Source: a virus | IMG/VR virus record: IMGVR_UViG_3300022745_000113 | Span: 1-33,789 of that record | DNA: 33,789 bases | Reading direction: 5' to 3' (one strand) | Shown: one piece after another, positions 1-33,789 of the stretch | How the letters are laid out: every line of letters begins with the position of its first letter | How positions within the stretch are numbered: the stretch's first letter is position 1 | The notes under the pieces: generated by a model | What the model saw: the letters and a program-made list of their open reading frames with translations, nothing else | Told to the model about the DNA's origin: nothing | The model's database searches: none | Translations under genes and position numbers: made by a program

Positions 1-236
1 GTGGCGAGTTCAACTATCACGGCTTCCAGACACTGGCTCATGCCTATCGGTGGGACAACGTGGTGGATGTCTGCGGGCCGTGCTTTGACAAGCTCAGGAA
101 GGAAGCAAGCAAGGCAGACCGCGACGCAGAGCAATCGAAGCTCCAGCGGTTTTTCGATGCCGTGAAGAAGTGGAGTCCGCAACAAGACGTTGAGAATCAA
201 CGGCCTGGGTGCGCAGTACCATGCGCAATGCCATGA
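1..236 (+). CDS. 3' part of an unrecognised rightward phage gene
   Basis: An open frame runs from the window edge (first full codon at base 3) to TGA at 234-236, giving about 77 residues with no start in view. The translation is hydrophilic and has a CGPCF (CxxC) motif early, followed by a charged, probably helical segment rich in Lys, Asp and Glu. Codon use looks like the neighbouring phage genes. It is convergent with the lysis cassette and has the same direction as the two genes at the right edge, so it could be the end of that rightward operon if the genome is circular. I do not recognise the family. Confidence 0.6.
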   Translation, partial: GEFNYHGFQTLAHAYRWDNVVDVCGPCFDKLRKEASKADRDAEQSKLQRFFDAVKKWSPQQDVENQRPGCAVPCAMP

Positions 237-290
237 ATGAGCCGCTACTACCGGGAGACTTCGGCGCAGATTGCGGCTAGGCTCAGATGA

Positions 291-689
291 TCACTTCGCG
301 GCCACGTTCTTGGCCTTCTCGTAGGTTCTCATTCCGCTGAGTCCGAGCATTCCAAACAGCACTTGCATGGTGATGCTGGTATCGATGGACGGGAATGGCC
401 CGTTGTACCCAAACGACACCTGAGCGACGAATCGCGCCACAGGCTCGATGATGCCGACATAGGCCAGAGCAGCGCCGCAGCACCATCCCACAAAGGGACG
501 CCAGCCACCGACGAAGGTGGACCCGCTCTGCGCCTCTGCCGTGTTGACGCCGACTTGAGCGAGGTCGTTCGCCTGCTCGATGCGCTTGGCTTCCAGTTCC
601 AAGGCCATGCGCTCCTTGTCGGTCGTGATGAAGTGCCCCGCCACATCTCCGACAGCCTGAACGAGCGTTCCGATTCCGAGGATGTCCAT
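291..689 (-). CDS. 3TM-type holin
   Basis: A 132-residue protein that fits the phage 3TM holin family, which makes lethal inner-membrane lesions releasing or activating the endolysin. An amphipathic N-terminus and charged helix (residues about 20-50) are followed by the family-typical GSTFVGGWRPFVGWCCGAALAY segment and further hydrophobic stretches around 75-95 and 105-120. The C-terminus is short and basic (YEKAKNVAAK). The ATG overlaps the stop of the upstream lysozyme gene in a TGATG, so the two are translationally coupled. It is the last gene of the leftward late operon visible here. Confidence 0.88.
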   Translation of the reverse strand: MDILGIGTLVQAVGDVAGHFITTDKERMALELEAKRIEQANDLAQVGVNTAEAQSGSTFVGGWRPFVGWCCGAALAYVGIIEPVARFVAQVSFGYNGPFPSIDTSITMQVLFGMLGLSGMRTYEKAKNVAAK

Positions 690-1189
690 CAGGCGTCCTT
701 CAGCGTTCTGTTGATCCAGCCCAGCAGGAACTTGGATTGCGACCTGTCCCGATTGACGATGGCCGCATACCGCGCCACCTTCGCCAAGGCATACAGGGAC
801 GCGAACAGGCGCTCGTCCATCCCGTTGATTGCCGCGATGGTCTTGGGTCCAATCACGCCGTCAGGAGTGGTCCCTACGACAAGCTGCGCCATCGAGAGAG
901 CAGACGCGCCCATGTTCACATAGGCCGAGAAGATCGACCCGGCTACGGCTTGGCTGGATAGCTCATCGCCCTTCATCCGCTCCCAGAACTGCGCACGGTA
1001 GAAGTCCCGCACCATCTCAGCCGATGGCGTCTTCTGCTTGTCCACCATCTCCCAGCCGTCCCAATCGGGATGAGCCTTGCGAGAGATGCCCGCGAAGGTC
1101 TGCCCGCCACGATCGCCCGGAATGTCCGTGAGTTGGTAGCCACCCTCGGCCACGATCATGCGTTCAAACGCTGGGAGGAAGTCGGCCAT
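689..1189 (-). CDS. Endolysin, glycosyl hydrolase 108 family lysozyme
   Basis: A 166-residue muramidase-type endolysin that cleaves peptidoglycan for host lysis. The N-terminal domain carries the GH108 signature FERMIVAEGGYQ, with Glu15 of EGG as the expected catalytic residue, and the following DRGGQTFAGIS. The C-terminal part (PDGVIGPKTIAAIN onward) matches the peptidoglycan-binding half of the family. There is no signal peptide or membrane segment, so export should depend on the holin just downstream. The ATG at 1189 is chosen over upstream in-frame ATGs because it begins at the conserved domain and follows the previous stop by one base. Its ribosome binding site is weak, consistent with coupling. 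Confidence 0.93.
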   Translation of the reverse strand: MADFLPAFERMIVAEGGYQLTDIPGDRGGQTFAGISRKAHPDWDGWEMVDKQKTPSAEMVRDFYRAQFWERMKGDELSSQAVAGSIFSAYVNMGASALSMAQLVVGTTPDGVIGPKTIAAINGMDERLFASLYALAKVARYAAIVNRDRSQSKFLLGWINRTLKDA

Positions 1190-1190
1190 G

Positions 1191-1361
1191 TCAGACCCGG
1201 TCCTTGTCCTTGCGCTGCTCCTGCGCCATGTCAGCAAAAAAGAAGGACGTCGTGTGCAACTCATCCATGAACCGGCTGAACACTGGATCATTCTTCCGGC
1301 ATGTGCTGGCAACCAGTGAGCGAGGCCGGAAGAACGCCACGATGCGCTGCAAGATGCTCAT
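1191..1361 (-). CDS. Small lysis-region protein, unknown
   Basis: A 56-residue protein starting MSILQRIVAFFRPRSL and ending in a charged tail. The ATG overlaps the stop of the upstream membrane-protein gene (ATGA), and its stop lies one base before the lysozyme start, so it sits inside a translationally coupled lysis cassette. The N-terminus is amphipathic with two aromatic residues and one Cys. There is no lipobox and no clear transmembrane helix, so it is not an evident outer-membrane spanin. I do not recognise it. Start choice rests on the overlap. Confidence 0.65.
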   Translation of the reverse strand: MSILQRIVAFFRPRSLVASTCRKNDPVFSRFMDELHTTSFFFADMAQEQRKDKDRV

Positions 1362-1597
1362 TTCTTCATCCTCTCTGCTACAGCTATCCGAAGCTCGATC
1401 AGCACCTGGGAGAGCTTTTCCAGGCTGCTGGAGTGCTTGTCCATGTGACCAGACAAGGCTTGGCCGTCCTGGCGGCGTGCCTTGCGTTCCTCGATCAGCA
1501 TCCAGGCTAGAAGCCCCACCATGCCCGCCAGGGACAAATTCAAGGGTGTAGCCTCCGAGATGAAAGCCTTTATTGCGGCTTGGATAGCCTGTTCCAT
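1358..1597 (-). CDS. Small membrane-anchored coiled-coil protein of the lysis cassette
   Basis: A 79-residue protein with one hydrophobic segment at about residues 19-36 (LNLSLAGMVGLLAWMLI), followed by a basic stop-transfer patch (EERKARR) and a heptad-like helix to the C-terminus (SSLEKLSQVLIELRIAV). This layout suits a small inner-membrane protein with a cytoplasmic or periplasmic coiled coil, such as an accessory holin/XhlA-like or inner spanin-like protein. The sequence alone does not decide between these. A purine-rich GAGAGGA lies about 10 bases before the ATG. It is the first leftward gene after the non-leftward interval 1598-1723. Confidence 0.75.
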   Translation of the reverse strand: MEQAIQAAIKAFISEATPLNLSLAGMVGLLAWMLIEERKARRQDGQALSGHMDKHSSSLEKLSQVLIELRIAVAERMKK

Positions 1598-1641
1598 GCA
1601 TCTGGTTCCTCTCTGGTGTTGTTTGGGTGTAGGATGGGAGG

Positions 1642-1770
1642 ATGGAATTCACAGAATTCATGTGGTGGAAGCTGATCGCCTTCGGCGTGATTGCATTCCT
1701 AGCTGGCCTTTTCGGCTACTTGCCTACTGAGCGGCGAGGACCGGGAGCGAACGGGAAGCGCCGAGACTGA
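1642..1770 (+). CDS. Plus-strand small membrane peptide (MEFTEF-WWK type)
   Basis: A 42-codon ORF on the plus strand: MEFTEFMWWKL, then a hydrophobic helix (IAFGVIAFLAGLFGYL), then a short basic tail (RRGPGANGKRRD). I recall closely similar small single-pass peptides near lysis genes of betaproteobacterial and pseudomonad phages; this is memory of the family, not a search. AGGA lies seven bases before the ATG. It occupies the only gap in the leftward late genes and its last 47 bases are antisense to the end of the large ejection-protein gene at 1724-3370. No convincing plus-strand promoter was found just upstream. Function unknown. Confidence 0.68.
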   Translation: MEFTEFMWWKLIAFGVIAFLAGLFGYLPTERRGPGANGKRRD

Positions 1771-3370
1771 GAAGCCCGACAGGTTCAGGCAACCCGCTGG
1801 ACAGGCTCAACAGGCCACGCTGAACAGGCCCAGAAAACATCTGAGCGCGGGCCATGTATGGAGCGAGGAATGGAACCGCAGCCACTGCACCCATAGGCCC
1901 AATGGCTGCATGACCCCCAATCCCTGCCGCCGTGGCTCCAGCCATAGAAAGCATCGACTTCAGGTTGTGAGAGCCAAGGCTTCCAACCTGCTGCGGCGTC
2001 TTGGCGACAGTTGGGAATGCGCTTGCGAACATGCCCGCCGTCTTCAGTTCATCGGATAGCGGTGCGCCCTTCTCGTACAACCTGCCCAATACTCGCGCAT
2101 CAATCGTCCCAGCTGAGTCGTTGAGTGCGCGGCCTACCGTGTAGGTCTTGGCAATCTCCCTGCGTGCATCGCGCAGGGCGGGGATCAACTCATCCTTCCC
2201 GGCGTTCTTGGCATGTTGTTCTAGGGCCGTTTCCAGATCAGTCGAAAGTTGCCTGAATTCCTTTGCCTTCGTCAATGCTTCAGGGTTCTTTGTAGTGTTG
2301 AAGTATGTGAACCAATTGTTTGCATCAAACCGAGCTTGCTTCAATGCTTCAAGATCCGATGCCGCTTGAGGCGATAGCCCAGCCACCTCCGCATAGGCCC
2401 GTCCAGCCGTCTTTCGAAGGTTCTCCAAAGCATTCAGAGACAATGGCACATCCGCAGGAAGACCCAAGGCATCCCGCACAAGTCTTTCAGTCACCTGAGC
2501 GTTCTTGTTGGACGCAAATTGCTGTGTTGCAATCTTTCCTGACGTTGACTCGATCACCTGATTAGTAAGACTCGGGTTGATCATGTTGGGTGGGATGACG
2601 TATCCCGCCTCCAGAGACTGCCTTGCGGTGTCAAGCGTCCTTTGGTTTGGTCCGGGTGTACTGGATAGCATGTTGTTGATTCCACGGCCAGCAGCGCCCA
2701 TCGCCTTGGTGATTCCAGGGATTGCGCCTCCAATCGCCGCACCAAGTCCTGCATCTTCAGGGTTCACCATGCCAGCAGAGGCACCACCAACAGCAGCGCC
2801 AGCCCCCATCCGTACTGCAGCATCCGTCAGCGCAGGCAACTGTGCCCCGGTCTTGAACCCACCCGTAGACATGGCACTAGCCACCGTATCCAGCATCGGG
2901 ATAGCCCCAACGCCTGCACGCGACGAAAGTGCGGACACAGCGCGAAATGGCGCAGCAAGCACGTTTCCAGCACCAGCAGTACCAGCGATCTCGCCGCCAA
3001 GCTTGCCGCCTTGGTAGAACCACGAATCCGGCTGCGCACCGATGGCCTGCATGTTCTGGTCGATACGCGCCCGACGCTGATCATTCTCAGCGCTGCTTTC
3101 GAACGGTCGTGCAAGCGTGGCTCCGATGCTGCCAGCACCGCGAACGAGGCCGGTCAAAGCGTTCAGAGCCGCCTGCGATGCTCCACCGAAAGCATCACTG
3201 CCTTGCGATGGGAACGCCCGCGCCCCTTGGCTGATCGGGTCGTTGTTGATCTGATCAGCGATCTGTTGGCGCGTGAGCATCTGACGCGGCTTCGACTCTC
3301 CGAAGACTTCGGGATCGAAGGCAGGCTTCTGAGAGGTATCACCGAAGACATCAGGATCGAATCCGGCCAT
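1724..3370 (-). CDS. Large internal virion / DNA ejection protein candidate
   Basis: A 548-residue protein. The N-terminus carries two copies of an FDP(D/E)VFG motif, typical of large internal proteins of podovirus-like phages. The middle and C-terminus are rich in Ala and Gly with amphipathic or membrane-active stretches (for example GMVNPEDAGLGAAIGGAIPG and the segment near residues 470-500). A charged helical domain lies between about 270 and 430. Position after the nozzle and two other Gly/Ala-rich genes, and before the lysis genes, supports an ejection protein. The ATG at 3370 overlaps the previous stop (TGATG); a GTG one codon earlier is equally possible. Confidence 0.7.
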   Translation of the reverse strand: MAGFDPDVFGDTSQKPAFDPEVFGESKPRQMLTRQQIADQINNDPISQGARAFPSQGSDAFGGASQAALNALTGLVRGAGSIGATLARPFESSAENDQRRARIDQNMQAIGAQPDSWFYQGGKLGGEIAGTAGAGNVLAAPFRAVSALSSRAGVGAIPMLDTVASAMSTGGFKTGAQLPALTDAAVRMGAGAAVGGASAGMVNPEDAGLGAAIGGAIPGITKAMGAAGRGINNMLSSTPGPNQRTLDTARQSLEAGYVIPPNMINPSLTNQVIESTSGKIATQQFASNKNAQVTERLVRDALGLPADVPLSLNALENLRKTAGRAYAEVAGLSPQAASDLEALKQARFDANNWFTYFNTTKNPEALTKAKEFRQLSTDLETALEQHAKNAGKDELIPALRDARREIAKTYTVGRALNDSAGTIDARVLGRLYEKGAPLSDELKTAGMFASAFPTVAKTPQQVGSLGSHNLKSMLSMAGATAAGIGGHAAIGPMGAVAAVPFLAPYMARAQMFSGPVQRGLLSLSSGLPEPVGLLSLGASRSLPVLAAQ

Positions 3371-4932
3371 CACTTGCTCCCAAACAGCGGATTGGAGTTG
3401 GCCCAGCCTTGCAACTGGGAGAAGAAGCCGTTGTCCAGCCTGCCATATTTGTTCTCGTACTTCCGAGCAAACTCAGCGACCTGTTGATTGCGCTTCTGCA
3501 GGGCGATGTATGTGTCGATGATCTTCGTCCGACCCTGTGCAGATTGAGCCTCGTTCGGAGTCATTCCGGACAGGAACTTGCGGTCGCCATCAGACAGCGC
3601 ACCCGGCATCCCCGCGCCGCCGCTTGGATTGCGAAGCGAGAGCGCCGCCTCGTTAGCCATAGCCCGCGCTGCCTCGACGTTCGGAAGGTTCTTGTTGACC
3701 TTGACGCCGATGGAGTTCAGGTAGCTTGCAACGTCGTACCCTGTCGGAGTCAGCCTGCCACCATCTACGTCAGCCAGCAATCGGCCAATCTGCTGGTACT
3801 TGGCGATGTTGTTGGGCGCGGCATCTGCTGCCGACATGATCGACTTGCGCTGCTCAACAACATCCTTGGCGGTCTGCTCTGCGTAAACGGTATCTGCTTT
3901 CGGTCCAACCAGAGCGGCTGCTTTTTGCGCTTCCGCCTCTGCGACACTTTGAAGGACAGGCCGTCCACCGCTAGGCATACCCTGCGCAAGCCCCAGCGTC
4001 GGATTGCGATAGCCTGGAGCAGTCATGTTCACCGTGGGAGGCGTTGTGAACCCTTGCGCCGCTGAGTCGCGTGCGATGAATGCCGCCAGTTCCTGCGTGA
4101 TGGGTGCGCCCCTGTTGATCACACTGCCTGAAGACGTTGGCTGTCCTACAGGCGCGGCTTGAGGTTGTTTGAACGCTTCCAAATAGTCGAATGTGCTTCC
4201 TCCATACGGCCTTCCATCTGGCGTCCTGTATGTTTCAGGCAACGGAGTGCCTCGGTTCTCCGCGCCCTTCTGTACTTCTGCGTACTGGCGAACAGCATCT
4301 AGAGCGCCCGGAGGGATTGACACACCTACACCGCCCTTCCCGTCAGGGGTCATCACAACAGACCGGCCATTGCTGTCCATCTGCATCCCAGGTTGGAATC
4401 CTCCATTGAACCCCGGATCGTTGGTGTTGAATGTGTATCCGTTTTGCGTCACCCAGTTCGGCTGCGACTTCTTGAAGATCCACTCGGCAATGTTCTTGCC
4501 GTCGTTGGTCGCCAAGTCGAAGTTGATCGCTTCTCTCGGGATGCCCTGCAAAGGATTGCCAGCGTTCAGGCGTCCAATCTCCTGCTGCTGTACCTGAGCA
4601 TTGCCGATGGTCGGAGCGAGGTTCCCCGTCCGTGCAATCGTGGCGTCGTTGGCCTGCGGGACGCTGGAGTCGATGCCGCCGAGCAGGCTTCCAATCAGAC
4701 TGTTGCGCCGCTCAAGCTGTGCTGCCTGCTGCTTTCGAAGCTCGATCTGCTGCTGCACATCCAGCAGTTGAGCCTTCATCATCGCCTCCTTCAGCGGCGC
4801 AGTCTTCGCCTCCTGATAGGCTTGGTTAGCACCAAGCAGGCCGCCGCCGAAGTTTCCCTGAAGCAAGCCGCCAGCCAGCGACATGATCGCCGCGCTTTGG
4901 GGATCGTCCCATCCGTTGCCGAGTAGTCCCAT
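3370..4932 (-). CDS. Internal virion / ejection protein candidate
   Basis: A 520-residue protein starting MGLLGNGWDDP. A Gly-rich, weakly hydrophobic N-terminal segment (about residues 15-40) is followed by a long Gln/Lys-rich helix (LLDVQQQIELRKQQAAQLERR). A less regular region comes next and then a mixed C-terminal domain ending NKYGRLDNGFFSQLQG. The arrangement resembles podoviral ejection proteins that are co-packaged and injected with DNA. No enzymatic motif was seen. The ATG at 4932 lies two bases after the upstream stop; a GTG at 4938 giving a GTGA overlap is an alternative. The much longer upstream open frame is a shadow of the preceding gene. Confidence 0.7.
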   Translation of the reverse strand: MGLLGNGWDDPQSAAIMSLAGGLLQGNFGGGLLGANQAYQEAKTAPLKEAMMKAQLLDVQQQIELRKQQAAQLERRNSLIGSLLGGIDSSVPQANDATIARTGNLAPTIGNAQVQQQEIGRLNAGNPLQGIPREAINFDLATNDGKNIAEWIFKKSQPNWVTQNGYTFNTNDPGFNGGFQPGMQMDSNGRSVVMTPDGKGGVGVSIPPGALDAVRQYAEVQKGAENRGTPLPETYRTPDGRPYGGSTFDYLEAFKQPQAAPVGQPTSSGSVINRGAPITQELAAFIARDSAAQGFTTPPTVNMTAPGYRNPTLGLAQGMPSGGRPVLQSVAEAEAQKAAALVGPKADTVYAEQTAKDVVEQRKSIMSAADAAPNNIAKYQQIGRLLADVDGGRLTPTGYDVASYLNSIGVKVNKNLPNVEAARAMANEAALSLRNPSGGAGMPGALSDGDRKFLSGMTPNEAQSAQGRTKIIDTYIALQKRNQQVAEFARKYENKYGRLDNGFFSQLQGWANSNPLFGSK

Positions 4933-4934
4933 GC

Positions 4935-5945
4935 TCACCCCCACCATCCAAGGTTCTTGCCGAGTTGCGCTGTGCCGAGCATTCCTCCGAGTGCGCCCCA
5001 GGTTCCGCCGCCCGTGTTGCTGTTGCCGGTCGTGGTGTTGTTCTGGTTTCCTACGCCTCCGTAGATGCTCGATGCCGACCCAAGAGACGACATCGGGCCC
5101 GTCATGCCCATGTTCCACAGTTCAGCACCCAATCCAAGCTGGGTCAGGTCTTGTCCGCGCTGTGCGGTGTAGAAGTTGTTGTCGATCTGCTGCTGTTGCA
5201 ACCCTCGGTTCTGCTGGTTCTCGTAGGCACCGCCGTACATGTTCGCCAGGGCGCTGGAAAGGCCCTCACCAGCACGTCCGATGGCTAGACCCTGCGCCAC
5301 CCCTTGCCGTGATCCACCGAGCCCACCAGACGCGATTGCGTTGTTCTGGATGGCAGGAAGCCATTGCTCATTCAGGGTGTTGGTGTACTGGCGAGAAAGA
5401 GCATCGCCCATCTGACTGATGTACGGGTTCGAAGACCATTCGAATCCCGTGTGCTGGGTTGCTGGCGCTGCTGCTCCCCCTAGCGATCCAGTGACAGACG
5501 ATGAGCCAGGGCCGGCACTCGGCAATGTTCCTGTGAACCCTGCACTCGGATCAAGCGATGCCGTTCCGTCTGCTAGGTACTTGTTGATTCCCGCCATCTG
5601 CGTCGGGTCAACCAGTCCGCTGAAGTCGTGGGCGAACCCCTGAGCGTTGTAGGCTTGATTCTTAGGACTGATGCTGTGCGCATAGTCTGCGTATGCAGCG
5701 GGATCCATCCCAAGAATGGATGCCATGTTCGCATCACTGATCCCCATCGAGGACTGTGCGCCCGTCAGCATCTGAGCGTCGTTCGTGGGTACGTTGTACG
5801 GGTTGAAGTCACCGTTGAACGCCCACATGTTGCGGCCGGTCGCTGTTCCGTTATCCGGCGTGATACCGGAGTACGGTGCCATGTTCTGATTCAGGAAGTT
5901 TCGCGCCGCCGCGATCTGCTCAGGAGTGAGTTGGTTCAGGTACAT
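4935..5945 (-). CDS. Virion-associated / ejection protein candidate
   Basis: A 336-residue protein rich in Asn, Gln, Gly and Ser. It has an N-terminal LTPEQIAAARNFLNQNM segment, a low-complexity middle, a helical region with NEQWLPAIQNNAIASGGLGG and QGVAQGLAIGRAGEGLSSALANMYGGAYE, and a Gly/Asn-rich C-terminus ending KNLGWWG. The helix with GGLGGSR is typical of small podoviral internal proteins. It lies between two other Gly/Ala-rich genes of the same style, which supports a virion role. The ATG at 5945 overlaps the upstream stop (TGATG); a GTG directly before it is possible. Confidence 0.65.
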   Translation of the reverse strand: MYLNQLTPEQIAAARNFLNQNMAPYSGITPDNGTATGRNMWAFNGDFNPYNVPTNDAQMLTGAQSSMGISDANMASILGMDPAAYADYAHSISPKNQAYNAQGFAHDFSGLVDPTQMAGINKYLADGTASLDPSAGFTGTLPSAGPGSSSVTGSLGGAAAPATQHTGFEWSSNPYISQMGDALSRQYTNTLNEQWLPAIQNNAIASGGLGGSRQGVAQGLAIGRAGEGLSSALANMYGGAYENQQNRGLQQQQIDNNFYTAQRGQDLTQLGLGAELWNMGMTGPMSSLGSASSIYGGVGNQNNTTTGNSNTGGGTWGALGGMLGTAQLGKNLGWWG

Positions 5946-6751
5946 CACTTCCCCCCTTTGGCTGCGTAGCCGTTACCCGCTACAGGCATCGCCAACAGAC
6001 CGCCGCCGATGTTCTTGAGGTTGTCCCACCCGCTCATGTCCTGAGAGCGATTCAGGGCCGTCTGCGTCTGCTGGAGCAGTCCGTTCTGCCCAGTGATGTA
6101 GGGCAGTAGCCATGAAGGGACTGACTTCGTGTCCGTCGAATTCTTGTTGTTCCCGGCAGACCCAGCGAGTGCGCCCAGGCCGGTAGCGAGTAGGCCAAGA
6201 CCTTTCCCAGACATGAGCGAGGAAAGCATGTTCCCTGCGCCACCACCCGCCGCAGCAGCGGACTCCAGCACGCCTGGAGTCGATGCCGACAGTCCTGCGC
6301 CCATGCCCTGCTCTAGACCGTACATGTCCGCGAGATTGGCCGCGCCTGCAGCTGGTGCGGTGGACGCGAACGTGCCGCCCGTCCCAAGACTTCCAGCATC
6401 AGCAAGACCCGGCAGAGCAGTACTGCCCGCCCCCATCCCTTGCAGAGCCGGAAGCCCAAAGTACATGGCCGCAGCAGCAAGACCGCCCTTCGCCAGCATC
6501 GAACCCATCGACTCGGGTGCCTGCAATTGGCCCGTGCTGGTCTGGTTTCCGTTCAGGTCGTAGTTGAACCACTGGTCGCCGGGCCTGTTCGACTGAGGCG
6601 CAGCGTAGATGCCCTGCACATCCTGCAGCGTGGTCGAACCTCCGCCGTTCTCGTCGCCACCATATGAACCCGTGGGCGCGTAGTACATGCCGTTGAGCAT
6701 GAACCCTTGCCCGTTCTGGAGAGACTTCAATTGATCAGGCGTAAATTGCAT
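5945..6751 (-). CDS. Gly/Ala-rich virion protein, ejection candidate
   Basis: A 268-residue protein. The N-terminus (MQFTPDQLKSLQNGQGF) is globular-looking, residues about 85-205 are dominated by Gly, Ala, Ser and Leu with possible membrane-interacting stretches (LGLLATGLGALAGSAG), and the C-terminal part has PSWLLPYITGQNGLLQQTQTAL. The hydrophobic low-complexity composition and its place between the nozzle block and two larger internal proteins suggest a small ejection protein. It begins four bases after the upstream stop. No catalytic signature was seen. Confidence 0.65.
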   Translation of the reverse strand: MQFTPDQLKSLQNGQGFMLNGMYYAPTGSYGGDENGGGSTTLQDVQGIYAAPQSNRPGDQWFNYDLNGNQTSTGQLQAPESMGSMLAKGGLAAAAMYFGLPALQGMGAGSTALPGLADAGSLGTGGTFASTAPAAGAANLADMYGLEQGMGAGLSASTPGVLESAAAAGGGAGNMLSSLMSGKGLGLLATGLGALAGSAGNNKNSTDTKSVPSWLLPYITGQNGLLQQTQTALNRSQDMSGWDNLKNIGGGLLAMPVAGNGYAAKGGK

Positions 6752-6755
6752 GGTG

Positions 6756-7010
6756 TTACCCTAGGTAGGAGTAGGTCGCGGAGGACGATGAATAGCGGTA
6801 GGCACCTTTGCCAGATCCGGGGTTCCAGTTCGTCCCATCGGCGAAATAGATGCCGTCCTGCGGCCTCGTAGGTGCTGCGTTCAGATACCGAAGGGGGATG
6901 CCGCTTGATTGCGTGTTCGCAGCGGTCTGGATGCGCTGGAACTCTCTGCGGAGGTAGTCCGCCATCTGCGCTGGATCACTCGGCGGTGTCGCCGGAACAT
7001 AGGTATCCAT
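6756..7010 (-). CDS. Small virion-region protein, unknown
   Basis: An 84-residue protein. A helical N-terminal half (DPAQMADYLRREFQRIQTAAN) is followed by a short beta-like tail (PQDGIYFADGTNWNPGSGKGAYRY). The DGTNWNPGSG(K/R)G segment is a recurring feature of small podoviral structural-region proteins, which I recall as lying next to tail-hub or nozzle genes. The ATG overlaps the stop of the nozzle-like gene (TGATG). It could be a small tail or needle-associated component; function is not established from sequence. Confidence 0.68.
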   Translation of the reverse strand: MDTYVPATPPSDPAQMADYLRREFQRIQTAANTQSSGIPLRYLNAAPTRPQDGIYFADGTNWNPGSGKGAYRYSSSSATYSYLG

Positions 7011-8755
7011 CAGAACTCCCCATCCTCGATCACATCAAGCTCAATGGCGCGGTGCTTCCAATCCGTCGCCGTGGTGGACATCTTCCACGCCACGTACTCA
7101 GCAGAGTCTGCGAACGCATCAATGTTCCGCGTCGTTCCCTGCGTCATCGTGACCGCAGAGGAATAGCTCGGAGCCGTGTCAGGCATGGATGCCGACCCGT
7201 GATAGACGGATGCCGTGTTGGCAGCGGTAGCGTCTACATCCATCCGAGATGTGTGCAGCGTCTTCTTCGTGCTTCGCTTGTCGAAGTGGATACCTGTTCG
7301 CTCAAGAGTCGCAGTGATCGTCCCGCCCAGGTCAGTCGTGCCTGATTCGAACAGGCCCAGCTTGGGGGAACTGGTGCCGATGATCATCCGCTGCTCTTTG
7401 GCGATGGTCGTGGGGAGAAGCCCGTTCGTCGCGGCGGTGACGTTCAGCGACCGATGCGAGATGCCCCAGGTGTCCATCTCCCAATTCCAGAACACTGCTC
7501 CATTGCAGGTCGTGGAGTTTGTTCTCGGGTAGAAGAACCAAACCTCTTTCGTGTAGTGATTCGTTGAGCAAAACGCCCGCGTGCCATAGGTGCTGTCAAT
7601 GTCACCTTGCAGATACTGGCGGATCCGTCCTTCAGCGATGGACTTGGAGATTCCGCCTTGATGGATGCGGACATCGAGCGACTTCGTGACGAAGACCTGT
7701 CCAACGTCCGTGTTGGTGACGCAGTTCACCGCGAGAAGGGAAACGGGATCACCCACGGGTCGGAAGTCGAAGACATCGTTACCGCCAATCCACCGCATCG
7801 TGTAGCGCCCATCATCCTTGTAGATGTGGTTGACTTCAGCCCACGGCAGACAGTCGATCAGGAAGCCATTCGTGTCGTCAAGTTCGACGTTACCGGCGTC
7901 GTTGGTTGCTGCGGAATCGAACGAGGTCGGAAGCGCACCCGGTTCAGCAGCAGCAGACCACAGCACCCTGCGCGGGTACTTCGTGCCGCTCATGGTGGGA
8001 GCGAGTTGGACGAACCAGTTCCCGAAAGGTCTGCCCACATCAGCAACGTAGGTCAATAGCGGAAGCTGTTTCATCTTGACCGATGTGTCACCGGCCCAGT
8101 AGAACAGACCCTCCGACGGGTGATTCAGGATGAACACTCCCGACAAGTGCCCGCCAGTTACCTTTGTGTCCGCAGTCCCAGACATGTCTACAGATGCGCC
8201 GCTGATGACCGTGTAGATAATCGCCCCCGTTCCGCTGTAGGTCGCAGGGCTTGGCGTCGATGACGATGATGCGTCATAGTAGAACTGTGACGCCGTGGGA
8301 ACGCTGTTGATCACATCACCAGCAGATGATGTGTTCCACATGGCAGCATTGGTGCCAGTTGCACCGGATACAATAACAGTTTCCGAGCCGCTCAGTCCGT
8401 GTGCAACCGTTGTCACAAACAGGCGTTGCGCACCGGTCACTGTCCCATCGTCAGCTACAGTATAGGTTGGGACGTTTCTCTTGTACGGCGTGATCTCCGT
8501 CCGCGTTGTGCCGTCGTGGCAGTAGATTTTTGCAGTGCCGACTTCCAGCACAAACCGCTTTGTCGTGGTCTGGTAGGTGAACAGGCCGTAGGACGTAATG
8601 CTCGGAGTCGCCATGATCTCGGCGATGCCGCCCACCTTCTCGTCCACGCCATTCCTGAAGCGGAAGTTGTTCGCATCGGACCAGTAGCCTAGCTCCAACT
8701 CCGCTGGCAATGCGTCCTTGTTGACGCCCTTCCCGCACTTGATGGTCGTCTTCAT
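7010..8755 (-). CDS. Tail nozzle-like protein
   Basis: A 581-residue, mostly beta-rich protein (many Thr, Ser, Asp, Gly). The N-terminal part (CGKGVNKDALPAELELGYWSDANNFRF onward) resembles podoviral nozzle or packaged-DNA stabilisation proteins, which close the portal channel below the adaptor. A Thr/Ser-rich inserted region (about residues 95-190) looks like an Ig-like or surface insertion, and the C-terminal third contains RTGIHFDKRSTKKT and a closing WKHRAIELDVIEDGEF. Order portal - capsid - adaptor - this gene is what is expected for a nozzle. The ATG overlaps the upstream stop (ATGA). Confidence 0.72.
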   Translation of the reverse strand: MKTTIKCGKGVNKDALPAELELGYWSDANNFRFRNGVDEKVGGIAEIMATPSITSYGLFTYQTTTKRFVLEVGTAKIYCHDGTTRTEITPYKRNVPTYTVADDGTVTGAQRLFVTTVAHGLSGSETVIVSGATGTNAAMWNTSSAGDVINSVPTASQFYYDASSSSTPSPATYSGTGAIIYTVISGASVDMSGTADTKVTGGHLSGVFILNHPSEGLFYWAGDTSVKMKQLPLLTYVADVGRPFGNWFVQLAPTMSGTKYPRRVLWSAAAEPGALPTSFDSAATNDAGNVELDDTNGFLIDCLPWAEVNHIYKDDGRYTMRWIGGNDVFDFRPVGDPVSLLAVNCVTNTDVGQVFVTKSLDVRIHQGGISKSIAEGRIRQYLQGDIDSTYGTRAFCSTNHYTKEVWFFYPRTNSTTCNGAVFWNWEMDTWGISHRSLNVTAATNGLLPTTIAKEQRMIIGTSSPKLGLFESGTTDLGGTITATLERTGIHFDKRSTKKTLHTSRMDVDATAANTASVYHGSASMPDTAPSYSSAVTMTQGTTRNIDAFADSAEYVAWKMSTTATDWKHRAIELDVIEDGEF

Positions 8756-9363
8756 CGTCCCGTCACCATCATGGGAGAACCGGAAACGTCTTCAGCATCG
8801 TTCTGCTTCTCGATCTCGCGCTTGGCCTGCTGGTACTTGCTTTCCCACAGTTGGGCGCGTTGGTCCTGAACCAGATCAGTCGCGGCCTCAACCAGCGAGG
8901 CATACAGCAGCAGATCCGGCGCATCCGTAATCAGCCAGTTGGAGGTATTCGAATCGCTCAGAGCGTCGAGCTTCTTGAAGTAGACCCCAGCCACCGTATA
9001 GGACGAATCCGGGTACGGGCCGAATATGAACGAGGTCGCATCTCGAGCAATGAACCTTGGCGTACTGTCAGCCGAGCGTGTCGGATACGCCGTGTAGATC
9101 CACTCTGCATCCTTCCTCTGCAGGCGCGTGATCGGTGCCGTGGTCAGTTGCGCGTGCTTCAGGTCGAGATACCCGGAAGGAAGAGAGATAGTCCCCGACG
9201 AAATGGCAGAACTGAAGGCCGTTTCCATCTGACGCAGGCGCATCTCCCGATAGATCCGCGCCTCTGCCATCGTGATGTAGTCGACGATGTAGCTCGTCAG
9301 GTCGGAACGATGCAGCCGCCGAGCAATCAGCGCCTTCATGTCCGAGTAGCTTGCGATGCTCAT
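8752..9363 (-). CDS. Head-to-tail adaptor protein (SU10/P22 gp4-like)
   Basis: A 203-residue, largely alpha-helical protein. The start MSIASYSDMKALIARRLHRSDLTSYIVDYITMAEARIYREMR is characteristic of podoviral adaptor proteins that bind under the portal ring and receive the nozzle. A central beta part (YLDLKHAQL to FIFGPYP) and a final helix (LYASLVEAATDLVQDQRAQLWESKYQQAKREI) fit the same family. The ATG overlaps the upstream stop by four bases, and the nozzle-like gene follows with another ATGA overlap, so the two are likely made in coupled amounts. Confidence 0.82.
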   Translation of the reverse strand: MSIASYSDMKALIARRLHRSDLTSYIVDYITMAEARIYREMRLRQMETAFSSAISSGTISLPSGYLDLKHAQLTTAPITRLQRKDAEWIYTAYPTRSADSTPRFIARDATSFIFGPYPDSSYTVAGVYFKKLDALSDSNTSNWLITDAPDLLLYASLVEAATDLVQDQRAQLWESKYQQAKREIEKQNDAEDVSGSPMMVTGR

Positions 9364-9827
9364 AGCTTGCCGTACCTCTCGGTATAGTTTTCACCCGGCG
9401 TAGGCTGGAACTTCAGCAGCGGGCAGGATTCGGGCAGGGTCACTTTGATGCCCTTGCCCATCGCTAGGCCGAGCAGGAAATTGATGTTTGGGTGCTGGTG
9501 CTCGTAGCGTTCATCGCCCACTAGATCGACTCCATAGACCGCAATCTCTTCTGCACCCTCATGGATGGCGAGGGACAGCATGTATGCCACTGAGGAACAC
9601 CAGACGCCACCCGTGGTCTTGGCGACCTCATCAAGCGGGAAATTCTCCTGCGTGTAGACCCGAGCGAAGTCATCAAACCTCGACCTATCAGCGCCGTCGT
9701 GCATCTCGAAGACACGATCAAAGCGCACCGCTTCAGGGTCCCACGCAAGCCCCCAAACCTCGTAGCCGTCCCACTTCGCAAGTGAACGAGTTGGAGACAG
9801 TCCGAGGATGAGGACTCTCAAACCCAC
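9360..9827 (-). CDS. Rossmann-like phage protein, unknown
   Basis: About 155 residues. It opens with a parallel beta-alpha pattern, LRVLILGLSPTRSL, followed by YEVWGLAWDPEAVRFDRVFEMHD. Later comes CSSVAYMLSLAIHEGAEEIAVYGVDLVGDERYEHQHPN and then GLAMGKGIKVTLPESCPLLKF. I recall this layout from uncharacterised cytoplasmic phage proteins found within structural clusters; a nucleotide or sugar-handling fold is plausible but unproven. Start is uncertain: GTG at 9827 (chosen) or TTG at 9821, the latter giving a 4-base overlap with the previous stop. Confidence 0.72.
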   Translation of the reverse strand: MGLRVLILGLSPTRSLAKWDGYEVWGLAWDPEAVRFDRVFEMHDGADRSRFDDFARVYTQENFPLDEVAKTTGGVWCSSVAYMLSLAIHEGAEEIAVYGVDLVGDERYEHQHPNINFLLGLAMGKGIKVTLPESCPLLKFQPTPGENYTERYGKL

Positions 9828-10138
9828 TTCTGATGCACCTTTGCGATGGGGTTGCCGTCTACGGTCATCCATGCACGCTCGTTGGCCTGGATGTAGAGCA
9901 TGGCCCGCTTGACCTCTTGCGGGTCAGCAGAGAGCAGGTTGTACCCCTGGTTGATCAGGGCTTGAACGTGCTCAAGCGGGATGGACGCCACATGGAGCAT
10001 CTGCTGCCCCTTGGAACCGACCATCACCCGACCGTTGGCCCGCTGTTCCGCGTTCGCCAGAATAGTTTCTTCCGGGTCATAGAAGGTTTCGACAACCATC
10101 TTCCCGGAGTGTTCGTCAAGATGTGACTTCTGTAGCAT
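9818..10138 (-). CDS. Conserved phage head-region protein, unknown
   Basis: A 106-residue protein starting MLQKSHLDEHSGKMVVETFYDPEE, with a helical C-terminal half (ADPQEVKRAMLYIQANERAWMTV) ending in the basic KVHQKWV. I recall small proteins of this shape directly after capsid or decoration genes in podoviral clusters. The ATG lies only about five bases beyond the T-tract of the upstream terminator and has no visible Shine-Dalgarno. Its mRNA may come from terminator read-through or a start not apparent here. The in-frame ATG at 10099 is a less likely alternative because it loses the conserved-looking N-terminus. Confidence 0.68.
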   Translation of the reverse strand: MLQKSHLDEHSGKMVVETFYDPEETILANAEQRANGRVMVGSKGQQMLHVASIPLEHVQALINQGYNLLSADPQEVKRAMLYIQANERAWMTVDGNPIAKVHQKWV

Positions 10139-10143
10139 TCAAC

Positions 10144-10165
10144 AAAAAAGGGGGCCGAAGCCCCC
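10144..10165 (-). terminator. Rho-independent terminator after decoration protein gene
   Basis: On the minus strand a 6-bp stem GGGGGC / GCCCCC closed by a TTCG tetraloop is followed directly by six T residues. It lies 18 bases after the stop of the decoration-type gene and just before the next leftward ATG. This is a textbook intrinsic terminator. As the late operon continues, it probably acts as a partial terminator that lowers expression of downstream genes relative to capsid genes. Confidence 0.88.
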
Positions 10166-10182
10166 TTCCCTCACGGTTGATT

Positions 10183-10764
10183 TCAGTAGTCGCCCAACCA
10201 GACATAGGAAACGCGCACGGTGCCACTGATGGTCTGGGTAGCGTCCCCGTCCACATCAGTGGTCGTCGCATAGGCCGTGTTCAGGTAGATGGACTTCGCA
10301 GTCGAAGTGCCGTCAAACTGAGCCGCAGCCGCCAGAGCCGCACTCACCGCAGTGCCCGCCACGTTGACCGTGGCAGACGAGGTGAACGCAGTGCTTGGCA
10401 GAAGGTCCGCAGCGGTGCCCGACAGCGTGGTTCCGGTCGCAGCAGCCGTTCCGAGAGCGATAGCCCCGGTGGATGATGCGTTCAGCGTGCTGGCAAGTGC
10501 CGAAGTGGTCTTCTGTTGGAGGGTCGCAGTGACCCCAAGGACGAACACCCGGCCTTCCGGGAAGGTGTACAGCTTCGTACCTTGGTACTCGGTGCCATTG
10601 ACAACCGCCTGAGGTACGTTGTCCAGCGTCAGAACGAACTGACGGAATGAACCCATGTCCTCGCGCTTGATCGAGATGGAACCCGTAGACGGAGGGTTGA
10701 CGGTACCAACCCGGCTCTTGTCGTCGGTGATCTGAAACGATCCCTTGTCCTGAATGATCTGCAT
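10183..10764 (-). CDS. Capsid decoration / cement-type protein
   Basis: A 193-residue protein that is predicted mostly beta and is very rich in Ala, Thr and Ser in its second half. It follows the major capsid gene directly, where many phages encode an outer head protein that stabilises the shell. Supporting context: it is bracketed by two TTCG hairpins that would protect or dose a highly expressed message. I do not see a diagnostic motif, so a fibre-like or accessory head protein is possible. AGGAG stands about nine bases before the ATG, overlapping the base of the upstream hairpin. Confidence 0.65.
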   Translation of the reverse strand: MQIIQDKGSFQITDDKSRVGTVNPPSTGSISIKREDMGSFRQFVLTLDNVPQAVVNGTEYQGTKLYTFPEGRVFVLGVTATLQQKTTSALASTLNASSTGAIALGTAAATGTTLSGTAADLLPSTAFTSSATVNVAGTAVSAALAAAAQFDGTSTAKSIYLNTAYATTTDVDGDATQTISGTVRVSYVWLGDY

Positions 10765-10776
10765 TTGTGCTCCTAG

Positions 10777-10799
10777 TGGGGGAGCCGAAGCCCCCCCCA
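10777..10799 (-). other. Stable TTCG hairpin between capsid and decoration genes, no T-tract
   Basis: The minus-strand transcript can form an approximately 8-bp GC stem (G-run with GC closing a TTCG loop, then GC-T-CCCCC), including one G-U pair. No run of T follows; the downstream sequence is ACTAGGAGCAC, the ribosome binding region of the next gene. It therefore looks like an mRNA processing, stability or translation-control element rather than a terminator. It contains a homopolymer of eight C on the plus strand. Confidence 0.7.
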
Positions 10800-10804
10800 G
10801 TTCA

Positions 10805-11755
10805 TCAGGAAGTGGTCAGGTCGTAGACCGCACCGTGGGCCTTCTCGTTGGACACTTCCATCGTGTACTCAACGAGAATCTGCTTGCGCTCCGAGTCGCC
10901 CGTCTTCGCCAGATCGGTCGTATGGAAGTTGCGCAGCGTGCAGAACTTCAGATACTCCATGTCCACGAAGAAGATCGAAGACGTCGGAGCCTGACGGCAC
11001 GGAACGAGCTTCACTTCGGTGCCCAGCGGGTCAACGTAGATTTCCACGTTGTTGACCACCTTCGTCTTCGCGCCGTCCTGCGTCTTGGTGCTCGATCCAG
11101 AGAACGGGGCAAACTTGCGCTTCTGGAAAGCGTTCATCACGCCGGTCAGCGAAGAAGGTGCCGAGTTGGTCCAGATCAGCGCCAGAGCGGCTTCCACCTG
11201 CGTCTCCAGCAGGGCGCGTGCCGTGCCAGTGGTGTAGATGTCAGCGCCAGTGCCCGCAGCGGCAGTGCCATCGCTGGCCTTGTCGATGTTGGTCTTGACG
11301 TAGCAGGACAGGCCCGCGAGCTTTCGCGCCGTGGTGTCACCACCCGCCACGTAGGCCACGTTCTGAAGGAGCGTCGTCTCGACGTCCCGCTTCAGCTCCT
11401 TCATCTTGTCTTCCATCTCGCGTGCGAGAACGGAACGCATCCCGGCCTTGTCCACCGCTTCCTGGGTTCCGGTGACGCGAGCCACCTTGTCCGAGATTTG
11501 GCAGTAGTTGTAGATGCGGGTGTTGCTGTTGGCGGCGTCCGTGGTCGCGTCGTCGCCTTCAAGGACGGCGTTCGAACCGCTGGCCGCAGCCAGTGCGCGG
11601 GTGAGCCATTCGTGCTTCGTGCTGGTCGCCTTGCCACGTGGCATGTTCGACAGGACAGGGGTTTCGACGGGCGACACGTCGTAGATGATGTCGCTGAGGT
11701 CTTCGCGATTGCCGACCGCTTCATAGGTCGCAAGGGTGCTTGATGGCATTGCCAT
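10805..11755 (-). CDS. Major capsid protein (DUF5309 / SU10-type)
   Basis: A 316-residue protein that forms the icosahedral or elongated head shell. The N-terminus (MAMPSSTLATYEAVGNREDLSDIIYDVSPVETPVLSNM) is the hallmark of the DUF5309 / SU10 major capsid family. It is followed by the GKATSTKHEWLT segment and the helical (REMEDKMKELKRDVETTLLQN) spine, and closes with KQILVEYTMEVSNEKAHGAVYDLTT. It sits between the scaffold and decoration-type genes. GGAG lies about eight bases before the ATG. Confidence 0.92.
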   Translation of the reverse strand: MAMPSSTLATYEAVGNREDLSDIIYDVSPVETPVLSNMPRGKATSTKHEWLTRALAAASGSNAVLEGDDATTDAANSNTRIYNYCQISDKVARVTGTQEAVDKAGMRSVLAREMEDKMKELKRDVETTLLQNVAYVAGGDTTARKLAGLSCYVKTNIDKASDGTAAAGTGADIYTTGTARALLETQVEAALALIWTNSAPSSLTGVMNAFQKRKFAPFSGSSTKTQDGAKTKVVNNVEIYVDPLGTEVKLVPCRQAPTSSIFFVDMEYLKFCTLRNFHTTDLAKTGDSERKQILVEYTMEVSNEKAHGAVYDLTTS

Positions 11756-11788
11756 GATTGGTACTCCGGCGTCTTTCGACGTTTGGGG

Positions 11789-12793
11789 TTAGACCTTGCC
11801 GGTGGCGAGAAGATATGCGGCCACTGAGCCACCCTTCCCACCACTGCGGCGAACTTGTTGCCTGAGGTCGGCAATCTTTGCTTCTTTCGAAGTCGCTTGC
11901 TGCTGTCCCGGCTTCACGATCACAGGGGCTTTTCGGACCTTGTTCTCGATAGCGGGCTTGGCTGTCTGCAGCTTGTCGAACATCATCGCCTTTCGGACGA
12001 TGGCGATCTGTTCCGCGCTCGACTCGTTCAGGGCCTTCAGTTGAGCATCGGAGAAGCCTTTGGAGCGGCCCCAATCGATGATCTCCTGCGACTCCTTCTG
12101 AGCCACTGCACGGTCCTTCCACTCGGGGATGACTTCAGGCAGGCGCTGCATCTCCTTCTGGAGATACTCGGCGCGTTGCCGGACGATTCCCTCGGTGGCT
12201 CGCTGGCGTTCTGCGTTGACGTTCTGGAACACGCCCTGCAGTTGTGCATTGCGTTCTTGGAACTTCTGCCGCAGTAGGGCCGCTTGGCCCGGGTCCGCTT
12301 GCTCGAGCGCGGGCCAGTTGATCGACTGGAATTCGCGCATGAGTTCGGAGGCCGCAACCTTCGCCATGCTTTCGACTTGCTGGATACGAGCTTGTGCAGC
12401 TTGCTCGACCTCCTGCATCCGTGCGTCTGCTGCCTTGCGTGCTTCGGCGGCTTCGCGCACTTTGTTTTCGGCGTGCCCCTGGAGTTGGTATGTCTTGAGC
12501 AGATCCGCGAGTTTGGCTTTCGACTCCGACCCGTCGATCTTGGCTTTGATGATCAGCTTTCCGTCGTCTCCGACATCGAGCGAATCCTCATCAATTCCCA
12601 AGACCTCTGCGAGGTCAGCGGTCGATAGCGACTGCGTTTCCGGCTCAGTCGAATCGCCTTCAGGCTTTTCCGTTGCTGCGGGTTCAGGCGTTTCCGCCTT
12701 CGGTGCTGGTGCGTCGTCAGCAGCTAGGTAACGCTCCAGTCGGTCAGTGATACTTGCGCCGCTGTCTTCAGCGGTAGGGTTCTCGACTTCCAA
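11789..12793 (-). CDS. Capsid scaffolding protein
   Basis: A 334-residue acidic, highly helical protein directly upstream of the major capsid gene. The N-terminal 65 residues are Pro/Glu/Thr-rich and disordered. Residues about 100-190 form a coiled coil (ENKVREAAEARKAADARMQ, ARIQQVESMAKVAASE) and the C-terminus is basic (SKEAKIADLRQQVRRSGGKGG), where scaffolds usually contact the coat protein. This composition and position are the usual evidence for podoviral scaffolds. Translation appears to start at TTG (12791-12793), with a strong AGGAG six bases upstream. Confidence 0.85.
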   Translation of the reverse strand: MEVENPTAEDSGASITDRLERYLAADDAPAPKAETPEPAATEKPEGDSTEPETQSLSTADLAEVLGIDEDSLDVGDDGKLIIKAKIDGSESKAKLADLLKTYQLQGHAENKVREAAEARKAADARMQEVEQAAQARIQQVESMAKVAASELMREFQSINWPALEQADPGQAALLRQKFQERNAQLQGVFQNVNAERQRATEGIVRQRAEYLQKEMQRLPEVIPEWKDRAVAQKESQEIIDWGRSKGFSDAQLKALNESSAEQIAIVRKAMMFDKLQTAKPAIENKVRKAPVIVKPGQQQATSKEAKIADLRQQVRRSGGKGGSVAAYLLATGKV

Positions 12794-12880
12794 TTCACAC
12801 TCCTGGCGGTCGTCTCACGACGATGCGCCTTGCCACAATCAAGCCTCTCGGCTCAATGGCTGGTGGCTATCAGCCAGTGA

Positions 12881-13168
12881 CTAACGGCGGAAGATGCGCA
12901 GTGCGCTCCGCTTCTCGATCTCTGAAATCTGGACTTGCGCCATTTCCCCGTCCTCAATCACCCGCTCAATCTCACGGATGATGGATGCAAGGATCTGCTT
13001 GGACAGGATGATCCGCTGGGCGCGTTCCTTGTTGTCAGGGTCGCAAGACAGCGCCACACGGTCGATGTGCTCACCCACGGCCTTGAATGACTCCTGAAGA
13101 ATCTTGTTCTCCAGAAGCACCTTGGCATCGTTGGCGCGGATCACGCGGCTTTCGTTCGTGTCGTTCAT
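12881..13168 (-). CDS. Small helical protein between portal and scaffold, unknown
   Basis: A 95-residue protein that is almost entirely helical and charged (NDAKVLLENKILQESFKAVGEHIDRVALSC, then AQRIILSKQILASIIREIERVIEDGE), ending in RSALRIFRR. The ATG overlaps the portal stop by four bases. A gene of this size and position occurs in other podoviral head clusters, but no function is recognisable. An 87-base gap to the scaffold gene follows and holds only a weak TGGCT / AGCCA dyad. Confidence 0.7.
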   Translation of the reverse strand: MNDTNESRVIRANDAKVLLENKILQESFKAVGEHIDRVALSCDPDNKERAQRIILSKQILASIIREIERVIEDGEMAQVQISEIEKRSALRIFRR

Positions 13169-15321
13169 CCAACAGCCCCATCAGATGCCGCCTCTTGGGC
13201 TGGCGTGAGTACGGTGTTCGCGCTGATCTGCGCAGCGTCCAGCTTGGCCTGTGCGTCGATCTTGGCGATCAGGATGTCAACCTCTGCCTTGAGTCGGGCG
13301 CGTTCACGCTCCAGATCCATCTGCATCTGTTGCTTCACCTGCTGGAGTTGCATCTCCATCATCATGCGGTTGCGCTGCTGCTCAGACTCGACCTGCTGAC
13401 GATGCGCGTCCACCTGGGCTTGCATCTTCATCTCCATCTGAGACAGCTGCGCATCAGCCTGGATACGCGCCTGCTGGGCCTGCATGTCGGCCTGCACCTT
13501 CATCATCTCTGGATTCGGCTGAGAGTGCGCCATCTGCATGATCTGCTGATGCTCCTGAGACATCGGCGTAATGGCGTACTTCTGAGGAATCTCGATGCCC
13601 ATCGACTTGGCGGTGTCTTCAAACATCGCATACATCCGTTCGTAGACGGGCGGCGGCGCAGCTGCGACAGCCTGGAGCAAGTGCCCTTGCATCTGGGCGA
13701 GGATTCCGAGCTTCTGGCGCTGTTCCTCTTGGTTGCCCGTTCCCAAACCCACCCGGACGGACAAGTCAGTGCGATCACGCCATTCCTTCGGGTTGATCGT
13801 GACCCACTTCCCACGCATCTGCACCACGCGGGGCTTGTCCTGATGGCGGATCAGCAGACCGTGGACTTGAAGGAACATTTCCTTCAGTCCCGACTCGGCC
13901 AGCATCCGAGTAATCATCTCGACCTTTTGAGATGCCCGGTTCAGTCCCTCAAGGAATGCGCCCTTTGTCGTCTCCCGGAGCACATCCGGGTCCATGACGG
14001 TGCTGGCGCGGCTGATACCGGTGCGCTGCTCCTTGCGGCGGTCGTAGTAGTCCACCACAGGAAGGATCTTGTCCAGAATGGACGGCACCACGACAGGCTC
14101 GACAGCATCCCCAATGGGCCCGTCACCTTTCACGCGCTTCACGCCACCCGGCAGAGACTGCAGGAAGTCCTTGAGAACAACGCGCTCGTTGACCAACCAC
14201 TGGTTGTTGTTCGTGGCGTAGACGTTATCCAGCGTCTGCCGCTCAAGGGCTGTCTTGATCTCTTGCAGATCGGCCAGTTCGTCGTCCAGAGACTCGCCCA
14301 CATGCCGATGCGGAACGCGCTTTGCGGTCCATCCGGTGATCGCACACGCCTCGATTGGCTCATTCCATTCCTCGCCATCGGGGATCTGATTGGCGACCGT
14401 GACCACCTTGCGAAGCTCTGCGACCCCATCCCCGTCGTAGTCCACGCGGACATAGGCCTCGCAGTATTCGATCTCGTCCATCGAACGGTCAGCCAGCGTC
14501 CGACCGTTGTAGGCGGATTCGTCTGTGACGGTATCGCGTGCGGTGATCTCGCTGCTGTTCTGCCGTTCCTCGTAGCTAGGGAGCGAGTAGACAAAATCCT
14601 TGTCCATGCCCATCTGGACGAGTTCCGACCGGCTCTTGCGTGTGATGTGCTCGACAAAGGGAGAATCCTGCAGCGACCCACGGCACCGCTTGGAAACGCG
14701 GATTTCCTCGCAGGGAACCGCCTCAATGCGTACCTTGCATGCCTTCTTGGTGATCCGCAGGCACAGTTCGAACACCTCGACCGGCTGGCCGTTGATGATC
14801 ACCTGCTCGGACTCTTGCTCCAGAATCTCGACTTCTGCGCTGTCCTTCTGGAAGTCTGCGAACAGTTGCGCGATCTGATCCATCGTCAGGCCGCTGTACT
14901 CTTCTTCCGTGGTGGTCGTTTCCTCGTCCCACCAATGCTTTACATAGCCGTTCTTCAGCAGCAGCGTGTCCTTTACCGCGTCGTGCAGGATCATGAAGCC
15001 GTTGTTGTCCTTCATGATCACCTGATTGCAGTAGTCGCTCTCCTGCTTCGCCAGTTCCTCGTCTTCAGGACCGACAGGATCAAACTCACCCACGGAACCG
15101 GACTGCGTGAAGGCCCGCATGATCGCAGGCATGGCCCAATCGACCGCTTCCGCAAGGTCACGCGAGACGACAGCCGACCGTCCGACCATCTCATTCCCAT
15201 ACGGCCGTCCGTGATAGTGATCCATCGCCGTAGCACGCTCGTTCGACAGTTCCCCGTCCTCATGGCCGAGGGAGTCGCGGCGGTGCGCTTCGATGATGGT
15301 GATCAGGTCGTCATTGGTCAC
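13165..15321 (-). CDS. Portal protein, P22-type
   Basis: A 718-residue protein that forms the dodecameric portal through which DNA is packaged and ejected. Its length matches the P22 portal (about 725). N-terminal features include ERATAMDHYHGRPYGNEMVGRSAVVSRDLAEAVDWAMPAIMR and LKNGYVKHWWDEE, which are typical of the family core. The last 200 residues are Gln/Met-rich helices (QMAHSQPNPEMMKVQADMQ onward), consistent with the long coiled barrel of P22-like portals. The start GTG overlaps the preceding stop (GTGA). Confidence 0.92.
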   Translation of the reverse strand: MTNDDLITIIEAHRRDSLGHEDGELSNERATAMDHYHGRPYGNEMVGRSAVVSRDLAEAVDWAMPAIMRAFTQSGSVGEFDPVGPEDEELAKQESDYCNQVIMKDNNGFMILHDAVKDTLLLKNGYVKHWWDEETTTTEEEYSGLTMDQIAQLFADFQKDSAEVEILEQESEQVIINGQPVEVFELCLRITKKACKVRIEAVPCEEIRVSKRCRGSLQDSPFVEHITRKSRSELVQMGMDKDFVYSLPSYEERQNSSEITARDTVTDESAYNGRTLADRSMDEIEYCEAYVRVDYDGDGVAELRKVVTVANQIPDGEEWNEPIEACAITGWTAKRVPHRHVGESLDDELADLQEIKTALERQTLDNVYATNNNQWLVNERVVLKDFLQSLPGGVKRVKGDGPIGDAVEPVVVPSILDKILPVVDYYDRRKEQRTGISRASTVMDPDVLRETTKGAFLEGLNRASQKVEMITRMLAESGLKEMFLQVHGLLIRHQDKPRVVQMRGKWVTINPKEWRDRTDLSVRVGLGTGNQEEQRQKLGILAQMQGHLLQAVAAAPPPVYERMYAMFEDTAKSMGIEIPQKYAITPMSQEHQQIMQMAHSQPNPEMMKVQADMQAQQARIQADAQLSQMEMKMQAQVDAHRQQVESEQQRNRMMMEMQLQQVKQQMQMDLERERARLKAEVDILIAKIDAQAKLDAAQISANTVLTPAQEAASDGAVG

Positions 15322-15524
15322 GGCAGTTGTACACCTTCCATGCTCATTCCCTGGCCTTCTAGGGCCTGTCTGACGCGCTCAATGCGCCACGGACGAAGGG
15401 CGGATTCAGATTGGCCGTTCCACACGCGCAGGGCGTAGGCTTGGGATTCGTTGATGGGTTGCAGAGCAGCACGCGCCGCGAGTTCAGCATTCGACGGTCT
15501 GCCGCGCTTCTTCGGTTCGGTCAT
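15318..15524 (-). CDS. Small basic protein with AT-hook-like motif
   Basis: A 68-residue protein starting MTEPKKRGRPSNAELAARA; KKRGRP is an AT-hook-like minor-groove motif, and GRPSNAEL is common in small phage DNA-associated proteins. The C-terminal part is mildly helical (WRIERVRQALEGQGM). The ATG overlaps the terminase stop (ATGA) and its own stop overlaps the portal GTG, so it is tightly coupled within the packaging module. A packaging accessory role is plausible inference only. Confidence 0.72.
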   Translation of the reverse strand: MTEPKKRGRPSNAELAARAALQPINESQAYALRVWNGQSESALRPWRIERVRQALEGQGMSMEGVQLP

Positions 15525-16792
15525 ACGACATATTTCGTGTTGATGGTCAGTTCCTCGCCCCACTCCGATTCATTCGTCATGGAGTCAGCAGACAGGGCGA
15601 GATAGCGGAACGCATCAGCACCGTGAGAAAACTCATCGTGAACAGGGTTCCCAGGCTCACCCGTGGCATTGCTCACATGCCTACGGTATCGCTTCAGGCA
15701 CTCAATCAGCCGTTCCGTCCGTGCCTTGTTGAACCACACGCGATGGAACGATTCCCGCGCCCGTCTGATGCCGTCTTCGACGTCTGTCTGAGGAACGCGC
15801 TTCACATCCCATCCCAACCCACGCATGACAGCGGCATCGCTCTTGCCCGTCTGGTGCCTGGCAGCAAAGCCGTCGTGCGGCAGGAAGCACGATCCCCAGT
15901 TAATCGGCTGTCCGTCTAGCCTCAGAGACTTCAGTTCTGCGCTGTAGTCAGCAAGGGTTCGCTGTGAACCCTCGACGTAGTGGACGATGCGGATTTCACT
16001 CGCAACCTTCTGCGCGAGGATGATGGACATGGAATCATTGAATCCCAAGTCCCACACAAGATGCGTCTTCAGCGTCGGATCGTGCGGGACATTGGAGATA
16101 CGCGCTTCCGCCTGCGCCATCTGGTCAAAGTAGATCGCTCCTTCGACGGCGGGCTTGCATTTGCCCTCCCAGATGTGCGCGTACTCTTCCGGCTTCATGC
16201 TGGCCTGCGCGTGCTTTCTCTCTTCGTCAAGCACCTTCTGGAAGTATGGGTTGTCCCCATAGTTCACCTCGACATTGATGCAATCAGGCGGAGGCTTGAT
16301 CGTGAACCGCTGATGAGTCTCGTCCGACTCCAACTGAGGGTTGTAGGTCAGCCAGATTTCAGAGCCGTCCTTGCGGATGGTTGGCGTCAGGATGTCCCAC
16401 GACTGCTTTGTCACGCTCTGGGCCTCTTCCACCCAGACGTAATCGACACCTTCGAACGATTTCAGCGCCTCTGCCGTCTGATCACTCAACCCGGCGAAGA
16501 AAAACTGAGTGCCGTTCTTGCCGCGAATCTCGGTGTTCAGCACCTCGTAGAACATCCCGAGGTTTAGCTCTGCGATCTGGTCGCGCAGCAACTGATGAAC
16601 AGACTGCTGAATGCTCTTTTGCACCTCGCGGGTACACAAGACGCGGATCTTTCGGCCAGCGCCGATGATCAGGAGTGCCCGAGCGACCCCCCACGACTTG
16701 CCAGAGCCTCTGCCGCCCCTCAGAACCTTGTATCGTGACGGCGTGAACAGGAAGCGCAGCTTCGCAGGAAACCGCGCCTTGGTTTCACTCAA
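15521..16792 (-). CDS. terL: Terminase large subunit, PBSX family
   Basis: A 423-residue DNA packaging motor with ATPase and nuclease halves. Walker A is GGRGSGKS (residues about 26-33), the Walker B region is YVWVEEAQ, and coupling motif sequence DILTPTIRKDGSEIWLTYNP follows. The C-terminal nuclease domain contains HLVWDLGFNDSM with an acidic metal-binding residue, a second acidic region FLPHDGFAARHQTGKSD, and the terminal DEFSHGADAFRYLA. Order and spacing fit the PBSX/Terminase_3 family. The start overlaps the small-subunit gene by eight bases. Confidence 0.96.
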   Translation of the reverse strand: MSETKARFPAKLRFLFTPSRYKVLRGGRGSGKSWGVARALLIIGAGRKIRVLCTREVQKSIQQSVHQLLRDQIAELNLGMFYEVLNTEIRGKNGTQFFFAGLSDQTAEALKSFEGVDYVWVEEAQSVTKQSWDILTPTIRKDGSEIWLTYNPQLESDETHQRFTIKPPPDCINVEVNYGDNPYFQKVLDEERKHAQASMKPEEYAHIWEGKCKPAVEGAIYFDQMAQAEARISNVPHDPTLKTHLVWDLGFNDSMSIILAQKVASEIRIVHYVEGSQRTLADYSAELKSLRLDGQPINWGSCFLPHDGFAARHQTGKSDAAVMRGLGWDVKRVPQTDVEDGIRRARESFHRVWFNKARTERLIECLKRYRRHVSNATGEPGNPVHDEFSHGADAFRYLALSADSMTNESEWGEELTINTKYVV

Positions 16793-17090
16793 ACGACACC
16801 TTGAGATTGTGGTTCAGCGGCTTGTCAGGGTCGCCCGCCACTTCGGTGCGACTGAGCTTCGGCGCGGCGAATTCGGCCAGCTTGGCAAGCAGATCGAGTG
16901 CCTTCCCAGGATCGGGCTTCATGTCCTTCTCAGGATCACCGTTCGCCACGCTTTCCAGCCACAGTCCGACGTTTTCCGTGTTCTCTTCCAAGAGACGGCG
17001 CACGGTTTCCCGAAACTCCACCGTCACCTTGTTGGGGCTTCCCGGTTTCCGGCCCCCAGTTCTAGGAAGGCCCTTCGGTCTTCCTGCCAT
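16785..17090 (-). CDS. terS: Terminase small subunit
   Basis: A 101-residue DNA-recognition subunit. It starts MAGRPKGLPRTGGRKPGSPNK, a basic tail typical of small terminases and of related MAGRPKG proteins. It continues with helical segments that fit an oligomeric ring (FRETVRRLLEENTENVGLWLESVANGDPEKDMKPDPGKALDLL), and ends AAPKLSRTEVAGDPDKPLNH. It is directly upstream of and overlapping the large subunit. ATG at 17090 follows the stop of the 13-codon ORF by one base. Confidence 0.85.
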   Translation of the reverse strand: MAGRPKGLPRTGGRKPGSPNKVTVEFRETVRRLLEENTENVGLWLESVANGDPEKDMKPDPGKALDLLAKLAEFAAPKLSRTEVAGDPDKPLNHNLKVSFE

Positions 17091-17091
17091 G

Positions 17092-17133
17092 TCAGCACTT
17101 CTTCGGCGGCTTCTTGCCCTTGGACTTCTTCAT
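17092..17133 (-). CDS. 13-residue Lys-rich micro-ORF before terminase genes
   Basis: The ORF reads MKKSKGKKPPKKC. Its ATG overlaps the preceding stop in ATGA and its stop lies one base before the terS start, so it matches the coupling pattern of every neighbouring gene. It fills the otherwise empty 17091-17129 gap exactly. A 13-codon frame can occur by chance, but the overlap, strong positive charge and Cys end argue for a real peptide or a coupling leader. Nothing more can be said of function. Confidence 0.5.
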   Translation of the reverse strand: MKKSKGKKPPKKC

Positions 17134-17591
17134 CGTGATCCCCTTCTGTGAGAAAGAACAACCCACGCATTCACCGTTGACCCTGTGTTCGTCAGCGTTG
17201 CGCTACCGTCAACCACCGAGCCAGAGCCGGTGAGTGATCCCGTAGAGACATGCAGCGTGTAATGCGCCGCAGTTCCCGATACCGTCGAACCCGCGCCCAC
17301 CAGAGCGCCCGTCGCAGCGTGCTGATGCGCGGCAGTGCCAGAAAGCGTAGAACCCGCACCCGTCAGCGCACCGGTGGACGTATGAAGCGCGTTGTGTACA
17401 GCTGTCCCGCTTACCGTGGACCCTGCGCCGGTCAGTGCGCCTGTGCTGGTGTGCAGCGTCAAGTGCGCCGCAGTTCCAGCGATGGATGAGCCAGCCCCTG
17501 TCAGCGCCCCAGTGGCCGCATGTGTAACGGTCGCGGACCCGTTCCACCCCTGACCTAGATATGCGCCACCAGGATAGATGCCGCCGATCAT
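17130..17591 (-). CDS. Repeat-rich structural protein (GALTGAGSTVSGTAAH repeats)
   Basis: A 153-residue protein built of about five tandem repeats of roughly 22-28 residues with core TGALTGAGSTVSGTAAH. Each repeat is Gly, Thr, Ser and His-rich, predicted beta, suitable for a fibre shaft or a head-surface protein. It starts MIGGIYPGGAYLGQGW, similar to small phage proteins near tail genes. DNA repeats are diverged at third codon positions, so the repetition is not a recent expansion. Location between fibre-type genes and the terminase supports a virion role. Family not certain. Confidence 0.68.
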   Translation of the reverse strand: MIGGIYPGGAYLGQGWNGSATVTHAATGALTGAGSSIAGTAAHLTLHTSTGALTGAGSTVSGTAVHNALHTSTGALTGAGSTLSGTAAHQHAATGALVGAGSTVSGTAAHYTLHVSTGSLTGSGSVVDGSATLTNTGSTVNAWVVLSHRRGSR

Positions 17592-17595
17592 CCGG

Positions 17596-17892
17596 CTACC
17601 TCAAGAAGCGGGTTTCTAGGGCGTTGAAGCAGTGTCCCGGATCGATCCTGTCCAGCAAGCCGCACAGCACGCAGCCCCAGCGTTTATCGTTGATCCTCGC
17701 CCGAGCAGCACGGCTGGAGATAGTCTCGTCCTCGTTGCCGTTCAGGGCGGTGTTCGCCAACTGGTCGAAGCTCACGGCCAGCCTGAAAGCACGATCAGGT
17801 GCCACCAGAATGGCCCAAAACATGCGCAGAGCAGCGAGTGCAGCCGCACCTACGCAGAGGAACCACAAAGCCGCCAGAACAATGCGCTTCAC
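17596..17892 (-). CDS. Phage membrane-associated protein, unknown
   Basis: A 98-residue protein beginning at GTG (17890-17892), overlapping the preceding stop in GTGA. A hydrophobic helix at about residues 3-25 (IVLAALWFLCVGAAALAAL, then MFWAILV) is followed by FRLAVSFDQLANTALNGNEDETISSRAAR and a Cys-containing C-terminus with WGCVLCGLLDRIDPGHC. This block (DQLAN, DETISSRA, DPGHC) recurs in many phages, which I recall only as hypothetical. The long N-terminal extension offered by an upstream ATG is rejected since it overlaps the previous gene extensively. Confidence 0.75.
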   Translation of the reverse strand: MKRIVLAALWFLCVGAAALAALRMFWAILVAPDRAFRLAVSFDQLANTALNGNEDETISSRAARARINDKRWGCVLCGLLDRIDPGHCFNALETRFLR

Positions 17893-18425
17893 CACGGTGC
17901 CGCAGGCAGTTCTGCCTGGAGTTCTTCCCATGTCGGGAGGGGTCGCGTACCGGCTTGGACCGCCGCCATCACGGTGTATCCGTGGGCGTTCGACGCATCC
18001 ATCCACTGCGCGAAAGCCACGCCATCCGCCTGGAATGGACCGACGTAGCCAGCACGCAGCGCACAGGTGAAGCGATTGTCGTAGCGCCGCTCTTGGGCTT
18101 TCGCGTCGTACAGGGCTTCGAGGCGGGCTGTGTAGTCGGCTGCGATCTGCTCGGCCTTTGCAGCGGCGTTGATGCCAGCCTGCTCCTGAGACAGTGCGAC
18201 GACTTCCCAGCGCTGCGTCCAGGAGTCGCCCACCAGCACTGGGGCGATCTCGCGCACCTCATGCGTCACCCAGTCGAACGCCGGCTGATCCACCCGCTGG
18301 ACGGGGAAGTAGCCCATCGCGCTCGGATCGAACGGGTCCGGGAACGTCACCAGGGGGTGTCGCTCCTCAATCTGGCGCTGCGTGAGCGGCCATTCCTGCG
18401 TGGCGGCGTGGATGTAGGTGGTCAC
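17889..18425 (-). CDS. Tail-fibre-associated / assembly-like protein
   Basis: A 178-residue protein that resembles phage tail fibre assembly proteins. It starts MTTYIHAATQEWPLTQRQIEERHP, then VTHEVREIAPVLVGDSWTQRWEVVALSQEQA, and a helical region leading to FQADGVAFAQWMDASNAHGYTVMAAVQAG. Such proteins are encoded just after fibres and help their folding or attachment. Start ATG 18425 overlaps the preceding stop (ATGA? the overlap is 4 bases, GTGA-type region), supporting coupling with the upstream gene. The assignment to assembly function is inference. Confidence 0.7.
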   Translation of the reverse strand: MTTYIHAATQEWPLTQRQIEERHPLVTFPDPFDPSAMGYFPVQRVDQPAFDWVTHEVREIAPVLVGDSWTQRWEVVALSQEQAGINAAAKAEQIAADYTARLEALYDAKAQERRYDNRFTCALRAGYVGPFQADGVAFAQWMDASNAHGYTVMAAVQAGTRPLPTWEELQAELPAAPW

Positions 18426-18682
18426 GGCGCAGGCTCCATCTCGGCAAGCTGGGCAGCGATAACGTCACGGATCACCCGCGCCTTGCGCTGCTCCAGGCGC
18501 TCAGCCTGCAGGCGGGCCTGGAGGTCATCGCGGAAGGGGATCAGATCCCGCTGGTCTTCCGGAGTCATGGCTTCGATGTGCTCAACGGCAAGCCGGTAGT
18601 TGTCGATGTTGATCTGGTAACCCATGACTTCGGCGTCCCGAGCTTCCAGTGCGTCAGAAAGAATGGCGTGTTTCTTGTTCAT
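18422..18682 (-). CDS. Small helical protein of the fibre region, unknown
   Basis: An 86-residue, charged and helical protein (ALEARDAEVMGYQINIDNYRLAVEHIEAMTPEDQRDLIPFRDDLQARLQAERLEQRKARVIRDVIAAQLAEM). The ATG is placed immediately after the TAA of the propeller gene, so it is the first partner of that gene. A fibre chaperone or tail accessory role is possible from position only. No family recognised. Confidence 0.68.
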   Translation of the reverse strand: MNKKHAILSDALEARDAEVMGYQINIDNYRLAVEHIEAMTPEDQRDLIPFRDDLQARLQAERLEQRKARVIRDVIAAQLAEMEPAP

Positions 18683-19711
18683 TTAGATCCGCCCGAAGGC
18701 AACTCCGTTACCGGTACCAGCGGGGAGCGTTCCGGGGTTGGAGTACTTTGACCCAAACCCAGACGACGACCACGGATACGCCGTGACAAATGGAGACGTT
18801 GTGTGCGCGACCGCTATTGCTGAACCGTCTTGACAAAACGCAACACCGTTACCTGCGCCCGTTGGAAGGGTGCCTGGGTCACTGAACTTCGTGCCAAACC
18901 CTGACCCGCTCCACGGATATGCAGTGATGAACGGAGATGTTGAATGCGCTACAGCTACTTCAGTTCCTGCCGGAGAAAACGCAACACCGTTGCCGGAACC
19001 GGCTGGCAGTGTCCCTGGGTCACTGAACTGCGTGCCGAATCCGCTTCCAGACCACGGGTATGCCGCAACGTACGGGCTGTTTGTCGTGGTGAGCGCGATT
19101 GCGTCCCCTGCGGGAGAAAACGCAACTCCTCGTCCTTGCACTGACGGGGACGTGCTAGGGTCGCTGAACTGTGTTCCAAAGCCGCTACTAGACCATGCAT
19201 ACGCATAGATATTAATACTGCCATTGCAACAGACCGCAATTGCATCACCGGCAGGCGTAAATTTCACACCTCGTCCCGCTGTAGGCCCAACGATTGTAGT
19301 GCTTGGATTACTGAATTTTGTCCCAAACCCGCTACTTGACCACGGATAGGCTGTGACGTAGGGTGAATTTGTATGCACCATCGCTACGGCATCACCCGCC
19401 GCCGTAAATGCCACGCCAAAAACATTTCCAGGAGGTGTTGTCCCTGGATTACTGAATTTTGTCCCAAACCCGCTACTTGACCACGGATAAATGGAAAGCC
19501 CTAGTGCTATCGCATCGCCCGCAGCAGTAAAAGCAACGCAGTTTCCGTTCGTCGGAAGCGTACCAGGATCGCTGAATTTTGTTCCAAACCCAGACGACCA
19601 CGGATACGCCGCAACAAACGGCGATGTGCCGCACGACACTGCTACGTAATAGCTGTACGACGCACCAGATACCTTCGGCGACCGACCACTGAGAAGCCCA
19701 GGTATCAGCAT
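18683..19711 (-). CDS. Tail protein of seven tandem propeller-like repeats
   Basis: A 342-residue protein built of seven repeats of about 47 residues, each carrying YPWSSSGFGTKFSDPGTLP followed by GNGVAFSPAGDAIAVAH and TSPFVTA. The last repeat ends after GNGVAFG and the N-terminus supplies the missing strand (VAVSCGTSPFVAA), which is the closure expected of a seven-bladed beta-propeller with a shared blade. Such propellers serve as carbohydrate- or protein-binding surfaces, so it is a receptor-binding or fibre-tip candidate. The segment is less GC-rich than its neighbours in places. The ATG at 19711 shares one base with the preceding stop (TGATG). Confidence 0.82.
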   Translation of the reverse strand: MLIPGLLSGRSPKVSGASYSYYVAVSCGTSPFVAAYPWSSGFGTKFSDPGTLPTNGNCVAFTAAGDAIALGLSIYPWSSSGFGTKFSNPGTTPPGNVFGVAFTAAGDAVAMVHTNSPYVTAYPWSSSGFGTKFSNPSTTIVGPTAGRGVKFTPAGDAIAVCCNGSINIYAYAWSSSGFGTQFSDPSTSPSVQGRGVAFSPAGDAIALTTTNSPYVAAYPWSGSGFGTQFSDPGTLPAGSGNGVAFSPAGTEVAVAHSTSPFITAYPWSGSGFGTKFSDPGTLPTGAGNGVAFCQDGSAIAVAHTTSPFVTAYPWSSSGFGSKYSNPGTLPAGTGNGVAFGRI

Positions 19712-20589
19712 CAGTGCGCCCACCCACCATAGACCGTAGACCCGGCATCAGTAGTCCACAGGATGACCCAGTCCGTGCCAGACGACTGGAACGCAGTCCG
19801 CCCGGTCCACGCAGCCAGCCAGGTGGTCACGCTGGTCGTAGTGGTCCCATCGGGCTTCACCCAGTTGATGGTGGGCCATGACACGGTGTACGCGCCGAAG
19901 TTGATGGCCTGCAGCAGGATCGCTCCGTAATTCCCCGACGGGGGCCAGTTGCTGGGGGCGTTGACGGTGAAGTTTCCGGTGGCCGTGATCTTCTGCAGGC
20001 TCCCGGCGGTGTAGTCCATCGTCTGAGCCGTGGTGCTGCTGTTGCCCTTGTCTACAGCAGTGGCGCCCCAGTCGATCATCATCACGCGGGTGATCTTGTG
20101 ATCGCTGCCGGTGACATCACCAGCCAACCCGGTTACCGTGAGTGCTCCGGCGCTGGAGAGCGTCGCGTCTCCAGACATGGAGACAGGTGCATACGCCGTC
20201 CCGCCTGCGTTGCCTGCAAGGATCTGCCCTGCACTCGGAGCCGTGTTCGGCACCACAGCCGCAAGCGTCATCGTTGTTTCGATGTCCGTCAGCGTCTTTT
20301 TCGTCACCGCCGCGAATATCTGATCGCCCACGGTGATCGACCTCGCCGACGAACTCTCCTGCGCCCTGGTGATCGTCAGCGTGTCCGTGCTGATGTTCGT
20401 GACGCGCACGATCTCCGCGTTGCTCGGGTCAGGCTGAGTGCTGGCCGGGCACACGACGGCGTTGAACGGCACTGCGGGGAACCGCGAACCCTGCCCCGCC
20501 GTGACCACCAGCGAGGTTCCGCTGCTGGCCGGGCTCGGCGCAGTGGCAACCGCCGAGACGGCGAAATTCGCGTGGGCGTCCACTGCCAT
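19711..20589 (-). CDS. Tail fibre / tail protein
   Basis: A 292-residue beta-rich protein. The N-terminal domain (AVSAVATAPSPASSGTSLVVTAGQGSRFPAVPFNAVVCPA) is the type found at the start of phage tail fibres and base-plate proteins. The middle has a STGALTVTGLAGDVTGSD-like repeat-style stretch and the C-terminal 100 residues resemble a fibre head (NAPSNWPPSGNYGAILLQAINFGAYTVSWPTINWV). It precedes the propeller gene with a TGATG overlap, so both likely form one receptor-binding complex. Confidence 0.75.
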   Translation of the reverse strand: MAVDAHANFAVSAVATAPSPASSGTSLVVTAGQGSRFPAVPFNAVVCPASTQPDPSNAEIVRVTNISTDTLTITRAQESSSARSITVGDQIFAAVTKKTLTDIETTMTLAAVVPNTAPSAGQILAGNAGGTAYAPVSMSGDATLSSAGALTVTGLAGDVTGSDHKITRVMMIDWGATAVDKGNSSTTAQTMDYTAGSLQKITATGNFTVNAPSNWPPSGNYGAILLQAINFGAYTVSWPTINWVKPDGTTTTSVTTWLAAWTGRTAFQSSGTDWVILWTTDAGSTVYGGWAH

Positions 20590-20978
20590 CAGGCGCTCAG
20601 TGCGGCGTAAGTGAGGCTTGAGCAGCTCACGGTGTCACCCGCGCCGATGGTCATCCCACCAGACAGGTTGATGTCGCTTGCACTCGCCGCGACAGCGCAG
20701 TGAATCACGATCGTGCCGCCCGATGTCTCCAGCGTGGCCGTGGCGACCGCAGAGGCATTGCCGGTCGCGTTGGTGTCCGACGTGATCGCGTTGGCCGTGG
20801 CCGTTCCGCTGGAGGATGCGCCGAACGCCGTGGCGCTCAGGCTCAGGGTAGCCGCTGCCGTGCCGGGTGCGCCGATCGTGCCGCTGGTGCGGAACTTGAG
20901 CTTACCGCTGGCCCCGATCAGGGCCGTCACTGCGTCCGTCGCTGCGTTCTTGGCTGCTGTGCTGTGTGTCACGCTCAT
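20589..20978 (-). CDS. Ala/Thr/Ser-rich structural-type protein, unknown
   Basis: A 129-residue protein with MSVTHSTAAKNAATDAVTALIGASGKLKF, followed by a mostly beta, Ala/Ser/Thr-rich body. Proteins of this composition are common just upstream of tail fibre genes. GGGG about seven bases before the ATG serves as ribosome binding site. Its first 77 bases overlap the end of the small gene at 20902-21108 in another frame. No catalytic features are visible. Confidence 0.68.
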   Translation of the reverse strand: MSVTHSTAAKNAATDAVTALIGASGKLKFRTSGTIGAPGTAAATLSLSATAFGASSSGTATANAITSDTNATGNASAVATATLETSGGTIVIHCAVAASASDINLSGGMTIGAGDTVSCSSLTYAALSA

Positions 20979-21108
20979 GGATGATCCCCAGTTCTGCGAG
21001 TTGTTCGGGTGTTGCGCGTCCGATCAACTCGACGTGCTCTGTCTGTCCGCTCTTGCGGGTGATGGTGAGTCCGATGCGAAGCTCACCGGGAGGGCCTTGA
21101 AGGTTCAC
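20902..21108 (-). CDS. Small phage protein, unknown
   Basis: A 68-residue protein beginning at GTG (21106-21108), which overlaps the coiled-coil gene stop in GTGA. It reads GPPGELRIGLTITRKSGQTEHVELIGRATPEQLAELGIIHE, a short beta part followed by a helix, then a charged tail that overlaps the next gene in a different frame. I recall small phage proteins with the TITR...VELxGxxTPEQL pattern beside structural genes. The last residues may not matter as they are read in the shadow of the next gene. Confidence 0.62.
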   Translation of the reverse strand: MNLQGPPGELRIGLTITRKSGQTEHVELIGRATPEQLAELGIIHERDTQHSSQERSDGRSDGPDRGQR

Positions 21109-21578
21109 CCCAGCACCGCAGCAGCAGCAGCCTTCAGGGCGGCAATCTGCGCCTCAGTCTCGGCCAGCTTCATGGACGCCACGTTCACCTGAGCGTTCAG
21201 CGACTCCAGCTTCGTGAGTGCGTCATTCGTCTGCGATTCCAGCTTGGCGATGGCGGAAAGATGATCGTCTTCCGTCTTGGTACGCCTGTCCTGCGCTTCA
21301 GCGATGATCTCTGTGGCCTTCGCCATTGCCGCAGTAATCCTGGCCTCTGATGCCGCTTCAGCGTCTGCGATCACCTGGGACATGTGCGCCTCGACCTCGG
21401 CCAACTCCGCCTTGGCCTTCACCACTGCCTGAGCAGCGTCATGCGCCCGCGACGCCTCAGCATCAGCAAGCCTCTGCAGGTTGCTCACTCCTTCCAGAGC
21501 ATCAGCAAGCCCTGCGAGGTCGTTGAACAGCACCTGAAAGCGCCGGATGGCCTCGATCCCATGTTGAATGTCAGCCAT
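21105..21578 (-). CDS. Coiled-coil phage protein
   Basis: A 157-residue protein, after the first 40 residues nearly all heptad-patterned helix with high Ala, Glu, Lys and Gln (AAQAVVKAKAELAEVEAHMSQ through NDALTKLESLNAQVNVASMKLAETEAQIAALKAAAAA). It has no signal peptide or enzyme motif. As the second gene of the late block it could be a structural trimer or assembly factor. AGGGG stands about eight bases before the ATG. Confidence 0.7.
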   Translation of the reverse strand: MADIQHGIEAIRRFQVLFNDLAGLADALEGVSNLQRLADAEASRAHDAAQAVVKAKAELAEVEAHMSQVIADAEAASEARITAAMAKATEIIAEAQDRRTKTEDDHLSAIAKLESQTNDALTKLESLNAQVNVASMKLAETEAQIAALKAAAAAVLG

Positions 21579-21580
21579 GA

Positions 21581-21967
21581 TTAGCCCCTGCGGATGGTGT
21601 TGCGGCGTGCGAACAGCGTCACGACGACACTCGCGCCAGATCCCGCCGTTGTGAGCTTCGGTCGGACGTAGGCGGGCTTCTCGATGCTCTGCTTCGGAGC
21701 GCCGTCAGCCGTCCATGTGATGGCGCTGCCACCCGACACATTGGTCATCGCACCGAACAGGCCGTCCGTGTTGGTGTTCGACCCCTGAATGGCGACAGTC
21801 GCACCGCCCCATGTTCCGGTCGCGTGCCAACACAGGTCCGTGTGCTGGGCGATCTCAGGACCGAGGGCCACGCCAGTGGTGTCGCTGCTGGTGAGCGTCC
21901 AACTGGCGAGCTTCGAATGTCCGTAGCCGTCACCTACGTCGGTGACTGTCGGAGTGACTAGAGCCAT
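21581..21967 (-). CDS. First late gene: small structural-type protein
   Basis: A 128-residue beta-rich protein (MALVTPTVTDVGDGYGHSKLASWTLTSSDTTGVALGPEIAQHTDLCWHATGTWGGATVAIQGSNT), with a WGGATVAIQGSN motif typical of small phage surface or head-decoration-like proteins. It is the first gene after the early/late boundary, with AGGGGAAAG before the ATG and the candidate late promoter about 60-85 bases upstream. Virion role is inference. Confidence 0.72.
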   Translation of the reverse strand: MALVTPTVTDVGDGYGHSKLASWTLTSSDTTGVALGPEIAQHTDLCWHATGTWGGATVAIQGSNTNTDGLFGAMTNVSGGSAITWTADGAPKQSIEKPAYVRPKLTTAGSGASVVVTLFARRNTIRRG

Positions 21968-22024
21968 AGCTTTCCCCTATAGGAATCTGTTACGGATATT
22001 GGTTCTAGCTATAGCTCGCCGCTG

Positions 22025-22053
22025 ATATAACGGTTTGGCATAGCTCTAGCCAA
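22025..22053 (-). promoter_or_regulatory. Candidate late promoter with dyads
   Basis: On the minus strand TTGGCT and TTATAT are separated by 17 bases, about 60 bases before the first late gene. A TTGGC-N9-GCCAA dyad (22035-22053) covers the -35 side and a perfect AGCTATAGCT palindrome lies at 22007-22016. The -10 match is only fair, which suits an activator-dependent promoter. No direct evidence of use. Confidence 0.45.
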
Positions 22054-22126
22054 AAAAAGAGAGGGTGGCCGGGCGACATCCCATGATTGACAGGAGTCGA
22101 ACAGGAGTGCGGGATGTGCCCAGGCC

Positions 22127-22152
22127 AAAAAGAAAGCCCGCTTTGTGCGGGC
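22127..22152 (-). terminator. Leftward terminator closing the early operon
   Basis: On the minus strand a 6-bp stem GCCCGC / GCGGGC with loop ACAAA is followed by CTTTCTTTTT. A second, longer hairpin GCCGGGG-N9-CCCCGGC (22158-22180) precedes it without its own T-tract. Together they separate the Q-like gene from the late genes. The rest of 21968-22261 shows no credible gene; a 65-codon frame there runs through both hairpins. Confidence 0.85.
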
Positions 22153-22261
22153 CTGATGCCGGGGAAAGCTTCGCCCCGGCCATCTCGATGCGTATGCGCG
22201 TGAGAACTACCCTAATCTTCCCATGCCTGCAATAGCAATGCAATAGCGTGTTGCTTTTGCG

Positions 22262-22633
22262 CTACAGCCTATTGTCGAGCATCGTCCGCCCATCCCTGAC
22301 GAGCAGCATCAGCCCATCTAGGGTTTGCCCTAGTCTGCGGCGTGCTTTCATGGCGTCGTATCGGTACACGTACCACCATCTGATCGCGTCGCGGTTCTTT
22401 TGCGGCAACTGGCGGACTGCGGATTCCATCCGTGCGCCGTCCAGTTGATCCACTGTCGGATTCAGGATCGGCGAGTGCCACTGTCTGGCATTGGACTTCC
22501 CCATTCTCCAGAGTGACGCCTCAGGCCATCCCCTGATCCCCGGCTTGACCCATCTCGCCCAGTTCTCCAGACGGTAATGGATCACTGCGTGGCGCTCGTC
22601 AACCATGAATATGTCGATGGATTCACACTTCAT
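22262..22633 (-). CDS. Late regulator candidate (antitermination Q / sigma-like HTH)
   Basis: A 123-residue protein. The C-terminal half (ESAVRQLPQKNRDAIRWWYVYRYDAMKARRRLGQTLDGLMLLVRDGRTMLDNRL) resembles the C-terminal helix-turn-helix of phage late regulators and sigma-like RinA/Q-type proteins. The N-terminal half has YRLENWARWVKPG and GWPEAS, which recur in that group. It is the last early gene, just upstream of the terminator and late promoter candidate, which is where a Q-type regulator is expected. ATG at 22633 follows GGAAGGGG and overlaps the previous gene by 11 bases. Confidence 0.72.
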   Translation of the reverse strand: MKCESIDIFMVDERHAVIHYRLENWARWVKPGIRGWPEASLWRMGKSNARQWHSPILNPTVDQLDGARMESAVRQLPQKNRDAIRWWYVYRYDAMKARRRLGQTLDGLMLLVRDGRTMLDNRL

Positions 22634-22796
22634 CCGGCCCCTTCCGTTTTGCACGCTTGCTGGCGATCTTGGCTGCAGCCTCTTTGATGGCTGCATGGTC
22701 ATCAGGATGCGCATAGATCCCGCGCACCTCTAGCGATTGTTGTTCCGCCTTGCGCAAGCGGTATTCTCGCTGGCGCTCTGCGTTTGTCTTAGCCAC
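22623..22796 (-). CDS. Small basic MAKTNAERQ-type protein
   Basis: A 57-residue protein starting at GTG: AKTNAERQREYRLRKAEQQSLEVRGIYAHPDDHAAIKEAAAKIASKRAKRKG. The N-terminus with NAERQREYR is widespread in small phage proteins, and the second half could form a short ribbon-helix-helix-like fold (strand EVRGIYAH then helix). It may bind nucleic acid. It overlaps its upstream neighbour by eight bases and the Q-like gene by 11. Confidence 0.72.
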   Translation of the reverse strand: MAKTNAERQREYRLRKAEQQSLEVRGIYAHPDDHAAIKEAAAKIASKRAKRKGPDEV

Positions 22797-23025
22797 GGAA
22801 CGCACGATCCATCTCAATTTGCTTCAGCGTTTCGATTGCTGCATCCGCGCTCAACCATCCTGAATACTCATCCACGATGGTTTTCTTACCTTGGTAGGTC
22901 ACATTCACGACTTGGAACTTCCCGCTTTCCGTACGCGTTCCGATTCCATTCATCCCGGTTGCAGCTCTTGCGCTCATCGTCGCCTGACGAATCTTTGCCG
23001 CTGTTTGCATGACGTTCACTTGCAT
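22789..23025 (-). CDS. Small early protein downstream of a strong promoter
   Basis: A 78-residue protein. An Ala/Met-rich helical N-terminus (MQTAAKIRQATMSARAATGM) precedes a beta-like part (GKFQVVNVTYQGKKTIVDEYSGW) and a helix (DAAIETLKQIEMDRAF). AGGAGAT lies six bases before the ATG, the best ribosome binding site of the early region, and a near-consensus promoter lies about 27 bases upstream. The longer frame starting at 23079 is rejected since it would run through that promoter. Function unknown. Confidence 0.75.
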   Translation of the reverse strand: MQVNVMQTAAKIRQATMSARAATGMNGIGTRTESGKFQVVNVTYQGKKTIVDEYSGWLSADAAIETLKQIEMDRAFRG

Positions 23026-23051
23026 GGTCCATCTCCTGTGTTGATGGCTCA

Positions 23052-23079
23052 ATGATAGCGCAGTTACGCGTAACGTCAA
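23052..23079 (-). promoter_or_regulatory. Sigma70-type early promoter with internal 12-bp palindrome
   Basis: On the minus strand TTGACG (-35) and TATCAT (-10) are separated by 16 bases. Nested between them is the perfect palindrome GTTACGCGTAAC (23063-23074), which touches the -35. It lies in one of the few real gaps of the early block (23026-23114). The palindrome is well placed for a repressor that would block polymerase. This would give the three genes 23025-22262, including the late regulator, their own control. Confidence 0.75.
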
Positions 23080-23114
23080 GGACTACAGCGCCGATTTCTC
23101 GACTGTTACATTTG

Positions 23115-23573
23115 TCATGCGTAGACCTTCACTGATGGATGGGCTGACTTGATCCTGTTCACGGTGCGCTTGATTGCGGCCTCGTACTGGCTACGGCTGA
23201 TCTGTGACCGCTGGGCGTCGTGCCACCGGAAAGCCTCGCGCAGAGCCTCCAGTTCCACGCCTGCGACGCCAAAACGTCCTGTTCGCTTGTACCGTGCGTG
23301 GATCTCGCCTAGAGCCTCCTGCGCGTGTCTGCCGGGTTCCATCGCTTCCGGGCCAATTTTCATGTGGCACATGGACTCTAGGACGTTGCACATGTCGGCG
23401 AGGGCCATCCAATCGGCTTTCTGAGCGTGGCCCATGCGGAATGCCTCGATGGCCGATAGCTCAGTGAGCCGTAGTTTGTCCAAGTCGGATTCGCTGGTGA
23501 GCGCTGCGCCTGCGATGGCGTGCGTGATCGGGTTCACTAGCGCCCATATCTTGCGCTTGCATCGCTTTCTCAT
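23115..23573 (-). CDS. Conserved phage protein, unknown
   Basis: A 152-residue mostly helical protein. Features: MRKRCKRKIWALVNPITHAIAGAALT, LRLTELSAIEAFRMGHAQKADWMALADMCNVLESM, then GRFGVAGVELEALREAFRWHDAQRSQISRSQYEAAIKRTVNRIKS. This pattern recurs near late-regulator genes of betaproteobacterial and enteric prophages as an uncharacterised protein. The ATG overlaps the stop of the nuclease-like gene (ATGA). It is the last gene before the internal promoter region. Confidence 0.75.
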   Translation of the reverse strand: MRKRCKRKIWALVNPITHAIAGAALTSESDLDKLRLTELSAIEAFRMGHAQKADWMALADMCNVLESMCHMKIGPEAMEPGRHAQEALGEIHARYKRTGRFGVAGVELEALREAFRWHDAQRSQISRSQYEAAIKRTVNRIKSAHPSVKVYA

Positions 23574-23989
23574 CGCACCTCCAACAGGTTCTCGCGGACC
23601 ATCGCCATCACGGTCAGGACGATGGCTCTGTCAATCGTGGCTCTGCGCTGTTCTCTGGTCATGTCTCTCCCTTGGTCGATCTCGGTGTGGCACCTGGGGC
23701 ACAGGGCCGCGCAGGCGCAGTCGTCGGCCTTGAGTCCCATCCCCTTGCCCTGGTTCCTGTGCGCCGCCTGGACGCCATCCGCCCCGCACAACACGCACTT
23801 GCCCAGCTTTCGGACTGCGGCCAGCCAGCGAGGGTTTTGGTACGTCTCAGGCTTCGGTGCTGCTGCACGGGTTCCGCCACCCATCACCGCCGGCCTGCCG
23901 CGTGTGGCCGTCAGGGCGCGGACAGATGCCTCGCGCTCTGCGGCTCGGCGCTGCTGTAGCTCGGCGGGGGATGGGCGGGCGAAGGTCAT
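23570..23989 (-). CDS. DUF1364 / YbcO-like nuclease
   Basis: A 139-residue protein. The N-terminal 60 residues are basic and disordered. The C-terminal domain contains PRWLAAVRKLGKCVLCGADGVQAAHRNQGKGMGLKADDCACAALCPRCHTEIDQG: CxxC, AH, CxxCH in the order of DUF1364/YbcO proteins, a family with an HNH-like treble-clef metal site. It is expected to cut or process phage recombination intermediates. It begins seven bases after the Acb2-type stop, without a clear Shine-Dalgarno; the upstream in-frame ATG at 24061 would overlap that gene and is rejected. Confidence 0.82.
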   Translation of the reverse strand: MTFARPSPAELQQRRAAEREASVRALTATRGRPAVMGGGTRAAAPKPETYQNPRWLAAVRKLGKCVLCGADGVQAAHRNQGKGMGLKADDCACAALCPRCHTEIDQGRDMTREQRRATIDRAIVLTVMAMVRENLLEVR

Positions 23990-23996
23990 GTGGCGG

Positions 23997-24239
23997 TCAG
24001 GCGCGCCAGGTGATCGCCTTGACGGCCCACATCTGCGCCGTCTGCGCTTCGGTGATCGCAACCGACGCCATGCGCTTGACTTCGGGGTCTTCGGTACGGG
24101 CCCGCAGGTCGTTCATGCGGTCGATCACGGCGGCAAATTCCTCCTTGCACTTGGCGACATCAAGGTCCCCGCTGGGGTTGAAGGAGAGGCCGACAGCCTT
24201 CTCGCCGAAGGTCAGTGGCCGTTGGGTTCCATTGCTCAT
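23997..24239 (-). CDS. Acb2/Tad1-family cyclic-nucleotide sponge (anti-defence)
   Basis: An 80-residue helical protein, MSNGTQRPLTFGEKAVGLSFNPSGD, then VAKCKEEFAAVIDRMNDLRAR, then SVAITEAQTAQMWAVKAITW. The FGEKxVxxxFNPSGD opening, long charged helices and the AAMWAVKA-like end are the hallmarks of the Acb2/Tad1 hairpin domain. Characterised members bind cyclic oligonucleotides made by CBASS, or the gcADPR-type signal of Thoeris, and so block host abortive immunity. Which ligand this one binds cannot be told from sequence. GGAG lies five bases before the ATG, and the ATG overlaps the stop of a 51-codon frame (ATGA). Confidence 0.85.
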   Translation of the reverse strand: MSNGTQRPLTFGEKAVGLSFNPSGDLDVAKCKEEFAAVIDRMNDLRARTEDPEVKRMASVAITEAQTAQMWAVKAITWRA

Positions 24240-24461
24240 GCTTGCTCCAGTTGTGCGGCAGATGAATGCGCTGCCGCTTCGCTTGATCCGTCGAGGTGCG
24301 TCACCCGCATCCCAAGCTCCTGCGCGATATGCAGTTCCAGCCTGGCGACCTTGCTGAACGTGGTGCGCCTCGCTTGGTCCGGGTGCGTCACAGACTGAGC
24401 ACGGCAGGGCCTTCACTGAGTGCAGGTGCTTTCTCTCGCGGTCTGTCAGACGATTGTTCAT
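23997..24461 (-). CDS. HNH-like N-terminus reading in frame into Acb2/Tad1 domain
   Basis: From ATG 24461 (overlapping the upstream stop in ATGA) an open frame of 154 codons runs without stop to the Acb2/Tad1 stop. The first 40 residues, MNNRLTDRERKHLHSVKALP then CSVCDAPGPSEAHH, match the first half of a zinc-binding HNH protein of the Ref-like group. The second metal half (CxxCH) is absent and replaced by a low-complexity stretch of about 35 residues. So this is either a true fusion protein made in addition to the internally started 80-residue protein, or a deletion/recombination remnant whose frame happens to stay open. Confidence 0.5.
   Translation of the reverse strand: MNNRLTDRERKHLHSVKALPCSVCDAPGPSEAHHVQQGRQAGTAYRAGAWDAGDAPRRIKRSGSAFICRTTGASMSNGTQRPLTFGEKAVGLSFNPSGDLDVAKCKEEFAAVIDRMNDLRARTEDPEVKRMASVAITEAQTAQMWAVKAITWRA
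24236..24391 (-). CDS. 51-codon frame overlapping the HNH-Acb2 junction
   Basis: In the frame one base shifted from the HNH-like remnant, an ORF from GTG (24389-24391) reads VTHPDQARRTTFSKVARLEL, continues HIAQELGMRVTHLDGSSEAAAH and ends with LEQA at a TGA that overlaps the Acb2 ATG by four bases. The amphipathic helix and the coupling overlap suggest a real gene or the end of one. No Shine-Dalgarno precedes the GTG, so it may be the 3' end of a gene whose 5' part was replaced. Confidence 0.45.
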   Translation of the reverse strand: MTHPDQARRTTFSKVARLELHIAQELGMRVTHLDGSSEAAAHSSAAQLEQA

Positions 24462-24817
24462 GCTACGGTCGCGTTCATCCATTCCACACGCGCACGCAAA
24501 ATCCGACGTTCTTGATCACCGAATTGCTTTTTCGTGGCGCTAATAGTGTCTTCAGCCCGGTTCAGCAATGCATTTCTGATTTGTTCGGCATCAGCACCGA
24601 TCAATTGAGCGTATGCCTGGAATACGGAATTCTTTCCAAACAGAAAGCGGATTGCATCGCTTGCTTCGGTGTCAATGTTTCTCTTGGCTTTCTGTTCTTT
24701 CTCTGTTGGCTTGATACATGCGTCCCTGATTGCCTGAGCAATCACAGCGGACAAAAGTTGCGCACATGCCGCCGTCTGTGGCTCCGTACCTTCGCGTGTA
24801 GAAACGAAATCAATCAC
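24458..24817 (-). CDS. Helical early protein, unknown
   Basis: About 119 residues from GTG 24817 (weak AGGG upstream) or 138 from ATG 24874, which lacks a ribosome binding site. The body is helical and charged: TAACAQLLSAVIAQAIRDACIKPTEKEQKAKRNIDTEASDAIRFLFGKNSVFQAYAQLIGADAEQIRNALLNRAEDT, with an RRILRARVEWMNATVA end. AT content is higher than in flanking genes. The stretch DTEASDAIRFLFG...FQAYAQLIGADAEQIR recalls small phage proteins described only as hypothetical. Start is uncertain. Confidence 0.65.
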   Translation of the reverse strand: MIDFVSTREGTEPQTAACAQLLSAVIAQAIRDACIKPTEKEQKAKRNIDTEASDAIRFLFGKNSVFQAYAQLIGADAEQIRNALLNRAEDTISATKKQFGDQERRILRARVEWMNATVA

Positions 24818-24830
24818 CAGTGTGTCCCTT

Positions 24831-24950
24831 TCATCGTTGCCATTCCCTATAGGCTTGCATCGGCGTATACCCATACCCTATGCGCATTCCAGACGCGCAT
24901 ACCGTGCGGCATGTCCAGATTCCGTGCTTGCGGTAGATGCGGGGCTTCAT
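24831..24950 (-). CDS. Small MKPRIYR-type protein
   Basis: A 39-residue protein starting MKPRIYRKHGIWTC and ending GYGYTPMQAYREWQR. Small proteins with MKPRIY(W/R)xxGxW...TPxxAYxxW are widespread in phage and prophage early regions. The ATG overlaps the stop of the methyltransferase-like gene (ATGA). Function is unknown. The N-terminal extension offered by the longer open frame is a shadow of that gene. Confidence 0.75.
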   Translation of the reverse strand: MKPRIYRKHGIWTCRTVCASGMRIGYGYTPMQAYREWQR

Positions 24951-25535
24951 GCGGCCTCCAAAAGGTCCAATTGGCCGTGCAGCGCATCCGATCCCCACTG
25001 GCTCGACATGGCGTTGGCAATGCCTTTGAATGTCCTGCTGCGCTCTTTCCACCTGTCTGGACCGGGAGGCATCCAATGAACCCTTGGCTCTCTGCCTGGC
25101 ACAATGTCAGTCGGAGTCAGCGGCGGCAGTCCCTTGAGCCACAGGCATGTGGTCTTCGCCTCTCCGTGCCCAAACTGCCACGGGTGGATGATCTGATCCG
25201 GCTTCCTGATTCGGCTGCTGATGATGCTCACTGGGTTTTCGATGGCGATGCGCTTGATCGGTGCGGCCATCAGGAAGCGGACAAACTCCAGAGCCTCTGC
25301 CTGTTGACTTTTCTTGTCCTTGAACCACCGGCTACCACTGACGGCCAGGTGAGTGCATGGAGGATGGGCAATCATCAGATCCCATCCGTCCAACAGAACA
25401 TCGCGCACATCGCCCTGATAGTGCGGGCCTTCCGATTCTGTCGGAAGCAGATCACAACTCATGGCGTTGTGCCCCCCCCCGGATGAAGGCATCACGAACA
25501 GTTCCTGAGTATTCGCAGGCAATCAGGACTCTCAT
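24947..25535 (-). CDS. Cytosine-methyltransferase-like gene, frameshifted in a G9 tract
   Basis: From ATG 25535, which overlaps the ninB stop in ATGA, the frame reads MRVLIACEYSGTVRDAFIR, the expected SAM-binding motif I of DNA C5-methyltransferase-like phage proteins, and then runs out of frame in nine G (plus-strand C 25472-25480). The rest of the family lies in the next frame: GHNAMSCDLLPTE, a PPCTHLAVSGSRWF motif IV (PPC), KRIAIENPVSIISSRIRKPDQIIHP, and MPPGPDRWKERSRTF. Removing one G restores a 195-residue protein. The gene may be a sequencing error, a phase-variable gene, or dependent on slippage. It probably modifies cytosine in phage DNA or is a relative lacking activity. Confidence 0.8.
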
Positions 25536-25948
25536 GCTTCCCTCGGTGCCAAGTCATAGAACGTCACGCCCAGTTCGGTGCAGGCCCACGCCTCCACCTG
25601 ATCGCAGAACGCTGAGAATTCCGCCGTGCTCAAGTTAGTGCTGCTCATGCCCACGACAGAGCCATCAGGTAACTCCACCACGCCGATGAACTTGCGCTTT
25701 GCCAGTTCGTGCCATGTTTCAGCCGCGTACAACTTGCCGTTGACAGTGGCCTGCGATGCGATTTGAGCCAGTACTCCGCTCCCCCAGTAGCGTCGGTTCT
25801 GTGCAGCCGTGCGCTTGCGCCTGGTGATCGTGAGCACCCAGCGTCCACCGGCCTGGAGTACCTGGCGCAGGAACGGGAATACTTGCGCTTGAATCGCCGC
25901 CCATGCTTGCTGGCGGCTGTGCAGTTCGATGGTGAGGGAATCGCTCAC
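25532..25948 (-). CDS. ninB: NinB-like recombination mediator
   Basis: A 138-residue protein that resembles lambda NinB (Orf), a single-strand DNA binding recombination mediator that replaces RecFOR. Recognised parts: VLQAGGRWVLTITRRKRTAAQNRRYWG, then VNGKLYAAETWHELAKRKFIG, and the C-terminal STAEFSAFCDQVEAWACTELGVTF. Start GTG overlaps the preceding stop (GTGA). It sits with RusA in the same operon, as in lambdoid recombination blocks. Confidence 0.9.
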   Translation of the reverse strand: MSDSLTIELHSRQQAWAAIQAQVFPFLRQVLQAGGRWVLTITRRKRTAAQNRRYWGSGVLAQIASQATVNGKLYAAETWHELAKRKFIGVVELPDGSVVGMSSTNLSTAEFSAFCDQVEAWACTELGVTFYDLAPREA

Positions 25949-26178
25949 AGCGCCCTCGTTTCAACGTGATCGGTTTCAGGGTCAGAAAAAATGACGTGCG
26001 TCACCTCGACGTTCCCGTCGTCCTGCCAGATGAATCCCGTGTGCTTAATCGACGGCTCTGCAGCGGTTGCCACCCTCGCCAGGCGTCTCCACTCGCACAG
26101 GTCGGGCAGCATGCGTGCGAACTCGGCATCCGACAGGGTGAGCATGTCGGCCACGGTGCTGATACGGTGGGTCTTCAT
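25945..26178 (-). CDS. Small early protein, unknown
   Basis: A 77-residue protein, MKTHRISTVADMLTLSDAEFARMLPDLCEWRRLARV followed by a beta-like second half (KHTGFIWQDDGNVEVTHVIFSD). The first part has a helical, weakly HTH-like pattern (VADMLTLSDAEFARMLPDL); the second could be a small sheet. It is coupled on both sides by 4-base overlaps. I do not recognise the family. Confidence 0.7.
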   Translation of the reverse strand: MKTHRISTVADMLTLSDAEFARMLPDLCEWRRLARVATAAEPSIKHTGFIWQDDGNVEVTHVIFSDPETDHVETRAL

Positions 26179-26360
26179 TCGTCGTCCCTCAGTGCCGCCT
26201 CGACGCGCCGGACCTTCAGTTCTGCATTCACAAGCTTGTGCCGCATGTCGATGTACGCAACATGCTTACGGTCGAACATCTCTCGCTCTGCTTTCAGCAG
26301 GGCCTCCAGCTTCTCGAGCCGGCGCAGTAGGACTGCGGGTTGTCTGCTTCTGTCTGTCAT
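26175..26360 (-). CDS. Short coiled-coil protein
   Basis: A 61-residue protein starting MTDRSRQPAVLLRRLEKLEALLKAEREMFDRKHVAYIDMRHKLVNAELKVRRVEAALRDDE; apart from the first eight residues it is a continuous heptad-type helix, probably an oligomer. ATG 26360 overlaps the zinc-ribbon stop in ATGA, so the long N-terminal extension of the open frame (up to 26570) is a shadow. Function unknown; it may be an assembly or regulator partner. Confidence 0.7.
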   Translation of the reverse strand: MTDRSRQPAVLLRRLEKLEALLKAEREMFDRKHVAYIDMRHKLVNAELKVRRVEAALRDDE

Positions 26361-26527
26361 ACCGCCCCCTCGAAAAGATCCGGCGTCATCTTGTCCCGGC
26401 TCACATGCATAGATTTGCCCTGCTTCCTTTGCGCTTTCGCAGGACGTGCATAGCTTTCGCACTTGGGGCCGAGTCCTGATGGCGTGCTGTGCTTCAGCCG
26501 GCGTCCGCAGCGTGTGCAGCGGATCAT
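26357..26527 (-). CDS. Small zinc-ribbon-like protein
   Basis: A 56-residue protein, MIRCTRCGRRLKHSTPSGLGPKC, with CxxC...C and a following Lys-rich tail (PAKAQRKQGK). The CxxCGRxL...GLGPxC pattern is a common small phage zinc knuckle family of unknown function, probably binding nucleic acid. The ATG overlaps the RusA stop and the stop overlaps the next gene, both in ATGA. It is missed if only ORFs of 60 codons or more are considered. Confidence 0.78.
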   Translation of the reverse strand: MIRCTRCGRRLKHSTPSGLGPKCESYARPAKAQRKQGKSMHVSRDKMTPDLFEGAV

Positions 26528-26883
26528 CCCAGCACCACCACAATCTGACCGCCTGCCACCTTGTGCCCACGGGTCAGCGTCAGCGGGTGGAACTTGCTGT
26601 CATCAATCCCCAGCGCACGGGCCACGCCGTCCAACGCTGGCTTGCAAGCAGCAAGCAAGTTGTCAAGATCACGCGCCCGGTAGTCTGGTGCGTGGAACGC
26701 GATGGACAGCGGGATGTCCTTGTCCACATCGAGCTTGAAGCACTTAGGAACGCCGTTCCTAGCCGCCACGAATGCGCCATCGCGGGCTGAATCCTTCACG
26801 GCCTTTACCGCCATCCAAGCCTTTCCGTTCTTTCGGTTTGGGTTCAGTCTGCTATCAGGCCACGGCAGGGTAATGGTGATCAT
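26524..26883 (-). CDS. rusA: RusA-like Holliday junction resolvase
   Basis: A 119-residue protein, MITITLPWPDSRLNPNRKNGK. RusA enzymes are dimers that cleave Holliday junctions during phage recombination. Characteristic elements: PDYRARDLDNLLAACKPALDGVARALGIDDSKF with the acidic residues D-LDN and GIDDS expected for metal binding, and the ITLPWP start. Length matches E. coli RusA (120). The ATG overlaps the HNH-like stop (ATGA); the open frame extends further upstream but only in the shadow of that gene. Confidence 0.93.
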   Translation of the reverse strand: MITITLPWPDSRLNPNRKNGKAWMAVKAVKDSARDGAFVAARNGVPKCFKLDVDKDIPLSIAFHAPDYRARDLDNLLAACKPALDGVARALGIDDSKFHPLTLTRGHKVAGGQIVVVLG

Positions 26884-27401
26884 CGCGCCCCCAGACCGGA
26901 GAAAGGAGACGCCGCGAATTCCTTCCACGCTTCTCCGCGCTTGATCTTGCGCAGCATGGACAGGCTGATGGGGTATTCGCCCAGCAGTTCCCCCGGGGTC
27001 TTGGGGGACTCACGGATTTCGCGTGCGTCTGCCAGACTGATCTTGGCGTGCGTCTTGCGCCTCAAGTTCGCCAGGGCCTGATAGATCCTCGGCTTGACAT
27101 CGGGCCGGTTGACCATCTTGGACAGGATCTCCCCGACGTAGGTCGGCTTCAGGTGATCGCGGGCCAAGCACCTGGGGTTGTCACAGGTGGTCATGCGCTC
27201 CTTCGTCCCCAGGGAGCGTCCACCGTATGCAGCCCAGGCCAGCCGGCGGACGTGGACTGAGCCATCGCGCTCGCGCGTCACTGGCGCACCGCTTCTGCTC
27301 ACCAGCCCGTCCCAGATCAGGCAATCACCATCCTCATGGCACCGCTCGGCGAGCCATTCGACCGTCACCACCTCCAGCAAATATTCCGTTCTCTTGCTCA
27401 C
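26880..27401 (-). CDS. HNH-like protein with degenerate catalytic motif
   Basis: A 173-residue protein starting at GTG (GTGA overlap). Residues about 20-90 show the HNH_3-type arrangement: CLIWDGLVSRSGAP, VHVRRLAWAAYGG, CDNPRCLARDHLKPT. The usual HR of the first conserved HNH position is RR here, and the DHxC site preceding NPRC is TTC, so the catalytic site looks altered. The C-terminal part contains a helix-turn-helix-like stretch (ISLADAREIRESPKTPGELLGEYPISLSMLRKIKRG) as found in phage HNH homing-type proteins. Either a DNA-binding protein or an altered nuclease. Confidence 0.78.
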   Translation of the reverse strand: MSKRTEYLLEVVTVEWLAERCHEDGDCLIWDGLVSRSGAPVTRERDGSVHVRRLAWAAYGGRSLGTKERMTTCDNPRCLARDHLKPTYVGEILSKMVNRPDVKPRIYQALANLRRKTHAKISLADAREIRESPKTPGELLGEYPISLSMLRKIKRGEAWKEFAASPFSGLGAR

Positions 27402-27607
27402 GTCATCATCTCCACGTAGTCTTTCCGTGCCTGCGCGACTGCGTCAGGCCCCAGTTGCTCTTTCAGCCAGTCCAGCAGGCCGGGGTAGAAGTCCGGGTAT
27501 TCCGTCTCCCACCGCTTGGCCTGATCTAGTGCGTAGCAGTGCCATCCCTGGCCGCCCTGCGTGCAGAGGTTCAGGAGGTGGGTTCGGAGGTCGAACATCT
27601 CTGTCAT
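27398..27607 (-). CDS. Small early protein, unknown
   Basis: A 69-residue protein, MTEMFDLRTHLLNLCTQGGQGWHCYALDQAKRWETEYPDFYPGLLDWLKEQLGPDAVAQ, mostly helical and acidic, with ATGA at the start and GTGA at the end. I recall similar 65-75-residue proteins beside phage helicase genes but only as hypothetical. Confidence 0.72.
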   Translation of the reverse strand: MTEMFDLRTHLLNLCTQGGQGWHCYALDQAKRWETEYPDFYPGLLDWLKEQLGPDAVAQARKDYVEMMT

Positions 27608-28590
27608 TGGTATTTCGTCGGACGATGCGGCCAGTTGTGGAAGAACATCGCCGGGTCTTCAGCCGCGCCGACGAACTGCTTTGAGTCACGGTGGAACCAC
27701 AGCCCTATCGTTGGCTCCTCCTCGCCGTTGCGCTGCTTTCTGCAAAGCAGGTACGTGTCCGGCTCGGACGCCTTTGGCCCGTGTCGCTTTCCGGCCTTAA
27801 CCTCGTCCTCTTTGCCCTTGTTGCGCCATACCAGCAGCACGTTGTCCACCTGATCGGTGATCGACCCCGAGCCCTTGGAGTCGTGCTTGTCCGGGACCGC
27901 GTTCTCGTTGGCTGGCTTTCGAAGGTGATGCACCAGATGAACATGGACGTTGCAATCGCGTGCCAGAGCGGTCAATTCGTCCACAAACCGCTTCTGACCG
28001 TTGAAGTCGTCCTCATCGGAAACGCACTTGGCTAGGTTGTCGATCACCACATGCGTGCAGCCAAGTTCCTTTGCTGAGTACCGCGCCATCCCCAAGACGT
28101 TTCGCGTGTCCGCCGTGCCTTGCTGGTCGTAGAGCCATAGGGACTGCTTGGCCCAATCCTTGAACTGGCCGAAAAGGTCTTCCACAGCGTCCAGGCCGTC
28201 TGCGCCTTGGAACTCAGGGGAAAATGGATTCATCCCTGCGAACATCCGCGCCATGTGTTCGATGGTCTTCAGCGGCTTCATTTCAAAGCTGGCGCAGACC
28301 ACCTTCTGACCCTGGCCGATCAGTGACAGCGCGATCTGGTTCACGATCCCCGTCTTCCCGTGGCCGTTCTGCCCTGCAATCAAAGAGACTTCACCCGGAC
28401 GGAAATGAAACAGCCCCCGAGCCTTCTCCCACGGCAATTCGCACTTGTGGCTAAGGTCCGGGTTGCGCAGCCTGTGGATAAGTTCATCCACCCACTCGGC
28501 TGCGCTCTTGACGTTCCGCTTTGCGTCCGTCTCGCGCTCGTACAGCCGGAAGTCGATGTCATCAGGACGCAGGATCAGGTCATCTCGCAT
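27604..28590 (-). CDS. DnaB/RecA-fold replicative helicase
   Basis: A 328-residue hexameric-type helicase core for phage replication forks. Walker A is GQNGHGKT (residues about 73-80), preceded by FHFRPGEVSLIA, Walker B is CTHVVIDNLAKC, and later parts fit the family (CNVHVHLVHHLRKPANE, DSKGSGSITDQVDNVLLVWRNK). No N-terminal DnaB domain or primase domain is present, so it resembles the single-domain DnaB-like helicases of small podoviruses. It follows the initiator gene. ATG at 28590 has GGAG six bases upstream; ATG at 28596 is an alternative. Confidence 0.9.
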   Translation of the reverse strand: MRDDLILRPDDIDFRLYERETDAKRNVKSAAEWVDELIHRLRNPDLSHKCELPWEKARGLFHFRPGEVSLIAGQNGHGKTGIVNQIALSLIGQGQKVVCASFEMKPLKTIEHMARMFAGMNPFSPEFQGADGLDAVEDLFGQFKDWAKQSLWLYDQQGTADTRNVLGMARYSAKELGCTHVVIDNLAKCVSDEDDFNGQKRFVDELTALARDCNVHVHLVHHLRKPANENAVPDKHDSKGSGSITDQVDNVLLVWRNKGKEDEVKAGKRHGPKASEPDTYLLCRKQRNGEEEPTIGLWFHRDSKQFVGAAEDPAMFFHNWPHRPTKYQ

Positions 28591-28907
28591 AGCCATCTCC
28601 GATACGTTCTGGCAAATTCCGCGTGTTCATCCGTCGCGCCAAGCTCCCCCGCATGGCAAGATGCCCCAAGAAGGCGTGTATTCAGTCCTTGGAGCGCGTC
28701 AATTACATGGGTCGCTAGGGTGGTAGCCACATCCATGAAAATCACGAATACGGGCATTCCAACGAGGGGCCGAAGATCAGCGCCGATCCGGTCCACGATC
28801 ACGGTGTTGGGTTCGTCCATCGGCAACTTGGCATTGCCGACAACTACGAGGACCGCTTCGGGGCGGTAGCCAGTGCGGCGCATCTCTCGGAGGGATTCCA
28901 GGCTCAT
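28575..28907 (-). CDS. Early replication-region protein, unknown
   Basis: A 110-residue protein. The stretch RPEAVLVVVGNAK, PNTVIVDRIGADLRPLVGMPVFVIFMDV suggests a small alpha/beta fold, followed by a helical end (ADEHAEFARTYRRWLCEMT). It lies between initiator and helicase genes, with a 4-base overlap at its start, and overlaps the helicase by 16 bases. It could be a helicase loader or accessory by position only; no loader motif (AAA+) is present. Confidence 0.7.
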   Translation of the reverse strand: MSLESLREMRRTGYRPEAVLVVVGNAKLPMDEPNTVIVDRIGADLRPLVGMPVFVIFMDVATTLATHVIDALQGLNTRLLGASCHAGELGATDEHAEFARTYRRWLCEMT

Positions 28908-29692
28908 ATCGCCCCCGCCAGCAAAGATTGCGACTGATGCTTTCCACGGCCCGGTGTGTCCTGAGCCTTTGCCAGCCAGCGGTTAGCGAATGCACCCACG
29001 CCACGGGCGGTCTTTCGGTTGGCAGGGTTGGCAATCGACCATGCCCGCATCTCTCGCAGTTCCTGCTCAACGTCCACAGCAGGGAAAGCTGTCTTCCACT
29101 CGGTCAGCAGGTTGACCGGAACTTGCCATTCCGTCGAGTCGTTCAGCGGGATTGCGAAGCCGCTTGCAGGCAGAGAGCCGACAGGCTCGGCGCTATCTGT
29201 TTTCTGTTCTTGTTTCTGTTCTTGTTTCTGTTCTTGTTTCTGTTCTTGTTTCTGTTTCTGGTTAAGCAAGGGTTGCTTAACGGTTATGGAAGGCTTCTGC
29301 TCAACTCCCAAGAATTCGGCGTTTGCGTTCAAGAATTGGGACTTCCAAGATGCCAGATCTGGCACTGAAAGCGCCTGCTTGATGACCGCTTTTTTCTGGT
29401 TCGGGTTCTCCGGCGGGTTCCACTCAAGATGCTTGATGACCCAAACCCACTTAGAGGTTTCGCAACGGTTCGCAAACCCTTTCTGAAACAGTTCCCGGAA
29501 CCCTTCCGAAACCTGCTCTGGTGTCCATTGCATGTCTTCGCATATGTACCCATCAGGAAGCTGGAAGACTCCTGCAATGTTGCTGTGCGGGCTGGTGAGA
29601 AGGTAGAGCGCAAGCAGACGACCAGAGTCGCTGAGTGACCTTGCGGTATCCCCAGACCAAAATCGCGTGTAAACCTTTCCGTAGTCCCTCAT
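28904..29692 (-). CDS. Replication initiator (lambda O / replisome organiser-like)
   Basis: A 262-residue protein with three parts. Residues 1-110 (MRDYGKVYTRFWSGDTARSL, LLALYLLTSPHSNIAGVFQLP) are a winged-helix-like domain of phage replisome organisers. Residues about 140-165 are a KQEQ low-complexity linker encoded by 12-bp direct repeats. The C-terminal domain (WKTAFPAVDVEQELREMRAWSIANPANRKTARGVGAFANRWLAKAQD) is the DnaT-like DNA or helicase-binding part. It is placed directly before the helicase. ATG overlaps the preceding stop (ATGA). Confidence 0.88.
   Translation of the reverse strand: MRDYGKVYTRFWSGDTARSLSDSGRLLALYLLTSPHSNIAGVFQLPDGYICEDMQWTPEQVSEGFRELFQKGFANRCETSKWVWVIKHLEWNPPENPNQKKAVIKQALSVPDLASWKSQFLNANAEFLGVEQKPSITVKQPLLNQKQKQEQKQEQKQEQKQEQKTDSAEPVGSLPASGFAIPLNDSTEWQVPVNLLTEWKTAFPAVDVEQELREMRAWSIANPANRKTARGVGAFANRWLAKAQDTPGRGKHQSQSLLAGAI
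29201..29260. repeat. 12-bp direct repeats in the initiator gene (candidate iterons)
   Basis: Four perfect tandem copies of TTTCTGTTCTTG (plus strand) span 29201-29248, with a fifth imperfect copy at 29249-29260. They encode the KQEQ linker. Strand composition is extreme: the plus strand has no A here. Position between the two domains of the initiator mirrors lambda ori iterons inside gene O. Confidence 0.9.
29261..29281. other. Perfect inverted repeat next to the iterons (candidate origin core)
   Basis: GTTAAGCAA, three G, TTGCTTAAC: 9-bp arms with a 3-base centre, immediately adjoining the 12-bp repeats. It is AT-richer than surroundings and stays in the coding frame of the initiator. Being followed by AT-rich sequence (29299-29340) it could be the core of a replication origin. 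Assignment is inference. Confidence 0.7.
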
Positions 29693-29979
29693 GCCCTCAA
29701 CTCCTGCGCCTGCTGGCTGCTGAAGTACCCCACGCCGTCATCGATCTCGCGCAGCAGCGCTCTGTCCCACGCCTGGACGATCTCCGGGCGGCGCATGGTC
29801 ATGCTCTGCGTCATCCTGCGTGCCCACCACACTGCTGACTCGCTCTGACCTGCTGCGGTGGCATTGCTGGAGTTCTTGGCGCAGAACTGGATCAAGCGTT
29901 CCGTGTCGTGGTCAGAGCCACGGACCTCGACGCCTTCAAGCATCTGGCCGACAGGGGTGGAGAGAACGCAGTTTTTCAC
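29689..29979 (-). CDS. Early protein next to initiator, unknown
   Basis: A 96-residue protein starting at GTG (GTGA overlap with the methyltransferase stop) and ending in an ATGA overlap with the initiator. Sequence: MKNCVLSTPVGQMLEGVEVRGSDHDTERLIQFC followed by helices (ESAVWWARRMTQSMTMRRPEIVQAWDRALLREIDDGVGYF). No metal or nucleotide motifs. I do not recognise it. Confidence 0.72.
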   Translation of the reverse strand: MKNCVLSTPVGQMLEGVEVRGSDHDTERLIQFCAKNSSNATAAGQSESAVWWARRMTQSMTMRRPEIVQAWDRALLREIDDGVGYFSSQQAQELRA

Positions 29980-30857
29980 GCTGCCTCCGCAAACAGATCC
30001 TGTGCTGTCTCTCGGGTGGCTGCGTCCAGGTTCTTGACGGCTTGATCAAAGTAGGACTTCTTCAGTTCCACACCAACGAACTTTCTGCCCATCTGCAGGG
30101 ACACAAAGCCCTCAGAGCCGATGCCCATGAACGGACTCAGCACCACATCGCCGGGATTGGTCCACAGTTGGACGCCGCGCCGTATCACATCGAGCTGCAG
30201 GGGGCAGATGTGCCTCTCATCGTCGTGCTCTCGGGCGCTGCGGTATTGCAGGGTGTCGGACGGGTTGATATCCATCCAGACAGGACTAGCGACCTTCTGC
30301 CATAGGTCCACCGGGTAATCATCGTGCGTGACGCGCTGGGCCTGTTCTCCGGGTGTCCGCATGGTGATCAGGTAATCGGGGATGCCCTGCCGGCACATGG
30401 CCGCGTTCTCCCGCACGGACTTGTGCAGCAGGCCGAGTGCCTTGGTGCGCTGCATGGCCGTCACCGGGTCTTTCCAGATGGTCGCCTTGGCATGGAAGAT
30501 GAACCCGTGCCGCTGGAAGGCCCGGATCAGATCACCGGGGAAGTCCTTCAAACCGATGTAGCCGTCGCGCTCCTTGCTGGCCGGCATGTCCATGCAGTGA
30601 AACGACACATCCCGTCCGGGCATCATCACGCGGCGCAGTTCAGCAATCAGGAATTCGAAGTGTTCGAAGAATTCCTCATGCGTTCGGCAGTTGCCCATGT
30701 CCCTCGGGCTGTTAGAGTATGTGTAAAGCGACGCAAAAGGCGGGCTGAAGATGCTGTAGCCGATGCACTGATCAGGGATGCCTTTCAGTGCTTCTACACA
30801 GTCACCATGCACTGCGGTGTAGTTGTCGGTCACGACTTGATCGATGCAGTTCATCAT
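29976..30857 (-). CDS. N4/N6-type DNA methyltransferase
   Basis: A 293-residue amino-methyltransferase using SAM. Motif IV (SPPF, residues about 38-41) comes first, with a probable target-recognition region in the middle, and motif I (SPFMGIGSEG) near residue 235, the order of beta-class enzymes. SPPF is compatible with N4-cytosine or N6-adenine modification. No restriction nuclease is nearby, so it is a phage orphan methyltransferase, likely protecting phage DNA from host restriction or marking it for regulation. It overlaps the helicase stop by four bases. Confidence 0.92.
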   Translation of the reverse strand: MMNCIDQVVTDNYTAVHGDCVEALKGIPDQCIGYSIFSPPFASLYTYSNSPRDMGNCRTHEEFFEHFEFLIAELRRVMMPGRDVSFHCMDMPASKERDGYIGLKDFPGDLIRAFQRHGFIFHAKATIWKDPVTAMQRTKALGLLHKSVRENAAMCRQGIPDYLITMRTPGEQAQRVTHDDYPVDLWQKVASPVWMDINPSDTLQYRSAREHDDERHICPLQLDVIRRGVQLWTNPGDVVLSPFMGIGSEGFVSLQMGRKFVGVELKKSYFDQAVKNLDAATRETAQDLFAEAA

Positions 30858-32239
30858 GCAGCCCTCAAGAATGCGGGCACGTTGACGGCCCTGCGTGCGT
30901 TGTGAATGTTTGTCTGACGCTGTGATCCGGCGACTTCAGCCATCACGGCATCACGGGTTTCTGCGCTCAGGCTTTCGGCCATCTGGGAGGCTTCGCGCTC
31001 CTTGCGCTTGAGGTTCGCCACGATTGCACCCTCGGCCTTGCTGGCGAAGATGTGTGCGTGAACCTCGTTCTTCTGTCCGAAGCGCCAGCAGCGCCGGATA
31101 GCTTGGTAGTACGCCTCGTATGAGTCGGTCACTCCGACGAATGCCATACGGTCGGCGTGCTGCCAGTTGAGCCCCCATCCGCAGATAGACGGCTTGCTGA
31201 TCAGAACCCGCGCCTTGCCGCTTGCAAAGGCTTCCAAGCGTGCCTCTTTGGTGTCCACATCGTCAGAGCCGCGAATCTCTACTGCGCCGTCGATAGCCTG
31301 AGTGAGTGCTGTGCTTTCGTCATTCAGATCGCACCAGACAACCCATGCATGGTCCCGTTCTGCGTTGACCTTTGCGGAGCACTCGCGCACGCGATCCTCC
31401 ATGCTCATCCTGCGGGCATCACGGCGTTCGCTCAGGGTTTGCGCCTCCATCGCAAACAGCATCCCATTCGTAGGGATATCTACCTCTACATGGTGCTCAT
31501 GCAGATGAAGAGCAGGAAGTGCATATGCCGCGTCATCGAAGCCCAGATCGGACGGCTTGCGGATCAGCGCACCCCACGACACCACCCAGCGCCAGAACTG
31601 CTGTCGTGCGTGCCCCTTGAGCCTCCAGACTGATGTATCACCACCGTCATGCGTGAAGTACTCAGCCAGCATCTCCTGCCGGGAGCAGATGCCCAAGAAC
31701 TCGGCGTGCGTGCCAAGCTCCGTCCAATCGTTCGGAGCCGGTGTTGCCGTGGCCGGCAGCTTGTACGGGGTAGACCTGAATGCAGCCGTCAGGATGCCAA
31801 AGGTCTTTGCATCGTGGTGCTTGATGATGCTGGACTCATCGAGGACAACGCCTCCAAACATCGACGGATTGAACCGATGCAGCCGGTCATAGTTCGTGAT
31901 GTTGATGCCACGATCATTCACATCTGAGCCGTCACGGCACACCGTTACATCGATGCCGATCTGGCGGGCTTCCTGGGCCGTCTGCGCAGCCACGGCAAGC
32001 GGAGCCAGGATCAGGACCGGCATCCCGGTTTCTTTTCGCACGGCATCAGCCCAGGCCACTTCCATGCGGGACTTGCCAAGCCCGGTGTCGGCAAAGATGG
32101 CAGCGCGGCCACGCTTGAGCGCCCAGGTCGTCAGGGCCTTCTGGTGCGGGAACAGTGATTCCGGAAGCTCAGGAATACGCGCCAGTCCTGAAGGCATGAC
32201 CATTGCCAGCTTCTTGCTGACGAATGCCTCGTAGTCCAT
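30854..32239 (-). CDS. SF2 (DEAD/SNF2-like) helicase
   Basis: A 461-residue translocase. Motif I ADTGLGKS (about residues 50-57), motif Ia-like LILAPLAVAAQT, motif II LDES (about 134-137), motif III LPATATPAPND, and the C-terminal motif VI QAIRRCWRFGQK typical of SNF2-type SF2 enzymes. The end (KREREASQMAESLSAETRDAV) is a helical tail. It is translationally coupled with the methyltransferase. Role could be replication, transcription or DNA modification; such phage pairs are common, purpose unproved. Start ATG 32239 shares one base with the prior stop; a TTG is directly upstream. Confidence 0.9.
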   Translation of the reverse strand: MDYEAFVSKKLAMVMPSGLARIPELPESLFPHQKALTTWALKRGRAAIFADTGLGKSRMEVAWADAVRKETGMPVLILAPLAVAAQTAQEARQIGIDVTVCRDGSDVNDRGINITNYDRLHRFNPSMFGGVVLDESSIIKHHDAKTFGILTAAFRSTPYKLPATATPAPNDWTELGTHAEFLGICSRQEMLAEYFTHDGGDTSVWRLKGHARQQFWRWVVSWGALIRKPSDLGFDDAAYALPALHLHEHHVEVDIPTNGMLFAMEAQTLSERRDARRMSMEDRVRECSAKVNAERDHAWVVWCDLNDESTALTQAIDGAVEIRGSDDVDTKEARLEAFASGKARVLISKPSICGWGLNWQHADRMAFVGVTDSYEAYYQAIRRCWRFGQKNEVHAHIFASKAEGAIVANLKRKEREASQMAESLSAETRDAVMAEVAGSQRQTNIHNARRAVNVPAFLRAA

Positions 32240-32601
32240 CAAAACCCCCGGCGTGCGAACTGGCGATAGTCATTCGCCCCCGGCCGGCCCTCGCTGCGGG
32301 CCATGTACGCGCCGTAGCCGGTAAGCACGCTCTTGCTCGATGAGCAGCAGATCCGCCCGCTGTACACAGCGCCGTCCATCTCTGCGAGCTTCTTCTGGCC
32401 CGCGCTGGTGATCTGCCAGTGCCTACGGGAGCGCATCACCCAGCCCTCAATCCGCATGGACTGCAGCCACGACTCCACGGCCGTCTCTGTGAACTGGAAC
32501 TTGACCGTCGCACTCGCGTGCGTGAAGTCGTGGACAGTGCGCGGCCTTGCGTTCAACGCATTGAGGACTTCGCGCAGGCGCATGGAATCGGGAAGGGCCA
32601 T
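32239..32601 (-). CDS. Winged-helix DNA-binding protein, unknown
   Basis: A 120-residue protein, MALPDSMRLREVLNALNARPRTVHDFTHASATVKFQFTETAVESWLQSMRIEGWVMRSRRHWQITSAGQKKLAEM. The helices plus the GWVMRSRRHWQITSAGQ hairpin form a winged-helix, as in MarR-like or small phage regulators; the C-terminal tail has Cys and Lys/Arg. AGGAGA is seven bases before the ATG. It may regulate early transcription. The longer frame starting at 32661 overlaps the preceding gene and lacks a site. Confidence 0.75.
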   Translation of the reverse strand: MALPDSMRLREVLNALNARPRTVHDFTHASATVKFQFTETAVESWLQSMRIEGWVMRSRRHWQITSAGQKKLAEMDGAVYSGRICCSSSKSVLTGYGAYMARSEGRPGANDYRQFARRGF

Positions 32602-32629
32602 CGGTGTTCTCCTGTCGTTTAGTGAGTGC

Positions 32630-32830
32630 TCAGGACTTGCGGTCCTGATTCGTCCCTTCACAGTCGCTATCCATGTGCCGTATGGTTCCGTACATGGACA
32701 CGCGAAGCGTCAACCTGATGAAGTCGGCAAGGGATCTGTCTTGCGCTGCCGCGATGCGTGACGCATCCAACAGTTCGCGTTCGGTCAGGGTCAACTTCAC
32801 CTGCTCTGTGTGCTTTGTGTCGTTGACCAC
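32630..32830 (-). CDS. Ribbon-helix-helix (Arc/CopG-like) regulator
   Basis: A 66-residue protein from GTG 32830 with GAGG upstream. Residues about 11-47, VKLTLTERELLDASRIAAAQDRSLADFIRLTLRVSMYG, form a ribbon-helix-helix: strand VKLTLT, helix ERELLDASRIAAAQ, turn, helix SLADFIRLTLRVSMYG. Such proteins repress by binding as dimers. It is the first gene past the post-cro terminator, so it is made only if transcription reads through. An upstream longer frame runs through that terminator and is rejected. Confidence 0.78.
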   Translation of the reverse strand: MVNDTKHTEQVKLTLTERELLDASRIAAAQDRSLADFIRLTLRVSMYGTIRHMDSDCEGTNQDRKS

Positions 32831-32844
32831 TTCAGACCTCGGTG

Positions 32845-32867
32845 TAAAAAAGCCCGCCGAAACGGGC
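32845..32867 (-). terminator. Leftward terminator after the cro-like gene
   Basis: On the minus strand GCCCG, loop TTTCGG, CGGGC, followed by TTTTTTA. It lies 57 bases past the cro-like stop and 15 bases before the RHH start. An intrinsic terminator between the first and second genes of an early operon implies antitermination or leaky read-through for all replication genes. Confidence 0.85.
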
Positions 32868-32923
32868 AACCGCATCGCCAGCAGGGGAGACACCTGCGCC
32901 TTTGGAAGCGATGCGGGGGAGGA

Positions 32924-33130
32924 TCACGCCGGCACCTTGTCTGCGCCGATCAGTCGATCCAGCGCACCGGGTTCGGCTTTGAGCTTTCCTGCTGTCAGGC
33001 GCTCAATGAGTAGCTGCTTCCCATCCGGCGGGTACTCGCCCCACTCATGCACAGACGGAGCCTTGATGCCAAGAGCGTCCGCCAGGAGCTTGTGCGACCC
33101 GAAGAACTTGAGGGCTTTTGCTGTTTTCAT
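32924..33130 (-). CDS. cro: Cro-like repressor
   Basis: A 68-residue HTH protein: MKTAKALKFFGSHKLLADALGIKAPSVHEWGEYPPDGKQLLIERLTAGKLKAEPGALDRLIG. Helix-turn-helix residues about 10-30, with GSHKLLADALGIKAPSVHEWG the recognition pattern of YdaS/Cro-type regulators. It would bind operators in the neighbouring intergenic region and dampen early transcription. The candidate promoter ends about six bases before the ATG, so transcription gives an almost leaderless mRNA without a Shine-Dalgarno. Confidence 0.88.
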   Translation of the reverse strand: MKTAKALKFFGSHKLLADALGIKAPSVHEWGEYPPDGKQLLIERLTAGKLKAEPGALDRLIGADKVPA

Positions 33131-33136
33131 GTCTCT

Positions 33137-33174
33137 ATGCTAGGCCACCCTTGCTTGTAACGCAATACGGTTAC
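33137..33174 (-). promoter_or_regulatory. Promoter and operator dyad of the cro-like gene
   Basis: On the minus strand TTGCGT (33160-33165) and TAGCAT (33137-33142) are separated by 17 bases. A GTAAC-N8-GTTAC dyad (33157-33174) overlaps the -35, a typical operator position. The -10 ends six bases before the ATG, so the transcript would have almost no 5' untranslated region. The half-sites resemble GTTACGCGTAAC at the internal early promoter (23063-23074) in sequence, but with another spacing. Confidence 0.62.
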
Positions 33175-33230
33175 GATTGATTTTTGCTATCGACATACCA
33201 TTTCCGATAAATACAATGCAAGGTGCAGCG

Positions 33231-33242
33231 TAGGAATTCCTA
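33231..33242. promoter_or_regulatory. 12-bp perfect palindrome in the divergent control region
   Basis: TAGGAATTCCTA is a perfect palindrome directly upstream of the candidate rightward -35 box at 33243. Together with the dyad at 33157-33174 it makes two symmetric candidate operator sites in the 177-base divergent region. Confidence 0.5.
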
Positions 33243-33271
33243 TTGCAATGATGCGTAGTCTGCCCTAGACT
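33243..33271 (+). promoter_or_regulatory. Rightward promoter candidate for the 33308 operon
   Basis: TTGCAA (33243-33248) and TAGACT (33266-33271) with 17 bases between. The predicted start would give a leader of about 30 bases containing AAGGAG seven to eight bases before the ATG. The palindrome 33231-33242 touches its upstream side. Box matches are 4 of 6 each, so it is moderate. Confidence 0.5.
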
Positions 33272-33307
33272 CTCTCCATCGTCACCAAACGACGAAGGAG
33301 AGCAGAG

Positions 33308-33688
33308 ATGAGCATCAGCACCACGGAAAACGCCAGTAGCGCACGGGCGCTGGACAAGCTGCACGCCGAGCAGGACGCCTGGGCGCGTGAGCGTGAACAC
33401 GCCGAGGCAGAAATCCGCGCAGGGTTCGCTCTGCTGGGTGTGGTTCCCGCGCAGGGAATCGCACTGCCCATGATCAGCTTCCTGGGCCGCTCAACGCGCC
33501 GTGAGACGGTGCAGAGCCTGCGCGAGTACACGATGAACGGCATCGCAGAAGACGGTGCCTATGCCGCCCTGCTCAAGGTGCTGGCCGAGTCCGAGTGCCC
33601 CCTCGTGCAGAAGCTCAAGACCGCCCTGGCCGATGAGTACGTCAAGGAATGGGCCGACGACATCGCCGATTACCGGGCGGGAGACTGA
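33308..33688 (+). CDS. First gene of rightward operon, unknown
   Basis: A 126-residue, mostly helical protein: charged coiled N-terminus (SARALDKLHAEQDAWAREREHAEAEIRAGFALLG), middle ALPMISFLGRSTRRETVQSLREYTMNG and an acidic helical C-terminus (DEYVKEWADDIADYRAGD). AAGGAG is eight bases before the ATG. It is not a CI-type repressor: there is no HTH or S24 domain. As the divergent partner of a Cro-like gene it is unusual and its role is unknown. Confidence 0.75.
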   Translation: MSISTTENASSARALDKLHAEQDAWAREREHAEAEIRAGFALLGVVPAQGIALPMISFLGRSTRRETVQSLREYTMNGIAEDGAYAALLKVLAESECPLVQKLKTALADEYVKEWADDIADYRAGD

Positions 33689-33690
33689 CC

Positions 33691-33789
33691 ATGAAGCACC
33701 AGATCAAGCACATCAACGGGTCCGTCCTGTACGAGGCCGATATCCCGGATGACACGCCGAGCGGAATGGCTGTGCGGGTAGCTCTGGAG
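33691..33789 (+). CDS. 5' part of a pentapeptide-repeat-type protein (partial)
   Basis: Starts two bases after the preceding stop. The visible 33 codons read MKHQIKHINGSVLYEADIPD then DTPSGMAVRVALE. This opening (IKHxxxGxVLYEAD...AVRVALE) is that of phage/prophage pentapeptide-repeat proteins whose repeat domain (ADLxGANL) would follow. The window ends before any repeat, so this is a family guess from the N-terminus. Confidence 0.5.
   Translation, partial: MKHQIKHINGSVLYEADIPDDTPSGMAVRVALE

Follow-up and report, generated by a model that had tools for sequence, protein, structure and literature searches.

A minus-strand gene of an IMG/VR virus record, analysed here over its whole 33,789 bases (the window), probably encodes an Acb2-type sponge that belongs to an N-terminally distinct clade. 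We put the probability of this reading, in which oligomerisation, ligand binding and counter-defence are inferred, at about three in four. Homology, an Acb2-like predicted protomer and the conservation of positions equivalent to K23, T68 and R79 were computed from sequences and models. The helical-hairpin protein would be made as a product of 80 residues and would oligomerise via its hairpins. The oligomer would then hold a cyclic nucleotide immune signal in pockets between protomers, and with this signal sequestered, the effector of the host CBASS system (or of a related signalling defence) would stay off.

The 80-aa frame is a real gene, and its own ATG is the likely true start. The GGAG site that the initial annotation had noted is present 5 nt upstream of this ATG (the surrounding letters are GGAGCAAGCATG; ...CTGGAGCAAGCATG), and the ATG overlaps the TGA of a 51-aa ORF in the sequence ATGA. 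Codon usage was assessed with a log-odds score trained on the window's own sure genes. By this measure, the 80-aa frame reaches 0.38 per codon, while the sure genes score 0.31 +/- 0.15 on-frame and -0.26 +/- 0.16 off-frame. Both peptides that had been quoted for the 80-residue protein, TFGEKAVGLSFNPSGD and AQMWAVKAITW, match letter for letter; the strand had been left out and is minus. The features of the region are listed in the table.

Table. Features in and around the putative sponge gene (coordinates of the window)
Feature	Coordinates	Strand	Evidence or remark
HNH endonuclease downstream (DUF968 / NinG-like position)	23570..23989	-	phrog_131, PF06147
80-aa Acb2/Tad1-hairpin gene (P0002)	23997..24239	-	PF24729, relatives, AlphaFold2 model, codon usage; ATG at 24239, stop finishing at 23997
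51-aa ORF	24236..24391	-	Frame differs from that of the 80-aa gene; TGA overlaps the ATG of that gene
GGAG ribosome-binding site	24245..24248	-	Spacing of 5 nt to the ATG of the 80-aa gene
5' remnant (40 codons) of an HNH / Ref-like nuclease gene	24342..24461	-	phrog_1588, identity to L024/L025/L029
DNA methyltransferase	24947-25522	-	phrog_757
NinB/Orf recombination mediator	25532..25948	-	phrog_72, E 1.6e-21
RusA-like Holliday junction resolvase	26524..26928	-	phrog_34, E 5e-19
DnaD-like helicase-loader gene	28904-29692	-	Low-complexity run QKQEQKQEQKQEQKQEQK mid-protein
DNA methyltransferase	29976-30857	-	phrog_67

A longer in-frame ORF (24482..23997, minus strand, 161 aa) encloses the gene. 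The initial annotation had called its N-terminus unrelated to the sponge family, and this part is indeed the remnant of an HNH gene, as indicated by phrog_1588 (E 1.2e-7, residues 8-47), by alignment to the protein of locus L024 and by codon usage. The remnant is 64% identical over 44 aa to proteins of loci L024, L025 and L029, and the intact homologue in L024 has 97 aa. The homology stops after AHHVQQGRQ, where the intact L024 protein goes on with ALCYDCHQG..., and the remnant lacks the second Cys pair, the C-terminal half and a complete two-half metal-binding HNH motif. A functional product of 154-161 aa, in which an HNH-like domain is fused to the hairpin, would be permitted by the open frame and by an ATG at 24461 that overlaps the stop of the upstream gene. 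However, we regard such a product as extremely improbable, because the HNH portion is without its second metal-binding half, the linker to the 80-aa gene has an out-of-frame-like codon score (-0.13), and the 80-aa start comes with a Shine-Dalgarno site of its own and with an ATGA overlap. Furthermore, none of the relatives examined, including a few with longer open frames, has an HNH fragment that shares the frame of the hairpin gene. Relatives typically measure 72-91 aa from their nearest own start, and most meet an upstream stop soon after. We conclude that the 161-aa frame is an accident private to the present genome, derived from a broken neighbouring HNH gene. Since its N-terminus is an HNH remnant, the warning that a gene caller choosing the long frame would blur the family was right. 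The description of the gene as hidden holds in the present record and fails in deposited phages, where relatives are mostly stand-alone genes.

The 51-aa ORF sits between the HNH remnant and the sponge gene, and has a GTG start without a clear Shine-Dalgarno site and a weak codon bias (0.107). Profile and sequence searches gave no family and no convincing relatives for it. Its identification as a known gene was rejected, as there were merely 20-residue, chance-level matches to MazG-like genes of mycobacteriophages (E >= 2). It may be the 3' end of a gene that recombination near 24342 joined to the HNH remnant, or else a frameshifted gene.

Assignment of the 80-aa protein to the Acb2/Tad1 family, as initially proposed, is borne out by the profile search. 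The Acb2/Tad1 hairpin model PF24729 matches with 41.7 bits (E 1.3e-10; curated cut-off 27), the match spanning the hairpin only (residues 32-77), and it also matches 43/43 aligned relatives. Their alignment has 23 invariant columns. The clade has an invariant N-terminal motif, TFGEKAVGLxFNP; F20 is invariant across the aligned relatives, and position 11 is Phe or Tyr in all listed relatives, with Ile instead in FCL2, which is more remote. Neither the 80-aa protein nor T4 Acb2 is covered by an NCBIfam model, PADLOC has none for the 80-aa protein, and a single-sequence phmmer search against the PDB returned chance helical matches alone (CO dehydrogenase, E 0.014). The protein adds a member to a known family. 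Public records give the clade no function beyond the domain title, although homologue surveys may have tested it.

Relatives of the 80-aa protein are encoded by at least 226 stretches of IMG/VR viral contigs, the best being 76-80% identical. They were also found, labelled as hypothetical, in GenBank phages of Pasteurella, Enterobacter, Providencia and Flavobacterium, and in species genomes of Proteobacteria, Bacteroidota, Saccharibacteria and others. In the genome of Avibacterium paragallinarum NCTC11296, a relative of the sponge gene occurs five times (L094-L098), which probably reflects several related prophages. In a check for an association with CBASS in hosts, a SMODS nucleotidyltransferase exceeded the cut-off in 5/25 relative-carrying genomes; as this fraction has no proper base rate for comparison, we draw no conclusion from it. 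Acb2 homologues of Pseudomonas phages (L132 283-513; H138, H140 and H152) were deposited under the name 'NAD/FAD-utilizing enzyme', apparently by misannotation.

In agreement with the earlier description of a helical protein, AlphaFold2 run with the 43 relatives predicted three helices at a pLDDT of 93.3: a short helix (11-15), followed by the FNP loop, and two long antiparallel helices (26-48 and 52-76), with zero strands. This model supersedes a single-sequence prediction (pLDDT 78) that had two low-confidence strands at residues 5-20. The Acb2 protomer has been described as a long helical hairpin preceded by a short helix at the N-terminus, whereas Tad1 has a four-stranded antiparallel N-terminal beta-sheet ahead of two helices (PMC12043709). 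Because the predicted helix layout is that of the published Acb2 protomer, the predicted architecture is Acb2-type, and the model points to Acb2 and not to Tad1. With VIA-align, T4 Vs.4 superposes on the model over 60 residues (rmsd 2.5 A, Z 6.9), which is support and not proof, since unrelated helical hairpins also reach Z 6.9. Foldseek searches returned generic helical proteins only from the PDB, with the Acb2 structures not near the top, and nothing at E <= 0.001 from the viral models, the top rows of which are named Acb2/Tad1 hairpin proteins. Two proteins entered in UniProt/BFVD as 'Acb2/Tad1 hairpin domain-containing' have the same fold by model comparison, namely A0A411AWH0 of Providencia phage PS3 and A0A6J5LWM4 (query-normalised TM-scores 0.72 and 0.81; identity 39% and 31%). 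The PS3 protein shares the FNP motif with the 80-aa protein. We know of no experimental data on either.

The tested Acb2 sponges, T4 Vs.4 (PDB 7uq2) and p26 of Pseudomonas phage PaP2 (PDB 8h2j), share with the 80-aa protein the short helix and long hairpin, PF24729, the hairpin signature T-x-x-(Q)-...-M-(W/A)-x-x-(K/R)-A and a Lys early in the first long helix. Known Acb2 is hexameric, with three pockets for dinucleotides and a central channel for trinucleotides, and K26 of PaP2 Acb2 is a ligand residue. When the relatives' profile was run against the PDB, the best match was T4 Vs.4 (E 0.29), in register over MWA(C/V)(R/K)A. Profile-profile comparison with a set of ten Acb2 proteins of the T4 and PaP2 types gave a probability of 88% (P 3e-6). 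The aligned core is VAITEAQTAQMWAVKAIT in the 80-aa protein versus IGKTDIQTGMMAIIRAIA in PaP2 and IAKTKLKEASMWACRAVF in T4.

Three residues that are invariant among the relatives align with T4 Acb2 positions: T63 with T68, for which the T68M exchange was reported to lower binding (PMC12657230), K32 with K23, and K74 with R79, a conservative change. From its conservation, we assume R79 to be a ligand contact. F82 of T4 Acb2 stacks on the ligand base (PMC12657218); its position is occupied by T77 here, with Trp78 adjoining, and by Phe in the divergent members PS3 and FCL2. The main departure from Acb2 is at the N-terminus. Y8 of T4 Acb2 is required for dinucleotide binding (PMC12657218), and this tyrosine of the GY(R/K) motif (Y11 in PaP2) stands opposite a gap in the 80-aa protein, where TFGEKAVGLxFNP takes the place of the N-terminal tyrosine region. 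The C-terminal QP tail of Acb2 is also absent, and N23 and P90, invariant in the comparison set, are unmatched. As the defining tyrosine is absent, we do not claim strict Acb2 membership and file the protein under an Acb2-type hairpin clade. The missing tyrosine alone does not lower the expectation that the protein works like Acb2, and judging from the alignment, F/Y11 and F20 are possible stand-ins. Ligand specificity may differ from that of T4 and PaP2 Acb2, because this tyrosine is gone and the clade has its own invariant motif there.

The initial annotation had placed the gene in a nin-like region next to recombination genes, and NinB, RusA and HNH proteins are indeed present, together with a DnaB-like helicase, a helicase loader and a further helicase. 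The large terminase of the window is ~51% identical to those of Pseudomonas phages, e.g. H66 and LKA5. For the downstream HNH gene, the matches to phrog_131 (E 4e-26) and PF06147 (27.9 bits at a cut-off of 27.8) were both obtained with a 163-aa ORF starting from TTG 24061, but ATG 23989 is the likelier start. The two methyltransferases possibly protect from restriction; the phrog_757 enzyme is up to 74% identical to a gene of Burkholderia phage Bcep1 and 70% to cyanophage genes. Antisense open frames run through the nin-like region (23622-24398, plus strand, 258 aa; 24296-25486, plus strand, 396 aa) and are probably shadows of the G+C-rich coding strand. In other phages, relatives lie near helicases, nucleases or the terminase, the names of the neighbour clusters having been assigned by reading the cluster sequences. 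The relatives at L137 (2986-3219), L138 (2992-3216) and L135 (2501-2698) directly adjoin the terminase (DSL-LC05, Pmp11) or are flanked by genes for internal virion proteins (Providencia phage PS3).

Two other functions have to be weighed against an Acb2-type sponge. A Tad1-type sponge directed at the cADPR signals of Thoeris would be compatible with PF24729, as this model takes in the hairpins of both Acb2 and Tad1, and the strands of the single-sequence model could be seen as a trace of the Tad1 sheet. However, 80 aa are too short for the four-stranded N-terminal sheet of Tad1 (PMC12043709), the protein has no such domain, the confident AlphaFold2 model is strand-free, and the sequence searches recovered Acb2 and not Tad1. 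We therefore consider this assignment very unlikely. The protein might also share descent with Acb2 and have taken on a new job, e.g. as an assembly or packaging accessory, with the hairpin as a mere oligomerisation module. The loss of the N-terminal binding tyrosine in favour of a different invariant motif would fit such a change, as would the 23 invariant columns, a very high conservation for an arms-race gene. A structural role is made possible by the terminase neighbours: the gene adjoins terminase or virion genes in several phages, and TerL is among the recurrent neighbour clusters. On the other hand, no neighbour is constant (helicase, nuclease, terminase and nin genes all occur), as expected for a movable accessory gene, and T63, K74 and K32, at pocket positions of the hairpin, do not vary. 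We thus think a change of function unlikely and favour the Acb2-type sponge.

Within the sponge reading, the clade with the TFGEKAVGLxFNP motif could form a separate sponge class, in which a rebuilt N-terminal lid on the Acb2 hairpin selects an immune signal different from those that the Acb2 of T4 or PaP2 holds. This proposal is tentative and we would not bet on it; the unusually strong conservation would then be due to a ligand that itself cannot change. Superfamily members that have been tested silence CBASS and Thoeris signalling; in certain hosts they trip the Panoptes trap (PMC12657218). The phage relatives are still annotated as 'hypothetical protein' despite belonging to a sponge superfamily, and the present case is a caution: during gene calling, a short gene of this kind may end up fused to a broken neighbour. 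Members of the clade abound in the phages and prophages of Proteobacteria, Bacteroidota and candidate-phylum bacteria. Being widespread, highly conserved and distinct in its N-terminal lid, the clade clearly merits a ligand screen.
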